A DNA stretch of 64,000 nucleotides, from positions 1-64,000 of the forward strand of contig JAPPMM010000052.1 of NCBI GenBank assembly GCA_028819075.1, written 5' to 3'. A program made the translations under genes and the position numbers. The DNA comes from Gammaproteobacteria bacterium (GTDB taxonomy: Bacteria; Gemmatimonadota; Gemmatimonadetes; Longimicrobiales; Gaopeijiaceae). Shown one piece after another: positions 1 to 64,000 of the stretch (its first letter is position 1; each line of letters opens with the position of its first letter). Below the pieces are notes generated by a model, which was not told where the DNA came from, searched no databases, and worked only from the letters and a program-made list of their open reading frames with translations.

Positions 1-390
1 ACTCATCGGGTGCAACGAGTTGTGGATCCGATACATCTTGTTGCGTGTGCTGGCTCACAAACCTTAAGAGCGTGAGCCAGCCCCTCGGCGGAGCCGCCAA
101 ACACGCCTCCCCGGGCATCGCCCGGAACAAGCTCGACCGGGCCGTCGGTGGCAAGCTCCTCGGCCTCCCGGTCGGCAGCCTCACGGGCGATGAGAGCGAC
201 CGGCAACCCGTCATGTCCCTGTACGACGGCCTTGCCCCCTGCCGCGCGGCCCGGATTCTACCCTACCCGTACCCCTCGGAGACTTGAGTTCGTCGATCCT
301 GCGCGATCCTGTGGCCCGTACAATACCCGAAATGCTTTCAGAACGCCCCGAAATGGCCTCCGAGCCCCGTTCGAGGCTCGTTGCCGTGTC
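1..390. other. Left-edge stretch with no supported gene
   Basis: This stretch lies beyond the 3' end of the integrase gene. Open frames exist on both strands, but none has a convincing start, ribosome-binding site or recognisable family. The only clear structure is the inverted repeat at 50-80. A minus-strand frame ending near the window edge could be the tail of an unrecognised gene, but it would need a TTG start at 206 and I do not call it. Confidence 0.4.
50..80. repeat. Perfect 9-bp inverted repeat (hairpin)
   Basis: CTGGCTCAC (50-58) and GTGAGCCAG (72-80) are perfect reverse complements around a 13-nt loop. No T-run follows on either strand, so a standard intrinsic terminator is doubtful. 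It could be a weak terminator, a recombinase-associated site or chance. It sits about 310 bp from the end of the integrase gene. Confidence 0.5.
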
Positions 391-1593
391 TCAGCCCGCG
401 AGGTACTCGGCCCAGTCCTCCATGAGCCGACGCCTCCGCTCGAACAGATCGGTCCGCATGTACGCCGCCTCGACCTTGTTCTGAACGACATGGGCCAGCG
501 CCGCCTCGACGACCTCCCTTGGGTGATCGGTCTTCTCGGCGGCCCAGTCACGGAAGCTGGACCGGAACCCATGAGGCACCGCCGAGATCCCGCAGCTCAG
601 GAGCAACCGCCCCGGCCGCTTGCGGGTCAGCGGCTTGCCGCGCTCGTTGACGAACACGATCGGACTCGCCCCATCGCCGAGCTGCCGCGCCCCGTCAAGC
701 ACCTCCAGCGCCCGCCCGGACAGCGGCACCCGGTGCTCCTTCGCCGTCTTCGTCCGGCTTGCCGGAATCGTCCACACGCCCGCACCTTGGTCGATCTCGC
801 TCCACACCGCCCCGCGGACCTCGCCGCCCCGTGCCGCCGTCAGGACCAGGAACTCGAACGCCAGCGTGTCCACTTTCCCCGGCTTCGCCGCCCGCACTTT
901 CGCGATAGCCGCCGATACCTCGCCGTGAGGCAGGGCCTTCCGGTGGGTGACGACATCGTGCTGGGGGCCGAGCACCGGCAGGAGCCGGTCGCAGGGGTTG
1001 TCCTTCCGCCAGTCCATGGCGACCGCCCACTCCAGCACCGCCCGGATGCGAAGCCGGACGGAGCGGGCGACCTTCGGCCTCGCGTGCCAGATCGGAGAGA
1101 GCGTTTCCAGCACGTCGGCGCTGGTGATCTCGGAGACCGGCAGCTTCCCAAGTCGTCCGAAGGCATACATCTCCAGCGAGCGGGTCCACAACCTCGGGGT
1201 CTTCGCGCTGCGCCACCCGCCGCGCTTCTGCTCGATGACGCGCACGGCGGCCTCGGCGAAGGTGGGGACGCCAAGGGACCGGCGCTTCTCGGCCACCGGA
1301 TCGCCGCCCGCGCGGGCCAGCTTCCGGTTGGCCAGCGCCTGCTCGCGCGCCTCGGCCAGCGAGACGAGGACGACGCTGCCCAGGCCGATCTCACGCTTGC
1401 GGCCCCGGACGACGAGCCGTTGGATCCAGCTTCGGGTCCCGGTCTTCTTGACGTAGAGGTACAGCCCGTTCCCGTCGCAGTGCCGACCGGGCGGGGCGGA
1501 GCGCACGAAGGCGGCCGACAGCCGGTTGTGGGGATGGCGGCCCTTGGGCTTGCCTCGTCGGCGCTGGGTGCGGGTTGTGGTGACATTATTCAT
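391..1593 (-). CDS. Tyrosine-type recombinase/integrase (DUF4102/P4-like)
   Basis: Site-specific recombinase of the kind that inserts and excises genomic islands. The 400-residue protein has the three-part P4-integrase layout: an arm-binding DUF4102 domain at about residues 23-105, a core-binding helical domain at about 110-200, and a catalytic domain to the end. The catalytic residues can be placed: R255 in TAARGGEV, a lysine in the TKTAKEH turn, H341 and R344 in VPHGFRSSF, H367 in ALAHVV and the nucleophile Y378 in EAAYMR. Length is normal, so the gene looks intact. I found no tRNA or obvious attachment site within 220 bp upstream. The element it served is either off the left edge or decayed. 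Together with the IS3 remnant near 4.3 kb it marks this end as accessory DNA. Confidence 0.92.
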   Translation of the reverse strand: MNNVTTTRTQRRRGKPKGRHPHNRLSAAFVRSAPPGRHCDGNGLYLYVKKTGTRSWIQRLVVRGRKREIGLGSVVLVSLAEAREQALANRKLARAGGDPVAEKRRSLGVPTFAEAAVRVIEQKRGGWRSAKTPRLWTRSLEMYAFGRLGKLPVSEITSADVLETLSPIWHARPKVARSVRLRIRAVLEWAVAMDWRKDNPCDRLLPVLGPQHDVVTHRKALPHGEVSAAIAKVRAAKPGKVDTLAFEFLVLTAARGGEVRGAVWSEIDQGAGVWTIPASRTKTAKEHRVPLSGRALEVLDGARQLGDGASPIVFVNERGKPLTRKRPGRLLLSCGISAVPHGFRSSFRDWAAEKTDHPREVVEAALAHVVQNKVEAAYMRTDLFERRRRLMEDWAEYLAG

Positions 1594-1814
1594 TCCCTAA
1601 TCGTAGCCGGGATGGAGCAGGATTGCAAGGGACGTAGCGGGCAGACGAGCGTAGGAGACACCCTGACTAACACGTTGGAATACCGCCTGTTACGGGACTC
1701 TATGGACACCTATGGATGATACTGGACTTCCGGTGTCTGCTCCCATGGCCGGATGGGACTGCTTGCTCCGGCGGCCAAGACCAAGCTGTTGCGCGACCGG
1801 AACCCTCTCCCTCC

Positions 1815-4172
1815 TCACCCTCCCGGCACCAGCGGCCATACGAGCGGGAGCACGGTCAAGACCACCGCAAACACCAGGAGGAACAGCGGGAATCCCGCCT
1901 TGATGAAGTCGACGAACCGGTATCCTCCGAACCCCATCACCAGCAGATTCACCGGATGTCCCACCGGGCTCATGAAGGCGCAGGAGCTCGCTATCGCCAC
2001 CGTCATCATCAGAGCCTGGGGCGAGAACCCTTCGCTGGCGGCCGTGCTGAGTGCAATGGGCGACATGAGTACCGCCACTGCCGCCGTCGGCATTACCTGA
2101 GCTGAAAGGGCGGTGATCAGGAAGAGTCCCGCCACCACGGCCAGAGGACCAAAGCCGGCAATGGAGCCCAACACCGTCTCGGCCACCAGCGCGGCAGTTC
2201 CGGATTCCTGCATCGCCAGTCCCAGGCTGAGCATCCCCGCGATCAGGACCACTGCTTTCAACTCTATGCACCGATAGGCCTCTTCCATGTTGAGGCAGCC
2301 CGTCAGCACCATCAGGACCGCTCCGATCGGCGCCGCGACATAAATCGGCAGAAGGCCCGAGACCACCGAAGTCAGGACGCCTGCCATGATCAGGGCGCTG
2401 ACTGGAGCCTTCCGGCTTCGCACCACCTCTGCCGCTCCTTCGGTCATGACGAGGAAGTCCGGGTTTTCCACCAGGCGCGCGAGCTTGCTTCTGTCGCCAT
2501 AAAGCAGAAACGCATCACCCGGGAGCAGTTTCATTTGCCGGAGCCCACTCCGGTATATTTCTCCATTCCGCCATATCGCAAGGATGGAAACACCGTAGTT
2601 TTCGCGGAAATTGAGTTCCTCGATTGTCCTTCCCGCAAATGTCGTGCGTGGAGACAGCGAAGCCTCCGCCAGGCCGACGGTGTCGGATTCCAGTCGGCTC
2701 ACGTCCAGGGGACGATTATCGCCCACCGTCAATTCCTGGAGCGCCCGCAGGATCCTGAGATCCTCGATTCGTCCCCGGAGCAGGAGAACGTCCCCTCCCT
2801 CGAGGATTGTATCCGGATCCGGCATGAGAAGCTCTTCATCAGCCCGCAGGATGCCCACAACCGTCAGGCCGAACGCATCGGCCAGCCGGGTTTCCGCGAG
2901 CAACTGACCGGCCAGCAGCGATTCTTCCGAGATTCTGACGCTTTGAATCCTGCGTTCCATCTGGTAGTGGGAGATCAGCTCACTTGCCGACACCGAATGG
3001 ATCGCACCGAAGGTCTTGTCCTCCGCCAGCTCGGCAAATCGCCCGCTTTTCATCGCGACCACCAGGCGATCGCCTGCAGCAAGAGTCATCAGGCGCAATC
3101 CCGTGCGATGTACCCGATCACCCCGCAGAATCGCGAGAACGTGCAGGCCACGAGTCTGGCGCAGATTCGCCTTTCGAACCGTCTGCCCGATCAGCGGCGA
3201 ACCTTCCGCCAACTCCAGTTCCGCTACCTCGATGGAGGCATCTGTAATCCGCTCAAGAGCCCGATCTCTCGACTCGATCTCCAGATGCTTCCATGCGCGC
3301 AAGCCTTCGAACCGCTCCAGGGTTCCTTCAACAACCATCTCGTCTCCCCCGCTCAGAACGAAGTCCGGCCCGGGAGCGAGGATCATCTGCCCGCTTCGCT
3401 GCACGGCGACCACGTTCAGACCCAGGGCCTGGCCCAACCGGCTTTGCTGCAGTGTCTTGCCTGCCAGAGTCGAATGCCTGGGCGCTTTCAGCATTCCGAC
3501 CAGGCCACCCAGGCCGTAGAGTCCCCCCAGATCCGCCGGAGCCGATTCCTTTTTCGGATCCCGGTTCGGAAACAGTCGCCGCCCCAGGAAGGTCATGTAG
3601 ACGATTCCTGCAGCAAGCGCCGTCAACCCGACCGGTGTGAACGAGAACATCCCGAACGGCTCAAGCCCGGCATCGCGCAACGCCCCGTTTACCAGGATGT
3701 TCGGCGCCGTTCCGATCAAGGTCGTCATCCCGCCAAGCAGGGATCCGAAGGCCAGCGGCATGAGCAGTTTGGATGGCGGCGTCCCTATGCGGCGGGCCAT
3801 GTCCAGCACCACCGGCAGCATGAGGGCGGTGATCCCGATGTCGTTCATGATTCCCGACAGGAGGCCCACCGTGGCCATCATCACCGCGGTGAGACGGCCG
3901 ACTCCACTACCCGATGCCGCCAGAACCCGCTGGCCGATGAAACGAGCGACCCCGGTCCGCGCGAGCGCTCCGCTCAGGACCAGGACCGAAGCGATTGTGA
4001 TGACCGCTTCGTTGGCGAAGCCCATGATCGCCTCCTCGCCATCGAGGATGCCTGCCACCACGAGCCCCAGCATCACCATCAACGCCACCAGATCCACCCG
4101 GACCTTTTCGGTCACGAACAGGACCACTGCTGCTGCGAGGATCCCCCCGACTACGAAGACCTCCAAGTTCAT
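1815..4172 (-). CDS. SLC13-family permease with internal RCK_C (TrkA-C) repeats
   Basis: Predicted inner-membrane anion or dicarboxylate/sulfate transporter of the ArsB/CitT/SLC13 superfamily. The 785-residue protein has membrane helices at about 1-200, including the conserved GIMNDIGITALMLP and GTAPNILVNG segments. A soluble middle section of about 350 residues follows, then a second membrane block from about 570 to the end with the matching motif MPTAAVAVLM. The soluble part contains four successive RCK_C-like units (about 230-290, 305-380, 400-465 and 490-560), each with the pattern 'G..L...L....G..V..I.R.G....P.....L..GD.L...G'. Related bacterial proteins usually carry two such units and are nearer 600 residues, so this is an enlarged version. 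RCK_C domains bind small ligands, and gating by a cytosolic ligand is inferred. The substrate cannot be told from sequence. Confidence 0.87.
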   Translation of the reverse strand: MNLEVFVVGGILAAAVVLFVTEKVRVDLVALMVMLGLVVAGILDGEEAIMGFANEAVITIASVLVLSGALARTGVARFIGQRVLAASGSGVGRLTAVMMATVGLLSGIMNDIGITALMLPVVLDMARRIGTPPSKLLMPLAFGSLLGGMTTLIGTAPNILVNGALRDAGLEPFGMFSFTPVGLTALAAGIVYMTFLGRRLFPNRDPKKESAPADLGGLYGLGGLVGMLKAPRHSTLAGKTLQQSRLGQALGLNVVAVQRSGQMILAPGPDFVLSGGDEMVVEGTLERFEGLRAWKHLEIESRDRALERITDASIEVAELELAEGSPLIGQTVRKANLRQTRGLHVLAILRGDRVHRTGLRLMTLAAGDRLVVAMKSGRFAELAEDKTFGAIHSVSASELISHYQMERRIQSVRISEESLLAGQLLAETRLADAFGLTVVGILRADEELLMPDPDTILEGGDVLLLRGRIEDLRILRALQELTVGDNRPLDVSRLESDTVGLAEASLSPRTTFAGRTIEELNFRENYGVSILAIWRNGEIYRSGLRQMKLLPGDAFLLYGDRSKLARLVENPDFLVMTEGAAEVVRSRKAPVSALIMAGVLTSVVSGLLPIYVAAPIGAVLMVLTGCLNMEEAYRCIELKAVVLIAGMLSLGLAMQESGTAALVAETVLGSIAGFGPLAVVAGLFLITALSAQVMPTAAVAVLMSPIALSTAASEGFSPQALMMTVAIASSCAFMSPVGHPVNLLVMGFGGYRFVDFIKAGFPLFLLVFAVVLTVLPLVWPLVPGG

Positions 4173-4239
4173 TGGTGCCGGTTCCGGTTGTATGGATGAG
4201 TGGATGGGCTGGGCATCAGGGTGCCTTGTGGCTGAGCTG

Positions 4240-4480
4240 CTCGCGGGCAGGGGTTAGGGTAATGTATCCGTGCCGCTGGAGGAGCCAACCGTTGTCTTAG
4301 CGCTCGATGAAGGTCCCCATCACCTCTCTGGCCTCCTCAAGAGTTTCGAAGTCGTGCAGATGGATGCTCTCCGGCTCGCCCACCTAGGCCGGTGCAAAGC
4401 GGATGCCAAGCCATCGAATCTCGGCCCGGAATTCCTTGCCCTGTACTGCGAGCCCCAAATCACCCTGCTCCCGGCCATAG
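4240..4480 (-). pseudogene. Decayed IS3-family transposase fragment (C-terminal)
   Basis: No intact frame exists, but the minus strand translates in pieces to the C-terminal half of an IS3-type DDE transposase. A WGSQYRA-like segment (near 4450-4465) is followed, after a frameshift, by EFRAEIRWLGIRFAPA, a stop, then VGEPE. A deletion of the expected conserved stretch comes next, then LHDFETLEEAREV, TFIER, a stop where Tyr is expected, and NGWLLQRHGYIT. The order and wording match the integrase-core C-terminus of IS3 relatives (LGI..SPAFVGEPE ... ERYN..WLLQRHGYRTP). At least one frameshift, one internal deletion and two stops make it nonfunctional. No terminal inverted repeats were recognised. 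The rest of the gap 4173-4640 holds nothing else I can support. Confidence 0.62.
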
Positions 4481-4640
4481 CAATCATCCCATCCCTTGCG
4501 GATCCGTCAAGATAGACAGCGTGCGCCTCGGAGACTTCGGAATCCAAGGTGATCGAGCGGGTGATCGGCAGAGAACGGAATCGCTTAGCCACCGCCGCCA
4601 CCACGGACTCGTGGCTACCGCAACGGCCGCGTCAAACCCC

Positions 4641-5099
4641 TCATCCTTCCAGAAGCGACCCGGTCTGGTCACCGGAGCGCAACGCGCGCCCGGCTTTGCG
4701 GGCGATCAGCAGGCTGGCCACGCCTCCTCCCGCACCAAGGAGTGGCAGAATGCTGAAGGGGACGATGGCGCCCCCGTTGGGCCAGTCCCCCCAACTGCCG
4801 CCCACAACGAGTCCTGCCAGCAGGAGGCCGCCCAGCACGCCCACCGAGGCGACCCGCGAGTAGGAAAGCTCCTCCAGCGAGCGGCCGCGCGCCGCGATCG
4901 CCAGGATGGCCGAGAAGCTCGTACCGATCCCGACGCCCCAGACGGCCCCCGCGATGATCATGAACCCCAACTCGTCCTCGGCGCCGGGGAAGAACACCGC
5001 ACTCACCAGGGCAACCAGAGAGAAGAACGCCGCGCCGATGGCGCCGAAGGTCAGCCCCATCCCGAGGACACCGCGGATAACCCTCTTCCAACGCGACAT
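4641..5099 (-). CDS. Small hypothetical membrane protein
   Basis: About 152 residues starting at the methionine of MSRWKRVIRG. An upstream in-frame start at 5159 would add 20 residues before this basic leader and looks less likely. Four hydrophobic segments are visible: GLTFGAIGAAFFSLVALVSA, FMIIAGAVWGVGIG, a glycine/leucine-rich stretch around VGVLGGLLLAGLVVG, and FSILPLLGAGGGVASLL. Charged loops lie between them. I do not recognise a family or function. It is divergent from the gene starting at 5213, and the roughly 110 bp between them presumably hold both promoters. Confidence 0.6.
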   Translation of the reverse strand: MSRWKRVIRGVLGMGLTFGAIGAAFFSLVALVSAVFFPGAEDELGFMIIAGAVWGVGIGTSFSAILAIAARGRSLEELSYSRVASVGVLGGLLLAGLVVGGSWGDWPNGGAIVPFSILPLLGAGGGVASLLIARKAGRALRSGDQTGSLLEG

Positions 5100-5212
5100 G
5101 GCGAACGTCCTGCTTGTGGTGAAACTGGTGCCACCCGAGGATACCTGCGGTACGATCAAGCGTGCAAACGGTTTCCGTTGCTTCCAGGTCCACCCCCGAG
5201 AGGCTTGCAGCT

Positions 5213-5935
5213 ATGCCGGACGACAGTTCCAAGGAAACGCAGCCGCCGCGCGAGGCCGACGACGAAAGCGGGCTTCCCGATTCCCCCGGCGACGCACGGG
5301 GTGGAGGTCGCGTGACCCATCGCATCCCCTTCGGCCGTCTTGCGCTTGAGTTCGTGGTGATCGTGGTCGGCGTTCTCGTCGCCCTCGGGTTCGATCAGTG
5401 GATGACCACCCTCGACAACCGCCAACTCGTCAACGAGACGCTCTACGCCCTGGCCGCGGAAATCGCCGAGAACACGGTAACCCTCGACCGTCGCATGGCC
5501 TATCACGACCGGATCCTGCCGGGGCTCGTCGAGAATCAGCGGGCTGCCGAAAGCGGCGAACGCCAGAGCATCTCGATCAGCGGAGCACTGCCCGAAGGAC
5601 TCGGCCTCACGCCGTTGAGGAGTACGGCGTGGGAGTTGGCCAGCGTGACAGAAGCCGTGCGGCACTTCGATCTGCCGATTCTCTCCACGCTCTCCCTCAC
5701 GTACGCCCTTCAGGAATCGCTCCACGAGTACGATCGGATCGTCTCCGCCGGGATCATCCAGCCGCAGTTCTTCGCGGCCACGGACCAGCCCGGCCCGATC
5801 ATCTACCTCGGCGTCATGGTAACCGACGTTCGGTCGCGGGAAGCCGAGCTTGGGCGATTCTACGCCGAGACGCTGCGGCATGTGCGCCGGCAGTTGGGAG
5901 ATCCCGAGGCTGGCGCGGTGGTGGAGGTCCGTTGA
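5213..5935 (+). CDS. Single-pass membrane protein of unknown function (DUF6090-like)
   Basis: About 240 residues from the ATG of MPDDSSKET, which has GAGAGG nine bases upstream. A GTG at 5162 would add 17 residues. A polar N-terminal region of about 35 residues precedes one transmembrane helix (LEFVVIVVGVLVALGF) and the motif DQW. The rest is a mostly helical soluble domain of about 170 residues beginning with alternating acidic and basic helices (NETLYALAAEIAENTVTLDRR). The arrangement 'R.aleF..ivvGvlvAl..dqW' followed by helices resembles the DUF6090 group seen often in Gemmatimonadota and Bacteroidota. No catalytic motif is visible. It converges on the selenoprotein gene. Confidence 0.6.
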   Translation: MPDDSSKETQPPREADDESGLPDSPGDARGGGRVTHRIPFGRLALEFVVIVVGVLVALGFDQWMTTLDNRQLVNETLYALAAEIAENTVTLDRRMAYHDRILPGLVENQRAAESGERQSISISGALPEGLGLTPLRSTAWELASVTEAVRHFDLPILSTLSLTYALQESLHEYDRIVSAGIIQPQFFAATDQPGPIIYLGVMVTDVRSREAELGRFYAETLRHVRRQLGDPEAGAVVEVR

Positions 5936-5946
5936 GGGACGACCGA

Positions 5947-5977
5947 TAGTATCACCTATCGCCCACGCATAGTATCA
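5947..5977. repeat. Two TAGTATCA repeats at 23-bp spacing
   Basis: The 11-mer ATAGTATCACC occurs at 5946-5956 and 5969-5979, and its core TAGTATCA lies at 5947-5954 and 5970-5977. The second copy overlaps the UGSC stop codon. The core is the reverse complement of TGATACTA, one of the four sites at 42843-42917, where spacing is also 21-23 bp. The location is between two convergent genes, so a role in initiation is not obvious. Part of the sequence (GATAG..CTATC) can also fold. Confidence 0.4.
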
Positions 5978-6511
5978 CCCCTCGCCCCCGGACATCAGAC
6001 TCCGCAACACCACCTCCAGCGCATCCTCCGCGAGCTGCTCGAGTTCCTCGGGGCGCCGGTTCTGGACCGGGTGTGGCACCCACACGATCTCCGGCTCGAA
6101 GCCGAGAGAGGGGATCTGGAAGGAGGCCGCCTCGCGGAAGGCGGTGGTGGCGATCAGGAGGCCGGGGAGGCCGCGATCGTCGAGAGCCTTGATGTCGTGC
6201 AGACCGCACGATACGCACGATCCTCAGTCGGCGAGCGCCTCCACGACCACGTCGGCTCCGGCGGCGATGTCGTCCAGGATCGCGTTGCTGGCGGGCTTGG
6301 CGTTGGTCGGCTTCGCGAAGCGCGCGGTGGCGATGCCCCGGGCACGGAGCCGAGTCTCGAGGCAGTCGAGGAACTCGTCGGCGCGGGACTTGCCGATGTC
6401 GAAGAGCGCCACCGTCCTGCCCTCCAGCGACGCCGGGGGCTTGCACCGCGGACGCGTCGCGGGCGCGGTCTCGGACGTGGGGTCGTGCAGGGTGACGGTG
6501 GATTCGGTCAT
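5975..6511 (-). CDS. UGSC-family selenoprotein with in-frame UGA (selenocysteine 96)
   Basis: A conventional reading would stop at the TGA at 6226-6224, after 95 codons ending EALAD. If that TGA is read as selenocysteine, the frame continues 83 more codons to the stop at 5977-5975 and gives a 178-residue protein. The UGA is followed at once by Gly-Ser-Cys, which is the UGSC motif that names this selenoprotein family. The extension keeps typical coding character (VSCGLHDIKALDDRG, IATTAFREAASFQIPSLG, IVWVPHPVQ). A second Cys pair member lies in VSCG. A 6-bp hairpin with a GGUCU loop sits 12 nt after the UGA, as in bacterial SECIS elements. The start overlaps the stop of the thioredoxin-fold gene by 4 nt (ATGA), so the two are translationally coupled. 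The reaction is unknown; a thiol/selenol redox role is inferred. No selA, selB, selC or selD is in the window. Confidence 0.88.
6195..6211 (-). promoter_or_regulatory. Bacterial SECIS-like hairpin downstream of the UGA codon
   Basis: On the mRNA, UCGUGC and GCACGA pair perfectly over 6 bp and close the loop GGUCU. The stem starts 12 nt after the UGA and the loop 18 nt after it. Bacterial SECIS elements sit immediately 3' of the UGA within the coding region, with an exposed GU/GGU in a small apical loop, as in E. coli fdhF. This hairpin fits that description. It would bind SelB loaded with selenocysteyl-tRNA. Confidence 0.8.
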
Positions 6512-7953
6512 TCGGTGATCTCTCTGGTGACGGGGTGGGATTCCTCGAAAAGGCGTCCCCCCGGCCAGCCCGACAGGATGGCCGAGAACAGCCCGGCGGG
6601 ACCTCCGGCTCGCACCAGCAGAAGGGCGCCGGGATGGAACTTGGGGATGCGCTGGCCCGCGCGGGAGGGGGGCATTCCCTCGGCGACGCCGTCGGCGCCC
6701 GCAGCCACCTTCTCGCCCGGGAGCAGCAGCGCGTCCTGGAGCGCGTGGGTGATCCGGCTTCGGTCCCACCCCGCCTCGCGGTAGATGGCGTAGTGTTCGG
6801 GTGACAGGACCAGAACGGCGGCGGCCCACTCGCACAGCTTGGGGTGTCCCACCGCCTGCAGCCCCATGGCCAGGGAGCGGGTGAGTTCGCCCGGCGTGCG
6901 CGCCTTCTGGTCGGTCACTCCCTGGACCCCGTCGCCGGCGAACACCGTCACCGCGCTCTTTCCGGGAGCGATTCCGCGCGAGACGGCCAGCGGTTCCCAG
7001 CCCTCGTCGCCCTCATCCTCCGCGAAGCAGAACGTGTACTTGCCCGGAGAGCCCAGCGTCGCGCGGTCGATTTCGCCGGGCCGCCCTCCGCCCACATTGC
7101 GGACCACGAGGTTCACGGCGCGGCCGATGGTGGCGTTGGGCCGGTTCCCCTGTCCGAGCGCGTTGAGTCCGGAGTTCATGCCGATGTGCTTCGCGATGGG
7201 GCCGTTGACGATGATCACCGGGCTCGAGAAGCAGGTGCTGCAGGTGACGCCGTGCAGGGTGAACCCCGGGTCCAGGGCGGCCTCGAGGGCCGCGAGCACG
7301 ACCGGCATGTATTCGGGGCGGCACCCGGCCATGACGGCGTTGATGGCGACCTTCTCGACGGTGCAGGGCGCCAGCTCGGGCGGGACCCGGCCGATGACCT
7401 CGTGCGGGTCGCGGCGCGTGCCGCCCAGCATGCGTAGGATGCGCTCGGGCGTCGGCGGGACGACCGGGAGGCCGTCGCTCCAGCCGCGGTCGTAGCAAGC
7501 CTCGATCGCGTCGGCGCCGGACGCGACCTCGACCGTGCGGGCGCGGATTCCGGTTTCGCCGAAGCGCACCCGCAGCGCCTCCGCGACCCCCGGCTCCACC
7601 GAGCGGGAGCCGCAGCCGGGCCGGCGGAGCGGCAGTCCCGCGCCCAGCGTGGGGATGGCCGTGAGCGCGCGCCAGTCTTCACGATGCCAGCCCACCGTGC
7701 GGCCGGTTTCCGCACCGCCCCCCAGCCGGATCAGCGTCGGTACAGTCTCGACGGCGAGGTGGAAGGAGCGTTCGAGCGTGCGGTCGTCCACGGCCGCGGC
7801 GGCGAGGACGGGGCCCAGGAATCCGCCGTCGTCCTGCCAGTAGACCGTCAGCGGATGGCCGGCCTGGTGGATTTCGGCGAGGGCGGGCACCGCCAGGTGG
7901 CAGGTCTCGCACTCGTCCTTCACGACGGCGACGTAGGTGGCGGACTCGGACAT
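6508..7953 (-). CDS. Thioredoxin-fold protein, UGSC partner
   Basis: 481 residues. The N-terminal 90 residues look like a thioredoxin fold: TYVAVVKDECETCHLAVPAL carries a CETC (CxxC) motif at the usual place after the first strand, and VETVPTLIRL gives the cis-Pro strand. A linker contains RPGCGS. The remaining 330 or so residues form a separate domain beginning YDRGWSDGLPVVPPTPERI, with conserved-looking Cys residues (APCTVEKVAINAVMAGC, TCSTCFSSPVI) and glycine-rich turns. I know this architecture from UGSC-associated genes but not its reaction. Its stop overlaps the UGSC start by 4 nt, and it begins 12 bp after higA. The CxxC domain may reduce or recharge the UGSC selenol, which is inference. 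Confidence 0.72.
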   Translation of the reverse strand: MSESATYVAVVKDECETCHLAVPALAEIHQAGHPLTVYWQDDGGFLGPVLAAAAVDDRTLERSFHLAVETVPTLIRLGGGAETGRTVGWHREDWRALTAIPTLGAGLPLRRPGCGSRSVEPGVAEALRVRFGETGIRARTVEVASGADAIEACYDRGWSDGLPVVPPTPERILRMLGGTRRDPHEVIGRVPPELAPCTVEKVAINAVMAGCRPEYMPVVLAALEAALDPGFTLHGVTCSTCFSSPVIIVNGPIAKHIGMNSGLNALGQGNRPNATIGRAVNLVVRNVGGGRPGEIDRATLGSPGKYTFCFAEDEGDEGWEPLAVSRGIAPGKSAVTVFAGDGVQGVTDQKARTPGELTRSLAMGLQAVGHPKLCEWAAAVLVLSPEHYAIYREAGWDRSRITHALQDALLLPGEKVAAGADGVAEGMPPSRAGQRIPKFHPGALLLVRAGGPAGLFSAILSGWPGGRLFEESHPVTREITE

Positions 7954-7965
7954 GAGGTTAAGGCG

Positions 7966-8286
7966 CTACCGCGTGACCGCATCCCGCGCTCTTGTGTCTT
8001 CCCGCCATACGCGCAACCTCCGAGCCTGCGCCAGTTCGTAGCTCGCCTGCATGCGCATCCAATGGTCGGCTGTCCCCCAGCCAAGAGCTTCCAACGCGAG
8101 CGCCATGTTTGCCGACACACCCGCCTTGCCATTCAGTAGTCGTGACAGGGTCCCCCGCTCACAGCCGAGGTGCGCCGCCGTCTCGGTGACGTTCCATCCG
8201 ACTTCGTCCATGCTCTCACGGATCAGTTCGCCCAAGTGCGGGGGGTTCAGCATCGCGCCCACGCGCTCGCCACCAGTACCGTTCAT
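7966..8286 (-). CDS. higA: HigA-family antitoxin (HTH_XRE)
   Basis: 106-residue antitoxin. The motif NPPHLGELIRESMDEVGWNVTETAAHLG is the HigA signature: a PPHPGE-like N-terminus followed by a Cro/C1 helix-turn-helix at about residues 30-75, including CERGTLSRLLNGKAGVSANMALALEALG. The family binds and neutralises HigB and represses the operon through the HTH. The ATG at 8286 is preceded by the strong purine-rich sequence GGAGGGAGGAGAG. An internal ATG at 8253 gives the shorter product seen in some homologues. It lies 18 bp after higB (toxin first, antitoxin second), the usual HigBA order. The palindrome at 8589-8606 is its likely operator. Confidence 0.9.
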   Translation of the reverse strand: MNGTGGERVGAMLNPPHLGELIRESMDEVGWNVTETAAHLGCERGTLSRLLNGKAGVSANMALALEALGWGTADHWMRMQASYELAQARRLRVWREDTRARDAVTR

Positions 8287-8304
8287 GATCTCTCCTCCCT
8301 CCCT

Positions 8305-8577
8305 TCAGTGGTAATCAACCAAGTCCACGTCCACGACCTCGCCCTCCTCAAACCGGAACACCACGCGCCAGTTGCCCGACACGCGCACGCTCCATTGGCC
8401 TGCTCGGTCTCCCTTCAACGGATGCAGCCGGAATCCGGGCGCGTCTGCGCTCCTGGGATGCGTCGCTTCCTGTAGCCGGAACAGGATGCGTCGAAGGCGC
8501 GGCACCAACTGCGCCGGGAGCCGAGCCCGATCGTCCCGTCCATGGAGCGCCCGTAGCCCCTTGTGGCGGATCTTCAT
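8305..8577 (-). CDS. higB: HigB-type toxin (RelE/ParE superfamily)
   Basis: 90-residue toxin of the RelE/ParE fold. HigB toxins are ribosome-dependent mRNA interferases. The C-terminal pattern GFRLHPLKGDRAGQWSVRVSGNWRVVFRFEEGEVVDVDLVDYH is diagnostic: the L..L.G...G.WS..V..NWR..F.F......D.....DYH series is the family signature. It precedes higA by 18 bp on the same strand. No strong ribosome-binding site precedes the ATG at 8577, and an 18-bp palindrome lies immediately upstream. Length is normal, so the module looks intact. Confidence 0.92.
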   Translation of the reverse strand: MKIRHKGLRALHGRDDRARLPAQLVPRLRRILFRLQEATHPRSADAPGFRLHPLKGDRAGQWSVRVSGNWRVVFRFEEGEVVDVDLVDYH

Positions 8578-8588
8578 GACTAACTGTA

Positions 8589-8606
8589 GCGCGTAGCGCT
8601 ACGCGC
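8589..8606. promoter_or_regulatory. 18-bp perfect palindrome, likely HigA operator
   Basis: GCGCGTAGCGCTACGCGC is a perfect 18-bp palindrome 12-29 bp upstream of the higB start. HigA-type antitoxins bind palindromes over their own promoter, so this is the expected operator. No other gene reads away from this point, since the ATPase gene ends at 8639 on the same strand. Confidence 0.65.
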
Positions 8607-8638
8607 CGCTAGATCCGTGTGTCAGAGCGAGCCGCCTT

Positions 8639-9811
8639 TCAACTCGTCCGGAAGAACGAATCGGGGCCCCCAATCCGCGTCAGCGGCAACGCCGTGATCC
8701 CTTCCGCGACCGGGAACTCACGGTTGCCGGGATAGACCACCCAGAGATGTGCCAGCTCGAGATCCTTCATGACGACGCGCATGGACTTCGTGGTGCGGGG
8801 CGTTTCCGTGCACTTGAACTCGAACCCCCAGCGTCGGCCCCGGCGCAGCAGGAGCAGGTCCAGTTCCGCCCCTCGCTGGGTTCCGTAGAAATACGCGTCG
8901 CGCTGACCGTGGGCGATCAGGGTCTGCTCCAGGGCGAAGCCCTCCCAACTGGCCCCGTACGCGGGATGCACGGCGAGCTCGTGGCTCTCTTCGAGGCCGA
9001 GGAGGAAGTGCAGAATCCCACTGTCGCGCAGATAGACCTTGGGTGACTTCACCAGCCGCTTGCCCAGGTTCGCGAACCAGGGGCGCAGGACGCGGATCAT
9101 GAACGCGCCCTCCAGGAGATCGCGGTAGCGGTTGACGGTTCGCGCGTCCGTGTCCATGGAGCGCGCCAGGCGCGAGGCGTTCCAGGTCTGGCCGTGCACG
9201 TGGGCCAGCATTCTCCAGAAGCGGCCTAGCGCGGCGGGCGAGACGCTCGACCCCAGTCCCGCGATGTCGCGCTCCAGGAACGTTCGCGAGAACGACTCCA
9301 TCCATCGCGTCCAGGCGCCGGCCGACGGGGCCAGCCAAGCTCGGGGAAAGCCGCCGCGCATCCAAAGCCGATCGAGAAAGTTGGGCTGCACCTCCTCCAG
9401 CGAGAACCCGGTCGCGTCCACGAAAAGGATTCTCCCCGCCAGCGACTCCGACACTCCCTTCACCAGATCCCAGGAGGCGCTTCCCAGGAGTAGGAAGACC
9501 GCCTTTCGCTCCGGGTCGTCGCACACGGGCCGGAGGGCCTCGAAGAGGTGCGGGAGGCGCTGCACCTCGTCGATCACGACCAGTCCCTCGCGGTGCCCCA
9601 GCAAGCGGGCAGGAGTCCGGACGAGCGCCTCCCGGTCGGTGGCCACCTCGAGGTCGAAGATGGTGGCGGGGCCGGGCCAGGACGCCGCGATCTCGCGGGC
9701 CAGCGTGGTCTTGCCGACCTGGCGGGCACCCAGCAGCGCCACCGCGGGGGATTCCGCGAGGCCGCGGGTGATCTGGGTGGTCAATGCGGTGCGAGAGATA
9801 GTTTGTTGCAA
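8639..9811 (-). CDS. AAA+ ATPase, DUF4143 family
   Basis: About 390 residues. I choose the TTG at 9811 (MQQTISRTALTTQ) because GGAGAG lies six bases upstream and the length then matches DUF4143 proteins. The frame stays open a further 213 bp but shows no family similarity there. The P-loop LLGARQVGKTT is at about 27-37, and the Walker B segment GLVVIDEVQRLPHL is at about 78-91. A GSAS sensor-like segment follows. The C-terminal half is a DUF4143 region with the restriction-endonuclease-like LDLLLLRRGRRWGFEFKC. These proteins are common in accessory DNA, but their cellular role is unclear. The gene lies upstream of higBA on the same strand, 61 bp before the toxin start. Confidence 0.87.
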   Translation of the reverse strand: MQQTISRTALTTQITRGLAESPAVALLGARQVGKTTLAREIAASWPGPATIFDLEVATDREALVRTPARLLGHREGLVVIDEVQRLPHLFEALRPVCDDPERKAVFLLLGSASWDLVKGVSESLAGRILFVDATGFSLEEVQPNFLDRLWMRGGFPRAWLAPSAGAWTRWMESFSRTFLERDIAGLGSSVSPAALGRFWRMLAHVHGQTWNASRLARSMDTDARTVNRYRDLLEGAFMIRVLRPWFANLGKRLVKSPKVYLRDSGILHFLLGLEESHELAVHPAYGASWEGFALEQTLIAHGQRDAYFYGTQRGAELDLLLLRRGRRWGFEFKCTETPRTTKSMRVVMKDLELAHLWVVYPGNREFPVAEGITALPLTRIGGPDSFFRTS

Positions 9812-9840
9812 ATCTGTCTCTCCATAGCAGGATTTACAAC
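9805..9840. promoter_or_regulatory. 10-bp inverted repeat over the ATPase start
   Basis: GTTGCAAATC (9805-9814) and GATTTACAAC (9831-9840) are inverted repeats with one mismatch and a 16-bp spacer. The first arm covers the proposed TTG start and the second lies upstream of the ribosome-binding site. It could be an autoregulatory operator or an mRNA structure limiting initiation. Confidence 0.35.
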
Positions 9841-10071
9841 ATTCTAACTCGGTCGCCTGGTCGCCCGCAACGCCAGGCTGCCAAGTGACCGTGCCCGCTT
9901 TTCGGTTCGGCGCGGTGATGGCTTGCTCCAGGCTCAGCGCGCGGAGGCGGCGCAAGGCGGCCACTGCCTGTTGCACAGCAGCGAAACTGCGCAATTTGCC
10001 CGGTGCGTTCGACCCCCCAATCACCCTGATTCGCGACGGATCCTGTTCCGACGCTCAGGGGAGGAGGAAAG

Positions 10072-11685
10072 ATGGCGAGGAATGCTCTTGGGGCATTGGC
10101 TCTACTGCCATTCTGGATGAACTCGGCGGCGGCCCAGGAGTTTCCGCCGGGATACGTCGACCCCTGGCCCCTCCTGGCTGCTGCCGCCGAGGAAATCGGC
10201 GAAGCGAATCTCCGCTGCATCACGTTTTCGGGTAACGGGTACAGCGGAGCCGTCGGTCAGACGTTCGAGAACGCGGTGAACGTGGACTGGCCGCGGATCG
10301 GCAACCTGAACAACTACACCCGAAGCATCAACTGGGAGACCCGGACCAGCATCGAAACCTTCGACCGGGAACCGGGCATCAGTCCGGCCGCGTGGAAGTA
10401 CGGCCTGGGTTGGGAGGGAGGCACGCCGACTCAGAGGGAAAGGCAACAGACGCATGTCGTGAGCGGCGACCATGCCTGGCACATCGATGGGGACGGAGAG
10501 CCCGTGCCGGTTCCGCCGGATCTCGCGGAGCTGTACCAGCTCGATCTCTGGCTCAATCCTCCCGGCTTCATCAAGGCCGCGCGCCTGCCCGGGGCCGATC
10601 CTGTCGCCTTCTGGCGGTGGGAGCAGATCGAGAAGGGGCGGGACGGGAACGTGGTCCGCCCCGAGAAGATGCACGTCGTGGCAATCACGATGTTCGGCAA
10701 GTATCGCGTGGACGCGACGATCAACCCGCAGAACCAGATCCAGCGGATCAAGACCACGGTCAACGAACCCGCGCTCGGCGATTTCAACATCGAGCACGAG
10801 TCGACGGAGCAGACGACCTTCGGCGACGTGAAGTGGCCGATCGCATGGCACTCGCACCATGGCTGGGACGACAACTGGCAGTTCTACCGCCAGAGCACGG
10901 GTCACAACGGCTACGGCGGCCGGTTCCCGGATGTGCAGCCCAACGTGTGCCCGGATCCGGGCCCTGTGCCTCCGGCGGTCGCGGAGGCGTCGTTCGAAAC
11001 GGAGGTGACCGTCACCGAGATGGCGGACGGCGTCTATCTCCTGGGCGGGAGCCCGGCGAACAGCTATATGGTCGAATTCGACGAGTTCGTTGCCGTATTC
11101 GAGGCCCCGGGGAATGAGGAGCGGAGCCTCGCGGTCATCGAGGAGATCGTCCGCCTCGCCCCCGGAAAGCCGATCCGCTGGATCATCAGCTCGCACGCGC
11201 ACTTCGACCACATCGGCGGGCTCAGGACCTACCTGCACATCGGCGCCACGGTCGTCACGCACATGATCAACCTCGATTTCCTGAACACCGACGTGCTGGC
11301 CTACGAGCCGCGCACCGTGGAGCCCGACATCGTCTCCATGTGGCCACCCACGGAGTTGGCCGAGGGCTACAACTACGAGGCGGTCCAGGAGAACTACGTC
11401 ATCACCGACAATTCCCGGATCCTTCGGGTCTACTACGTTCAGCCGCTTCGGCACGTCTCGGGGATGCTGATGGCCTATCTGCCGGAGGAGGGCATCGCAT
11501 TCCAGGCGGATCTCTTCGACACGCACGAGCCCCCTCGGCCGGCGCAGTTGCCGGCGATGCGGAGCTTCTACAACCAGGTCGAGAGGATGGGGCTGGAGGT
11601 GTCCACCGTAGCGCCCGTCCACGGGGAGCCGGTGCCCTGGTCGGAGTTTGTGGCCGCGCTGAATTCACTTGAGCGCAGGGATTGA
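10072..11685 (+). CDS. Secreted metallo-beta-lactamase-fold hydrolase
   Basis: 537 residues with a cleavable signal peptide ending near residue 21 (MNSAAAQE). The ATG follows GGGGAGGAGGAAAG, a strong ribosome-binding site. Residues of about 25-290 form a beta-rich N-terminal domain without a recognised family. The C-terminal 220 residues are a metallo-beta-lactamase fold beginning near EMADGVYLLGGSPANSYMVEF. The metal motif SSHAHFDHIGG is at about residue 373 and VAPVHGEPVPW near the end supplies a further His. The substrate is unknown. The two-domain layout resembles periplasmic MBL proteins common in Gemmatimonadota and related phyla. It stands alone between the DUF4143 gene (divergent) and a convergent membrane gene. 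Confidence 0.85.
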   Translation: MARNALGALALLPFWMNSAAAQEFPPGYVDPWPLLAAAAEEIGEANLRCITFSGNGYSGAVGQTFENAVNVDWPRIGNLNNYTRSINWETRTSIETFDREPGISPAAWKYGLGWEGGTPTQRERQQTHVVSGDHAWHIDGDGEPVPVPPDLAELYQLDLWLNPPGFIKAARLPGADPVAFWRWEQIEKGRDGNVVRPEKMHVVAITMFGKYRVDATINPQNQIQRIKTTVNEPALGDFNIEHESTEQTTFGDVKWPIAWHSHHGWDDNWQFYRQSTGHNGYGGRFPDVQPNVCPDPGPVPPAVAEASFETEVTVTEMADGVYLLGGSPANSYMVEFDEFVAVFEAPGNEERSLAVIEEIVRLAPGKPIRWIISSHAHFDHIGGLRTYLHIGATVVTHMINLDFLNTDVLAYEPRTVEPDIVSMWPPTELAEGYNYEAVQENYVITDNSRILRVYYVQPLRHVSGMLMAYLPEEGIAFQADLFDTHEPPRPAQLPAMRSFYNQVERMGLEVSTVAPVHGEPVPWSEFVAALNSLERRD

Positions 11686-11693
11686 CGGGGACT

Positions 11694-12428
11694 CTACTCC
11701 GGCAACCTCAGCGACACATGCAGGTGGTCGGCGGTGCCCACGTGGCGGAGCGTGTGGAACCCCATCGCCCTGAACGCCAGTTCGGCTGCCAGGTTGCGCC
11801 ATTCGGGCCGGTTGATGGTGCGAAGATCCAGCGCATGCACGAATCCGTCGTCCTGGCGGAAGTGCAGTGACGACTCATTGGCCGGGAGCCCGGCGCGAGC
11901 GTAGAAGTCGGGCGTGCGGTCGGCGTCGGTGATCACGGCCTCGGCGTCGGCCAGCACGAAGACCGATACGCCCATCCGCAACAGAGGATGAAGGGCCGAG
12001 TACTCGGCGCGCACCTCTTCCGACTTCACGTTGCCGCCCGCGATGACCACCAGCGAGTAGAGCACGAACGCGGCGGCGCCAAGGGCCGCGACCCGAATCG
12101 CGAACTTCCTGAACCACTTCCCTGCCCCCAGGCGCCGACTTGCGGCCCACGCGTAGCACGCCAGGAGCAGCGCGGTGGCGGCCGTCGAGACGGCCAGCGA
12201 GGACCATGCCCCCAGCCCCCATTGCTGGTAGGCGAAGACGCCTCCGCGGACGAGGAGGATGAACGGGAGCACCGCAAGCAGGACGGCCGTCACAACCCAA
12301 CGCACGAGTCTGCCGAGGAAACGCCGCGATTTCGTCCGGTGGCGCCGGTTCGCCGCCTGCGTTCCAGTGGTCGCCGCAGCTCCGGTCCCCGCCCCAGCTC
12401 CCGGATACTCGACTCTCAGATCACTCAC
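11694..12428 (-). CDS. Membrane protein with possible M15-like C-terminal domain
   Basis: 244 residues. A polar, Arg-rich N-terminus of about 35 residues precedes hydrophobic segments at about 40-65 (VVTAVLLAVLPFILLV), 75-95 (SLAVSTAATALLLACYAWA) and 112-132 (VAALGAAAFVLYSLVVIAG). The C-terminal 100 residues are soluble. They contain SSLHFRQDDGFVHALDLRT and, near the end, ADHLHVSLRLP. The spacing of H...HALD and HLHV recalls the zinc ligands of M15-type D-Ala-D-Ala peptidases and endolysins (SxHxxGxAxD ... HxH). That is a suggestion only, because overall similarity is not established. It diverges from the arsR-like gene across the promoter at 12509-12570. Confidence 0.6.
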   Translation of the reverse strand: MSDLRVEYPGAGAGTGAAATTGTQAANRRHRTKSRRFLGRLVRWVVTAVLLAVLPFILLVRGGVFAYQQWGLGAWSSLAVSTAATALLLACYAWAASRRLGAGKWFRKFAIRVAALGAAAFVLYSLVVIAGGNVKSEEVRAEYSALHPLLRMGVSVFVLADAEAVITDADRTPDFYARAGLPANESSLHFRQDDGFVHALDLRTINRPEWRNLAAELAFRAMGFHTLRHVGTADHLHVSLRLPE

Positions 12429-12508
12429 ACGTTCTCCTGTGACGCTGGCCCTTCTCCGTGCCTACGAAGAACGTTCGTCCCTTGTGCCGTGATCTGCGGC
12501 GCGTGCAG

Positions 12509-12570
12509 TTGACATGCAAGTCCATGCTTGCGTATCATCAAGCCTTGACATGCAAGCAATCACTTGCGTA
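12509..12570 (+). promoter_or_regulatory. Sigma-70-type promoter with two ArsR operators
   Basis: Two 26-bp copies of TTGACATGCAAG-N6-CTTGCGTA start at 12509 and 12545, exactly 36 bp apart. Each contains the inverted repeat GCAAG-N6-CTTGC. In the first copy TTGACA (12509-12514) is followed after 18 bp by TATCAT (12533-12538), a near-consensus promoter whose spacer is the operator. The second copy lies just downstream of the expected start point and before the GTG at 12581. This is the layout expected for autorepression by the adjacent ArsR-family regulator. Confidence 0.8.
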
Positions 12571-12580
12571 AGCCTGGTAC

Positions 12581-12928
12581 GTGGACATCTATCGCGCGAT
12601 TGCTGACCCCACCAGACGGGCCATCCTGGATGAACTCGTCGACCGCTCGGGTCAAACGCTCTTCGAGCTCTGCGCGCGCCTGATCATGAAACACGGCATC
12701 AGCTCCTCGCGGCAGGCGATTTCCCAACACCTGGACGTCCTGGAAGCCGCCGGCCTCATTCGCACGAGGCGCGAGGGGAGGTCGAAGCTCCACTGGTTCG
12801 AGGGCGCGCCGCTGAAGGGCATCGGGGAGCGGTGGCCGATCTCGACAGACCAGGACAAATCGCAAGACCGGGACACTTCACCAGACCCGCACACTTCACA
12901 CTCAACGGACGAGGACATCGAGCAATGA
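12581..12928 (+). CDS. ArsR/SmtB-family transcriptional regulator
   Basis: 115 residues from GTG. The winged helix covers about residues 1-85: MDIYRAIADPTRRAILDEL is the classic ArsR start, SSSRQAISQHLDVLEAAGLI is the recognition helix, and RTRREGRSKLHWFEG is the wing. The C-terminal 30 residues are polar and unstructured (DQDKSQDRDTSPDPHTSHSTDED). No CxC metal-binding motif is seen in the recognition helix, so it is likely of the non-metal SdpR/YgaV-like type. Its stop overlaps the start of the VOC gene by 4 nt. It is presumed to bind the two operators at 12509-12570. Confidence 0.9.
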   Translation: MDIYRAIADPTRRAILDELVDRSGQTLFELCARLIMKHGISSSRQAISQHLDVLEAAGLIRTRREGRSKLHWFEGAPLKGIGERWPISTDQDKSQDRDTSPDPHTSHSTDEDIEQ

Positions 12929-13320
12929 GAATCAACGCCACCAGCGTCATGGTAGACGACCAGCAGAAGGCGCTTCGCTTCTACACGGAAACGCTGGGCT
13001 TTCAGTTGAAGCACAACATCCCTCTCGGAGAGCATTCCTGGATCACAGTGGTATCCGCAGAAGCGCCCGAGGGGACGGAATTGGTGCTCGAGCCCGATGC
13101 CCATCCCGCAGCGCGCCCGTTCAAGAAGGCCCTTGTGGAGGACGGGATCCCGTTTACCGGCTTCGCAGTCGATGATGTGGAAGCCGAGTACGAGCGCCTC
13201 CTGGCAAGCGGTGTGCGCTTCGTTCAGCCGCCAACCGACCTCGGGCCCGTCATTACCGCAGTTCTCGACGATACATGCGGCAACCTGATCCAGATCATGG
13301 AGGAGAAGGGTCAACCGTGA
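12925..13320 (+). CDS. VOC-family (glyoxalase/bleomycin-resistance-like) protein
   Basis: 131 residues from the ATG that overlaps the arsR stop. The two beta-alpha-beta-beta-beta units of the vicinal oxygen chelate fold are visible. MRINATSVMVDDQQKALRFYTETLGF starts the first. GIPFTGFAVDDVEAEYERLLASGVRF starts the second, which ends in DDTCGNLIQIMEE, where Glu is a usual metal ligand. These proteins are dioxygenases, isomerases or small-molecule binding and resistance proteins; the substrate here is unknown. Coupling to an ArsR regulator suggests inducible handling of a small molecule, possibly the ArsR effector. Confidence 0.9.
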   Translation: MRINATSVMVDDQQKALRFYTETLGFQLKHNIPLGEHSWITVVSAEAPEGTELVLEPDAHPAARPFKKALVEDGIPFTGFAVDDVEAEYERLLASGVRFVQPPTDLGPVITAVLDDTCGNLIQIMEEKGQP

Positions 13321-13366
13321 CGGGTTGACACCGCCTGGAAGATCGACTCGCTGAGGGTCGGCAGCG

Positions 13367-13382
13367 GGCGCGCAGTCGCGCC
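13367..13382. terminator. GC hairpin after the arsR-VOC operon (weak)
   Basis: GGCGCG and CGCGCC pair around CAGT, 46 bp after the VOC stop. There is no following T-run, so this is at best a weak terminator in high-GC DNA. Confidence 0.25.
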
Positions 13383-13512
13383 GCGCCCGTGCGTTAGCGC
13401 AAGCGAAACCAACCCCCCGGGTACTTCCGTACGCTTGCCAGAGTGCGCGAGCCCCCCTGCGATGGACGGGCGGGCCGCTTCAGGCGCGAATCAGGCGGGA
13501 GGCACCGGTCGC

Positions 13513-14607
13513 ATGAGCAGGGGCGCAAAGGTAGTAGTCGGCACGATCGTGGTCGGGGGCCTGGGAGCCTCGGTGTTCGCAGTGCTTGCGGCCGCGGGCG
13601 GTGGCGAGACCGAGGTGGACACCGTCGCCGTGGAGAGGGGCGAGATCGTGGACCGCGCACTCGCGGTCGGACGCATCGAACCGCTCGTCGAAGTGAGCGT
13701 GAAGTCGCAACTCGCGGGCGTCGTGCGCCGGATGTTCAAGGAGCCCGGCCAATACGTCCGGCAGGGTGAGCCTCTGCTCGAAGTCCAGCCCAACCCGACG
13801 CCGATCGAGCTGGTCGAGGCGCGTCGCAACATCGAACTGCGCGAAATCGAGTTGCAGCAACTCGAGAGGCGCCGCGATCGGCTGGCTGCGTTGCGCGACC
13901 AGGACCTCGCGTCGGAAGAGCAGTTCGAGGACGCCGAATACTCGCTCAACGAAGTCACGCTCCAACTCCAGATCGCCCGGGAGCGCCTGGCCCTGCTCTC
14001 GGAAGGCCGCGTGACCATCGGAGACGAGGCCGTGGAGACGGTCATCCAGAGCCCAATCCAGGGCTTCATCCTCGAGAAAATGGTGGAAATCGGAGATCCG
14101 GTGGTCCCGCTCACGACGTTCCAGGAAGGGACCGTCCTGATGACGATGGCCGAGATGGACGAACTGCTCTTTCGCGGCACGGTCGATGAAATCGATGTGG
14201 GCCGGCTGGCGGAGGGAATGCCGGTTGAGGTCACGATCGGGGCGCTTCCCGACACACGCATCGAGGGGCGGCTGACGAGGATTTCGCTCACGGGACGCGA
14301 CGAGGAGAACGCGACCATCTTTCCGGTTGAAATCGCGGTCCTGCCTGCAGAGGGCACCTTGCTGAGGGCGGGCTATTCGGCCAACGCCCAGGTCATCATC
14401 GAGCGCCGGTCCGACATCCTGATCATCCCGGAGCGCGTGGTGAGGTTCGAGGAGGGGGGAGCGTTCGTGACGGTTCGCACGGGGCCCGACGAGACCGAGG
14501 AGCGCGAGATCACGACGGGTCTCAGCGACGGGATCAGCGTCGAGGTGCTCGACGGCCTGGCGGAGGGCGAGCGCGTCATGGAGCCCCCGCGGCGCGAGAT
14601 CACCTAG
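13513..14607 (+). CDS. HlyD/MacA-type periplasmic adaptor subunit
   Basis: About 364 residues from the ATG of MSRGAKVVVG, with GGGAGG ten bases upstream; the frame is open back to a TTG at 13435. One N-terminal membrane anchor (VVVGTIVVGGLGASVFAVLAAAG) is followed by a lipoyl-like half (GRIEPLVEVSVKSQLAGVVRRM). A helical hairpin at about 90-165 is rich in E, R, L and Q (EIELQQLERRRDRLAALRDQDLASEEQFEDAEY). The second lipoyl half follows, then a beta-barrel domain (RGTVDEIDVGRLAEGMPVEV) and a membrane-proximal domain (IIPERVVRFEEGGAFV). Such adaptors bridge inner-membrane MacB-type transporters to an outer-membrane channel. Two FtsX-like permeases follow at once. No ATPase or TolC-like gene is adjacent. 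Confidence 0.88.
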   Translation: MSRGAKVVVGTIVVGGLGASVFAVLAAAGGGETEVDTVAVERGEIVDRALAVGRIEPLVEVSVKSQLAGVVRRMFKEPGQYVRQGEPLLEVQPNPTPIELVEARRNIELREIELQQLERRRDRLAALRDQDLASEEQFEDAEYSLNEVTLQLQIARERLALLSEGRVTIGDEAVETVIQSPIQGFILEKMVEIGDPVVPLTTFQEGTVLMTMAEMDELLFRGTVDEIDVGRLAEGMPVEVTIGALPDTRIEGRLTRISLTGRDEENATIFPVEIAVLPAEGTLLRAGYSANAQVIIERRSDILIIPERVVRFEEGGAFVTVRTGPDETEEREITTGLSDGISVEVLDGLAEGERVMEPPRREIT

Positions 14608-14629
14608 GGCCGCGGGCAGAGGAGACGCC

Positions 14630-15862
14630 GTGAGGCTCGTCGACGCTGTCCGGCAACTGTGGTCGGATCTTTCCGCCCAGCGTCTGCGCACGGTCCTGAC
14701 CATACTCGGGATCACCTGGGGCACGGTGGCGGTGGTCGTTCTGCTTGCTTTTTCGGTCGGGCTCGAACGGCAGACCATCAAACGGTTTCACGGGCTGGGC
14801 GACCGCATCGTCGTGCTCTTCGGCGGACGCACCACGCTGGCCCACGCGGGGTTCAGGGAGGGGCGAACCATCCGGCTGCGCGAAGAGGATGCCCGGATCC
14901 TCGCCCGCCAGATCCCCGACATCACGATGATCAGCCCGGAGTACTCGACGCGCGAGGCCCCCGTCCGCCGCGGCCGGAACGGAGTGAATCCCAATATCAC
15001 CGGCATTCATCCCGTGTATGGCGAGATGCGGAACGTCATCCCGCTTCCGGGCGGCCGATTCATCAACGAGCGGGATCAGGAAGAGCGCCGCCGCGTCGTA
15101 TTCCTGGGTGACGAGGTTGCCCGCGTCCTGTTCGGCGACGCGGATCCCGTTGGCGACCAGGTCCGGATCGGGGATTCCCCCTTCACCGTGATCGGCGTGC
15201 TCCAGCCCAAGATCCAGAACAGCTCCTACAACTCTCGGGACGAAGACCGGGTGTTCATTCCGGCGAGCACGCACGCGGCTCTTTTCGGCTCGCGCTTCGT
15301 CTCGAACCTGGTCTACCGGACGGCGGATGCCTCGCGCACCGCGGCGGTTGAAGAGCGAGTCTACGAGGTGCTGGGCAGGAAGTACCGCTTCAGTCCACGG
15401 GACGAGGACGCGCTCCAGCTCTGGGACACGGCCGAATGGGAGCGCATGTTCGGCTTCCTGTTCCTCGGGTTCAAGCTGTTCTTCGCGATCGTGGGCAGCT
15501 TCACGCTCAGCGTCGGCGGGATCGGCGTCGCGAACATCATGTACATCGTCGTGCACGAGCGCACGCGCGAGATCGGGATCAAGCGCTCGGTCGGCGCGAC
15601 CCGAAGGTCCATCCTCTGGCAGTTTCTCGCCGAGAGCGTCCTCATCGTGGCTGTCGGGGCCGCGCTCGGCGTCCTGGTTTCGACGGGACTCGTGAAGGTG
15701 GTGTCGCTGTTCCCGATGAACGACATCGTGGGCACGCCCGTGATCTCGCTCCAGGTGGCCGCCGTGACGATGGCGCTGCTCGCGTTCGTCGCGATGCTCG
15801 CCGGCTGGCTGCCCGCTCGTCGCGCCGCGGCGCTGGATCCCGTCGAATGTCTCCGTCACTAG
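14630..15862 (+). CDS. ABC transporter permease, MacB/FtsX family (first of two)
   Basis: 410 residues from GTG, 22 bp after the adaptor gene. It has one N-terminal helix (LTILGITWGTVAVVVLLAFSVG), a periplasmic MacB_PCD domain at about 45-265, and three C-terminal helices. The C-terminal FtsX block includes GGIGVANIMYIVVHERTREI and ends PARRAAALDPVECLRH, the canonical tail. No nucleotide-binding domain is fused or adjacent, unlike full MacB. It is a close paralogue of the next gene and they probably form a heterodimer. Substrate is unknown; peptide, lipid or antibiotic export is typical. Confidence 0.9.
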   Translation: MRLVDAVRQLWSDLSAQRLRTVLTILGITWGTVAVVVLLAFSVGLERQTIKRFHGLGDRIVVLFGGRTTLAHAGFREGRTIRLREEDARILARQIPDITMISPEYSTREAPVRRGRNGVNPNITGIHPVYGEMRNVIPLPGGRFINERDQEERRRVVFLGDEVARVLFGDADPVGDQVRIGDSPFTVIGVLQPKIQNSSYNSRDEDRVFIPASTHAALFGSRFVSNLVYRTADASRTAAVEERVYEVLGRKYRFSPRDEDALQLWDTAEWERMFGFLFLGFKLFFAIVGSFTLSVGGIGVANIMYIVVHERTREIGIKRSVGATRRSILWQFLAESVLIVAVGAALGVLVSTGLVKVVSLFPMNDIVGTPVISLQVAAVTMALLAFVAMLAGWLPARRAAALDPVECLRH

Positions 15863-15900
15863 CGGCGGCGCACGGCACGCGCGGGGTGGTCCTCGCCCTC

Positions 15901-15948
15901 GCGGTCGTGCTCCCTGCTCCTGCGGTCGCGCTCCCTGCCCCCGCGGTC
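15901..15948 (+). repeat. 21-bp tandem repeat between the two permease genes
   Basis: Units start at 15901 (GCGGTCGTGCTCCCTGCTCCT) and 15922 (GCGGTCGCGCTCCCTGCCCCC), with a partial GCGGTC at 15943. The two full units differ at three positions. In one frame this would code AVVLPAP-type heptads, but that frame is not the frame of either permease. The repeat is probably a slippage product in the 92-bp gap. Confidence 0.6.
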
Positions 15949-15954
15949 TGACCG

Positions 15955-17199
15955 ATGTGGAAGATCCTCCTCGAAGACGTTCTCGGTGACCTGCGAGCCA
16001 ACCGCACCCGCAGCTTCCTCACCATCTTCGCGATGGTGTGGGGCACGATCTCGATCGTTCTGCTGCTTGCCTTCGGCCGGGGGCTCCGAACTCAGGTTTC
16101 CGAGGGGCTGCTCAATGCGGGAGAGCGAATCTTCATGGTCTACGGCGGCGAGACGAGCCTCGAGCACGAGGGTCTTTCGGCGGGGCGCCGGATACGGCTG
16201 CGGGAAGATGATCTCGACCTGGTCCTGCGCGCGGTCCCGGAGTTCGAGTTCGGCAGCCCGTCCTACGGGCGCGGCAGGACCCATCTCAAGGCGGGCGAGA
16301 ACCAGACCACGACCTACATGGAGGGCGTGGACCCGATCTTCTCCGAGCTGCGGCGCATGTTCCCCGCTCCCGGCGGACGGTTCATCAATCAGCGGGACGT
16401 CGATCAGAGGCGGCGCGTGCTCTTTCTGGGCGACGAGATCGCGGCGCGCCTGTTCGGCGACACGCCGCCCGTGGGACAGACCGTCCTGCTCGACGGGCTC
16501 TCGTTCCGGGTGATCGGCGTGATGGAATCCAAGTTCCAGGACTCGAGCAACAATGGTCCGGACGAGAACCGCGCCATCATCCCGGCCTCGACGTTCCGGA
16601 CCATCTACGGCAACGAATTCGTGAACCACCTCCTCGTGCGGCCGCGCACCGTCGCGGACGCCCCGTTCGCCAAGCAGGAGATGTACCGGGTCCTCGGTGG
16701 CCGGCACAGGTTCGATCCGGCGGACGAACGGGCGCTCGGCATCTGGGACTTCATCGAGGATGAGAAGATCGTGGGCCAGATCGGCTACGGCATCCAGGTA
16801 TTCCTGGGGCTGGTAGGCGCCTTCACGCTGCTGGTCGCCGGGGTCGGCGTCGCGAACATCATGTATGTCGTCGTGCGTGAGCGGACACGCGAGATCGGCA
16901 TCAAGCTCGCCGTGGGCGCGCGCCGGCGGCACATCGTCAGCCAGTTCCTGTCGGAAGCGATCGTCATCACGGTCGGCGGGGGTCTGCTCGGACTCGTCAT
17001 CGCCTCGCTGCTGGTAGTCGGCATCGACAGCATTCCCAGCGACAACCCGGCCCTGGAGTACATCCTGAACCCGAAACTCTCGCTCCCGATCGCCTCGATC
17101 TGCGTCGGCATGCTCATGGCGATCGGGCTCGTGGCCGGAATCCTGCCTGCGCGCAGGGCGGCGCGTCTGGATCCGGTGGAGTCGCTGAGGTACGAGTAA
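15955..17199 (+). CDS. ABC transporter permease, MacB/FtsX family (second of two)
   Basis: 414 residues from ATG. Layout is the same as the preceding gene: a helix near FLTIFAMVWGTISIVLLLAF, a periplasmic domain of about 210 residues, and three C-terminal helices. The FtsX motif is GVGVANIMYVVVRERTREI and the tail is PARRAARLDPVESLRYE. The paralogues share a long series of identical segments, including PAPGGRFIN/PLPGGRFIN and RRVLFLGDE/RRVVFLGDE, so they arose by tandem duplication. Together with the HlyD adaptor they form an export unit that must borrow an ATPase encoded elsewhere. The next gene is convergent. Confidence 0.9.
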   Translation: MWKILLEDVLGDLRANRTRSFLTIFAMVWGTISIVLLLAFGRGLRTQVSEGLLNAGERIFMVYGGETSLEHEGLSAGRRIRLREDDLDLVLRAVPEFEFGSPSYGRGRTHLKAGENQTTTYMEGVDPIFSELRRMFPAPGGRFINQRDVDQRRRVLFLGDEIAARLFGDTPPVGQTVLLDGLSFRVIGVMESKFQDSSNNGPDENRAIIPASTFRTIYGNEFVNHLLVRPRTVADAPFAKQEMYRVLGGRHRFDPADERALGIWDFIEDEKIVGQIGYGIQVFLGLVGAFTLLVAGVGVANIMYVVVRERTREIGIKLAVGARRRHIVSQFLSEAIVITVGGGLLGLVIASLLVVGIDSIPSDNPALEYILNPKLSLPIASICVGMLMAIGLVAGILPARRAARLDPVESLRYE

Positions 17200-17244
17200 G
17201 GGGGGCGCAGGCCACCTTGGGGCTCTCCAAGGCCAGCTCCGCCA

Positions 17245-18909
17245 CTAATCCCTAACTAACCTCGCATTGTGCACAAAGTAGAACTGTCCCTCCGACATCA
17301 GCTCGAAATCGCGCACCTCGTCTGACACCGCGTAGAAGATCGGCTCGCTGAGCGTGGGCAGCATCAGCGCGTTCTCCATGATGATGCGCTGGGCCTCCTG
17401 GGCCAGCTCGCACCGGGCCTCCGTGTCCGGGATGGTCCTGAGCTGACCTACGAGCCGGTCCAGTTCCTCGTCGACAAAGCCGGTCCAAGCCCATCCCCCG
17501 ACCACGTCGTGGGCCGAGTTCCAGAGCATGTCCATCAGCAGGGGATCGGGGCTGCGCTGGCGCTCGTACATCAGGTCGAAGTCGCGGTTGTTGACCATCT
17601 CGAGCTGCACCGGGCCGGGGACGATCTCGATGGCCACGTCGATGCCGATCGCGCGCCACTGGGCCTGAACCGCCTCTCCCATCTCCTCGCGGTCGAGGAT
17701 GGTCCAGCGCACGCGGAGCGGCGTGCCGTTCTCGACGCCGGCGATGCCATATGCCTCGCGGATGCCGTCGCCATCCCGGTCCGTGTACCCGGCCTCCTCC
17801 AACAGCCGCCGCGCGGTCTCGGGGGCGTGCGGGTAGAGGTCCGCGTTCCCTTCCCAGTAGCAGGGATGGACCGTGTTCAGGGGGCCGTCAGACGACAGAA
17901 AGTGCCCGTCGTAGAGCAGGTCGTTGATCGCGGGCTGATCGGTTGCGTACAGCACGGCCTGCCGGACCCGCAGGTCGCTGAAGGGCGGGCGCCGCACGTT
18001 CATGACCATCTGCAGCCCGGTCCCGGCCTGGTAGCCGGTGAGCAGCGAGAAGCCCTCCGCATCGCGGTAGTCATCAATGTAGGCCGTGGGCAGATTCATG
18101 GCGATATGGGCATTCCCCGTGCGGACGATGTTGCCCAGGACCGCCTCCTCGCCGATGAAGCGGATGGTCACGCGCTCAACCTTGGCCGGGCCCGCCTCTC
18201 TGCTGATCCAGTTCCATCCGCCGTAGCCGTCCCAGCGCCGCACGGTCACGTGGTCGTTGGGCACCCACTCCTCCAGCAGGAACGGCCCGGCACCCACGAG
18301 ATGCCGGTCGAACTCCTCGATGCCCCACCGCTCCGCGGCTGTCGGAGACCAGATGGGGACCCTGCGGAAGGCGTCGAGGACGGTCACCCACGGCGCCTCG
18401 TAATGGAGGGTGACGGTGGTGTCGTCGATCACCTCCACTCGCTCGACCGGCCCGACGTGGGCCGCCATCTCCCCCGAGCGCGTCGCCGGGTCCAGGATGC
18501 GTTCGACGTTGTACTTGACAGCTTCCGCGTCGAAGGGCGTGCCGTCCTGGAACACGACCCCGCTCCGGAGGTTGAACGTCCACTCGTCCGCGACGGCGTT
18601 GGAGGACCAGCTCGCGGCCAGCGCCGGATGGAATTCGCCGTCCGGCCCGAGAATCAGCAGCGGATCGGCGATCTTGTAGTCGATGAGCCACGCCGTCTGG
18701 TACGGCTCGATGTGGCCGTCGAGCGAGGCGGGCTCGCGGGAGGCGGGCCAGGCGATGATGAGTTCGTCGGGGGGGGCGGCGGGACCGGAGCCTCCATCAC
18801 GACAGGCCAGCAGGGCTGTCGCGAACAGCCCGAACACCGCGGGGCGCCGGATGCCATTCAGGACCCCTGAAGCTACGTCGGCCAACCTGATCTCAACCGG
18901 CGCCTTCAA
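17245..18909 (-). CDS. Peptide/nickel-type ABC transporter substrate-binding lipoprotein (SBP_bac_5)
   Basis: 554 residues with an N-terminal lipobox (FATALLACRDGG), so probably anchored to the membrane. The SBP_bac_5 core is clear: LIIAWPASREPASLDGHIEP, then ADPLLILGPDGEFHPALAASW, the signature EWTFNLRSGVVFQDGTPFDA, and VKYNVERILDP. The family delivers oligopeptides, opines or nickel complexes to a DppBCDF-type importer. No permease or ATPase of that type is nearby, so this is an orphan binding protein or works with a distant set. The start is uncertain: the frame opens with a TTG at 18909, and another TTG at 18885 also precedes the signal sequence. It follows the AtoE-like gene by about 33 bp on the same strand and may be co-transcribed. 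Confidence 0.87.
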   Translation of the reverse strand: MKAPVEIRLADVASGVLNGIRRPAVFGLFATALLACRDGGSGPAAPPDELIIAWPASREPASLDGHIEPYQTAWLIDYKIADPLLILGPDGEFHPALAASWSSNAVADEWTFNLRSGVVFQDGTPFDAEAVKYNVERILDPATRSGEMAAHVGPVERVEVIDDTTVTLHYEAPWVTVLDAFRRVPIWSPTAAERWGIEEFDRHLVGAGPFLLEEWVPNDHVTVRRWDGYGGWNWISREAGPAKVERVTIRFIGEEAVLGNIVRTGNAHIAMNLPTAYIDDYRDAEGFSLLTGYQAGTGLQMVMNVRRPPFSDLRVRQAVLYATDQPAINDLLYDGHFLSSDGPLNTVHPCYWEGNADLYPHAPETARRLLEEAGYTDRDGDGIREAYGIAGVENGTPLRVRWTILDREEMGEAVQAQWRAIGIDVAIEIVPGPVQLEMVNNRDFDLMYERQRSPDPLLMDMLWNSAHDVVGGWAWTGFVDEELDRLVGQLRTIPDTEARCELAQEAQRIIMENALMLPTLSEPIFYAVSDEVRDFELMSEGQFYFVHNARLVRD

Positions 18910-18942
18910 GTCCTTCAGTCCTCCTCCGAGCGCTCGATACCC

Positions 18943-20352
18943 TCAATACGGCAGGAAGAACAGCGCCAGCGCGATGAAGGGCACCAGCAGGATCATCATC
19001 GTGATGCCGTAGCCGAACATGTCGCGGGCGCGCAGGCCCGTGATAGCGAGGAGCGGGATCGCCCAGAACGGGTTGAACAGGTTGGTGTGCGCATCGCCCA
19101 CGGCGTAGGCGGCGATGGTCTGGCCGTGCGGCACGCCCAGTTCCGCCCCTGCCTGCATCATCGGGCCCCCGACGATGGCCCATTCGCTCCCCGCCGAGGG
19201 CACGAAGACGTTCAGGATGCCGCCCGTGATCCACGTCACCACCGGGAAGACGTCGGGGTTGGCGGCCGAGATGTTGAGCAGGCTCTCCGTCATCGTAGCG
19301 ACGAGCCCGGTACCGGTCATGATGCCTACGATCCCCGCGTAGAAGGGGAACTGCAGGATGATGCCTGCGCTCCCCTTCACCGCGTCAGTGAACTCGTCCT
19401 GGTACTTGGAGGGGCTGATGAACAGGAGCATCCCGATCATCAGGAACCCGAAGTTGAAGACGTTCAGGTCGAGCGCGCCCATCGGGTCCGTCACGAATTC
19501 CCGTACCAGCATCACGACGCCCGTCAGCGCGATGATTCCGCCCAGTATGCGGCTGTGGTTGATGCGGTCGGCCGGGCTCGGCTTGGCGATCGCCGGCGCG
19601 GGGGTACGAGCGTCCTCCGCATCGGCTGCATCGGGGACGTAGCGCGCGATCCCCCGGCAATTCCGGTCCGGCGGCGCGAGCAGGTAGAGCATCAGGCACC
19701 CATAGGCCAGCGCGAGCGCCGTGAGCAGCAGCGGATAGGGATGGAAGACCCACTCGCTGGCGGGGATCACCCGGTCGACGATGCCCATCTGCATGAACAC
19801 GTTGTTGTCGGTCGCCTGCAGTAGGCCCGCGGAGCTGGACATGCCCCATCCCCAGGTCAGGCTCATGCCCATGTATCCGGCCACGGCGAGCAGCGGATAG
19901 TGGACGGCCATGCTCCTGCGATGCGCCACCTTTCCCATCTCGCGCGCGAGGATGGCGCCGAAAATGAGCCCGAGACCCCACGAGATCCATCCCGTCAGCA
20001 TTGAGCCCACGCCCACCAGCACCACCGCCTGGCGCCCGTTCCGTGGGAGGCGCACCAGCCAGAGTATTCCCCGCTTCACCACCGGGTGGTACGCCACCAC
20101 GAAGCCGGTCACCAGGATGATGACCATCTGCATGGCGAAGGTGAGCAGAACCCAGAAGCCGTCGTACCAGGCGAAGGCGATCTCCGCGGGGCTCGATCCC
20201 TCGGACAGCCAGGCCGTCACCGCGGCGACATAGGTGAGGATGATGGCGAACAGGAACGGGTTCGGCATCCATCGTTCGACGAAGTCGGCGATGACCTCAC
20301 CGAACTTCTGTACGGGCGTAAGCCTGGGTTCTCCGGCGCTTGGCTGGGTCAA
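18943..20352 (-). CDS. Short-chain fatty acid transporter, AtoE family
   Basis: 469 residues, very hydrophobic, with about 10-12 membrane helices. It opens TPVQKFGEVIADFVERWMPNPFLFAIILTY, the standard AtoE opening. Other conserved segments are SWGLGLIFGAILAREMG, GYMGMSLTWGWGMSSSAGLLQATDNN and FVPSAGSEWAIVGGPMMQAG. E. coli AtoE imports short-chain fatty acids for acetoacetate metabolism. The start is TTG, supported by GGAGGAA six bases upstream. A hydrophilic insertion of about 30 residues (DAADAEDARTPAPAIAKPSPADR) sits in a cytoplasmic loop. The downstream ABC binding lipoprotein is on the same strand. The gene diverges from the NHL lipoprotein, and the 246-bp gap between them shows no feature I can name. 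Confidence 0.88.
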   Translation of the reverse strand: MTQPSAGEPRLTPVQKFGEVIADFVERWMPNPFLFAIILTYVAAVTAWLSEGSSPAEIAFAWYDGFWVLLTFAMQMVIILVTGFVVAYHPVVKRGILWLVRLPRNGRQAVVLVGVGSMLTGWISWGLGLIFGAILAREMGKVAHRRSMAVHYPLLAVAGYMGMSLTWGWGMSSSAGLLQATDNNVFMQMGIVDRVIPASEWVFHPYPLLLTALALAYGCLMLYLLAPPDRNCRGIARYVPDAADAEDARTPAPAIAKPSPADRINHSRILGGIIALTGVVMLVREFVTDPMGALDLNVFNFGFLMIGMLLFISPSKYQDEFTDAVKGSAGIILQFPFYAGIVGIMTGTGLVATMTESLLNISAANPDVFPVVTWITGGILNVFVPSAGSEWAIVGGPMMQAGAELGVPHGQTIAAYAVGDAHTNLFNPFWAIPLLAITGLRARDMFGYGITMMILLVPFIALALFFLPY

Positions 20353-20598
20353 GGCGCTTCCTCCGTCTGGCGTCTTCGGAGTTCAACTCGCCCGCGGGTC
20401 CCGCCTGCGGGACGGCAACCCGGCAACATACGGAGCGGGTGCGCCCGGGGACAGTAAAGCGCGCGCGGGCAGCGCACTTGCGGCGGGAACCTCGCTCTTG
20501 CCCGAAGCCATGCGCGGGAACACGATGGAAGGATTCCCCGCTCGCCATCTCATCGCCCCGGCGGGCGCGGTTTCCTCCCGGCCAGAAGAGGTGGCCCC

Positions 20599-21753
20599 AT
20601 GACCGTCCGCAGGAAGCATCCAGGTGTCGCGTCTCTCGTCATCACCGTCGTTACCGCCGGTCTCATCGTCATGACGATGACGTGCGCGGCTCCGGACGAC
20701 GCCGACTCTTCGGGCGGTCCCGATTCTGCGGGAGGGATGCCGGATGGCGTCCCGCAGTTCGAGCCCGTGGAGGGGTGGTTTCAGTTGCCCGAGGGCTTCG
20801 AGTGGGGGCAGGTGATCGGCCTCTTCGCCGACGGCCGGGGACACGTCTGGACCTCCAGCGGCAGCCAGATCGGGGAATGGGACACCGAGGGGAACCTGTT
20901 GCAGTCCTGGAGCGCGGCCGGCCCGGACGGCAACTGGAGCACGATCCACGGCCTCTTCGTGGACCACAACGATTTCGTGTGGACGAACGCGCGGGAGAGC
21001 CAGATGACGCTCAAGTTCACGCGCGACGGGGAGCACGTGATGACGCTCGGGCGCTTCGATGAAACGGGGGGCAGCAACGACCCCACGCTGATGGGGCGTC
21101 CCGCCGAGATCTGGGTGGATCCCGAGGACAACGAGGTCTTCATCGCCGACGGATACGGCAACCGGCGCGTGATCGTGTTCGATGGGGAGAGCGGGGAGTA
21201 CCTGAGGCACTGGGGCGCGTACGGGGAGCAGCCGGACGACGACTACGATTGGGATCCGATGTCGGGTGAACCCTCACAGCAGTTCCAGACCGCGCACGGC
21301 ATCTTCGGGTCCCGGGACGGACTCATCTACCTCGCGGACCGGGCCAACAACCGGATCCAGGTCTTCCGGCAGAACGGCGAGTACGTGATGGAGAAGATCG
21401 TGCGCCCGCTGTGCCCGCCCGAGGGCGATCCGGTGCCGGATTGCGGTGGCTCGGCAACCTTTTCCGTCGGTTTTTCCCCCGACGAGGCGCAGACCTGGCT
21501 CTACGTCGCCGACGGGGGCTCGCATGTGATTCTGGTCCTGCGGCGCTCGGACCTGGAGGTGGTGGACGAGTTCGGCGGGCCGGGGGTGGGTCCCGGAGAG
21601 CTGGGTCGGCCGCACAACCTGTCCATCGATCCCCAAGGGAACATGTTCGTGGCCGAGGCGGCGGGGCCGTGGATCTTCGACGCCGCGGGGGACAGCGTCC
21701 AGGCTGGATTCCGGGCGCAGAAGTTCGCGGTGCTCGGGGCGGGCGGGAGTTAA
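20599..21753 (+). CDS. NHL-repeat beta-propeller lipoprotein
   Basis: 384 residues. The signal peptide ends in a lipobox-like MTMTCAAP, so lipidation at Cys 33 or so is likely. After a Ser/Gly-rich linker come about five or six NHL-type blades, for example VIGLFADGRGHVWTSSGSQ, PAEIWVDPEDNEVFIADGYG, HGIFGSRDGLIYLADRANN, and GRPHNLSIDPQGNMFVAEA. The pattern resembles the beta-propeller of peptidylglycine-amidating lyase relatives, but catalytic residues cannot be assigned. It probably binds a ligand or protein at the cell envelope. It is the first gene of a plus-strand run with PIG-L, SSS and GH4 genes (11 bp to the next). Confidence 0.82.
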   Translation: MTVRRKHPGVASLVITVVTAGLIVMTMTCAAPDDADSSGGPDSAGGMPDGVPQFEPVEGWFQLPEGFEWGQVIGLFADGRGHVWTSSGSQIGEWDTEGNLLQSWSAAGPDGNWSTIHGLFVDHNDFVWTNARESQMTLKFTRDGEHVMTLGRFDETGGSNDPTLMGRPAEIWVDPEDNEVFIADGYGNRRVIVFDGESGEYLRHWGAYGEQPDDDYDWDPMSGEPSQQFQTAHGIFGSRDGLIYLADRANNRIQVFRQNGEYVMEKIVRPLCPPEGDPVPDCGGSATFSVGFSPDEAQTWLYVADGGSHVILVLRRSDLEVVDEFGGPGVGPGELGRPHNLSIDPQGNMFVAEAAGPWIFDAAGDSVQAGFRAQKFAVLGAGGS

Positions 21754-21763
21754 GCGGAGCGCT

Positions 21764-24643
21764 GTGATGACTGATTGGGACATCGCGAGGCGCGCGGCGG
21801 CGGTTGGTCTTGCATTTCTGGCCCTGGCTGGCCCCGTCGGCCTCGCGGCTCAGTCGACGGACGGCGCGCCCGGGCTCGATCGGGTGCTGGCGTTCCCCGC
21901 TGCGGTGGCCGAGGAGCGGCTCGATCCCGACCGGGGCGCGATGGGGGCCTGGCAGCGCATCCTCAAGCTCGGCACCACCGCGAGCCTCCTCCATGTGACC
22001 GCCCATCCCGACGACGAAAACTCGGGCATGCTCACGCTCGCAAGCCGTGGCTGGGGGGCGCGGACCGCCCTTCTGAGCCTGAACCGGGGCGAGGCCGGCG
22101 CCAACGCCATCGGCCCCGAACTCTTCGACGGCCTCGGGCTGATCCGCACGCGCGAGCTGGTCCTGGCGGGCCGCTACTACGGTCTGGACGACCTCTACTT
22201 CACCACGGCCGTGGATTACGGCTACTCCAAGACGGTGGAGGAGGCCTACCGGAGCTGGGACCGGGAGGCCGTGCTGGAGGACATGGTGCGGGTGATCCGC
22301 CTGAACCGTCCGCTGGTGGTGGTGGCCCGGTTCCACGGGTCGAGGCGCGATGGACACGGGCATCATCATGCGTCGGGATTGCTGACGCCGGAGGCGGTGG
22401 AGGCCGCTGCGGATCCGGGGCGGTTCCCGCGACAGATCGAGGAGGAGGGGCTCCGGCCGTGGCGGGTGTTGCGCACCTACCGCGGCGGGATTCGCGTGGA
22501 CGAGCCATTTCACGTGGAGGTGGACGCCCGTGGGGAGAGTCCGTGGGTCGGTACCAGCTTTCAGGCATGGGCCAGCAGGGGACTCGGTCTCCAGCGCTCG
22601 CAGACGGCGGGACGCGTGCGCGTCGGGGGCGGGCTCTATCGATATGAGCTGCGCGATGCGGGCGGGAGCGCGGACGGGGGCGGGATCGCGGGCGCGCGCG
22701 GGCGCGGCGATGAAGCCTTGCCCGCGAGTCGGGCCGAGGATTCCTTCTTTGCCGGCCTGGACACCTCGCTGAACGGGCTCCCCGCCCTGCTGGGCGAGAC
22801 GGCAGCGCCGGAGACCAGTACGTTGTTGGCGCAGCTTCAGGAACTGGTTGATGAGGTCGTCGCGGGGTTCGATTTCCGCGCCCCGGGACAGTCGGTACCG
22901 GATCTGGTGCGGGGTCTCGGTCTGTTGCGGTCCGCGATTGCGTCCTCGATGGGCGCACCCGAGACCCAGTTCCAGTTGCGGCTGAAGGAGCGGCAGTTCG
23001 AAGACGCCATCGCCGCCGCGGGCGGCTTTCGCGTCCAGGCGGGACTGCCGGGTGGATCGGCGGGCGCAGTCGTAGTGCCCGGTCAGAGTCTGGCGGTCGG
23101 AATCGCGGTCGAGCTGTCCGGAGTGGCAGGTGTCGGCGTTTCGGAAGCCCGGGTGGTCGACCGGGCGGGAGTCGTGCTGGGCCGAACTTTCGGCTTTGCG
23201 CGCACCGGCAACACCTTTGCGACCGAGACGGAGATGCGCGTGCCCGAGGTGGATGCCGATGCGGACGCCGAGGCGAGGGCGGCCACCCCCTACTTCGCCC
23301 GCGACGGGATCGCGCAGAACCACTACCAGGTGGCGGACTCGGCGGACCTGCACCTTCCGTGGCGGCGACCCGCCCTGTCGGTTGCCGTCGACCTGGTGGT
23401 GGAGGGGACGACCATAGTGTACACCGCCGCCGTCACCGCCCCCGTGCCCCGCCTGCCGTACGGGTCGGTGACCCGCCCGGTCGAGGTTCTGCCCGCCCTG
23501 TCGGTCGTGGTCGACCCCGCTGTGCGGGTGGTTCCCGTGGAGGAGCCGGCCGCGCCACCTAGCGACGCGCGACCGGGCAGTCCCACCACCACATCCGACG
23601 GCCCCACCACGCCAGGGAACGGACAGCCGGGCCGCCCCACCAGCGCATCCGGGCGCCCGGCCGCCTCGGCGAGCCCCCAGGCGGTCGTCATTCCCATCCA
23701 GGTGCGCGTCACCGCGAACACCGCCCCCCTCCCCACCACGACCCGCGTGGAAGTCCCGGCCGGCTGGGCCGCCGTGCCCGCCACCGTGGCGCACGACTTC
23801 GCCCGCGCGGGCGAGGTGGCCGAGGTGGCCTTCGAGGTCACCCCACCGGACGGGTGGGAGGGCGCCGCGACCATTCAGGCGGTGTCGCGGGCGGGCAGGC
23901 GCGAATACCGCACCGGCTACCAGACCATCGAACACCGCGACCTCCGGCTGGCTCGGCTGTGGCGCCCCGCGACCACAACCGTGCGGTCGGTGGCGGTCGC
24001 CCGCCTGGACGGCGCGCGCGTCGGCTACGTGATGGGTGTGGGCGACGAAGTACCGGCCGGAATCGAGTCGCTGGGCGCCCAGGTGGAGATGCTCGACGCG
24101 GCCGCCCTCGCCGACCCCGCATCGCTCTCCGGCCTCGACGCCATCGTGGTCGGCACGCGGGCATACGCGGTGCGCGAGGACCTGCTGGAGCACAACCAGC
24201 GCCTGATCGATTACGCGCGCGCCGGCGGCCATCTGGTAATCCTCTACCAGACCCAGGAGTTCGTGCCGGAGGAGATGGCCCCCTACCCCGCCTCCCTCCC
24301 GCGCGGCGCGGAGGAGGTCTCGGAAGAGGACGCCCCGGTGCGCCTCCTACAGCCGGCCCATCCGTTCATGACGACGCCCAACCGCATCACCGAAGCGGAC
24401 TTCGATGGATGGGTCGAGCAGCGCGGCTCCAAGTTCTTCACCGAATGGGATGCCGCGTACACGCCGCTGGTGGAAACCCACGACCAGGGACAGGATCCAC
24501 AGGAAGGGATCTGGCTCACCGCCGAGATCGGCGAGGGCCACTACACCTATCTGGCGCTCGCCCTGCACCGCCAGTTGCCCTATGGCATCCCGGGCGCGTT
24601 CCGCATCCTCTCCAACGTGCTCTCCGCGGGTTCGGGTCGCTGA
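21764..24643 (+). CDS. PIG-L (LmbE) family deacetylase with large C-terminal extension
   Basis: 959 residues with a signal peptide (AVGLAFLALAGPVGLAAQ). The first codons are GTG ATG ATG; the ATG at 21767 is equally possible. The PIG-L domain at about 75-260 shows the zinc motif TAHPDDENSGM at about 80, the second acidic/His region near FHGSRRDGHGHHHASG, and RTRELVLAGRYYGLD. The family removes N-acetyl groups from amino sugars. A beta-rich middle region follows, with a proline/threonine/serine linker at about 600-645. A C-terminal domain of about 250 residues (GYVMGVGDEVPAGIESLGAQ, GLDAIVVGTRAY, HNQRLIDYARAGGHLVILYQ) looks like a class-I glutamine-amidotransferase-like fold. The latter pairing is frequent in large secreted PIG-L proteins. 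It probably acts outside the inner membrane on an acetylated sugar. Confidence 0.85.
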   Translation: MMTDWDIARRAAAVGLAFLALAGPVGLAAQSTDGAPGLDRVLAFPAAVAEERLDPDRGAMGAWQRILKLGTTASLLHVTAHPDDENSGMLTLASRGWGARTALLSLNRGEAGANAIGPELFDGLGLIRTRELVLAGRYYGLDDLYFTTAVDYGYSKTVEEAYRSWDREAVLEDMVRVIRLNRPLVVVARFHGSRRDGHGHHHASGLLTPEAVEAAADPGRFPRQIEEEGLRPWRVLRTYRGGIRVDEPFHVEVDARGESPWVGTSFQAWASRGLGLQRSQTAGRVRVGGGLYRYELRDAGGSADGGGIAGARGRGDEALPASRAEDSFFAGLDTSLNGLPALLGETAAPETSTLLAQLQELVDEVVAGFDFRAPGQSVPDLVRGLGLLRSAIASSMGAPETQFQLRLKERQFEDAIAAAGGFRVQAGLPGGSAGAVVVPGQSLAVGIAVELSGVAGVGVSEARVVDRAGVVLGRTFGFARTGNTFATETEMRVPEVDADADAEARAATPYFARDGIAQNHYQVADSADLHLPWRRPALSVAVDLVVEGTTIVYTAAVTAPVPRLPYGSVTRPVEVLPALSVVVDPAVRVVPVEEPAAPPSDARPGSPTTTSDGPTTPGNGQPGRPTSASGRPAASASPQAVVIPIQVRVTANTAPLPTTTRVEVPAGWAAVPATVAHDFARAGEVAEVAFEVTPPDGWEGAATIQAVSRAGRREYRTGYQTIEHRDLRLARLWRPATTTVRSVAVARLDGARVGYVMGVGDEVPAGIESLGAQVEMLDAAALADPASLSGLDAIVVGTRAYAVREDLLEHNQRLIDYARAGGHLVILYQTQEFVPEEMAPYPASLPRGAEEVSEEDAPVRLLQPAHPFMTTPNRITEADFDGWVEQRGSKFFTEWDAAYTPLVETHDQGQDPQEGIWLTAEIGEGHYTYLALALHRQLPYGIPGAFRILSNVLSAGSGR

Positions 24644-24666
24644 AGGGTGCGCCCACCCCCTGACCC

Positions 24667-26481
24667 ATGGCCCTGACCTCCCTCGACTGGATCGTCGTCG
24701 CGGTCTACGGCGCCGTGGTCCTCGCCATCGGGTTCGGCATGGCGCGGCGCGCGGGCGGCAGCGTGGAGAACTATTTCGTCGCGGGCCGCTCCCTCCCCTG
24801 GTGGCTGGCGGGCACCTCCATCGCCGCGACCTGGTTCGCCAGCGACGCGCCCCTCGCCACCGCCGCGCTGGTGCGCCAGCAGGGCATCTTCGGCAACTGG
24901 CTCTGGTGGTACGAGGCGGCCGGCATCCTCATGCTGACCTTCTTCTACGCGCGCCTGTGGCGCCGCGCCGGGGTGCTCACCGACGCCGAGGTGATCGAGA
25001 TCCGCTACGGGGGCGCGCCCGCCCGTATCCTGCGCGGCTTTTCGGCGATCTACCAGGGATTCCTTCGCAACGCCGTGGTGATGGGTTGGGTCATGCTGGC
25101 GATGGTGAAGTTCAGCAGCGTGCTGCTGGGGTGGGACCCCGCCTTCACCCTGACCGTCTGCGGCGGGCTGGCGCTCGCCTACACCGTGGCCTCGGGGCTC
25201 TGGGGGGTCGTGGTCACCGACCTGCTCCAGTTCATCGCCGGCATGCTGGGGGCGCTGACCCTCGCCGGCATCGTGCTGACCCGCTTCGGGGGCCCGGCCG
25301 CCATGGCGGAGGCCGTCCGGAACGTCCCACAGGCCCCTCCCGGCGCCCTCGACCTGGTGCCGACCGCAGCCAACGCGTCCTCGCTCGAGATCGTCTCCTT
25401 CATCTGTCTCATCGGCATCCTCTGGCTGAGAAGCGGGCAGGGTGACGGGTACGTGGCCCAGCGCCTGTTCGCGACCCGCGACGAGCGCCAGGCGGTGAAG
25501 GCGTCGCTGTGGTTCGCCTTCGCCGGGACGGTCCTGCTTACATGGCCGTGGATCGTCGTCGGTCTCGGATCGCTGCTGGTCTTCCCCCCCGCGACCATGG
25601 ACGCCGCGCTCGCCGCCGACCCCGAGCTCGCCTACCCCATGATGATCCGCGAGCTGATGCCCGCGGGACTGAGGGGGCTGATGGTCGCGACTTTCCTGGC
25701 GGCCTTCATGAGCACCATGGACACGCACCTGTGCTGGGGCGCGTCGTACATGGTCAACGACGTCTACCGGCGCTTCATGCGCCCCGGCCGTTCCGAGCGC
25801 CACTACGTGGCCGCCTCCCGGGTCGCCGTCGTGCTACTCGCCGGCGTGGCCGCATTGGTGGCCTGGCAAATGGACTCCATCCAGCGCGGCTGGATCTACA
25901 TCATCGAGATTTCCGCCGGCATCGCGCTGGTCTGGCTGCTCAGGTGGTACTGGTGGCGCGTCAACGCCTGGGCCGAGATCGCCGCCATGGCCGGCTCGGT
26001 GGTGCTGGCCAACACCCGGGTGCTGCTCGGGCTGATCGAGCCCGTGGTCCCGGCGGCTGTGCTTCAGACCGTTGACGCCATGTACGCGCCCGGCATGGAC
26101 CTCGTTCGCGGCGTGGTCATCCTGATCGTCTGCACCGTTCTCTGGGTCGTGGTGGCCCTGGCGACAAAGCCCGAGTCCGACGAAGTGCTGGACGGCTTCT
26201 ACCGGAGGGTGCATCCGGGAGGCTGGTGGGACCGGGTAGCGCGCCGTACCGGCATCACCTCGAACGACCCGTCGGCGGGCCGCATGTGGATGGGTTTCCT
26301 GCTCGGAGCACTCTTCGTCTACGCCAGCCTGCTCGGCGTCGGTTATCTTCTGACCGGCAAGGCCATCGCGGGCACGCTTCTTGTTGTCGTCTCGCTGGGC
26401 GCGGGAGCACTGGCGGTGCGAAGCGCCCACGCCAACGTCGGCGAGGCGCCCACCAGCTCAATGAAGGAAGCCACTCAATGA
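24667..26481 (+). CDS. Sodium:solute symporter family (SSS) transporter
   Basis: 604 residues and about 13-14 membrane helices. It starts MALTSLDWIVVAVYGAVVLAI and contains the SSS hallmarks: GGSVENYFVAGRSLPWWLAG in TM1-2, LWLRSGQGDGYVAQRLFATRDE, and MVATFLAAFMSTMDTHLCWG, which matches the sodium-site helix of TM8. These carriers use a sodium gradient to import sugars, amino acids or organic acids. The next gene, a GH4 glycosidase, overlaps it by 4 nt, and the preceding gene is a deacetylase. An N-acetylated or otherwise modified sugar is the reasonable substrate guess. Confidence 0.9.
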   Translation: MALTSLDWIVVAVYGAVVLAIGFGMARRAGGSVENYFVAGRSLPWWLAGTSIAATWFASDAPLATAALVRQQGIFGNWLWWYEAAGILMLTFFYARLWRRAGVLTDAEVIEIRYGGAPARILRGFSAIYQGFLRNAVVMGWVMLAMVKFSSVLLGWDPAFTLTVCGGLALAYTVASGLWGVVVTDLLQFIAGMLGALTLAGIVLTRFGGPAAMAEAVRNVPQAPPGALDLVPTAANASSLEIVSFICLIGILWLRSGQGDGYVAQRLFATRDERQAVKASLWFAFAGTVLLTWPWIVVGLGSLLVFPPATMDAALAADPELAYPMMIRELMPAGLRGLMVATFLAAFMSTMDTHLCWGASYMVNDVYRRFMRPGRSERHYVAASRVAVVLLAGVAALVAWQMDSIQRGWIYIIEISAGIALVWLLRWYWWRVNAWAEIAAMAGSVVLANTRVLLGLIEPVVPAAVLQTVDAMYAPGMDLVRGVVILIVCTVLWVVVALATKPESDEVLDGFYRRVHPGGWWDRVARRTGITSNDPSAGRMWMGFLLGALFVYASLLGVGYLLTGKAIAGTLLVVVSLGAGALAVRSAHANVGEAPTSSMKEATQ

Positions 26482-27950
26482 AAGTCGTCCTGGTCGGCGC
26501 CGGAAGCCGCGAGTTCGGACCCGCGTCCATCCGCGACCTGCTTCTGAGCGACCCGCTCTGCGAGAACGGACTCGACATCGTCCTCATGGACCTGGACGCC
26601 TCCGACCTCCCGCGGATGAAGGGCTACGCGGAAGCCGTCGCCGGGCGCCTGGGCTGCTCGCCGCGGCTGTCCGTCACGACCCGCCTCGCCGACGCGCTCC
26701 CGGGAGCCGACGCGGTCGTGATGGCCATCGAACTGGACCGCTACTTCTACTGGGCCCAGGACTTCCACATTCCGCGCACCTTCGGCTTCCCGCAGATCTA
26801 CGGCGAGAACGGCGGCCCGGGCGGGCTTTTCCATGCGCTCCGCAACATGGGCCCCTGCGTGGACGTCGCGCGCGCGATGGAAAGACATTGTCCCGGCGCG
26901 TGGCTCCTCAACTACACCAACCCCCTCACCAAGCTGTGCGAGGCCCAGTCCCGGCTCACGGACGTGCGCGTGGTGGGTCTCTGCCACGGCGTCTTTCACG
27001 GCATCGAGCAGATGGCCCGCATCCTCGGCGTCCCAACCGGACAGCTCGACGCCCGCGCCAGCGGCATCAACCACTTTACCTGGTTCGAGTCGGTGCACGA
27101 CCGCGAAACCGGCGAGGACCTGTATCCCCGCTTGAAGAAGCGCGAGCGCGAGGCCCATCTGCTGCACGACTGGGACGAGATCGCCCTCAGCCGCATCCTC
27201 TTCCGCATCTTCGGCCGGTTCCCCAGCCCGGGAGCCAACCACATCGGCGAGTATCTGGGATGGGCGCAGGAATTCCTCGGCAGCAGCGTCGTGCAGTTCT
27301 TCTACGACCCCGTCGAGGGCGCGCCCTGGGAGACCGGCGAGGTGCCGACCTGGATCTACAACCTCGCAGACCATCCCACCGACATGCCCGCGTTTCCGGG
27401 CGGACCGGTGCCCCGCATGAAGCCGACCCGGGAGCAGAGGGCAGCGGCGGCCGAGGCGCGGGCGGCGCGCGCGGAAGCAGAATCCGGCAACGCAGAGGGA
27501 GCCTCGGGGCGCGCGCATGAGGGATCCGGGAACGACGCCGGCGGACTGGACTTCCCCGGCCCTCTGACCCCCTCCGGCGAATTGGCCGTCCCGCTCCTGG
27601 AGGGCATCCTCTGCGGCGTCGACACCTATCTCGACGCGGTCAACATCCCGAACCAGGGCCACGTCCCCGGCCTCCCCGACGGCTCCGTCGTCGAAGTACC
27701 GGCGCGCGTGGACGCACGCGGGCTCCATCCGCGGAGCATGAAGCGCCTCCCCGAGGGGATCCTGTCCTTGCTGCGTACCCAGACCAGCATCCACCAGCTC
27801 CTCGTTGACGCCTTCGACACAGGCTCACGAGCGACGCTGCTCCAGGCGCTGATGCTCGATCCCACGACCCATTCCTATCGTGCCGCGGTCAACGTCATCA
27901 ACGAGATGTTCCGCGTGCAGGGCGATGTGCTGCCGGAGATGGAATGGTAG
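26478..27950 (+). CDS. Family 4 glycoside hydrolase (alpha-galactosidase/6-phospho-glucosidase type)
   Basis: 490 residues from the ATG overlapping the symporter stop; the frame remains open upstream but that part is not homologous. GH4 enzymes cleave glycosides by an NAD+- and Mn2+-dependent redox mechanism. The N-terminal Rossmann motif is KVVLVGAGSREFGP. Further conserved pieces are YGENGGPGGLFHALRN, LLNYTNPLTKLCEA, and VVGLCHGVFHGIEQM (metal-ligand Cys). GINHFTWFESV supplies a metal-ligand His. A low-complexity Ala/Glu/Gly insertion at about residues 318-355 (EARAARAEAESGNAEGASG) interrupts the C-terminal half and is unusual, though the frame is intact. Specificity cannot be read from sequence. 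Confidence 0.9.
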   Translation: MKVVLVGAGSREFGPASIRDLLLSDPLCENGLDIVLMDLDASDLPRMKGYAEAVAGRLGCSPRLSVTTRLADALPGADAVVMAIELDRYFYWAQDFHIPRTFGFPQIYGENGGPGGLFHALRNMGPCVDVARAMERHCPGAWLLNYTNPLTKLCEAQSRLTDVRVVGLCHGVFHGIEQMARILGVPTGQLDARASGINHFTWFESVHDRETGEDLYPRLKKREREAHLLHDWDEIALSRILFRIFGRFPSPGANHIGEYLGWAQEFLGSSVVQFFYDPVEGAPWETGEVPTWIYNLADHPTDMPAFPGGPVPRMKPTREQRAAAAEARAARAEAESGNAEGASGRAHEGSGNDAGGLDFPGPLTPSGELAVPLLEGILCGVDTYLDAVNIPNQGHVPGLPDGSVVEVPARVDARGLHPRSMKRLPEGILSLLRTQTSIHQLLVDAFDTGSRATLLQALMLDPTTHSYRAAVNVINEMFRVQGDVLPEMEW

Positions 27951-28026
27951 CGGACGGGCGGACGATGAATCGGGACTCCGCGGGGGCGGATTTTTCGGGG
28001 GACCTTCCGGGCGGAGGCATGGCACC

Positions 28027-28266
28027 GTGACCAGGAGGCGGCCTCCCTATCGGCGCAGCCTTCATCACGACGTCGCCGTGGTCCGCACCTTCAGCTACCG
28101 CTACCAGGGCGAAGTGGCGCGCGCCGTCCTCGATGCGGCGGGAATCCCCTGCATGCTGCAGGTCGACGATTCCGGAGGCTCCGAGATCGGCATGGCGTTC
28201 GCGAACCCGGCCCGGCTGCTGGTCAGAGTAGAAGATCTGGAGCAGGCGGAAGAGCTGCTGGAGTGA
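28027..28266 (+). CDS. DUF2007-type small protein
   Basis: 79 residues from GTG. The fold signature is VAVVRTFSYRYQGEVARAVLDAAGIPCML followed by LLVRVEDLEQAEELLE. This is the DUF2007 'putative signal-transducing protein' pattern: a strand, a helix scanning for A..aL...GI, and a final V...D...A..lL motif. Function is unknown; some relatives are fused to RING or RNase domains. It lies between the GH4 gene and the SRPBCC gene with 10 bp to the latter, so the three are probably on one transcript. Confidence 0.75.
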   Translation: MTRRRPPYRRSLHHDVAVVRTFSYRYQGEVARAVLDAAGIPCMLQVDDSGGSEIGMAFANPARLLVRVEDLEQAEELLE

Positions 28267-28276
28267 GGAGCAAGCC

Positions 28277-28762
28277 ATGACGGCGCCGACCGAACGCAGA
28301 CCCGGTCCCGCCCACGTTCTCACGCTCGAGCGCCTGATCGATGCCGCGGTCGACAACGTCTGGCGCTGCTGGACCGAGCCGGAGCTTCTGGAGCAGTGGT
28401 TCTGCCCGAAGCCCTGGTACGTCACCGACGCCTGCATCGAACTCGAACCCGGGGGCGAGTTCTCACTCGTGATGAACGGTCCGGACGGCGAGAGGTTCGA
28501 GGAGATGGGGGTCGTGCTTGAAGTCAAGCCGATGCGCCGGCTGAAGACCACCGACGCCTTCGTGCCCGGCTGGATCCCGAGCGGACGCGCCTTCATGGTC
28601 TCGGAGGTACTCCTGGAGGATGCGGGCGATGGCCGGACCCGCTACACCGCGAACGCGATGCACTGGGATGAGGAAGCACTCAGGGAGCACGAGCGGATGG
28701 GCTTCCACGAGGGCTGGGGCATGGCCGCCGACCAGCTGGAGGCGCTCGCCGGATCGCTTTGA
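28277..28762 (+). CDS. SRPBCC (AHSA1/START-like) domain protein
   Basis: 161 residues. The AHSA1-type Bet v 1 fold is evident: LERLIDAAVDNVWRCWTEPELLEQWFCPKPW, then ELEPGGEFSLVMNGPDG, and a final amphipathic helix MGFHEGWGMAADQLEALAGSL. Such proteins bind hydrophobic small molecules, and many sit downstream of ArsR regulators; here no ArsR gene is adjacent. It ends the plus-strand run that began at 20599. A short hairpin follows at 28816-28830. Confidence 0.88.
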   Translation: MTAPTERRPGPAHVLTLERLIDAAVDNVWRCWTEPELLEQWFCPKPWYVTDACIELEPGGEFSLVMNGPDGERFEEMGVVLEVKPMRRLKTTDAFVPGWIPSGRAFMVSEVLLEDAGDGRTRYTANAMHWDEEALREHERMGFHEGWGMAADQLEALAGSL

Positions 28763-28815
28763 GGTCGGTCGGCGGGGCGTCTACCCCCAACCGGGAGGGC
28801 ATCTGCCGTACGCGA

Positions 28816-28830
28816 CGGGCGTCTCGCCCG
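28816..28830. terminator. Possible bidirectional terminator hairpin
   Basis: CGGGCG and CGCCCG pair around TCT between two convergent genes (SRPBCC ends at 28762, the glycosyltransferase at 28862). There is no U-tract, so only position and symmetry support it. Confidence 0.35.
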
Positions 28831-28861
28831 CACCCGACGAATGTCTGCCGCGCGGGACGGT

Positions 28862-29584
28862 CTACCGCACCGGGCGGGCGTACCAGCCCCCCCAAGCGGC
28901 CTTCCAGCGCCGGAAGAGCGCTATGAAGAGCGGGTTGGTCCAGACCAGTGTCTTCCACAGAGGCCACTCGTCGAACCGGCGACTGGAGGGTTTCACGCGC
29001 GGCGCACGGATCAGCCGGACCGTCCCCCGCGTCTTCCTGGCGAGCCTCCTCAGCCTGCCGTAGAAGTCGGTGTCCTCGCCCATCCAGACATCCTCCGGGT
29101 AGCCTCCCACTTCTTCGAACGCGGACCTGCGGCAGAACTGGGTGGCCCCCTGCACCAGCGGGATCACCGCGGCAAGCACCCGCCACGCCCGCAGATGCAG
29201 ACGGACGAGGAGACGCCGGGGATGGTGCTCGGTGTCCACGCCGCCGCCGAGGCATCGCGGATCGAGCATGGTCTCGTGGATGACGTCGAGGAGGGTGCGC
29301 CGGATGTGAACGTCGGCGTCCACGAACACCAGCACCTCGCCCAACGCATGGCGCGCCCCCGTGTTGCGCGCGCGACCGATGCTCCGGACGGGCTCGTGAA
29401 CGACGGTCGCGCCCCGGTCCCGTGCGACGGCAGCGGTGTCGTCCGTGCTGCCGTTGTCGACGACGATGGTTTCGACGTCTACGCCGGATCGCGCGCGGAC
29501 GTGATCCGCCGCGGTCCGGATGGAGTCGAGGGTGGCCGGGAGCCATGCCTCTTCGTCATGTGCGGGGACGATCACCGAGATCAT
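28862..29584 (-). CDS. Family 2 glycosyltransferase
   Basis: About 240 residues from the ATG of MISVIVPAHDEEAWL; an upstream in-frame ATG at 29623 would add 13 residues. GT-A features are present: ISVIVPAHDEEAWLPATLDSI at the N-terminus, IVVDNGSTDDT, and VFVDADVHIRR carrying the DxD metal site. GGVDTEHHPRRL and MGEDTDFYGRLRRLARK hold the acceptor-side ED motif. There is no membrane helix except a weak hydrophobic patch at VLAAVIPLVQGATQF. It probably transfers a sugar to a lipid or polysaccharide acceptor. No other glycan genes are close. Confidence 0.88.
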   Translation of the reverse strand: MISVIVPAHDEEAWLPATLDSIRTAADHVRARSGVDVETIVVDNGSTDDTAAVARDRGATVVHEPVRSIGRARNTGARHALGEVLVFVDADVHIRRTLLDVIHETMLDPRCLGGGVDTEHHPRRLLVRLHLRAWRVLAAVIPLVQGATQFCRRSAFEEVGGYPEDVWMGEDTDFYGRLRRLARKTRGTVRLIRAPRVKPSSRRFDEWPLWKTLVWTNPLFIALFRRWKAAWGGWYARPVR

Positions 29585-29701
29585 GTTGCTCTCGTCGCCA
29601 GCTCCTGGAAATCCCTCGGCCACAGCTCCGGCCCACCTGACGACTATTACGGCACCGAAGTCGCGCAGGTCCAGCGTGGCGATGGCGCGGGCCGGGTCGA
29701 A

Positions 29702-31207
29702 TCAGCGAATCGGCACCCGGATCCAGATCTGATGGGTCAGCACGGTGACATCCTGTAGAGTCAGCGCGCCCCGGGGCGCGGCGATGAAGTCCGGGGACGA
29801 CGGGGCCGCAAGCGCCATGTCCTCCTGGACGAAGAAGTCATCGATGCCCGGAAAGCCGGTGCCCGAGGTGATGCGAGTGCTCGAGTGCAGCTCGAAGTCG
29901 CTGGTGCGAAACTGGACCCCGAAGGAGGGCGTCCACTCGGTCCACGCCTCGTCCTGATCGCGCGAAGTGGCTTCGACATGGTCGTCCTGCTCCAGGTGAT
30001 AGGCGTAGGACCGCGCCTCCAGACCCAACTGGAAGCCGAACCTGTCGTAGCGCTGTGAGATCCCGGACCGGAGCACGACGTTCGAAAAGGTGAAGTGGTT
30101 CTCGATCGTCATGTCGCCGATTTCGAGGACGCCCCTGGGCGTTTCCATGCGGCTATCGGCCTCCTGCCAGGTGTGGCTCCAGATGGGCTGGTAGGCGACG
30201 TCGATGCCGAAGGAGGTCGACTTCAGGTGGCGCCCGATGCCGAACCCCATTTCATAGGCCCAGGTCGTTCCCGGGTCGCGCGGGATGTTCTGGATCTCGT
30301 AGTTGGGGATCTTGGGATGCGATTTGTGGTTCGCGGTCAGGGTCGCGCCGATGCTCCATCCTTCTGCCCCCAGCTTCCGGTCCCACTCGAGGTGCCCGCC
30401 CAGGGTGCGGGTCCTGTCCTCGTTGAGCTCCTCCCGGAACTCGAACGTGGGTTCCCAGGTGATGGTGTCCCGGGCGACGATGTCGGCGTAGTGCACCTCA
30501 TGCTCCATCGAAACCCGGTTGTGGATCAGCGTGAAGCCGACGCGGTCCCGTTCTCCATCACGGAAGACGCCCGCGCGCAGGTCGGTGACCGCGCCCTGCT
30601 GGTCGATGCGGTCGGCTCCCGCGTAGAGCTGGTCCACGCCGGTCATCATGTTCAGACCCGCCCGGAAAACGGCGAGCCCCACCGACCAGTCCGATTCGGC
30701 CAGCTTCCGCCCGATGGCCGCGCGCCCGTACAGGTTGCGCGCCGACCGCTCCGACAGGCGGTTGAACGGACCCGGCCAGAAGCCGTCGAAGAACGGCCCG
30801 AAGCGGCCCCGCTCGCTACCGCTCAGCTGCTGGAGCGCCACCGATGCCCCTCCGAACCAGTCGCCGTCCCGCAGGAGGCCCGTGAAGGGGAACGTCTTTC
30901 CCCCGCCGCCTTCGTCGGACACACCGAAGAAGGTCGGGGCTCCGATGATGACAGGCTCGTCGATGAACACACCCTTCGCAGGATTCGACCACAGGTCGGC
31001 GACCGAGTCGTCCACGGCGATGGTCGTGCCGGCCATGCCCAGAGTTTCCGACGGCACCGTGAGAAACTGGTCGCCGCTCGCGACCGGGACCGTGCGGATG
31101 GGGATGAGCTGGGCACTGAGGGGAGAGAAGGTCAGAAGGGAGGCAATCAGGACGGCGATGGACGCCGGGATGCGATGCTGGGGCTTGCTGGTCGTATTCT
31201 GAGACAT
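29702..31207 (-). CDS. Outer-membrane beta-barrel protein (FadL/PorV-like start)
   Basis: 501 residues from the ATG of MSQNTTSKPQHR; a longer in-frame start exists at 31261. A signal peptide ends near SPLSAQ. The mature N-terminus FLTVPSETLGMAGTTIAVDDSVADLWSNPAKG has the 'G..GA..A..D....wNPA' pattern of FadL and PorV-type outer-membrane proteins. The rest is alternating beta-strand sequence with many aromatic residues and short turns (GWSIGATLTANHK, GFQLGLEARSYAYHLEQDD). The C-terminus ends WIRVPIR and lacks a terminal Phe. The transported substrate is unknown. It lies downstream of the TonB receptor on the same strand with a gap of about 165 bp. Confidence 0.7.
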   Translation of the reverse strand: MSQNTTSKPQHRIPASIAVLIASLLTFSPLSAQLIPIRTVPVASGDQFLTVPSETLGMAGTTIAVDDSVADLWSNPAKGVFIDEPVIIGAPTFFGVSDEGGGGKTFPFTGLLRDGDWFGGASVALQQLSGSERGRFGPFFDGFWPGPFNRLSERSARNLYGRAAIGRKLAESDWSVGLAVFRAGLNMMTGVDQLYAGADRIDQQGAVTDLRAGVFRDGERDRVGFTLIHNRVSMEHEVHYADIVARDTITWEPTFEFREELNEDRTRTLGGHLEWDRKLGAEGWSIGATLTANHKSHPKIPNYEIQNIPRDPGTTWAYEMGFGIGRHLKSTSFGIDVAYQPIWSHTWQEADSRMETPRGVLEIGDMTIENHFTFSNVVLRSGISQRYDRFGFQLGLEARSYAYHLEQDDHVEATSRDQDEAWTEWTPSFGVQFRTSDFELHSSTRITSGTGFPGIDDFFVQEDMALAAPSSPDFIAAPRGALTLQDVTVLTHQIWIRVPIR

Positions 31208-31373
31208 TTTTTTCGGCCACGTTCTTGATGGATGGATCAGCCCGCGGATGAACCGCGGCATTCATCTGGAGAGCGACCGGGAAGCCCGGTTTGTGACGGA
31301 TGACCGATGGCGAGACGCCACCATCCGCCGACGACCCCCACGGCGGCGAACGCGAGGATGTAAGGGTGGGGCG

Positions 31374-33704
31374 TCAGAACGTGATCGCGACCCCGATCAC
31401 GGGCAGGAAGGGACGCTCCGCGAGCGGGGTCAGGGAATCCGCGCGCCAGGGTTGGAAGGCGTAGAAGAGGGCGTCGCGGCGTTGCAGGGCGTTGAGCACG
31501 CGCAGATAGGGGCGGACGCTCCAGTCATGCCCGCCCCACTGGGCGGTCAGCCGGGCGTGCAGTTCAAAGTCGAGTCGGAGAAAGGCGTCGTCCAGTCCTT
31601 CCAGAAGGGGTGAGTCGATGGCGACGGGAGGCTGGGGCGGGGTTGTAGTGGGCTCCAGCGGTGCGGTGGGCGCGGCCGCCTCCTGGTCCAGGCCAAAAGA
31701 GCGGAAGGGAATGGCGGTGTACGGAAGGCCGGCCCCGTAGGCCAGGCGGAATTCCCCGCGCACGGGTCCCCAGAGCTCGCTCGCCACCCCCGCGGTGAGC
31801 AGGTGGCGGCCTGCGAAGTCGCGGCTGTACCCGGACAGGTCGCGGTCGGACCAGAACCAGGAGAGTCCGTATCCGAGCCAGATCACCTCGCGCTCTCCGG
31901 CGCTGCTCAGGCGGAGATCCACCCCGGAACTGCGGATCGATGCGCCTCCGCTCGAGCTCGATGCCGCCGCCAAACCCTCGTACCCCTTCCAGTAGCCGTG
32001 CAGCCCGAGGCGCACGCGCCCGGCGAGTAGCTGGTCGAGCGAAACGACGACGTGGTCTGCCCGGGCCACAGGGAGAAGCTGGGGCGCGGACAGGTCGGAG
32101 GCCACGACCTCCTGGAGCGTGCGCTCGACCTCCACGTCCGGGGTGCGCGTGGGTTGGTGGTAGCGTCCGACTGCCACGCTCAGGAGCGCGCGGGGATCGA
32201 AGGCCCAGGCGAGACGGGCACGGGGCGCCAGGGCCAGTTCGCCATCCGGGAAGAGGTCGGCGCGCACGCCAGCGCGCAGCGTGACCTCCGGCGCGAGCAG
32301 GCGAACGGCGTCGATGTGGAGCCCGGTGGTGGTGTGGGTGGCGTTCGCCGTTGTGCTCGCACCGGCGGCTGGAGCGCGCGCGCCGTACTCCGCCTCGATG
32401 GAATTGTGGGACAGGCCGACAACGGTGCGCGCGGCACCCCCTCCCCATTCCACCTCGGCAAGCAGCCGAACACGCCGGTTGGCGCCGGTCGCAAGCAGCG
32501 GGGCGGCCGCGGGCACCGAGTCAGTACTCGCCGGCTGGAGGGGGAGCGAGGCGTCGTAGTCGCTGGCGGCCGCCAGCGCGCGCACGCGGGCACCTCCGGC
32601 GGCGCCTTCGTAGCTGAGCGAGAGAGCGCGGTTCGACCAGGTGGCATCGTCGGGCGCGGCTTCGTAGTCGAGCAGCACCGCTTCGGAATTGCGGAAGGCG
32701 GTAACTCCTACGCGATGGTCGTCGCCGGGCTCGTACTCCGCCGCGAGCAGAAGATCGGAGTATCCGTAGGGACGGTCGCCCCCCAGCGGTCCCGATCCGA
32801 CATCGTGGAGCCCGCGCGCCGAGGCGAGGAACCCGCCCCGTGCGCCCAGCGGCCCCTCGAACGCGCCCGACGCGGTGAGCAGATCGAGCGCCGCCGAGGC
32901 GCGCACCCGGTCGCGGCGGGGCGAGCGCGTGCGGAGGTCGAGGATGTGGGTCAGGCCGCCGTCGTAGCGCGCGGGGGCCCCGCCCCGGTGGAGCGCGGCG
33001 GCTCCCAGCAACGCCGGCTCGAATCCGGGCATCAGGCCCGCCACGTGAAACGGGGTGTACACCGGCGCTCCGTCGAGCAGGACGAGCTTCATGTCGGCGG
33101 TGGAGCCCCTCAGGTAGAGCACGTCGGTGGCGCTGGCGGGATCGTTGCCGGGAAGCGCGCGCACCGCCGCGGCCAGCGCCGGGTCCCCCACCCCCGGGGT
33201 CAGGTCGAGCGCCTGGATCTCCAGTTCCGGGATGGGCCGTGGTCGTCCGGGCTCGCCCTCGCCGGTGCTCTCTCCGATCAGCCGGTCGGCCCGGACCTCC
33301 ACCGGGTCGAGGCGCAGCGGCCGGCCGGTGAGCTCCAGGTCGACGCCCACGGACGCGCCGGCAGCCAGGGTGACTTCGACCGCGATCGCCTCGTAGCCGG
33401 GATGGCGCACGCGCAAGGTGACCACACCGGACCGAAGTCCGCCCAGGAAGTACCGGCCATTCTCGCCCGCCTGCACCCACCGCCGGCCCGCCGGCGTCTC
33501 GACCGCCAGCAGCGCGTGCGGGAGTACGCCGATGCGCTCCCGGAAGACCCCGGTGATTGTTCCGTGCAGAGAAGCGTCCGCACTGTCGGGAGCGGCCTGC
33601 GGGCTGGCGAGGGCGGGACTCACCGCGACGGCGAACGCCGCAACCGCCAGCCGCGCGAGGCGGCTGCCTTTGCAACGCCGACCCACCGGCAAACCACCGC
33701 GCAC
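31374..33704 (-). CDS. TonB-dependent outer-membrane receptor
   Basis: About 776 residues if the GTG at 33704 is used; a GTG at 33686 is also possible. The frame is open far upstream, but that part is only the shadow of the anti-sigma gene. A signal peptide (LARLAVAAFAVAVSPALASPQ) is followed by a carboxypeptidase-regulatory-like domain at about 45-125 (LHGTITGVFRERIGVLPHA, GGLRSGVVTLRVRHPGYEAI). The plug domain has ALAAAVRALPGNDPASATDV and the DGAPVYTPFHVAGLMPGFEP segment. A 22-strand-type barrel ends in GVAITF with the terminal Phe typical of BAM substrates. It is preceded by an ECF sigma and anti-sigma pair, so expression is probably under that switch. Confidence 0.87.
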   Translation of the reverse strand: MRGGLPVGRRCKGSRLARLAVAAFAVAVSPALASPQAAPDSADASLHGTITGVFRERIGVLPHALLAVETPAGRRWVQAGENGRYFLGGLRSGVVTLRVRHPGYEAIAVEVTLAAGASVGVDLELTGRPLRLDPVEVRADRLIGESTGEGEPGRPRPIPELEIQALDLTPGVGDPALAAAVRALPGNDPASATDVLYLRGSTADMKLVLLDGAPVYTPFHVAGLMPGFEPALLGAAALHRGGAPARYDGGLTHILDLRTRSPRRDRVRASAALDLLTASGAFEGPLGARGGFLASARGLHDVGSGPLGGDRPYGYSDLLLAAEYEPGDDHRVGVTAFRNSEAVLLDYEAAPDDATWSNRALSLSYEGAAGGARVRALAAASDYDASLPLQPASTDSVPAAAPLLATGANRRVRLLAEVEWGGGAARTVVGLSHNSIEAEYGARAPAAGASTTANATHTTTGLHIDAVRLLAPEVTLRAGVRADLFPDGELALAPRARLAWAFDPRALLSVAVGRYHQPTRTPDVEVERTLQEVVASDLSAPQLLPVARADHVVVSLDQLLAGRVRLGLHGYWKGYEGLAAASSSSGGASIRSSGVDLRLSSAGEREVIWLGYGLSWFWSDRDLSGYSRDFAGRHLLTAGVASELWGPVRGEFRLAYGAGLPYTAIPFRSFGLDQEAAAPTAPLEPTTTPPQPPVAIDSPLLEGLDDAFLRLDFELHARLTAQWGGHDWSVRPYLRVLNALQRRDALFYAFQPWRADSLTPLAERPFLPVIGVAITF

Positions 33705-33745
33705 GTCCGCCCGCGCAGGCCCGGCCGCGACCACGCGGACCCTCG

Positions 33746-34600
33746 TCAATTCGGCACCTGGAACGTCACCAGGCTCTCCCCGACGGCCGCCGTGGCCGGT
33801 CCCGGCACTTCCATCCCGACCGCGTCGACAACGAGATAGGTCGCCCCGTTCACGATCAGCGTGGCCGGCACCACTCCATCCGGCAGCTCCACCGTGACCG
33901 GGCCCGCCACGACGGCGGCCCGTACCTCCCCGCTCCCGTAGGAAAACTCGCTGCCGGTCGCCGCCAGCACCCCGACGGCCCGACCGGCGACCCGGCGGAC
34001 ATCGATGACGGTGCCGGGCACGACGTTCTCCAAGTGCACGAGCACCGGCCCGCTCACAACCTCCATTCGGCCCCCGACCTGGCCGGCCGGCTCGGGCGCA
34101 GGGGCGATCGGCGTGGCCAGCGGCGACCCACCCGAGAAGACCCGCGGGATCCACCCGTTGAACGGGCCGGGAAGCGCGGAGAGCGCCCCCGCTGCGATGA
34201 GCACCAGTACGGCTGCGCGGCCGAGCCAGCGCACCGACCAGACGCTCCGGCGTGCCCGCGTTCGCGGTCCCGCATCCCGGAGCCCAGGGTCGATGGGCAC
34301 CACCCGGACTCCGGTGCCCGCCGTCCCATCCGAACGCCCGCGCTCGATGGACACCACCTGAGTCCCTGCGCCCGCAGCCACATCCGAACGCCCGCGCCCC
34401 TCGGGGATCTCTGCCCGCCCTTCCATCCTCCGCGGCACCGTCAGCGCCGCCAGCGCCTGTTCGACGGCCTCGGCGCGCGACCGGGCATCCTCCAGGGCCC
34501 GCGCACAGGCGCCGCACTCGTCGATGTGGGCCAGCACCTCGTCCGCAACCGGCTCCCGGTCGCGCACCGCGAGAATCATGTCCTCGGTCAGGTGGATCAT
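33746..34600 (-). CDS. Anti-sigma factor with zinc-finger (zf-HC2) domain
   Basis: 284 residues. The N-terminal 50 residues carry the anti-sigma zinc motif HIDECGACARAL (HxxxCxxC). One membrane helix lies at about 128-146 (AAVLVLIAAGALSALPGPF). The C-terminal periplasmic domain of about 120 residues is beta-rich (GPVLVHLENVVPGTVIDVRR, VTVELPDGVVPATLIV), reminiscent of sensor domains that bind the signal. It should hold the ECF sigma inactive in the cytoplasm until a cell-envelope signal is received. The start overlaps the sigma gene stop by 4 nt. Confidence 0.88.
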   Translation of the reverse strand: MIHLTEDMILAVRDREPVADEVLAHIDECGACARALEDARSRAEAVEQALAALTVPRRMEGRAEIPEGRGRSDVAAGAGTQVVSIERGRSDGTAGTGVRVVPIDPGLRDAGPRTRARRSVWSVRWLGRAAVLVLIAAGALSALPGPFNGWIPRVFSGGSPLATPIAPAPEPAGQVGGRMEVVSGPVLVHLENVVPGTVIDVRRVAGRAVGVLAATGSEFSYGSGEVRAAVVAGPVTVELPDGVVPATLIVNGATYLVVDAVGMEVPGPATAAVGESLVTFQVPN

Positions 34601-35196
34601 CGCCGCGCATCCTCCTCGGGCCTTGTCAATAGCTCCAGAAAACGGCGCTCGGCCCTGGCCAGCAACGTGCCCACCGACCCGGGCGCGATGCCGACCTTCC
34701 CGGCGATCTCGCGATAGCTGAACCCCGAGTAGCGGAGCATCAGGATTTCCCGGCTTCGATCAGGCATCTCTCCCAGCACCTCGCGTACTCGTTGCCGCTC
34801 CTGCTCGCGCTCCAGAGCCCGGTCCGCCTGCTCCGGCTCGGCCTCGGACACCGGATTGGAGACCAGCAGCCGCTGTCGGTTGCCGGCCACCTTTTCCCCA
34901 TCGAGGATGAGGTGCCGGGCAGTCGTGAACAGCCACGCCGCGGGATCGGCGGGAGGCGCATCGGCGTCCCGCCGCCAGAGCCGCACCATCGCTTCCTGCA
35001 CGATGTCCTCCGCCGCATCCGGATCTCCGCACCGGTACGTGCAGTAGCGCAGCAGCTTCGGCTTCAGCTGGTCGAAGACGTCGCAAAAGGCCTCTGGCTC
35101 CACCCGAGCCCGCTCTCTGTTATGGAGTGTTGTCGTCCAGGAAACGACCGGGACGTGGAAAATGTGACGGATCAGCCCGACGCTCAGCCTCTTCAT
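34597..35196 (-). CDS. ECF-type RNA polymerase sigma factor
   Basis: About 199 residues from the ATG of MKRLSVGL; the frame is open for another 62 codons upstream without homology. Region 2 is at about 35-100 (AEDIVQEAMVRLWRRDAD). Region 4 is at about 135-190 (GEMPDRSREILMLRYSGFSYREIAGKVGI), with the recognition helix APGSVGTLLARAERR. It overlaps the anti-sigma gene by 4 nt, and the TonB receptor follows, so the operon is sigma, anti-sigma, receptor. Its promoter must lie in the 156 bp shared with the divergent DUF5916 gene; no motif there was distinct enough to call. Confidence 0.9.
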   Translation of the reverse strand: MKRLSVGLIRHIFHVPVVSWTTTLHNRERARVEPEAFCDVFDQLKPKLLRYCTYRCGDPDAAEDIVQEAMVRLWRRDADAPPADPAAWLFTTARHLILDGEKVAGNRQRLLVSNPVSEAEPEQADRALEREQERQRVREVLGEMPDRSREILMLRYSGFSYREIAGKVGIAPGSVGTLLARAERRFLELLTRPEEDARR

Positions 35197-35352
35197 ACCA
35201 GCGCTCGCCCGCCACCGTGCCCCGACCGCTTGCGGAAAACCCCTGGAGGGTAGAGCGTTGAGGTCGGTTCCGGGACACCTCCGGGCGCACGCGCGCGGGG
35301 CGGACGCAGAGGTCTGGCACGGGCTGGGTGAACGAGGACGAAACGGGAAACG

Positions 35353-37677
35353 ATGACGATCTCTCGCACGCGGGCCGCCCACTCCCCGCCCTGCAGCCTC
35401 CCCTTCGCAACATCCCTGGCTGCCGCGGTTTTCGCGGCTCTGCTCGCCCCGTCAGCACTCCACGGCCAGACTCCGACGTCCGAACCGGGCCCTTCGGCTG
35501 ACGACTCCCGTACCACGCCCATCCTCATCCCCCGCATCAGCGGCCCCATCGAGCTGGACGGCATCGTGGACGAGCCGGCGTGGGACGACCTGGAGCCTCT
35601 GCCTTTCACGGTGTTCAGTCCCACCTACGGGGCGCCGCCCACCGAGACCACCGAAGTGCGGATCGCCCACGACGACGAATACGTCTACGTGTCCGGCCGG
35701 CTCTACGACTCCGAGCCGGAGGCCGTCCGCACCAACACCTTCTACCGCGACCGCTACAGCGGCGACGATGGGCTCGCCGTCATCTTCGACAGCTACAACG
35801 ACTTCGAGACCGGTGTCTGGTTCGTCACCAACCCCGCGGGAAACCGCATCGACCGCACGGTCTTCAACGATGCCCAGGTCGTGCCGCGCGCCGGGATGCC
35901 GTCGAACGAGGACTGGAACTCGTATTGGGACGTCGTCACCAGCCAGAACGAGGAGGGCTGGTTCGCGGAGTTCCGTATCCCCTTCGCCACCCTCGGCTTC
36001 CAGGTCGAAGGCGACGAAGTGACGATGGGGTTCATCTTCTACCGGATCATCGCGCGCAAGAATGAACGCCACACCTTCCCGGACATCGATCCGCGCTGGG
36101 GCGGGATCGCCTTCGCCAAGCCCTCGCAGGCGCAGCGCGTCCTGCTGCGGGGCGTGCAGCAGTCCACGCCCGTCTACGTGACGCCCTATGTACTGGGCGG
36201 AGTGCGGCAGACGCCGCAGCTCGTGGATGGTCCCGGCGGACCGGAGTCCGCGTGGGAAACCGACCGCGAAGGGTCCCGGGAAGTCGGGCTCGACATCAGG
36301 TACGCCCCGACGTCGAATCTCTCGCTGAACGTCACCGCGAACACGGACTTTGCGCAGGTGGAAGCGGACAGCGTCCAGGTCAACATCGAACGCTTCGCGC
36401 TGTTCGTCCCGGAGAAACGCCAGTTCTTTCAGGAGCGCTCCGCGACCTTCGACTTTAACACCGGCGGCCCCTTCAACCGCCTCTTCTACAGCAGGAAGAT
36501 CGGACTCGACGCGGGCGACATCGTCAGGATCTACGGGGGGGCGCGCGCGGTGGGGCGCGTAGGGGGCACCGACTACGGGCTCCTGAACATGCAGACGGCG
36601 GCGCACGGGGAGCGTTCGTCGGAGAACATGGGCGTGCTGCGGCTGCGGCAGCAGGTGCTGAACTCCTATTCCAACGTGGGCGCGATGGTCACCACCCGGC
36701 TCGGGAGCTACGGGGGCGACAACATCGCGTACGGGCTGGACGCGTCGCTGCGGCCGACCGGCGACGAATACGCGCTCCTGCAGTGGGCGCAGACATTCGA
36801 CGAGGGGACGGCGGACGCGGGCGGCCTGGAGACGGGACTGCTGAGAGCGCGCTGGGAGCGGCGCCGCGACGTGGGCTTCACCTACTCGTTCGACGCCGTC
36901 CGGGTGGGATCCGACTACAACCCGGGCCTCGGGTTCCAGCGCCGCAAGGCCTACAACTTCATCGGCGGCGATCTGGCATACGGGCAGTTCCTGGACGATC
37001 CCGAGACGTTGTTCCGATCGCAGGGCGTGAGGCTGACCGCGCGGCAGTTCACCCGCAACTCCGACCGCACCGCGGAGACCCGGCTCGTGAATCCCAGGCT
37101 GGAGGCCCAGTTCAGAAGCGGCGGGCGTGTGGACGTGGGGCTGGAATCGCAGTACGAGAGCGTGCGCGAGCCCTTCCCGATCGCCGAGGTGGTGGTGCCG
37201 GCGGGCGACTACTGGTTCCACGAGGTGAAGGCGAACCTCGACCTCGGCCGCACCGCCAGCTTCCGGGGCCGGTACAGCGTCTCGGCGGGAAGCTTCTACG
37301 ACGGCAGCCGCGTCAGCATGTCGGTCGGGCCGGTCTGGAACCTGTCCCGCTATCTGGAGATGGCGGCGGTGTATTCCCTCAACCGGATCGACTTCTCAGA
37401 GCGCGACATGGCCACCACCGCGCACATTGCGCAGCTCAAGCTCGAGGTGGCGCTCAACACGCACTTCGCCGTGAGCGCCTACGCCCAGTACAACGGCGTC
37501 GACGACCTGACCAGCATCAACTCGCGCCTCCGCTATCACTTCCGCGAGGGCACCGACCTCTGGATCGTCTATAACGAGGGACTGCTCACCGAGCGCGACG
37601 CCAACCTGATCCCGCGGACGCCGCTGTCGACGGGCCGGTCGATCTCGCTGAAGTACTCGCAGACGTTCGCGTGGTGA
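35353..37677 (+). CDS. CBM9-like/DUF5916 outer-membrane protein
   Basis: 774 residues with a signal peptide (FAALLAPSALHGQ). Residues of about 45-210 form a carbohydrate-binding module family 9-like domain: GPIELDGIVDEPAWDDLEPL, TEVRIAHDDEYVYVSGRLYD, and GDDGLAVIFDSYNDFETGVW. The rest is DUF5916, predicted as an outer-membrane beta barrel, with LSLNVTANTDFAQVEADSVQ, FVPEKRQFFQERSATFDF, and a C-terminus SISLKYSQTFAW ending in an aromatic residue. These proteins are frequent in Gemmatimonadota and Bacteroidota; their ligand is unknown. It diverges from the ECF sigma gene, so it could also belong to that regulon. Confidence 0.87.
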   Translation: MTISRTRAAHSPPCSLPFATSLAAAVFAALLAPSALHGQTPTSEPGPSADDSRTTPILIPRISGPIELDGIVDEPAWDDLEPLPFTVFSPTYGAPPTETTEVRIAHDDEYVYVSGRLYDSEPEAVRTNTFYRDRYSGDDGLAVIFDSYNDFETGVWFVTNPAGNRIDRTVFNDAQVVPRAGMPSNEDWNSYWDVVTSQNEEGWFAEFRIPFATLGFQVEGDEVTMGFIFYRIIARKNERHTFPDIDPRWGGIAFAKPSQAQRVLLRGVQQSTPVYVTPYVLGGVRQTPQLVDGPGGPESAWETDREGSREVGLDIRYAPTSNLSLNVTANTDFAQVEADSVQVNIERFALFVPEKRQFFQERSATFDFNTGGPFNRLFYSRKIGLDAGDIVRIYGGARAVGRVGGTDYGLLNMQTAAHGERSSENMGVLRLRQQVLNSYSNVGAMVTTRLGSYGGDNIAYGLDASLRPTGDEYALLQWAQTFDEGTADAGGLETGLLRARWERRRDVGFTYSFDAVRVGSDYNPGLGFQRRKAYNFIGGDLAYGQFLDDPETLFRSQGVRLTARQFTRNSDRTAETRLVNPRLEAQFRSGGRVDVGLESQYESVREPFPIAEVVVPAGDYWFHEVKANLDLGRTASFRGRYSVSAGSFYDGSRVSMSVGPVWNLSRYLEMAAVYSLNRIDFSERDMATTAHIAQLKLEVALNTHFAVSAYAQYNGVDDLTSINSRLRYHFREGTDLWIVYNEGLLTERDANLIPRTPLSTGRSISLKYSQTFAW

Positions 37678-37785
37678 GGGGGCTCCTGATGCGCCCGCGC
37701 CCTTCAAGCACGGGTTGACGAGAAGCACGATTGACGAGCCCAAGGCGAGCCTTGGGGCGTCCGGTTGGCTAACGGACCCCTCCCT

Positions 37786-37908
37786 TCAGTTCTTTCTTGG
37801 CGGGGGAGGGGGAGGTGGATTCTTCGGGGGTGGCCATCCGCCCTGGCGCTTCTCAGGGGCCGGCTTGGGAGGCGGATGACCCTGGGGATCAGGTTGTGGC
37901 TGGGACAC
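37786..37908 (-). CDS. Small proline-rich protein (40 residues), partner of the two-TM gene
   Basis: A GTG-initiated frame of 40 codons that begins 20 nt before the stop of the two-TM gene, in another frame. Composition is extreme: about 18 prolines, with the order QPQPDPQGHPPPKPAPEKRQ, then WPPPKN and seven consecutive prolines before RKN and the stop. Such a low-complexity, charged polyproline product is unlikely by chance to occupy an overlapping frame so neatly. A ribosome-binding site is not obvious, but reinitiation from the upstream stop is plausible. No function is known. It may bind SH3-like or other proline-binding partners, which is inference. Confidence 0.5.
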   Translation of the reverse strand: MSQPQPDPQGHPPPKPAPEKRQGGWPPPKNPPPPPPPRKN

Positions 37909-38413
37909 CAGGAGCGGCCTCCTGCTCGTAGTAGGCGTAGGTCGCTTGCTCCGCGGCGTCGAGCACGCGTTGGTTGATCTTGTCCTGGGGACTCCGGACC
38001 GTGATCGCGTCGGCCTTTCGCGTCAATTCGGTCCATCGGCTCTGGACCTCGGGGACCGCGGCCATTTCGTCCTCGACACGTTGCCAGAGGCCGGTCCATT
38101 CCGTATGCAGATCGGCGAACTGCTGGTGCCGGAACAGTGCCTCGATAATCCTGTTCTGACTGTGCGCTATCGTGCTGATGGCAAGCACCACTCCCGCCAG
38201 CGATACCAACACCTCCAGCCATGCAGGCGCACCCAGGCCATCGAGGTGTGGGCCCACGAATGCGACGAAGCATCCCAGCGTCGTAAGCATCGACGCCCGG
38301 CGCGTGAGGACTCCAGCCAGTTCACCGTAGTAGCGCCGCAGTCGATCGGCGTTGACACGCCCTTCCCATACGTGCGTGCGCAGTTGGTCGGGTATCCGTG
38401 TTGCGTCCGCCAT
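37889..38413 (-). CDS. Two-transmembrane SLATT-like protein
   Basis: 174 residues from the ATG of MADATRIPDQLR; an upstream start at 38470 would add 19 residues. A helical N-terminus (WEGRVNADRLRRYYGELAGVLTRRASM) is followed by two closely spaced membrane helices (LTTLGCFVAFVGP and LEVLVSLAGVVLAIST). A long coiled-coil-like C-terminus follows (HSQNRIIEALFRHQQFADLHTEWTGLWQRVEDEM, then helical to the end). Helix, two membrane segments, then amphipathic helices is the SLATT/DUF4231 arrangement, known from proposed membrane-acting effectors of nucleotide-signal conflict systems. No sensor or cyclase gene is adjacent. The assignment is by architecture only. The overlapping 40-codon proline-rich frame follows, and a 21-bp palindrome lies upstream. 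Confidence 0.6.
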   Translation of the reverse strand: MADATRIPDQLRTHVWEGRVNADRLRRYYGELAGVLTRRASMLTTLGCFVAFVGPHLDGLGAPAWLEVLVSLAGVVLAISTIAHSQNRIIEALFRHQQFADLHTEWTGLWQRVEDEMAAVPEVQSRWTELTRKADAITVRSPQDKINQRVLDAAEQATYAYYEQEAAPGVPATT

Positions 38414-38486
38414 GACTCCTCCTTGGCTCGGGAACGCGCGACCATCGTGGATCCTTCTGACGGTATCCATGGACGCTGAACGCCGT

Positions 38487-38507
38487 CAACCGAAGTGACT
38501 TCAGTTG
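38487..38507. promoter_or_regulatory. 21-bp imperfect palindrome upstream of the two-TM gene
   Basis: CAAC-C-GAAGT-G-ACTTC-A-GTTG reads as two nested inverted arms around a central G: GAAGT/ACTTC and CAAC/GTTG, with one unpaired base on each side. It lies 74-94 bp upstream of the 38413 start. The other flank is the 3' end of the FAD/Fe-S gene on the same strand, so it most likely regulates the two-TM/proline-rich pair. Confidence 0.45.
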
Positions 38508-38577
38508 TTGCAGATGTCTACAAGATGGTCCCAACGGGACATGCGAGCACCAGACATCAACTCCGGAGATTGCGTCC

Positions 38578-41499
38578 TCAGCCGCTCTTCGCCCCCAACG
38601 CCCCGGCCAGCACCGCTGCCGCATGCACCGCCTCGCGGCCGCTGCCGTGCGCGATCTGGCTCCGGCAACTGGTGCCGTCGGCGACAACCAGGGCGTCTGC
38701 GGGGGCAGCGCGCACCGCGGGGAGCAGATCCAGCTCCGCCATCTTCATCGACAGCTCGTAGTGCTCCGCCTCGTAGCCGAAGGAGCCTGCCATTCCGCAG
38801 CAGCCGGATTTGATGACGGTGGGCCTGAGCCCGGGAATCCAGTCGAGGACCCGGGGCGTGGCCTCAAAGGCGCCGAAGGCCTTCTGATGGCAGTGCCCGT
38901 GGATGAAGGCGGCATCTGCGCTCGGCACCTGGAGATCGAGGCGCGTACGAATCCGTTCCTCATCGCGGACGAGGAGTTCTTCCAGCAGCAGGGCACGTTC
39001 GGCGACCTGCTCTGATTCGGCGCCCGGAAGCATTGCCGGAATCTCATCGCGCAGGGTAAGCAGGCAGGAGGGCTCGAGCCCGACGATGGCCGCGTCGCGG
39101 GCGCGCGCCTCCGACAGCGCGTCCAGCAGCCGTCGCGCCTCGGTGCGAGCTTCCTCGACCAGCCCGGCGTTCAGATAGGTGCGGCCGCAGCACAGAGGAC
39201 GTGAGCCAAGCCCTGCCCCGGCCACCTCGACGCGATATCCCGCCGCCTCCAGCACCCTCATCGCTGCCCGCGCGTTCCCGGGCTCGAAGTAACGGCTGAA
39301 GGTGTCGACCAGCAGCACCACCTCGGGCTTGTCCCCGAGGGCCGGAGGATTCCGGAAGGGCCTTCTGGCCCACCTGGGCAGCTCGCGCTGCCGTGCAATG
39401 CCGGTGAGGCGCTCGCCCACGCCCCGGAGCACCCGACTCCGTCCCCCGACGTTGATCAGGGGCGCCAACCGCGCCCCGCGTGCCGCCAGCCGCGGAAGAT
39501 GCGCGAGCGCGAGATCCCGCGCGCCGGCGGGATGCTTCTTCCGGTAGTGGTGCAGGAACTCGACCTTCATGCGCGCCATGTCCACGCCCGCCGGGCACTC
39601 GCGCCGGCACGCCTTGCAGCCGATGCACAGGTCGAAGACCTCCTTCATCTCCGGTGAGCGCATCGCGTCGGAGCCGAGCTGCCCGGTCAACGCCAGCCGC
39701 AGGGCGTTCGCGCGCCCGCGCGTCACGTGTTTCTCGTCGCCGGTGACGCGGTAGGAGGGGCACATGGTCCCGGGATCGGCCTTCCGGCAGGCGCCGTTGT
39801 TGTTGCACATCTCGGCGGCGCCGGCCAGCCCGCCCCACCGGTTCCAGTCGAGCGTGGTCTCGAAGGGCTTGTGCGCGTACCCGGGCCGGTAGCGCATGAG
39901 GCTGCGGTCGTCCATGCGCGGGGGATCGACGATCTTGCCCGGATTCATGAAGCCGCGCGGGTCGAAGGCCTGTTTCACCTCCTCGAACGCCGCCGCGATG
40001 CGCCGCCCCATCAGCCCCTCGATGAACTCCGAGCGCACCAGCCCGTCGCCGTGCTCTCCGGAGTGCGATCCCCCCAGGTCGAGCACGACCTCGTGCACCT
40101 CGGAGGCGATGGCGCGCATGCGGCCCACGTCGGGCGCCTGCTTGAGGTTCAGGGACGGACGCACGTGCAGGCACCCCACCGACGCGTGCGCGTACCAGGT
40201 GCCGTCCGCCCCGTGCCGGCCGAATACATCGTTGACCCGCGCCCCGAACTCCGCCAGGCGCGGCAGTGGCACGGCGCAGTCCTCCATGAACGAGACCGGC
40301 TTCACGTCGCCGGGCGACGACATGACGATGCTCAAACCGGCCTTGCGCACACCCCAGACCTGGGCCTGGTCCGCGGCGGTGAGCGCGCGCCTCATGGGGC
40401 CGCGATGGCCCAGATCGCCCATCAGCTCCTCGAGCCGATTCAGTCCCTCATGCGCGGCCCGCTCCTGGAAGGCCGAGAACTCCACCACCAGCACCGCCCC
40501 CGGGTCGCCGGGGAAGACCCGCTCCACCACGGGGCGGAAGGTGGGGTTCGCGCAGGCCAGGCGGAGCACGTTGTCGTCCATCAGCTCGACCGCGGTTGGG
40601 TCGAGGGTGACGATGTGCTGCACGGCATCGAGCGCGCTCTCCAGGTCGGGAAAACGGCAGATGCCCAGCAGGCGGTGCGGCGGCAGGCGGGCCAGATCGA
40701 GTTCGAGCGAGGTGAAGAACGCGAGCGTTCCCTCCGAGCCCACCAGCAGCGGCGCCAGGTTCAGCCCGGGACGCTCCAGGCGATGCAGGTTGTAGCCGGC
40801 GACGTGGCGGAGGACCTTCGGTATTCGCCGCTCCAACTCCTCCGCCTCGCGGGCGCGGATCTCCCACATGCGGCGCGCCAGTTGGACCCCGCCATCCCCG
40901 TTCTTCTTCCCCGCGCGCGCACGCTCGGATACCCCATCAGGCAGTTCCCCGAAGCGCAACTCGCTCCCGTCCGCGAGCACCGCGTCGATGGCACGCACCC
41001 GGTCGGCCATGATGCCGTAGCGGATGGACCGAGCCCCGGAACTGTTGTTCCCGGCCATTCCCCCCAACGTGGCCCGGCTGGCGGTAGCCACGTCCACCGG
41101 ATAGAAGAGCCCGTGCGGCGCCAGCCAGCGGTTCAGGTCGTCGAGCACCACGCCCGGCTCGACCCGAACCGTCCGCGCCTCCCTGTCCAGGCGCGAGATG
41201 GCGCCCAGATGCTTGCTGGTGTCGATCACCAGCGCCCGGCCCACCGCCTGCCCGCCTTGCGAGGTCCCCGCCCCGCGCGGGAGCACCGGCACCCCTTCCT
41301 GCACGGCGATCTCGATCGCGGTCCTCACGTCCTGCACGGTGCGCGGCACCACCACCCCCACCGGCTCGATCTGGTAGATGGAGGCGTCGGTGCTGTAGAG
41401 CCCGCGGCTGACCGGGTCGAAGAGCACCTCGCCTTCCAGCTCGCGCCGCAGCCGGGCTGCGAGGGAGAGGTCCCCGATCTTCGGCCGGCGGTCAGGCAT
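38578..41499 (-). CDS. FAD-linked oxidase fused to Fe-S/CCG domains (D-lactate, glycolate or 2-hydroxyglutarate dehydrogenase type)
   Basis: 973 residues, a natural GlcD-GlcF-like fusion similar in layout and length to E. coli YdiJ. An FAD_binding_4 domain is at about 35-240 (PVLPRGAGTSQGGQAVG, GMAGNNSSGARSIRYG). The FAD-oxidase C-terminal domain is at about 270-510, with HASVGCLHVRPSLNL and GGSHSGEHGDGLVRSEF. The ferredoxin part at about 575-655 has CNNNGACRKADPGTMCPSYR and CIGCKACRRECPAGVDMARMK. Two cysteine-rich CCG modules follow (RPLCCGRTYLNAGL and KSGCCGMAGSFGYE). Such enzymes oxidise D-2-hydroxyacids and pass electrons to quinone or cytochromes. The divergent glyoxylate aminotransferase gene makes glycolate oxidation an attractive option, which is inference. 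Confidence 0.88.
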   Translation of the reverse strand: MPDRRPKIGDLSLAARLRRELEGEVLFDPVSRGLYSTDASIYQIEPVGVVVPRTVQDVRTAIEIAVQEGVPVLPRGAGTSQGGQAVGRALVIDTSKHLGAISRLDREARTVRVEPGVVLDDLNRWLAPHGLFYPVDVATASRATLGGMAGNNSSGARSIRYGIMADRVRAIDAVLADGSELRFGELPDGVSERARAGKKNGDGGVQLARRMWEIRAREAEELERRIPKVLRHVAGYNLHRLERPGLNLAPLLVGSEGTLAFFTSLELDLARLPPHRLLGICRFPDLESALDAVQHIVTLDPTAVELMDDNVLRLACANPTFRPVVERVFPGDPGAVLVVEFSAFQERAAHEGLNRLEELMGDLGHRGPMRRALTAADQAQVWGVRKAGLSIVMSSPGDVKPVSFMEDCAVPLPRLAEFGARVNDVFGRHGADGTWYAHASVGCLHVRPSLNLKQAPDVGRMRAIASEVHEVVLDLGGSHSGEHGDGLVRSEFIEGLMGRRIAAAFEEVKQAFDPRGFMNPGKIVDPPRMDDRSLMRYRPGYAHKPFETTLDWNRWGGLAGAAEMCNNNGACRKADPGTMCPSYRVTGDEKHVTRGRANALRLALTGQLGSDAMRSPEMKEVFDLCIGCKACRRECPAGVDMARMKVEFLHHYRKKHPAGARDLALAHLPRLAARGARLAPLINVGGRSRVLRGVGERLTGIARQRELPRWARRPFRNPPALGDKPEVVLLVDTFSRYFEPGNARAAMRVLEAAGYRVEVAGAGLGSRPLCCGRTYLNAGLVEEARTEARRLLDALSEARARDAAIVGLEPSCLLTLRDEIPAMLPGAESEQVAERALLLEELLVRDEERIRTRLDLQVPSADAAFIHGHCHQKAFGAFEATPRVLDWIPGLRPTVIKSGCCGMAGSFGYEAEHYELSMKMAELDLLPAVRAAPADALVVADGTSCRSQIAHGSGREAVHAAAVLAGALGAKSG

Positions 41500-41651
41500 G
41501 GGCGGATCCGCAGCCGGGCGGGGCGCGTCGGAGGCAAGGACAGCCGCATCGGTGGTCAGGCATGGGCGCGCTTCATTAGCTTGCAGGGTTCGTCGCCGGC
41601 GGGTCGCCGCATTCTAATCCGCGGCCCTCTCCACGTCACCCGAGAGCGCGC

Positions 41652-42845
41652 ATGACCACACGCAGCGGCCGGCACTTTCTCCAGCTCCCCGGCCCCACCA
41701 ACGTACCCGAGCGGGTGCGGCGCGCCATGGACCGGGCGGTCATCGACCACCGCGGCCCCGAGTTCGCGGAACTCACGCTGGGCGTGCTCGAGGACCTGAA
41801 ACCCGTCTTCAAGACCGACGGCACCGTGTTCGTCTTCCCCTCCTCGGCCACTGGCGCGTGGGAGGCGGCGCTAGTGAACACGCTGGCCCCCGGGGACCGC
41901 GTCCTAGCCTTCGACCGGGGCTTCTTCGCCGGGAAGTGGGCGGAGGTCGCCGACCGCCTCGGCCTCGATGTCGACCTGGTGTCGGGCGACTGGCGCGCGG
42001 GCGTCGAACCCCAACTGGTCGAGGACAGACTCCGCCGCGACCGCGAGGGCCGCATCCGCGCCGTGATGATCGTGCACAACGAGACGTCCACCGGCGTCAC
42101 CACCAACCTCCCCGACATCCGCGCCGCCGTCGACGCCACCGGACACCCCGCGCTCTTCATGGTCGACACGGTGTCCTCGCTCGCGTCCATCGACTTCCGC
42201 CACGACCAATGGGGCGTCGACGTAACCGTGACCGGGTCGCAGAAGGGGCTCATGCTCCCGCCCGGCCTCGGGTTCACTGCCGCCAGCGAGCGCGCCCTGG
42301 CCGCACGCCCGGCCTCACCCCTGCCCCACTCCTACTTCAACTGGGACGACCATCTCACCGCCAACGCGAGCGGCTTCTTCCCATACACCCCCGCAACCAC
42401 GCTCCTCTTCGGCCTGCGCGAGTCGCTCGCGATGCTGGCCGAGGAGGGACTGGACCGTGTGTTCGCGCGCCACAGGCGCTTCGCCGAGGCCACCCGGGCC
42501 GCGGTTGCCGCATGGGGCCTCGAGTGCTACAGCCTCAACCCGTGCGAGCACTCCAACTCGCTCACCGCCGTCCAGCTCCCCGATGGCCACGACGCCAACG
42601 CCCTGCGCAAGGTCATCCTGGATCGCTTCGACATGTCGCTCGGAACCGGGCTCGGCAAGCTCGACGGCCGTGTGTTCCGCATCGGCCATCTGGGAGACCT
42701 GAACGAGCTCACCCTCGCAGGGACGCTGGCCGGCGTCGAGATGGGGCTGCGGCTGGCGCGGGTTCCCCACAGCGGTGGGGGCGTGGATGCGGCCCTCGAC
42801 CATCTCGCGATGACGAGCCAGCGAGCGGATGAGGATGATCACTGA
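41652..42845 (+). CDS. Class V aminotransferase (serine/alanine-glyoxylate type)
   Basis: 397 residues. A PLP-dependent fold-type I enzyme of the SgaA/AGXT group: HFLQLPGPTNVPERVRRAMDRAVIDHRGPEF is the typical opening. FVFPSSATGAWEAALVNTLAPGD follows, the phosphate-side HNETSTGVTTNL comes next, and VTVTGSQKGLMLPPGLGF contains the Schiff-base lysine. LGDLNELTLAGTLAGVEMGLRL closes the protein. It converts glyoxylate to glycine using serine or alanine as donor. It diverges from the FAD/Fe-S dehydrogenase gene with 152 bp between them. The stop codon overlaps the first TGATATCA site, and a TRAP binding-protein gene follows. Confidence 0.92.
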   Translation: MTTRSGRHFLQLPGPTNVPERVRRAMDRAVIDHRGPEFAELTLGVLEDLKPVFKTDGTVFVFPSSATGAWEAALVNTLAPGDRVLAFDRGFFAGKWAEVADRLGLDVDLVSGDWRAGVEPQLVEDRLRRDREGRIRAVMIVHNETSTGVTTNLPDIRAAVDATGHPALFMVDTVSSLASIDFRHDQWGVDVTVTGSQKGLMLPPGLGFTAASERALAARPASPLPHSYFNWDDHLTANASGFFPYTPATTLLFGLRESLAMLAEEGLDRVFARHRRFAEATRAAVAAWGLECYSLNPCEHSNSLTAVQLPDGHDANALRKVILDRFDMSLGTGLGKLDGRVFRIGHLGDLNELTLAGTLAGVEMGLRLARVPHSGGGVDAALDHLAMTSQRADEDDH

Positions 42846-42917
42846 TATCACGCGCCGCTCATGCATGATATCACTTGTATGAATCATGATACTATACGCG
42901 ACTAATGGATGATATCA
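42843..42917. promoter_or_regulatory. Array of four TGATATCA-type operator sites
   Basis: TGATATCA occurs at 42843-42850, 42866-42873 and 42910-42917, with the variant TGATACTA at 42887-42894. Starts are 23, 21 and 23 bp apart, about two helical turns. All lie upstream of the TRAP binding-protein start at 42935, and the first covers the stop codon of the aminotransferase gene. Each TGATATCA is a perfect 8-bp palindrome. The even spacing suggests cooperative binding by a dimeric regulator on one face of the DNA. The regulator is not evident in the window. Confidence 0.65.
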
Positions 42918-42934
42918 GACGCTGGAGGGAAACG

Positions 42935-43924
42935 ATGTCCCGGAAGCACATTCTGGCGCCCGCTGTGATCGCCGTCTCCGCCCTGACCACCTGCGCCCCG
43001 GGCGAAGACACCGGCCCGGTCGAGATCCGCCTGGGACATGTGGGCGCCCCCGAGTCCCTCTACGACATCGTCGCGAACGAATTCGCCGAGCGCGCCAACG
43101 AGCGCCTGGGCGAGGCCGGACGCGTCATCGTCTACGGATCGAGCCAGCTCGGCGGGGACGACGTGCTGCTGCAGAAACTCAGGCTGGGCACCGTGGAGAT
43201 GTCGCTGCCATCGACAGTGATGTCGTCGGTGATCGACGGCTTCGGACTCTTCGAGATGCCGTACCTGGTGCAGGACCGGGAGCACATGAAGCGCATCGAG
43301 GAGGATGTCTTCTGGGATCACCTGGCCCCGCTTGCCGAAGCCGAGGGATACCGCATCCTCGCACTTTGGGAGAACGGCTTCCGCCACATCACCAACAACG
43401 CCCGCCCGATCCGCGGGCCGGAGGATCTCGCGGGCATCAAGCTGCGCACACCGCGCGGCGTCTGGCGGGTCAAGCTCTTCCAGGCCTACGGCGCCAACCC
43501 CACGCCCATGCCCCTGGCCGAGGTCTTCGTTGCGCTCCAGACCGGGGTGATGGACGGACAGGAGAACCCGCTGGCGCAGATCGCCTCGGCCAAGCTGCAC
43601 GAGGTGCAGTCGTACCTGTCGCTCACGGGACACGTGTACACGCCCGCGTTCGTCACCGTGGGCGAAGCGCGCTGGCAGCGGCTGCCCGAGGAGGTGCGCG
43701 CCATCCTCGAGGACACGGCGCGCGAGATGCAGCAGTTCGTGTACGAGACAGCAGCGCGCATGGACGCCGAGCTGCTGGAGGAACTGCGGGCCGCCGGCAT
43801 CGAGGTGAACGAGGCCGACCGCGCACGCTTCCGCGACGCCAGCGACGCGATCTACGACGAGTTCGCCGATGAGGTCGATGGCGGCGGCGAACTGGTGCGG
43901 TGGGTGGGGGAGTTGGCGCGGTGA
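42935..43924 (+). CDS. TRAP transporter substrate-binding protein (DctP family)
   Basis: 329 residues from the ATG preceded by TGGAGGGAAACG; an ATG at 42905 lies inside the operator array and is less likely. The leader ends in a lipobox-like ALTTCAPGE, so it may be a lipoprotein. DctP features are present: VEIRLGHVGAPESLYDIVANEFAE, NARPIRGPEDLAGIKLRTPR, and NPTPMPLAEVFVALQTGVMDGQENP. The conserved Arg that pairs with the substrate carboxylate is in the KLRTPR segment. It delivers a carboxylate or similar anion to a DctQM permease. The likely partners, dctQ and dctM, begin about 1.8 kb downstream, beyond three toxin-type genes. The neighbouring glyoxylate genes suggest a C2-C4 acid substrate, which is inference. 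Confidence 0.9.
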   Translation: MSRKHILAPAVIAVSALTTCAPGEDTGPVEIRLGHVGAPESLYDIVANEFAERANERLGEAGRVIVYGSSQLGGDDVLLQKLRLGTVEMSLPSTVMSSVIDGFGLFEMPYLVQDREHMKRIEEDVFWDHLAPLAEAEGYRILALWENGFRHITNNARPIRGPEDLAGIKLRTPRGVWRVKLFQAYGANPTPMPLAEVFVALQTGVMDGQENPLAQIASAKLHEVQSYLSLTGHVYTPAFVTVGEARWQRLPEEVRAILEDTAREMQQFVYETAARMDAELLEELRAAGIEVNEADRARFRDASDAIYDEFADEVDGGGELVRWVGELAR

Positions 43925-43978
43925 GGGCACCGGACGGATTAATCTGGCGATGTCGCTACGATTTCATTATCATGAGTC

Positions 43979-44302
43979 ATGAACTATTCTAAGGACAAGA
44001 CCCCGAAACGGCGCGTCGCCGAGCCCGTCCAGGTCTATCTTCGTCCGAGCGAAAAAGACCGTCTCGAGCGACTGACGGCGGAGCTCGATACCACCAAGTC
44101 CGATGTCCTTCGGCGGGGGCTGAAGGCCCTGGAACTTCAGATCTCGGATCCGGAGCATCATCCGGTGCTGAAGATCATCGGGATGGTGTCGGTGCCCGAC
44201 GACGATCTCGGGATCGACGTTGCGCGAGAGCACGACGAGTATCTCGCCGCCACCGAGGTCGCGTCCTGGCCAGCCTCCTCGCAAGAGCGCGGCGAGTCCT
44301 GA
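43979..44302 (+). CDS. Ribbon-helix-helix antitoxin-like protein
   Basis: 107 residues. A ribbon-helix-helix motif covers about residues 12-55: RRVAEPVQVYLRPSEKDRLERLTAELDTTKSDVLRRGLKALE, with the strand followed by two helices. The C-terminal 50 residues are acidic (SVPDDDLGIDVAREHDEYLAATE), the part expected to bind the toxin. A PIN-domain frame begins at its stop codon. Two TCATGA hexamers at 43970-43975 and 43977-43982 overlap the start and may be the operator, though this is weak. It sits between the TRAP binding protein and the other TRAP genes. Confidence 0.78.
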   Translation: MNYSKDKTPKRRVAEPVQVYLRPSEKDRLERLTAELDTTKSDVLRRGLKALELQISDPEHHPVLKIIGMVSVPDDDLGIDVAREHDEYLAATEVASWPASSQERGES

Positions 44303-44724
44303 TCCGGGCCAAGAGCCTCTTCGTCGACACCAGCGCGTGGTACCCGCTGGCCAACGACCGGCACCCCGATCATGAGGCCTTCGCCCTGAGCCTGCGCACC
44401 CGCGTCCGACAGGGCGCGAGCATCGTGACCACCAACGTGGTGGTCGCCGAGACTCACGCGTTGCTCCTTCGTCGCGCAGGTCTTCACGCCGCCTCCGCTT
44501 ATCTCAAGGCGGTCCGCGAGGCTCCCACGCAGATCGAGTACATCACTCCGGAGCGCGAGGAGGCCGCGATCGGGAACTGGATCGAACGCTTCTCGGATCA
44601 GCCCTTCTCGCTCGCCGACGCCGCCAGCTTCGTGGTCATGACCGAACTGGGCATCCAGGACGCGCTCACGCTCGACCACCACTTCATGGTGGCGGGGTTC
44701 ATCACGCTGCCGGCCCGCCGCTGA
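44299..44724 (+). CDS. PIN-domain toxin (VapC-like)
   Basis: About 141 residues. The PIN fold is clear: LFVDTSAWYPLANDRHPDH with the first catalytic Asp, TNVVVAETHALLLRR with the second acidic residue, and PFSLADAASFVVMTELGIQDALTLDHHF with the remaining Asp residues. PIN toxins are Mg2+-dependent RNases. The start is unusual: no ATG, GTG or TTG precedes FVDTSAW in frame. The CTG at 44299 overlaps the antitoxin stop (CTGA) and is the best candidate. A GTG at 44425 would lose the first catalytic strand. The pairing with an upstream ribbon-helix-helix gene is the usual VapBC-type order. Confidence 0.8.
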   Translation: MIRAKSLFVDTSAWYPLANDRHPDHEAFALSLRTRVRQGASIVTTNVVVAETHALLLRRAGLHAASAYLKAVREAPTQIEYITPEREEAAIGNWIERFSDQPFSLADAASFVVMTELGIQDALTLDHHFMVAGFITLPARR

Positions 44725-44766
44725 GCGCTCCGGGCACCGGCTGCTCCCTTGCGGAGCCGAGGCGTT

Positions 44767-45522
44767 CTATGCGCGTCGCTTCCGGATCGGCAGGCGCCGG
44801 AGAGTCGCAGTGCTTCCGGCGGACCGCCCATGCGGCTCCCGGGCCGGCCGAAGTCCAGGGCGTGACGCCAATCGCGGGATACCGCCCGGATCGACCCCTT
44901 CGACCGCCCGCACCAGCCGCTGCCGCACCGATTCCGGCACCGTGTGCAGATCCCCGTCTCCGAAAAAGGTGAGCGCCTTCAGGGTAAGCATCGGATTGAA
45001 CCGATCGCCGAATACGGCGGTCGCGGCACCCAGGGCTCTACTCAGGCTGATGCCGCCCGGACGGACGATGGCGTCGACATCCAGATAGTCCTGCGCACGG
45101 GAGCGGCTCTGGATCGCTTGCACCGTGGCGGCCGCCAGGTCCACCATGGAGGCAACCTCGATCCCGGGCGGCTCGGCGAGTTCCGGCTCCTCCACACGCC
45201 TGCGCACCGCGTCACCGGAGAAGGAGACGCGCACGATACCGCCGCGATCCACGATGCACGTGAGCTTGTCGCGGCCACGCCGGATGACCTCGGCGCCGCG
45301 CAGGTACGGGACCTTGTCGAGGAGCCGATGAGGATCGAACGGCGCCGTCGACAGGAAGCTGAAGTCCTCCGGCCTGCGATGGGCCAGCCGGAGCGCCAGC
45401 GCGGCTCCGCCATGGAGGACGAACCCGCGTGGCGTCGCCCCAAGCTCCGCGAGCACGCGTCGCTGATGATGGGAGAGGGTGTCCAGGCGAGGTTGAAACA
45501 GGAGATGCCTCCCGTATAGCAT
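44767..45522 (-). CDS. AbiEii-like nucleotidyltransferase
   Basis: About 251 residues from the ATG of MLYGRHLLFQPR; the frame is open further upstream. The region FVLHGGAALALRLAHRRPEDFSFLS has the GG.A(L)....R.S.D.DF pattern of the AbiEii/AbiGii nucleotidyltransferase family. Here the usual DxD is replaced by RRPEDFSFLS, with E-D and F where the second Asp is normally found, so catalytic competence is uncertain. The C-terminal end is Arg-rich and looks weakly conserved. AbiEii toxins usually follow an AbiEi antitoxin; none is adjacent. It is on the opposite strand to the flanking TRAP genes. Confidence 0.65.
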   Translation of the reverse strand: MLYGRHLLFQPRLDTLSHHQRRVLAELGATPRGFVLHGGAALALRLAHRRPEDFSFLSTAPFDPHRLLDKVPYLRGAEVIRRGRDKLTCIVDRGGIVRVSFSGDAVRRRVEEPELAEPPGIEVASMVDLAAATVQAIQSRSRAQDYLDVDAIVRPGGISLSRALGAATAVFGDRFNPMLTLKALTFFGDGDLHTVPESVRQRLVRAVEGVDPGGIPRLASRPGLRPAREPHGRSAGSTATLRRLPIRKRRA

Positions 45523-45716
45523 GGCGATGTGGCAATGGCGGGATCCGGCAACACCGGAGAGTAATGTCGAAGAGGTCGCATGCCGAGAACCGGGACCCCG
45601 GTCGAGCCAGAGACGCGGGACGCTCATCGGCGACTTGCCCGGCGGGCGAGATTCGTGGATCCTGCCCGGATGATCGCACCCACCATCCTGGGACACACCC
45701 GGTGACCACCCTGCCC

Positions 45717-46325
45717 ATGACCGCCCTGCGCACCCGTTTCGAGCGCCTGCTGGAGGCGGTCGTGCTCGTGCTGGTGGCGGCCCTGGCCGTGGTCGTGGTC
45801 ATGGGCGTGGGCTTCCGCAAGTTCGGCGCGGCGCTGGTGTGGTACGACGAAGTGGCGTCGATCCTGCTGGCCTGGCTCACGTACTACGGGGCGGCGCTCG
45901 CGGCCCTGAAGCGGGCACACATCGGCTTCCCCAACCTGGTGCGGCGGCTCGGGCGGCCATGGCGGATCCCGGTTGTGGTTGCGGGGGAGGCGGTGGTGGT
46001 CGCGTTCTTCTTGGTGGCGGCGTGGGCGGGGTGGCGGGTGCTGGTCATCCTGGAGGGCTCCGGCATGGTGAGCCTGCCGTGGGTGCCCACCCGGCTCACG
46101 CAATCCGTCATCCCCATCGGCTGCGTCCTCTTCGTGATCGCGCAGTTGCTGAGCCTGCCGGAGATGCTGCGGGGTGGTAAGGACGCGGATCCGGACGCAG
46201 ACGCGGACGGCGGGGCGAGTCCGCCGGCGGGCGGGCGCGGCGGGGCGAGCACGGCAGCGGGCCCGGGCACGGGCAACGGTGCGAACCGGACGGCTGCTGG
46301 AACTCAGAGCGAGGGCGGCCCGTGA
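45717..46325 (+). CDS. dctQ: TRAP transporter small permease (DctQ)
   Basis: 202 residues from the ATG of MTALRTRFERLLE; a GTG at 45702 is also possible. Four membrane helices are at about 10-32, 42-62, 85-107 and 125-150, with the DctQ signature VWYDEVASILLAWLTYYGAALAALKRAHIGF. The C-terminal 45 residues are a Gly/Ala/Asp-rich tail (DADPDADADGGASPPAGG) not usual for the family. The stop overlaps dctM by 4 nt. It stabilises the TRAP permease. The binding protein that would start this operon lies 1.8 kb away beyond an antitoxin/toxin pair and an AbiEii-like gene. Confidence 0.88.
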   Translation: MTALRTRFERLLEAVVLVLVAALAVVVVMGVGFRKFGAALVWYDEVASILLAWLTYYGAALAALKRAHIGFPNLVRRLGRPWRIPVVVAGEAVVVAFFLVAAWAGWRVLVILEGSGMVSLPWVPTRLTQSVIPIGCVLFVIAQLLSLPEMLRGGKDADPDADADGGASPPAGGRGGASTAAGPGTGNGANRTAAGTQSEGGP

Positions 46326-47605
46326 CCCTGCTGCTGATGTTCCTGGGGATGATCGCGCTGGTGACGATCAACGTACCCATCGCGGTCGCGCTGGGGGTCA
46401 TCGCCCTCATCGCGATGGTGGTGACCTCCGGGGCCGCGGCGATCCCCAACGCCGGACTGGTGCTCTTCACCGGCGCCACCTCCTTCCCGCTGATCGCCAT
46501 CCCGCTCTTCATCCTGGCCGGAGCGATCATGAACGCAACCGGCATCTCGCGACGCCTGATCGCCTTCGCCTCCGCGCTCTTCGGCGCCATCCGCGGCGGG
46601 CTGGCGATGGTCTCCATCTCGGCCTCGCTGTTCTTCGCCGAGATCTCCGGCTCAGCGGTGGCCGACGTGGCCGCGCTGGGGTCGATCCTGATCCCCGCGA
46701 TGAAGAAGCGAGGCTACTCGACCCCGTTCGCGGCTGCCGTCACCTCCTCCTCGGCGACGCTCGCCGTCATCATCCCGCCCTCCATCCCCATGATCATCTA
46801 CGGGGTGATGTCGGAGAGCTCCATCGTCGAGTTGTTCGTGGCCGGCGTCATCCCCGGCGTCGTGGGCGGCATCCTGCTGATGGGCGTGGCGTACGCGCTG
46901 GCGCTGAGGAACGGCTTCCCGGTCGAGCACGCCTTCCAGTTGCGCCGCGTGTGGACCACCTTTCGCGACGCCGGCTGGGCGCTGCTCCTCCCGGTGATCA
47001 TCCTGGGCGGGATTTTCACCGGATGGGTCACCGCCACGGAGGGAGCCGGCCTGGCCGTGGTGGCCGCGCTGGTGGTGGGCGGGCTCATCTACCGGGAGAT
47101 CGACCTAGCCGCGCTCCGCTCCGCCGCCCTCGACGGCGGCGTGCAGACCGCCGTGGTCATGCTGCTGGTGGCCACCTCGGCGCTGCTCGGCGACTACCTC
47201 ACCGAAGCCCAGGTGCCGCAGCGGGTGGCGGACAGCATCATCGGCATCACCGAGTCGCGCTGGGCCATCCTCGCGCTGCTGAACGTCTTCTTCCTCGCGA
47301 TCGGGCTCTTCCTGCACTCCGCCGCGGCAATCATCCTGGTGGTGCCCGTGGTGATGCCGCTGGTGCACGCGGCCGGCATCGATCCCGTGCACTTTGGCCT
47401 GGTGGTGACCCTGAACCTCGGGATCGGCCAGCAGACGCCCCCGGTCGCGAGCGTGCTGGTGACCGCGTGCTCGGTGGCGAAGGCCGACATCTGGGACGTC
47501 AGCAAGGTGAACGTCTACTTCGTGGCGGTCCTGCTGGCGGTGCTGGTGATGGTCACCTACCTCCCCGTCGTGCCGATGAGCCTGGTGGAGCTCTTCTACC
47601 GGTAG
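46322..47605 (+). CDS. dctM: TRAP transporter large permease (DctM)
   Basis: 427 residues from GTG, overlapping dctQ by 4 nt. Twelve or so membrane helices. Typical segments are TLLLMFLGMIALVTINVPIAVALG, SFPLIAIPLFILAGAIMN, SGSAVADVAALGSILIPAMKKRGY, AAVTSSSATLAVIIPPSIPMIIYG, and GIGQQTPPVASVLVTACSVAK. It forms the Na+-driven transmembrane pathway. Its last 43 coding bases plus 7 bp downstream are repeated at 50102-50151. Confidence 0.93.
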   Translation: MTLLLMFLGMIALVTINVPIAVALGVIALIAMVVTSGAAAIPNAGLVLFTGATSFPLIAIPLFILAGAIMNATGISRRLIAFASALFGAIRGGLAMVSISASLFFAEISGSAVADVAALGSILIPAMKKRGYSTPFAAAVTSSSATLAVIIPPSIPMIIYGVMSESSIVELFVAGVIPGVVGGILLMGVAYALALRNGFPVEHAFQLRRVWTTFRDAGWALLLPVIILGGIFTGWVTATEGAGLAVVAALVVGGLIYREIDLAALRSAALDGGVQTAVVMLLVATSALLGDYLTEAQVPQRVADSIIGITESRWAILALLNVFFLAIGLFLHSAAAIILVVPVVMPLVHAAGIDPVHFGLVVTLNLGIGQQTPPVASVLVTACSVAKADIWDVSKVNVYFVAVLLAVLVMVTYLPVVPMSLVELFYR

Positions 47606-47612
47606 GGGACGG
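47563..47612 (+). repeat. Left copy of a 50-bp direct repeat (dctM 3' end)
   Basis: The last 43 bp of dctM, coding PVVPMSLVELFYR and the stop, plus 7 bp, are repeated in direct orientation at 50102-50151 with 47 of 50 matches. The three differences are at offsets 6, 33 and 45. The two copies enclose the DUF2723 gene. Confidence 0.85.
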
Positions 47613-47640
47613 CGCTATCGTCCGTTTCCGGCGTCGCCGG

Positions 47641-49932
47641 CTAATCGCCGCCGTTGGCCAGTCGCCCGAAGTGGTTCGCGCGCCCGTACGCCCGTGCCGC
47701 GGCCGCCACGTTCCCGTGCAACTGCTCGGAGACTCCCTGGAAGGCGTGCGCCATGGAGTACGCGGACGGGACACTCGACCTCGACGACGGCTCGGGCCAC
47801 TCCTCCATTTCGAGGAGGTCGTCGACGAGATACACGTCCTCGAGCAGCGCTCCGGTCCGCGTCCGATCGTTCCACGTGGGTACCCACGGCGTCGCAACGT
47901 GCCCGGTCAGGTCGACCAGGGTCTCCGATGCCTCGAGCGGAGCGTCCACGAGCTTGAAGGCAAGTCCGTGGCGTACCAGGTGGGACTTAAGCTGCCACTT
48001 GTCCCACACCTGGCCGGCGGTAGCCGCGAAGTAGACCGGCCGATCCCCCAGCGACTGTCTCGCAATCTGGAACGCGCGGATGTCCCCAGGGGACACGATG
48101 TCACCCCCGCGCACGGTCCCGGTGACCCAAACCGAGAGCCGGTATGTCGAGTCCTCGGGGACCCGCAACGACCGCTGGAGATCGTCGACTCCCGAACCGG
48201 GCGGAGGGACGGCCGAGCGGGTGGGCGGCGTCGTATCCGCCTCCGCATAGAGATTCGGCGCGGTCGTCGGATCGAACGGACGCTGGCACACGATCGTCGT
48301 CGGAGAATCCTCCGGGGACTCGCCCGGCCCGCATGGCGTCGTCAAGCGACGAAGCTGCCGATGATACCAGTCGGTTCCCAGATAGGTCTGGACGATGACC
48401 GTCACGTCGCGGCGGACTCCCTCGACCTCCTGCAAGTACCACAGCGGGAAGGTGTCGTTGTCGCCGTAGGTGAACAGCACGGCGTACGGCTCGACGGACT
48501 GCAGCATGTTGTAGGCCCAGTTGCGGGCCGCCCGCTCGTCGCTGCGATCTGCGCGGGTGAAGTTGAAGCCGAAGGGGATGAGTCCAACGGCGAGGAGCGC
48601 GGCCGCCTTACGGTGCCGAGCACTGAATCCCGAGGGCCGACCCTCCGGGACGCCGGCCGGCACGGACACGGCCCAACGGCCCCAGAGCGAGGCGAGTCCC
48701 ACCCCGGCGTAGATCCCCCACAATTGGAAACCGATGACGAAGAAGTAGTCCCGCTCGCGAACCTCGTGAGCCGAGATGCCGGGCACCGCTTCGCGGTAGA
48801 TCGAATAGCCGTATTTGAAGTTGAGGTAGTAGACGAGCAGCAGGGTGACCGTGAACAGCAGGGTCCCGGCGTATACGAACGTCTTTCGGTCGCTCCGCAA
48901 GTGGGTCCAGAGGCCAACCAGGGCGAGGAAGAGAAAGAGAATGCTCGCGGCGAGCCGCCCCCCCGGCGGTAGTGCCCGCGCCCACTGCCAGTCGAAATAC
49001 TGCAGGTAGTTCGCCATCTGCGCCGACAGCGGCGCCTGGCGCTGCGTGATCGGCGGCGCCGCGTACTGGTCGCGGATCAGCGACAGCGCGAGCGGCTCGC
49101 ACGTCACGGCGAGCTTGCTCTGGCCGTAGCGATCCGTGATCCGCTTCGGAGTGATGGCGGAGACGAGCGTGGGACACTCCGGATCGGCCTCATCGATGAT
49201 CGGGTTCTGCGCCGAACGGATGGGAACGAAGAGGAACTGCATGGAATAGCCGACCGCGAGCAGCAGGATCCCGAGCCCGAGAACGCGCGGATTCAGCGCC
49301 GTGCGCCAGCGGTGGATGAGCACGAGAGCCGCGAGGGCCAGCCCCGGCAACAGGGACATCGTGTGATTCGCCCACCCCAGCCCGAGCACCAGCGCGATGA
49401 GCAGCAGCAGCCGGTTGCCGCGTGTCGTATCCGCCTCGTCCATCCACGCCATGGCCAGATAGCTCACCAGTGCGACGATGAACATCGAGAGCGGATAGAC
49501 CTTCTCGTTGAGGTTCGACTGGGTCCACACCGTGAAGGTGGTGGCGCCGACCCACACGCCGACGATCGCGGCCACGAGCACCTCGTGCCGGTTCTCGCGG
49601 AACCTCCCGACGATCCGTGCGACCGCCAGAAACCAGAAGAAGCTCGCGCCGGCCGACAGTGTGGCTCCGAGGGCGTTGATCCGCAGCGCGACCGGAAGAC
49701 CCGTGAATCCGAGCAGCAGGTTCCACACGCGGCCGACAAGGACGAAGAGCGGGTTTCCCGGGGGATGCGGCAACCCGAGGATGTGCGCCGTGGTCACATA
49801 CTCCGAACTGTCCCAGAAACCGACCGTCGGCGCGAGGGTCAGCAAGTAGAGACCCCACACCACGAGCGCCGTCGCCAGCCCCCACGCGCGTAGCGTCAGG
49901 GGGCCGACCTTCTCGAGCTCGATACCGTTCAT
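47641..49932 (-). CDS. DUF2723 multi-pass membrane protein (PMT-like)
   Basis: About 763 residues from the ATG of MNGIELEKVG, preceded by GGGGAG seven bases upstream; an ATG at 49959 would add nine residues. Around ten membrane helices occupy the first 430 residues. The opening LTLAPTVGFWDSSEYVTTAHILGLPHPPGNPLF is the DUF2723 hallmark: an acidic loop after the first helix, then HPPG. This resembles glycosyltransferase GT-C enzymes such as protein O-mannosyltransferases. The C-terminal 300 residues are soluble and probably extracytoplasmic (VLFTYGDNDTFPLWYLQEVEGVRRDVTVIV). It may glycosylate envelope proteins or lipids, which is inference. It is the only gene between two copies of the dctM 3' end. 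Confidence 0.83.
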   Translation of the reverse strand: MNGIELEKVGPLTLRAWGLATALVVWGLYLLTLAPTVGFWDSSEYVTTAHILGLPHPPGNPLFVLVGRVWNLLLGFTGLPVALRINALGATLSAGASFFWFLAVARIVGRFRENRHEVLVAAIVGVWVGATTFTVWTQSNLNEKVYPLSMFIVALVSYLAMAWMDEADTTRGNRLLLLIALVLGLGWANHTMSLLPGLALAALVLIHRWRTALNPRVLGLGILLLAVGYSMQFLFVPIRSAQNPIIDEADPECPTLVSAITPKRITDRYGQSKLAVTCEPLALSLIRDQYAAPPITQRQAPLSAQMANYLQYFDWQWARALPPGGRLAASILFLFLALVGLWTHLRSDRKTFVYAGTLLFTVTLLLVYYLNFKYGYSIYREAVPGISAHEVRERDYFFVIGFQLWGIYAGVGLASLWGRWAVSVPAGVPEGRPSGFSARHRKAAALLAVGLIPFGFNFTRADRSDERAARNWAYNMLQSVEPYAVLFTYGDNDTFPLWYLQEVEGVRRDVTVIVQTYLGTDWYHRQLRRLTTPCGPGESPEDSPTTIVCQRPFDPTTAPNLYAEADTTPPTRSAVPPPGSGVDDLQRSLRVPEDSTYRLSVWVTGTVRGGDIVSPGDIRAFQIARQSLGDRPVYFAATAGQVWDKWQLKSHLVRHGLAFKLVDAPLEASETLVDLTGHVATPWVPTWNDRTRTGALLEDVYLVDDLLEMEEWPEPSSRSSVPSAYSMAHAFQGVSEQLHGNVAAAARAYGRANHFGRLANGGD

Positions 49933-50101
49933 TCCGTCGCTCCCCGGATCACGCTCCATCCGCTCGCCCCGGCTGGGCGGCCCACAGTCCTTTGATTGGG
50001 ACGCCCGCCGGAGCCTTCCCGTTGCAAGGACGAGAGCTCAAGCGCGGCCGGTCGGGTCGGTTTGGGGAGCCAGCATCGGAAGCGGTGCGGCTGCTGTTAG
50101 C

Positions 50102-50151
50102 CCCCGCCGTGCCGATGAGCCTGGTGGAGCTGTTCTACCGGTAGAGGACGG
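50102..50151 (+). repeat. Right copy of the 50-bp direct repeat (orphan dctM tail)
   Basis: This repeats the dctM 3' end (PAVPMSLVELFYR and stop) without the rest of the gene. Similarity stops abruptly on both sides. It is either the remnant of a second dctM or a target-end duplication accompanying insertion of the DUF2723 gene. The remainder of 49960-50237 shows only the palindromes at 50160-50228. Confidence 0.8.
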
Positions 50152-50159
50152 TCTCACGT

Positions 50160-50228
50160 CTGCCATTTTGTCAGGCTCCCGGCGCAGGCTGGCTCTACGC
50201 AGCGCCCTTCGTCTGCCAAAATGGCAGA
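50160..50228. promoter_or_regulatory. Two palindromic sites, CTGCCA-type, facing each other
   Basis: CTGCCATTTTGTCAG (50160-50174) and TCTGCCAAAATGGCAGA (50212-50228) are each internally symmetric. The arms TCTGCCATTTTG (50159-50170) and CAAAATGGCAGA (50217-50228) are perfect 12-bp inverted repeats of one another. They lie downstream of the MBL pair and about 230-300 bp upstream of the DUF2723 start. They could be operators for a dimer or a large stem. No regulator is identified. Confidence 0.5.
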
Positions 50229-50237
50229 TTGCCCGTC

Positions 50238-51044
50238 TCAGATCGCCTGCTCCCGCACGATACGCCGCACCCCTTCCTCGAGCTGCTCCAGGTAGTCGTC
50301 CAGATGCTCGGCCGCGATGGGGTTGCCATGGATGGGCGCTACCCAGGACACGTCACGCGCCTCCAACATCTCGCGCAGCACCCCCATGAGCACGGGCGGA
50401 TCCGCGTAGCGGAGCCAGATCAGCGTGTCGCGGTGAAAGGTGTAGATCTCCTCACTCCGGAAGCCGTCGGGCAACTCGCGCGAGGTCAGCCCGGTCTCGT
50501 CGTCCGCATGGTGATAGCCGAAGCCGTCCGCGACGAAAAGCACGTGCGACGCGCGGTCGTAGATCCACGAGGTGTGGGAGCGGTCTGCCAGCGGGGGATC
50601 GAGAAAGTCGATCTTCCGCCCGGCCACCTCCAGACTGCCCCCGATCCGGCTGCGGCGCGCGTACGGAAGCCCCTGGATCTCCGGCTCGCCGGAGGAGGCC
50701 ACGATCTCGAAGTCGCCCCAGCGGCGCCGGAACGCGGGGATGTTCCCGGAATGCGGATAGTCGGAGTGGGACAGCACCAGCGAATGGATTCCTTCGCCGG
50801 CGGTGGCGCTCGAAATGCGCCGGACCAGGCTTTCGCGATGATAGAACGAGCCCGAGTCGATGAGGATGTTCTGCTCTCCCGCGCGGATCAGGAACACGCT
50901 CACGTGGACGTTGCGGCCCTCGCCGAGCCGGTAGTTCTCGGCAATCCAGGACACGTCCCGCGTAAGCGCCACGCTCGCGCCCGGTCCGCCCGGCGTCGTT
51001 CCAGCGCCCATGGCGCCGTCGTCGTATCTCTCCACCCGGCTCAC
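50238..51044 (-). CDS. MBL-fold protein with altered metal motif (second of two)
   Basis: 268 residues from the GTG that overlaps the preceding stop by 4 nt. Metallo-beta-lactamase-fold features: VSVFLIRAGEQNILIDSGSFYH and LVLSHSDYPHSGNIPAFRRRW, then VLFVADGFGYHHADDE and VSWVAPIHGNPIAAEHLDDY. The canonical HxHxDH is replaced by H-S-D-Y-P-H, similar in spacing to flavodiiron-type HxExDH but without the second Asp. Metal binding may therefore be altered. It is a paralogue of the gene immediately upstream, and both are probably co-translated. Confidence 0.8.
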   Translation of the reverse strand: MSRVERYDDGAMGAGTTPGGPGASVALTRDVSWIAENYRLGEGRNVHVSVFLIRAGEQNILIDSGSFYHRESLVRRISSATAGEGIHSLVLSHSDYPHSGNIPAFRRRWGDFEIVASSGEPEIQGLPYARRSRIGGSLEVAGRKIDFLDPPLADRSHTSWIYDRASHVLFVADGFGYHHADDETGLTSRELPDGFRSEEIYTFHRDTLIWLRYADPPVLMGVLREMLEARDVSWVAPIHGNPIAAEHLDDYLEQLEEGVRRIVREQAI

Positions 51045-51844
51045 AGCACCCCCGTCCGGCCGCCGGTTGCGACCCGCTCCACGACGTCCTTCATCATCTC
51101 GAAGTAGCGCGGAACGTCGGCGCGAATCACGGGTCCGTGCGCGGAGGCGATCATGCGTGGACGATAGGTCTCCAGCACCAGATCGATCTCCTTCTGCGTG
51201 CGCGCCACATCCACGTACCGCATCCAGAACATGACGCGCCCGTGGAATTCCGCGTAGCGGTCCTCGTCCACGGGAGAGCCGAACTCGTCCGCGAACAGGA
51301 GCCCCTCCCCGTCCATCAGCGGCAGCCCCATCCAGTCGACGGGCAGGAGCATCCCCGTGGTCTCCTCGGTCATCCACATCGACATCGCGGCGTCCAGGAA
51401 GGCGGCATCGTGGAAGTGCAGCCGCTTCCCTCCCAGATCGAGCGAGTCCCCCGGACCCACCTTGTGCGCGTCTTCCAGATGATAGAGTTCGTGCGTCCTT
51501 CCGAACCGGGGCGCCACCAGCGTCGCCCCGGGATGCCGCTCCAGTATTCGGAAGGTGTTGCCCGCGTGGGGAACGTCCGGGTGCGAGAGCGCGAGGTAGT
51601 CGAGCGCTCGGCCGTCCAGCACCCGCTCCAGGTCTGCGAGAATCTGTTCAGTCGCGGCCGGCGACAGCGTGTCGAAGAGCAACGTCTGGTCCCCGGCGAA
51701 GAGGAAGGCGTTCTGCGGAACGTGGATCTCGCGCCCGGGACGATACCAGTGGGCTCCGCGATCGATCAGGGACTTCGCGATCCCCGGCCGATCCGGCCCG
51801 AATTCCTGAATCCAGTGGATCCCGGGATGTATTTCTCTGGGCAT
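51041..51844 (-). CDS. MBL-fold protein with altered metal motif (first of two)
   Basis: 267 residues from the ATG of MPREIHPGIHWIQEF; an upstream in-frame ATG at 51961 gives 39 extra residues without similarity. The fold is shown by NAFLFAGDQTLLFDTLSP and YLALSHPDVPHAGNTFRILERHPGATL, then GLLFADEFGSPVDEDRY and IASAHGPVIRADVPRYFEMM. The metal motif reads H-P-D-V-P-H. The GPDRPGIAKSLI opening and HGP end resemble oxygen-binding flavodiiron-like or ODP-type MBL domains, but no flavodoxin or rubredoxin domain is attached. Function unknown. Confidence 0.8.
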   Translation of the reverse strand: MPREIHPGIHWIQEFGPDRPGIAKSLIDRGAHWYRPGREIHVPQNAFLFAGDQTLLFDTLSPAATEQILADLERVLDGRALDYLALSHPDVPHAGNTFRILERHPGATLVAPRFGRTHELYHLEDAHKVGPGDSLDLGGKRLHFHDAAFLDAAMSMWMTEETTGMLLPVDWMGLPLMDGEGLLFADEFGSPVDEDRYAEFHGRVMFWMRYVDVARTQKEIDLVLETYRPRMIASAHGPVIRADVPRYFEMMKDVVERVATGGRTGVL

Positions 51845-52010
51845 GGCGCGTTTCGAGGGAGATGACGCCTCTCCGCCGAGAGGCACCCGCGAAGGTGTAG
51901 CGATGGGGGCGCCAGCGCCAGAGCGAGTTGCCCCGACCTCACCCCAACCCGTTAGATTCAATCAGACTCCGGCCGCCGGACCGGCCGGTTCCCCAGGATA
52001 CAGGACGACC

Positions 52011-52559
52011 ATGACTGCTGCCGCCGCCATCCTGCTTGCCGCTTCTGCCATGCACGCCCACGGCGCGCCACAGGAGCCCCTCTCCACCGGCCCCTCGCAC
52101 GCGGGCTACACCGATGCCGTCGTCTTCCGGCACTCCCACGACGGGCCGCACGGCGAAGACCTGCTCCGCATCGAACAGATGATCCGCTGCACCTGCAGCT
52201 GCAACCTGGACACCCATATCTGCCAGTACCAGATGCAGTGCAGCGAATCCCCCGCCTTCACCCAGCGCATCCTGGCGGCGCTGGAGGCAGGCGAGTCCGA
52301 GGAGGTCATCCTGGCCGGCTTCGTCGCCGACTTCGGCACGGACATCATCAGCTCGCCGCCGATGGAGGGCTTCAACTGGGTGGGCTACGTCATGCCGTGG
52401 GTCGCGGTGGCTTTCTCCGGCATCCTCATCGGTTTCTTCGTGCGCAGGAACGTGGCCCAGGGACGGGAGCGCGTCCCGGTGGTGGACTCGGACATCTCCG
52501 ACACCGACTGGGACCGACTGCGGAAGGAGATGAAGGAGCTGGAGAAGGAAGACTGGTAG
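52011..52559 (+). CDS. CcmH/NrfF-type cytochrome c biogenesis protein
   Basis: 182 residues from the ATG of MTAAAAILL. A signal peptide (ILLAASAMHAHG) precedes the motif IRCTCSCNLDTHICQYQMQC. Its C-x-C-x-C arrangement replaces the classical LRCxxC of CcmH and is typical of the deep-branching CcmH relatives. SEEVILAGFVADFGTDIISSPP matches the family's second helix block. One membrane helix (WVGYVMPWVAVAFSGILIGF) precedes an acidic cytoplasmic tail. The family reduces apocytochrome c thiols before haem attachment. Two small genes follow on the same strand. No other ccm gene is in the window. Confidence 0.85.
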   Translation: MTAAAAILLAASAMHAHGAPQEPLSTGPSHAGYTDAVVFRHSHDGPHGEDLLRIEQMIRCTCSCNLDTHICQYQMQCSESPAFTQRILAALEAGESEEVILAGFVADFGTDIISSPPMEGFNWVGYVMPWVAVAFSGILIGFFVRRNVAQGRERVPVVDSDISDTDWDRLRKEMKELEKEDW

Positions 52560-52626
52560 GCCGCCGGAGCTCCTGAGCGCCGCAACGCCCGGCCACCCGA
52601 CCAACACCCCGGACCCCGGAGTCCTG

Positions 52627-53061
52627 ATGGCCGAACCCCAGAACTACGCCAATCACGCCAAGCGGCCTCCTCTGCTGTTCCTTGCCGGGGCCTACAGCTC
52701 CACGGCGGCGGCGCTGGCGATCGGCTACCAGCTCGTCACCGACTTCAGCACCGGCAACCTGGCCCTGTTCCTGGTCGCGGCCAGCGCGGCGACGGGCCTT
52801 CTCTTCGCGCGCCGTTTTTCGACGGGCGTGCAGGACCGGGTGATCCGCCTCGAGGAGCGCCTGCGCATGGAGAGACTCCTTCCGGATGACCTGAAGAGCC
52901 GAATCGAGGATCTGACGACGGATCAGTTGATCGGGCTGCGCTTCGCTTCCGACGCGGAGCTGTCCGGTCTGGTGCGCGCGGTCCTCGACGGCGAGCTGAC
53001 GGACCGAAAGGAGATCAAGCAGGCCGTAGAGGACTGGCGGGCCGACCACCAGCGCATCTGA
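52627..53061 (+). CDS. DUF6526 family membrane protein
   Basis: 144 residues. Two membrane helices are at about 15-32 (LLFLAGAYSSTAAALAIG) and 42-60 (ALFLVAASAATGLLFA), followed by a cytoplasmic helical tail. That tail carries VQDRVIRLEERLRMERLLPDD and DLTTDQLIGLRFASDAEL. The opening QNYANHAKRPPLLFL is the DUF6526 hallmark. Function is unknown. It lies 67 bp after the ccmH-like gene and 13 bp before the methyltransferase gene. Confidence 0.82.
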   Translation: MAEPQNYANHAKRPPLLFLAGAYSSTAAALAIGYQLVTDFSTGNLALFLVAASAATGLLFARRFSTGVQDRVIRLEERLRMERLLPDDLKSRIEDLTTDQLIGLRFASDAELSGLVRAVLDGELTDRKEIKQAVEDWRADHQRI

Positions 53062-53074
53062 TCCGCGAATCGCC

Positions 53075-53731
53075 GTGAGCTGTCGCCAGTGCTGCGGGCT
53101 CGAACGCCAGTTCGACGACGCGCACGCGCTCAGGAACCTGCGCAGGTTCCGCCGCAAGGGCCCGGCCAAAGCCACGCGCCGGCTGCTGGGGGCCGTAGCG
53201 CAGGACGGCGTCGAGGGCCGCACCTTCATCGACGTCGGCGGGGGCATCGGGGCCATTCAGCACGAGTTGATGGCGCGCGGGGCGGCCGGGGGAACCCACT
53301 CGGACGCGGCTCCGGCGTTCCTGCGCGCGGCGCGATCCGAGGCCGAGGCGCGGGGCTATGCCGAACGCATTCGCTACGTCGACGGCGACTTCGTCGAGCG
53401 GGCGCGCGAACTCCCGGCGGCCGACCTGGTGACTCTCGACCGGGTGGTCTGCTGCTATCCCGACATGCCGGCCCTGTTGGGCGCGGCGGCGCCCCTGGCG
53501 AGGCGGACCCTCGGGCTGGTGATGCCGCATGGCGGACCGCTGGCCCGTTTCGGCGTTGGGCTGGTGAACTTCATCCAGCGGCTCAGGCGGCATCCGTTCC
53601 GCGTCTTCGCGCACGAGCCTTCCGCGGTGGAGGCGGTGGTGGAGAGCTACGGACTCGTGAAGCGATTCGAGCGCGCCGGCGTGGTCTGGCGGGTGTTGGT
53701 CTTCACCAGGCCAGAGGCCGGTCGGCCCTGA
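53075..53731 (+). CDS. SAM-dependent methyltransferase with N-terminal Cys cluster
   Basis: 218 residues from GTG. The N-terminus [18 protein letters not shown] holds CxxCC, a small cysteine cluster. The Rossmann-fold class I methyltransferase region has [16 protein letters not shown] (motif I), [10 protein letters not shown] (motif II) and [20 protein letters not shown] (motif IV region). It resembles small magnesium-protoporphyrin-O-methyltransferase-like proteins, but the substrate is not predictable. Its 3' end overlaps the convergent copper-ATPase gene by 29 bp. Confidence 0.83.
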
Positions 53732-56000
53732 GCTTCAGGCGCAGGCTGTTCAGCACCACGCTGACGCTCGAGAAGGCCATCGCCAGCGCGGCCAGAACGG
53801 GGTGGAGCATGCTGCTGGCGGCCGCTACCGGAATGAGCGCCACGTTGTAGCCAAAGGCCCAGAAGAGATTCTGGCGGATGGTGCGCATGGTCGCGCGCGA
53901 CAGGTGGATGGCCTCGTGCACGCCCGCCAGGTCGCCGCCCATGAGGGTGATGTCGGCGCTTTCGATGGCCACGTCGGTGCCCGTTCCAATGGCGATGCCG
54001 ACATCCGCGCGGGCTAGCGCGGGAGCGTCGTTGGTGCCGTCGCCCACCATGGCGACGCGCCCGCCCACTTCCTCCCTGAGGGCGTTCACCGCCTCGGCCT
54101 TCTCGCGCGGCGGGACGCCGGCGCGCACCTCGCGGATGCCGGCTTCGTCGGCGATGGCGGCGGCGGTGGCCGCGTTGTCGCCGGTGACCATGACCACCCG
54201 CATGCGCCTTCGCAGCGTTTCGATCGCGTCGCGGGCGCCCGGCTTGAGTTCGTCCGCAATGGCGATCAGGCCGATCGCGCGCCCGTCGACCGCGACCCAG
54301 ACCACCGTGTGCGCCTCCGCCTCCAGGCGCTCCGCCTGAGTCGCCAGGTCCTGCCCGAGACTGCCGAGGATGCCCGCGAACCGCCTCTTCCCCACCACCA
54401 CACGGTGATAGCTCACGGTGGCTGCCACCCCCGACCCCGGCACGGCTTCAAAGTCGCGCGGACGTTCCAGCTCGATGCCGCGCGCCTGTGCCTCCCGCAC
54501 CACTGCGCGCGCCAGCGGATGCTCGCTGCCCCACTCGGCGGAGCCCGCCATCCCGAGGATCCTGCGCGGGTCGTTCCCCACCACCTTGCGCACTGCGGGC
54601 TCGCCCCTGGTAATGGTGCCGGTCTTGTCGAGCATGACCACCTTCAGCTGCCGGGCGAGCTCGAGCGCCTCGCTGTTCCGGAACAGGATGCCCTTCCCCG
54701 CCCCCACCCCCATCCCGACCATCACGGCGGTGGGGGTCGCCAGCCCCAGAGCGCACGGGCAGGCAATCACCAGCACCGCCACCGTGCGGATCAGCGCGGC
54801 CGGCAGACCGGCACCCGCGGCCATCCACCACACCAGGAAGGTCCCCGCCGCGATCACGATCACGATCGGCACGAAGATCCCCGCCACCCGATCGGCCAGC
54901 CGCTGCACGGGCGCCTTGCTGCCCTGGGCCTCGCGCACCAGGCGCACGATCCCCGCCAGGGCGGTGTCGGCGCCCACCCGGGTCGCGCGCACCTGCAGCA
55001 GCCCCTCGTGGTTGAGGGTGCCGCCGATCACCTCCGCCCCCGGCTCCTTGTCCACCGGGAGGCTCTCGCCGGTGAAGGTGCTCTCGTCCACCGAGGAGCG
55101 CCCGCCGAGCACGACGCCGTCGACCGGAATCCGCTCGCCGGGGCGCACCAGCACGACCTGGCGCACCTGTACCTGGTCGAGCGGCACCTCCCGCTCCTCC
55201 CCGTCTGCGAGGAGGGTGGCGGTGCGCGGGCGGAGCGCCATCATCCGGCGAATGGCGTCGCCGGTCTCGCCCCTGGCCCGGACTTCCAGCCACTTGCCCA
55301 GCTTGATGAGGGTGATGATCGCCGCGGCCGTCTCGAAATAGACGTGTTCGCCCGCCGTGGTCACCCCGACGGTGAGCGCAACCGTCACGACCACGCTGTA
55401 GAAGAACGCCGCCGAAGACCCCAGCGCCACCAGCACGTCCATGTTGGCGCCGCGATTGCGCAGTGCCTTGAAGGAGCCGGTGTAGTAGCTCCATCCCACG
55501 TAGAACTGGACCGGGGTCGCGAGGGCGAGGAAGGCCCAGTTCACCCAGGTCGCATGAGCCCACGCGCCCACCAGCCCGAAGTCGCGGCCCATGCTGACCA
55601 GGAAGAGGGGGAGCGTGAAGGCCAGCCCGGTGCGGAACTCGCGGCCGTGCCGGTCGATCTCGCGCGCGCGGGCTGCCGCCTCGGCGTCCTCCGTTCTTGC
55701 TCCGGAACCCCTGTCCTCCTCTTCCAGCGCTTCGGCGACCACCCCGTAGCCGGCCTCCTCGATGGCGCGCGTCATCTCGGCGGGGGTCACTGCGTCGGGC
55801 TGGTACTGGATGGTCGCGCGCCCGGAGGCGAAGTTAACGTCCGCGCTCACCACCCCGGGGACGCCCGCGCGCAGGACGTTCTCTATGGTCGCCGCACAAC
55901 CCATGCACGACATCCCCGTGACGGGGAGTTCAAGCCGGGCGGGTGCGGCACCTTCGCCGGCCTGGCCGGAGGGTGGTACGATTCGGCTTGCAACCGACAA
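53703..56000 (-). CDS. copA: Copper-type P1B ATPase (CopA-like)
   Basis: 765 residues. An N-terminal heavy-metal-binding domain contains [15 protein letters not shown] (CxxC). Eight membrane helices follow. The ion-translocation motif is [16 protein letters not shown] (CPC) and the phosphorylation site is [14 protein letters not shown] at about residue 457. [15 protein letters not shown] supplies the HP motif, and [20 protein letters not shown] is the hinge motif. The CPC motif is that of the Cu+/Ag+ exporters. It probably pumps copper out of the cytoplasm. No CueR or CopZ gene lies nearby. Confidence 0.93.
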
Positions 56001-56185
56001 GAGTCACCTCGTGGTCGGCGGTCTGTTTGCGACTACTTACAGTCTCTTCCACTTGGCGCGCTGGTCTGGCCGCCCGTGGATGGACTGCTGGCGCGCGAAG
56101 ACCGAGAATGTTCACGTGAACTTTTCACAGGGATCCGGAACAAGCGAATCCCGATGCTCACCCTCCCTACCCCGATCACGCCGAT

Positions 56186-57034
56186 ATGTCCTTCACCACG
56201 CTTGTGACCCCGAAAGAAGTGTTCGCACACCTCGACGATCCCGACTGGGTGATCGTCGACTGCCGCTTTTCCCTGGCCGACGCCGAACATGGCCGGCGCG
56301 AGTACGCATCGGCGCACATTCCGGGCGCCGCCTACGCCCACTTGGAGGAAGACCTCTCCGGTCCCATCGTCCCGGGCACGACCGGCCGCCACCCGCTTCC
56401 GGCGGCCGCCGACTTCGCGAGCACGCTCGGCGCCTGGGGCGTCGACGGGCGGGTGCAGGTCGTGGCCTACGACGACATGGGAGGCGCGATGGCGGGGCGG
56501 CTCTGGTGGATGCTCGGCTGGGTCGGCCACGACGCGGCCGCCCTGCTCGACGGCGGCTGGCAGCGCTGGTGCGCCGAGGGGCGGCCGACCACGGCCGAGG
56601 TGGCCGCGCGGCCGGCGCGGGTCTTCTCGGCCGCGCCGCGGCCCGAGCGCGTCGTCCCGGCGGCCGACGTGCTCGGCAGCCTCGGAGACGCCTCCACCCC
56701 CCTAATCGACGCACGCGCCGGAGAGCGCTACCGCGGCGAGGTCGAACCGCTGGACCCGGTGGCGGGCCACATCCCGGGAGCGGTGTGCGCGGCCTTCGAG
56801 GAAAACCTTTCCGCGGACGGCACCTTCAAGTCGCGCGAGGAGCTCCGCCAACGCTTCCGGGCCATCCTCGGCGACACGCCTCCGGAGCATTCGGTGTCGT
56901 ACTGCGGTTCCGGCGTCACCGCCTGCCACAACCTGCTCGCCATGGAACACGCCGGGCTCGGCGGCGGGCGGCTCTACGCGGGTTCGTGGAGCCAATGGGT
57001 CACGGATCCCGACCGTCCGGTGGAGCGCGGCTGA
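56186..57034 (+). CDS. Thiosulfate/3-mercaptopyruvate sulfurtransferase (tandem rhodanese)
   Basis: 282 residues with two rhodanese domains. The first (1-135) has VIVDCRFSLADAEHGRREY and AHIPGAAYAHLEEDL but no catalytic Cys. The second (150-282) carries the active-site loop SYCGSGVTACHNL with the nucleophilic Cys at about residue 239. The CGSGVTA loop is of the SseA (3-mercaptopyruvate) type rather than the CRKGVT of thiosulfate rhodaneses. Length is typical. It stands alone between the copper ATPase (divergent) and a convergent phospholipase-D gene. Confidence 0.92.
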   Translation: MSFTTLVTPKEVFAHLDDPDWVIVDCRFSLADAEHGRREYASAHIPGAAYAHLEEDLSGPIVPGTTGRHPLPAAADFASTLGAWGVDGRVQVVAYDDMGGAMAGRLWWMLGWVGHDAAALLDGGWQRWCAEGRPTTAEVAARPARVFSAAPRPERVVPAADVLGSLGDASTPLIDARAGERYRGEVEPLDPVAGHIPGAVCAAFEENLSADGTFKSREELRQRFRAILGDTPPEHSVSYCGSGVTACHNLLAMEHAGLGGGRLYAGSWSQWVTDPDRPVERG

Positions 57035-57102
57035 GCCGTCCTGGCCCCATTTTGACGCGGGCCAACATCGTCAGCACGCGGCCGCGCCGGGACGCAGTGC
57101 CC

Positions 57103-58245
57103 TCACCCGGGACCGAGCACTCTCGCCACCCGTTTCGCGACCCGGATCGGCATCGCGCGCAGCGCTCTCCCCAGCCGTCCCCCTCCGGCACCGCCATCGT
57201 CCTCGAACCGCCGCGAAGCCCTCAGATCCGGCTCCAGGACCCGGCGCCGGAACGCTGCGACGACCTCCGTTGACCGGAAAACCGCGACGATCTCGGCCAG
57301 GAACCCGTTGTAGCTCATCAGGTCGAAGTTGGAGGACCCGGTGACCAGCATGCCGTCGTCGATCAGCATGCACTTCATGTGGATCATGCCACCCTCGAAC
57401 AGCCAGACCTCGAAGCCGGCCCGCTCCGCCATCGCCAGCAGATACTTCTGCAGATAGGCCTTGTTGTTCGAGCGCGGGGTCACGATCCGGACCCGGACGC
57501 CACGCGCCGCGGCAGCCGCCAGATGATCCGTGAAGGGCGGGCTCAGATAGGGGCTGATGACGTCAATCGAGCGCCTGGCGCCATCGATGAGCCCGAGTAG
57601 GTCGCGATAGGCCGCGCGGTTGCCTTCACCCGGCAGCAGATGAAGGTCCAGCTCCGGCCCTGGAAAGGATGCCCGCGCATACCGCGAACTCCCCTCCCAC
57701 GAGGACTGGAAGTCCCGCCTGAGAAAGCGCGCCACATCCGCATCCTCGACCCGCACCATGAGATCGTGCCACGCGAAGTTGTGCTCGGAGAAGTTGATGC
57801 CCCCGATGTAGGACACGCGGTCGTCGAAGAGGATGACCTTCTTGTGGTCGCGGTTGAGGAAGCGCTGCCCGAGCATCCCGAAGGGGCGGCCGAAGCGGAC
57901 GCCCACGCCCTCGGACCGCAGCAGGCGCACCAGTCGCCCGGTGTTGCGCACCTCCGCCCGAAACCCGCGATCGAAAAGCGTTCCGGGAAGCGCGATCCAG
58001 CGGTCGTTCTGGTTGGCGCGCGTATAGGAGTCGACGAGCAGCCGGCGGTCCGGCGCGCGCGCGGCGAGCAGGGCGTCCGAGAGCGCCGTCCCCACCCAAT
58101 CGCCCTCGAACGAGTAGGTCTGGATGAAGGCGTACTGGCGCGCCGCGGCGAGATCGGCCTGAACGGCCGCCCACACGGCTTCGGAGTCGACCAGGACTTC
58201 GGCGCGCGCGCCGACCCGCAGGGAGGACCTGCCGTCGTCGGCCAT
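57103..58245 (-). CDS. Phospholipase D-like/cardiolipin synthase-type protein
   Basis: 380 residues with two HKD motifs. The first is RDHKKVILFDDRVSYIGG, giving HxKxxxxD, and the second is HMKCMLIDDGMLVTGSSN; both are complete. GGINFSEHN follows the first, as in cardiolipin synthases. An N-terminal transmembrane region is absent, unlike E. coli ClsA, so it may be peripheral like ClsB or ClsC. It starts 4 bp after the Nramp-like gene and shares its transcript. The reaction is probably phosphatidyl transfer for cardiolipin synthesis. Confidence 0.88.
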   Translation of the reverse strand: MADDGRSSLRVGARAEVLVDSEAVWAAVQADLAAARQYAFIQTYSFEGDWVGTALSDALLAARAPDRRLLVDSYTRANQNDRWIALPGTLFDRGFRAEVRNTGRLVRLLRSEGVGVRFGRPFGMLGQRFLNRDHKKVILFDDRVSYIGGINFSEHNFAWHDLMVRVEDADVARFLRRDFQSSWEGSSRYARASFPGPELDLHLLPGEGNRAAYRDLLGLIDGARRSIDVISPYLSPPFTDHLAAAAARGVRVRIVTPRSNNKAYLQKYLLAMAERAGFEVWLFEGGMIHMKCMLIDDGMLVTGSSNFDLMSYNGFLAEIVAVFRSTEVVAAFRRRVLEPDLRASRRFEDDGGAGGGRLGRALRAMPIRVAKRVARVLGPG

Positions 58246-58249
58246 CGCC

Positions 58250-59722
58250 TTAGAAAAGCCCGCTCAGCCAGAGCACCACGAACGCCCCGTAGAACACCGA
58301 CGTGGCGACCAGCGCCACCCTCCGCCACATCGGCGGGCGTATCTCCTTCGGAAGGAAGCGCGTGTTGATGTAAAGAAGGTGAAGCGAGGAGATGACGAAC
58401 ACGATGCCGGCCATGTTGGCGCCCAGTTGCAGCAGCACGATCGGCTGCGCCAGTCCGAGGCCGATGATCCCCCATCCGGCGATCCCGACGAGCACCGTGT
58501 AGTAGACGAAGCGCACGTCCCCCCCGCGCCAGCGCCGCACGCGCCGGGAGCCCGTCCACAGGATGTCGGTGATGGCGCGCGTCATTCCGTCGACGATGTC
58601 CAGTTGGGTCTTGAAGAGGATCCAGACGCCCATGAGGGCGATGATGCCCCCGAAGAGCGCGCCCGCCCGGGTGGCCATGGCGTCGGCCAGCGCCGCCGCC
58701 ACCGACAGGCCGCGGATGTCGGTGCCGGCCTCGATGAAGGTCACGTAGAGCACGGCGGGCAGGATCATCCCGAGCAGCGCGCCGGTGAAATAGATGCCCC
58801 ACTGGTCGGCGCGCACGATGCGCCACCACCCCCGCCACCGGCCCATCGCCTCCGCGGTGGGGTCGAAGATGTAGCCGGTCGGGGCGAGGCGCACCTGCTT
58901 GCCGCCCACGGCGGCCGGGATGTAGCCCACCACGCTGCCCATCCCGTACCCCTTGTCGCGCGCCCAGTTGGAGAGGGTCAGATTGGTCATCCCGCCCGCA
59001 CCCGAGTAGGCCGCGAAGGCCCCGATCAGGAAGAAGTCGGCGCCCGCCGGAATGAAGCGAAACGCCCCCTGCGCCGGGTCGTATCCCACCAGCCCCGCCG
59101 CCCCCGCGACCCAGGTCTCCGGGGCCACGAACATGAGCGCCAGCACCAGGAAGGTCCCGAGGATCGCCACTACCAGGATCCAGTTCAGGATCTCCAGCGT
59201 GCGTTCGATGCGCCGTCCGAAGAGCAGGATGGCGACGCACAGGACGAACGTCCCCACCCCGAAGGCATGCACCAGTCCGGCGTTCTCCGGCCCGGCCAGG
59301 TCGCGGAACACCAGGAAGAACACCGCGCCCGCCGCCGTGCCCGCCCAGGCCGGCCACCCAAGCTGCAGGAAGTACAGCAGCGCGTAGACCACGGCCCAGA
59401 ACGGCGCCGCCGGCCGCGTGCGCATGAACCCGGTGAAGACGGGCTCGCCGGTGGCGATCGTCCAGCGCATGAGTTCGGTGTTGAACACGGTCTGGAGGAA
59501 GGTGGCGACCGCTGTCACCCAGAGCAGCACCAGCCCGTAGCGGACGAAGGCGGATGGGCCCAGCAGAAACTCCCCGCCCCCGATGGAGGCGCCCAGCACG
59601 ATCACTCCGGGGCCCACGACCCCGATCCAGGCCAGTCCCCGGGGCCGGGGCGGGACCGGCAGCTCGGCGCTCCGGAAGGGGGCCAGGCCGGTCCGGGATT
59701 CGGGGGTCTGTCGTTCAGGCAA
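58250..59722 (-). CDS. Divergent Nramp-family membrane transporter
   Basis: 490 residues with about 11 membrane helices. It has the LeuT-type fold start: AWIGVVGPGVIVLGASIGGGEFLLGP in TM1, LVLLWVTAVATFLQTVFNTEL in TM2-3. The canonical DPGN of TM1 and MPH of TM6 are missing. They are replaced by GASIGGGEF and by AAYSGAGGMTNLTLSN. So it belongs to the Nramp superfamily but not to the classical Mn2+/Fe2+ group. Mg2+ transport as in Nramp-related NRMT proteins, or another substrate, is possible. The cardiolipin-synthase-like gene follows in the same operon. Confidence 0.78.
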   Translation of the reverse strand: MPERQTPESRTGLAPFRSAELPVPPRPRGLAWIGVVGPGVIVLGASIGGGEFLLGPSAFVRYGLVLLWVTAVATFLQTVFNTELMRWTIATGEPVFTGFMRTRPAAPFWAVVYALLYFLQLGWPAWAGTAAGAVFFLVFRDLAGPENAGLVHAFGVGTFVLCVAILLFGRRIERTLEILNWILVVAILGTFLVLALMFVAPETWVAGAAGLVGYDPAQGAFRFIPAGADFFLIGAFAAYSGAGGMTNLTLSNWARDKGYGMGSVVGYIPAAVGGKQVRLAPTGYIFDPTAEAMGRWRGWWRIVRADQWGIYFTGALLGMILPAVLYVTFIEAGTDIRGLSVAAALADAMATRAGALFGGIIALMGVWILFKTQLDIVDGMTRAITDILWTGSRRVRRWRGGDVRFVYYTVLVGIAGWGIIGLGLAQPIVLLQLGANMAGIVFVISSLHLLYINTRFLPKEIRPPMWRRVALVATSVFYGAFVVLWLSGLF

Positions 59723-60027
59723 GGGTCACCGCCCTCCGTTTCGGTTTGACCGTGAATTGGTAACGGGACGCGCAGCGTCCCCAAAATCTTGCCATCGAAG
59801 GCGTTCTGGTACATCATTGGGAACACTCGGGGTCGGATGCGACCCCCAGCGCCAACGGGCCTTCCGGCCCAGCCACAGACGGGGTCGTACCCAGACAAGC
59901 CGTTTTCGTGACCAACACTCGGCCCCTCCCCCGCTTCCGCCTCGTCTCCGGCTGCCTCGGCGCCTGTCCGCGCTGACGCCAACTCCGCGAGCCGCATGCG
60001 TTCCCAAGGGTACACGGCCAAGGACTG
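59723..60027. other. Intergenic region with GC hairpins before the oxidoreductase operon
   Basis: This 305-bp gap separates two divergent genes. It holds three GC-rich hairpins: GGGACGC/GCGTCCC (59765-59771 and 59775-59781), GGGGTCG/CGACCCC (59829-59835 and 59840-59846), and a shorter GGGCC/GGCCC pair around 59858-59871. None is followed by a U-tract, so they are more likely leader structure than terminators. Promoters for both genes must be here but I could not assign them. Confidence 0.45.
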
Positions 60028-61827
60028 ATGCAACCCACGGACGTCAGCAACCCCGACTACTACCACAAGGTGGTGGACTGCCAGTGGGGCTGTCCGGCCC
60101 ACACCAACGTGCCCGAGTACATCCGGCTCATCGCCAACGGCCGCTACACGGACTCGTTCTGGCTGAACCGGTCCTCGAACGTCTTCCCGGGGATCCTGGG
60201 CCGCACCTGCGACCGTCCCTGCGAGCCCGCCTGCCGGCGCACCCGCGTGGACGGCAAACCGGTCGCCATCTGCCGCCTGAAGCGGGTTGCGGCCGACCTG
60301 CGCGATCCGACCGACAATCGCCTGCCGGAGATACCGGTGGTGAAGAACGGCAAGCACATCGCCCTGGTCGGGTGCGGGCCGGCGTCGCTCACAGTCTGCA
60401 ACGATCTCATGCCGCTGGGCTACGAGTGCACGATCTTCGAGGCGCTCCCTCGCTCCGGCGGGCTCATGCGCACCAACATCCCCGCCTTCCGGCTCCCCGT
60501 CGCGGTGCTCGAGGAAGAGATCGACATGATCCTCGACATGGGCGTCGAGATCCACTACAACACGCGCATCGACTCGATGAAGGAGCTTCTCGAGGAGGGC
60601 TACGACGCCGTCTTCGTGGGCACCGGCGCCCCCAAGGGCAAGGAGCTGAACATCCCGGGCCGCCAGGAAGCCGCCGACAACATCCACATCGGCATCGAGT
60701 GGCTGGAGGCGGTGCACTTCGGGCACGTCGACGCCATCGGCGAGCGCGTGCTGGTGATCGGGGTCGGCAACACGGCGATGGACTGCTGCCGCACCTCGAA
60801 GCGCCTCGGCGGCACAGACATCAAGGTGATGGCGCGCAAGTCGCGGCCCTACTTCAAGGCGTCGCCCTGGGAGCTCGAGGACGCCGAGGAGGAGCTCGTC
60901 GACATCGTCGAGAACTACTCCCCGAAGCGGTTCGTGCTGGAAGACGGCAGGCTGGTCGGGATGGAGTTCGAGCTGGTCAGTTGGCACAAGGACGAGGAGA
61001 GCGGACGGCTGAAGGCGACGGTGCACGACACCGAGATCCTCCCCTGCGACGACGTCATCCTCGCCATCGGCCAGGACAACGCGTTCCCCTGGATCGAGCG
61101 CGACATCGGCATCGAGTTCAACCACTGGGACATGCCCGAGGTCGACCGCACCACCTTCATGACCACCCGCGAGGGGATCTTCGTGGGCGGCGACGCGGCG
61201 TGGGGGCCGGAGAACATCATCTGGGCGGTGGAGCACGGCCACCAGGCCGCCATCTCGATCCACAACTACTGCCAGGGGCTGTCGCTTACCGAAGACCGCC
61301 CGCCGCAGGACCAGAACCTCATCTCCGCCAAGATGGGGATGCACGAGTGGGCCTACTCCAACGACTACAATCCCTCGCCGCGCCAGAAGATGAAGCACGT
61401 GGAGCTGGTGCGCCGCTTCGAGGAGCTGTCCATCGAAGTGGAGATGGGGTTCGACCCGGAGCAGACCGCGCGCGAGGTGGAGCGCTGCCTCAACTGCGAC
61501 ATCCAGACCCACTTCGAGGCCAAGCTGTGCATCGAATGCGACGCCTGCATCGACATCTGCCCGGTGCACTGCCTCACGATCACCGTGAACGGCGATGAGG
61601 AGGATCTCCGGACGCGCCTGATGGCGCCCGCGGAGAACCTCACCCAGGATCTGATGGTATCAGAAGGACTCCCCCAGACCGGACGCGTGATGGTGAAGGA
61701 CGAGGATCTCTGCGTCCACTGCGGCCTGTGCGCGGAGCGCTGTCCCACGGCGGCCTGGGACATGCGCAAGTTCGAACTGTTGATTCCCTACGCGGGGCAG
61801 GAAGCGGCATGTCCGACCCACGTCTAG
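60028..61827 (+). CDS. GltD-like FAD/NAD(P)-binding subunit with C-terminal ferredoxin domain
   Basis: 599 residues. The N-terminal Fer4_20 domain of GltD-like proteins has CQWGCPAHTNVPEYI and GRTCDRPCEPACRR. Next is the FAD-binding Rossmann motif IALVGCGPASLTVCNDL, then the NAD(P)-binding Rossmann motif RVLVIGVGNTAMDCCR. GIFVGGDAAWGPENIIWAV is the FAD site. Two 4Fe-4S motifs lie at the C-terminus: CIECDACIDICPVHC and CVHCGLCAERCPTAAW. Such subunits couple NAD(P)H to ferredoxin-dependent 2-oxoacid oxidation in Korarchaeal- and Gemmatimonadota-type operons. It overlaps korA by 19 nt, so it is the electron-transfer partner here. Confidence 0.9.
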   Translation: MQPTDVSNPDYYHKVVDCQWGCPAHTNVPEYIRLIANGRYTDSFWLNRSSNVFPGILGRTCDRPCEPACRRTRVDGKPVAICRLKRVAADLRDPTDNRLPEIPVVKNGKHIALVGCGPASLTVCNDLMPLGYECTIFEALPRSGGLMRTNIPAFRLPVAVLEEEIDMILDMGVEIHYNTRIDSMKELLEEGYDAVFVGTGAPKGKELNIPGRQEAADNIHIGIEWLEAVHFGHVDAIGERVLVIGVGNTAMDCCRTSKRLGGTDIKVMARKSRPYFKASPWELEDAEEELVDIVENYSPKRFVLEDGRLVGMEFELVSWHKDEESGRLKATVHDTEILPCDDVILAIGQDNAFPWIERDIGIEFNHWDMPEVDRTTFMTTREGIFVGGDAAWGPENIIWAVEHGHQAAISIHNYCQGLSLTEDRPPQDQNLISAKMGMHEWAYSNDYNPSPRQKMKHVELVRRFEELSIEVEMGFDPEQTAREVERCLNCDIQTHFEAKLCIECDACIDICPVHCLTITVNGDEEDLRTRLMAPAENLTQDLMVSEGLPQTGRVMVKDEDLCVHCGLCAERCPTAAWDMRKFELLIPYAGQEAACPTHV

Positions 61828-63680
61828 AGAAGACCGACCGGACCAACGACTTCGCGTTCAAGATCGGGACCGTCAACGGGACCGGCTCGGCGAGCGCGAA
61901 CGGCCTCATCATGCAGGCGATCTTCCGCATGGGGATCCCCTGCACCGGCAAGAACGTCTTCCCCTCCAACATCCAGGGGCTCCCGACCTGGTACGAGATC
62001 CGGGTGAGCCACGAAGGGTACTCGGCGCGCACCCCGGAGTTCGACCTCATCGTGGCGATGAATCCCGCCACCTACGAGCGCGACATCGCCGAGGTGCGCC
62101 CCGGCGGGTACCTCCTGCACGACTCCTCCTGGCCCATGGCCAAGGAGTTCCTGCGGGACGACATCACCTTCCTCGGAGTTCCCCTGGGGGAGATGTGCGT
62201 GCGCGAATTCAAGGGGGCGCGGGTGCGCATCCTGATGAAGAACATCGCGTACGCGGGTGCTCTGGCCGCGCTTCTGTCGATGGATCTGGACGTGATCCGC
62301 GGGATGATCCAGGAGAAGTTCGCGGCCAAGCCCAAGCTCATCGGTTCCAACTACAAGGCGATCGAGCTGGGCTACGACTACGCGATGGAGCACTTCGACT
62401 GCCCGCTGCCCATCCGGCTCCAGACCATGGACGCGACCTCGGACCACGTGCTCATGGACGGCAACACCTCGGCGGCGCTCGGCTGCGTGTTCGCCGGGGC
62501 GACGGTGGGCGCGTGGTATCCGATCACGCCCTCGACCTCGCTGATGGACGCCTTCAAGCGCTTCTGCGAGCGCTTCCGCAAGGATCCCGAGACCGGCGAG
62601 CGCAGCTTCTTCATCGCCCAGGCCGAGGACGAGCTGGCGGCGGCGGGCGTGGTCATCGGAGCGGGCTGGGCCGGCGCGCGCGCCTTCACCCCCACCAGCG
62701 GCCCCGGTGTCTCGCTCATGAGCGAGTTCATCGGGCTGGCCTACTACGCCGAGATCCCGGCGGTCTTCGTGGACGTGCAGCGGGTAGGGCCGTCGACGGG
62801 CATGCCCACCCGCACGCAGCAGGGCGACATCGCGGCGGTGGCCTACGCCTCGCACGGCGACACCAAGCACATCGCCCTCTTCCCGGCCAATCCGGAGGAG
62901 TCGTTCCAGATGGCGGTGGAGGCCTTCGACCTGGCCGAGCGCTTCCAGAGCCCGGTCTTCCTGGTGCAGGACCTGGACATCGGCATGAACGACTGGATGA
63001 TCCCGAAGCTCCGTTGGGACGACAGCTTCGTGCCCGACCGCGGCAAGGTGCTCGGGGCCGCGGAACTGGAAAAGATCCAGAAATTCTACCGTTACATGGA
63101 TGTGGACGGCGACGGCATTCCGTACCGATCCCTTCCGGGCGTGCACCCCAAGGGGGCGTACTTTACGCGAGGTTCGGGGCACACGAGCCGCGGGACGTAC
63201 ACCGAGGACGCCGACGAGTACACCGAGGTGATGGACCGGCTGAGCAGGAAGATCGACTCCGCCGCGAGCGAGGTGCCCGCGCCGGCCGTGCGCATGCGCG
63301 AGGGCGCGACCATGTCGCTAGTGACCATCGGGTCGTGCGACGGGGCGGTGCGTGAGGCGGCAGACATCCTGGAGCGACAGGGTCTGCCGGTCAACTACAT
63401 GCGCGTGCGCGGCTTCCCGTTCGACGCTCTGGTACGCGAGTTCCTGGACGCGCACGAACTCAACATCGTGGTAGAGCAGAACCGGGACGCGCAGCTGAGA
63501 CGGCTGCTGGTGAACGAGACCGAGGTGGATCCGGCCCGGCTGCATTCGGTGCTGGACTACGGCGGCTTCCCCATGAGCGCGGCCTTCGTGGCCGGCGAGG
63601 TGAACGAACACCTGGGTCGCGCGCCGGAGGAAACGAAGGTGCGGCCGGCAGCGGAGCGGCCGGAAGGAGCGGTGGCATGA
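61809..63680 (+). CDS. korA: 2-oxoacid:ferredoxin oxidoreductase alpha subunit (KorA-like)
   Basis: 623 residues from the ATG overlapping the preceding gene; the frame extends upstream but that part belongs to the GltD-like gene's shadow. The gamma domain is fused at the N-terminus (IGTVNGTGSASANGLIMQAIF). The alpha pyrimidine domain follows, with GATVGAWYPITPSTSLMDAF, EDELAAAGVVIGAGWAGARA and TPTSGPGVSLMSEFIGLAYY. The C-terminal domain has VTIGSCDGAVREAADIL. It converts 2-oxoglutarate or another 2-oxoacid plus CoA to the acyl-CoA and reduced ferredoxin. The beta subunit overlaps it by 4 nt. Substrate is inferred from the general family. Confidence 0.92.
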   Translation: MSDPRLEKTDRTNDFAFKIGTVNGTGSASANGLIMQAIFRMGIPCTGKNVFPSNIQGLPTWYEIRVSHEGYSARTPEFDLIVAMNPATYERDIAEVRPGGYLLHDSSWPMAKEFLRDDITFLGVPLGEMCVREFKGARVRILMKNIAYAGALAALLSMDLDVIRGMIQEKFAAKPKLIGSNYKAIELGYDYAMEHFDCPLPIRLQTMDATSDHVLMDGNTSAALGCVFAGATVGAWYPITPSTSLMDAFKRFCERFRKDPETGERSFFIAQAEDELAAAGVVIGAGWAGARAFTPTSGPGVSLMSEFIGLAYYAEIPAVFVDVQRVGPSTGMPTRTQQGDIAAVAYASHGDTKHIALFPANPEESFQMAVEAFDLAERFQSPVFLVQDLDIGMNDWMIPKLRWDDSFVPDRGKVLGAAELEKIQKFYRYMDVDGDGIPYRSLPGVHPKGAYFTRGSGHTSRGTYTEDADEYTEVMDRLSRKIDSAASEVPAPAVRMREGATMSLVTIGSCDGAVREAADILERQGLPVNYMRVRGFPFDALVREFLDAHELNIVVEQNRDAQLRRLLVNETEVDPARLHSVLDYGGFPMSAAFVAGEVNEHLGRAPEETKVRPAAERPEGAVA

Positions 63681-64000
63681 CCTATATCGCCAAGCCCGCG
63701 GTCCGGCATCCGGGCCTGGGCGCCAACGACCTCGGCCTGCACATGCGGGACTACGAGGGCACGATCTCGACCCTGTGCGCGGGGTGCGGCCACGACTCGG
63801 TCACCGCCGCGGTCATCCAGGCCTTCTACGAACTCTCCATCCCGCCGCACCGCATCGCCAAGATGAGCGGCATCGGCTGCTCGGCCAAGACGCCCGCGTA
63901 CTTCGTGAACGAGGCGCACGGGTTCAACGGGGTGCACGGGCGCATGCCCGCCCTCGCGACCGGGGCCAACGCGGCCAACAAGGACCTCTACTACATCGGC
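63677..64000 (+). CDS. korB: 2-oxoacid:ferredoxin oxidoreductase beta subunit (partial)
   Basis: Starts at the ATG overlapping the korA stop and runs off the right edge; 108 codons are visible. It reads TISTLCAGCGHDSVTAAVIQ, the typical CxGCGH of the TPP-binding beta subunit, then GIGCSAKTPAYFVNEAHGFN and HGRMPALATGANAANKDL. The visible part contains a 4Fe-4S Cys pair and the start of the TPP fold. Incomplete at the 3' end, so length cannot be judged. Confidence 0.92.
   Translation, partial: MTYIAKPAVRHPGLGANDLGLHMRDYEGTISTLCAGCGHDSVTAAVIQAFYELSIPPHRIAKMSGIGCSAKTPAYFVNEAHGFNGVHGRMPALATGANAANKDLYYIG

Follow-up and report, generated by a model that had tools for sequence, protein, structure and literature searches.

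UGSC-containing selenoproteins were described in 2008 from ocean metagenomes, in which 255 sequences with selenocysteine (Sec) were found versus 21 sequences with Cys; a Trx-like fold was proposed for the family, and fusion with 'Unknown_1' was reported (PMC2398784). According to the same literature, UGSC is a major aquatic selenoprotein family (PMC2398784), and UGSC-containing selenoproteins are among the families covered by later surveys (PMC13188914; PMC5029168). Three other described systems are relevant for comparison, namely, the Sec subunit of component B of glycine/sarcosine/betaine reductase (GrdB/GrdF; PF07355, TIGR01917, NF040794), the thiol oxidoreductases of the thioredoxin/TlpA/ResA type, and the selenocysteine insertion sequence (SECIS) of Escherichia coli fdhF.

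The 64,000-nt stretch of DNA that was analyzed (hereafter, the window) carries a UGSC-family gene on its minus strand (5975..6511). The frame opens with ATG at 6511, runs to TGA at 6226-6224, continues with GGA TCG TGC (Gly-Ser-Cys), and ends at the TGA stop codon at 5977-5975. An initial sequence-only reading had placed the break in the frame at this TGA, right before Gly-Ser-Cys, and had proposed that decoding of the codon as Sec restores a 178-residue UGSC protein; once the minus strand is read, both statements are borne out. In the 178-residue read-through product, Sec is residue 96, in the context LAD-U-GSC-VSC. The family assignment made in that reading is supported as well. The protein matches the broader Pfam family PF24696 over residues 8-172 with 121.7 bits (E=4.7e-35), far above the Pfam cut-off of 25, and shares with the known UGSC proteins (PF24696, NF041046; PMC2398784) the length, the LAD-U-GSC-xx-C motif, and the position of Sec, with the [U/C]GSC motif followed by homology on its 3' side. 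A difference is in the score against NCBIfam NF041046, which is 115.7 bits with Sec scored as Cys, under the curated equivalog cut-off of 125, although all 38 aligned UGSC members match this model at E<1e-3. The protein is a new member of the family known since 2008. The gene may be missed by gene finders, given that ordinary gene finding would truncate it at the internal stop codon and that even the read-through protein falls under NCBIfam's own cut-off. Beyond the first reading, the analysis adds a partner gene, a relationship to GrdB, and a possible second Sec. Another difference from the proteins described in 2008 is that, instead of a fusion with 'Unknown_1' (PMC2398784), UGSC is encoded here by a separate gene behind a partner fused to a thioredoxin domain.

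Fold of the UGSC protein and its relation to GrdB

The AlphaFold model of the UGSC protein (pLDDT 91.3, pTM 0.85) is built of alternating α and β elements, with Sec96 located between a strand (88-94) and a helix (97-112). In the PDB, the model matches flavodoxins and flavodoxin-like domains best, although with TM scores of only about 0.4-0.5, so that UGSC is predicted to be a small, single-domain protein with a flavodoxin-like fold. The Trx-like fold suggested in 2008 is not supported by the model, because no thioredoxin is found among its best 50 PDB matches. A search for sequence relatives of UGSC in the PDB returned no credible hit (best E 0.7).

At the sequence level, profile comparison relates UGSC to GrdB. 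Genes of the GrdB type were retrieved from other genomes and translated through their UGA (for example, L101: 'ILTAT-U-GTCTRCGATMAKEIERAGIPTALIST...NRIVAGRAVIHPVGD'). When the UGSC and GrdB profiles were compared using hhalign with the Sec column masked, the score was 48.9 (probability 92%) and the Sec positions fell in register; the best of 60 column-shuffled controls scored 23.6. In addition, at E<1e-3, 7 of the 38 UGSC members matched NCBIfam GrdF, and 5 of the 38 matched gly_red_sel_B (TIGR01917). The Sec domains of GrdB/GrdF and UGSC share the order of their elements as well as their register, with a hydrophobic strand, U-G-[ST]-C-x-x-C, a helix, a G-[IL]-P strand, and an HP motif. The Sec half of UGSC, the only part that the relationship covers, hence appears, from these profile matches, to be a homolog of the C-terminal domain in which GrdB carries Sec and, apparently, uses the same scaffold.

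Nevertheless, UGSC is not a GrdB. Compared with the >400 aa of GrdB/GrdF, UGSC has 178 aa and lacks the GrdB N-terminal domain: PF07355, which in GrdB-like proteins models only the part before Sec, gave no match at E<=10 in the UGSC protein and none in the window's genome. A further difference is that UGSC has no GrdE-like pyruvoyl-subunit neighbor; homology of the partner protein to GrdE was considered and rejected (hhalign probability 0.12%).

Some of the same genomes also encode short GrdB-like Sec proteins with the motif V-U-P-x-C. These resemble UGSC in the strand-Sec-helix arrangement and in having a similar length before Sec, but they differ in the motif, and their profile matches that of UGSC less well (score 30.0). 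Many genes of this kind, each with an in-frame TGA (L084-L100), are present in the Proteobacteria and Acidimicrobiia (genomes of L056, L057, L058, L061, L062, and L065), some of them two in tandem.

The main competing view of the function is that UGSC is a general thiol-disulfide or peroxide reductase of the thioredoxin or peroxiredoxin kind rather than a GrdB-type enzyme. The UxxC motif, the Trx-like fold suggested in 2008 (PMC2398784), and the true thioredoxin domain in the partner all speak for such an activity, and the flavodoxin-like fold is itself compatible with peroxide or disulfide reduction. However, the matches of the confident model (pLDDT 91) are to flavodoxin-like folds, thioredoxin being absent from the 50 best, and the profile and family matches of UGSC go to GrdB and GrdF. 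We regard a general thiol or peroxide reductase as possible but somewhat doubtful; GrdB-type chemistry, which is proposed by analogy, has about even odds.

Decoding of the internal UGA

The case for Sec at residue 96 is primarily comparative. In the window's genome and its relatives, each of the 14 full-length family members carries TGA at this codon (6224..6226, minus strand). The same is true of every one of the 44 loci, representing six bacterial groups, that were recovered by scanning one genome per species across 84,980 species, the groups named being Gemmatimonadota, Acidobacteriota, Chloroflexota, Acidimicrobiia, and Proteobacteria; the two sets partly overlap, with some genes common to both. 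The sequence-only reading had asked whether homologs have U or C at this position: aligned, both sets have TGA throughout. The scan used two patterns, one of which spelled the motif with Cys (LADCGSC), and, within its reach, that is, among relatives sharing those stretches, none of the 44 loci encodes a Cys homolog. Had homologs stopped at residue 95, the proposal would have failed, but in every full homolog fetched (44 loci and 14 genes), the protein is conserved on both sides of the UGA.

The window's genome (4.4 Mb, 97.6% complete) encodes the complete Sec machinery, with matches above the curated cut-offs for tRNA-Sec (selC; 74.8 bits, UCA anticodon), SelB (309.6 bits), SelA (516.2 bits), and SelD (301.5 bits). 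The full set that was to be looked for is present, and the absence of selB and selC that would have counted against the proposal was not encountered. Across 59 genomes, comprising the window's own and those of its relatives, UGSC was found in 13 and a SelA match in 40, including all 13 UGSC carriers.

Downstream of the UGA, we found the hairpin claimed in the sequence-only reading (6-bp stem, loop GGUCU, 12 nt after the UGA), exactly as described. This SECIS-like element, UCGUGC-GGUCU-GCACGA (6195..6211, minus strand), is separated from the UGA by the 12 nt GGATCGTGCGTA and consists of the stem arm TCGTGC (6211-6206), the loop GGTCT (6205-6201), and the stem arm GCACGA (6200-6195). A hairpin in a single gene is weak evidence, because the peptide sequence by itself determines most of the stem. 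In simulations, 15% of the synonymous recodings of the window peptide formed the hairpin stem, and some 6-bp hairpin was present nearby in 24%, so a 6-bp hairpin was no longer taken as proof of a SECIS; this stem together with GU at the loop position was formed in only 0.9% of the recodings.

The claim of a SECIS-like element is supported instead by the behavior of the hairpin across the family. In an alignment of 42 sequences (33 distinct), 96% of the stem cells are paired. The loop codon ends in T in all 44 loci (AGT in 26, GGT in 17, and TGT in 1), whereas elsewhere in the family genes, GGT accounts for 5.7% of the Gly codons and AGT for 7.2% of the AGY codons. Columns 18 and 30, which are the third bases of Ser/Thr and His codons, respectively, are G-C in 28 loci, A-T in 11, G-T in 4, and G-G in 1, with no A-C, such that the pair is G-C, A-U, or G-U in 43 of the 44 loci. 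On a tree built without the SECIS-coding stretch, column 18 changed three times and column 30 five times, and the window's own clade, G-C within an A-T group, represents a synonymous double change at the two columns; the co-variation at this one pair comprises only three independent changes, too few for a significant sign test. Taken together, the position just downstream of the UGA, the conserved G/U in the apical loop, and the signs of selection argue strongly that the hairpin is under family-wide constraint. The element also resembles the fdhF SECIS, the sequence of which was confirmed in an E. coli collection: the loop and 3' stem stretch GGUCUGCAC is identical, and the distance from the UGA is 11 nt in fdhF versus 12 nt here. 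The difference is that the stem of the present element lacks the bulged U and has 6 continuous pairs.

Collectively, these observations indicate that the UGSC gene is very probably a real selenoprotein gene with Sec at the internal UGA, a reading that is convincing because of the comparative data rather than the hairpin in a single gene. Translation stops at any Sec UGA in a fraction of cases, and the codon could accordingly be imagined as a selenium-sensitive switch, with a 95-aa truncated form being a normal functional product beside the full protein; this is highly improbable, given that a product ending at the UGA would lack the invariant Cys residues as well as the helix following Sec and would not make up a complete fold. 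A lone in-frame TGA cannot by itself separate Sec recoding from a genome-wide reassignment of TGA to an amino acid, but the chance of such an alternative code is slight indeed, with the UGSC gene and its partner both terminating at TGA, long ORFs intact under table 11, and the full Sec machinery in the genome. Finally, for a draft assembly in 65 contigs and a family with Cys versions in ocean data (21 Cys vs. 255 Sec; PMC2398784), one might suspect that a Cys codon was mutated to a nonsense codon or misread in sequencing, but such a pseudogene or artifact is refuted, leaving it a vanishingly small likelihood, because the same codon is TGA in all 14 and all 44 homologs, with conserved protein on both sides.

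The partner gene

Immediately upstream of the UGSC gene lies a gene for a 481-aa protein (6508..7953, minus strand) that has no match to any Pfam or NCBIfam family. The stop codon of this gene and the UGSC start codon share 4 bp in an ATGA overlap (6508..6511, minus strand), an arrangement that suggests translational coupling of the two genes. The partner consists of an N-terminal thioredoxin-fold domain (7639..7953, minus strand) with CETC at residues 15-18 (7911-7900), followed by an invariant Cys in PGC[GTSA]S and a large domain. The first Cys of CETC is invariant in 27 aligned sequences, and Cys114 in PGCGS (codon at 7612..7614, minus strand) is at an invariant Cys position. The C-terminal domain (approximately residues 140-481; 6511..7536, minus strand), delimited by DGLPVVPPT ... 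NALGQGNR, has no known family. For the whole partner, the model has a pLDDT of 87, and the best Foldseek matches of its N-terminal part are DsbE, ResA, and thioredoxin. In its fold and CxxC motif, the N-terminal domain resembles the thioredoxin/TlpA/ResA-type thiol oxidoreductases, from which the partner differs by the fusion of this domain to the large one.

The association of the two genes holds across the six bacterial groups. The large domain is encoded upstream of UGSC in 42 of the 44 loci, at a distance of no more than ~330 nt except in L069 (1.7 kb). One of the two exceptions is L072, in which 313 nt separate UGSC from the locus end; the other is L078, which shows a downstream copy only. 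A copy of the large domain is located a few kb downstream of UGSC in both L069 and L078 (Acidobacteriota), with no upstream copy found in the latter. In the set of 59 genomes, the 13 that carry UGSC are precisely those that have the full-length partner, all with selA; in a fourteenth (G009), the partner is cut by the contig end. Clustering of the ORFs in the 44 loci identified no third conserved operon gene, yielding only the pair and its antisense shadows, along with an ABC-transporter-like ORF shared by three loci.

In the proteobacterial locus L060, an in-frame TGA (6793-6795, plus strand) takes the place of the invariant PGCGS Cys of the partner. A 6-bp hairpin, GCUGCC-GGG-GGCAGC, follows after 14 nt and ranks second in stability among the partner hairpins scanned. 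This suggests a second Sec position, possibly in a family whose other members all have Cys there, and marks the PGCGS Cys as probably catalytic, with the caveat that it is a single case and could reflect an error. Assembly errors in single genes can also occur more generally in the draft genomes used.

Several other features of these loci were observed. In some genomes of the same genus (L040, 5542-5634; G003:C41:231365-231481; G009:C52:1594-1710), a fragment of the DGLPVVPP region, apparently a duplication relic, precedes the partner by ~0.9 kb, and low-complexity insertions in the partner were found in L054 (~35 residues, in the large domain) and L046 (~60 residues, in the Trx domain). In the window, a gene for a HigA family antitoxin (TIGR02607, 69.9 bits) and a weak RelE-like toxin gene lie directly upstream of the UGSC operon (7966-8577, minus strand), in an order that suggests higBA. 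An AAA_14/DUF4143 ATPase (8639-10024, minus strand) is encoded between this pair and a metallo-beta-lactamase-fold protein (10072-11685, plus strand). A tyrosine integrase with Arm-DNA-bind_3, Phage_int_M, and Phage_integrase domains (391-1593, minus strand) suggests a mobile element near the operon. There were no Rfam matches in the window.

A candidate selenium-dependent two-component reductase

We conclude, with a probability of roughly 85%, that the locus is a two-gene redox operon encoding the UGSC selenoprotein and its redox partner, with UGSC likely functioning as a thioredoxin-fed selenol reductase. The coupling, electron path, and chemistry of the pair that we infer are as follows. 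With the hairpin 12 nt downstream as their guide, SelB and tRNA-Sec would decode the UGA as Sec96, which, placed at the start of a helix, would probably be a nucleophilic selenol that attacks the substrate. By analogy with GrdB, the attack could result in reductive cleavage of a carbon-heteroatom bond or, otherwise, of another electrophile, after which Cys99 or Cys102 would resolve Sec as a selenenyl-sulfide. Sec would then be regenerated by the partner, with electrons passing via CETC of the thioredoxin domain and the invariant Cys of PGC(U)GS, and the large domain of the partner may serve to bind the substrate. Glycine reductase draws electrons from thioredoxin, a fact consistent with the fused thioredoxin domain.

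UGSC and its partner might thus constitute an apparently undescribed Se-dependent two-component reductase, in which a minimal GrdB-type Sec domain operates without a pyruvoyl subunit, a dedicated thioredoxin domain is provided, and the partner can carry a second Sec (PGUGS); we consider the arguments for this composite description to be evenly balanced. UGSC has been listed without a known function since 2008, and the partner, together with the relationship to GrdB, yields a concrete biochemical hypothesis, with the operon partner providing a tight, testable lead on the function of the family.
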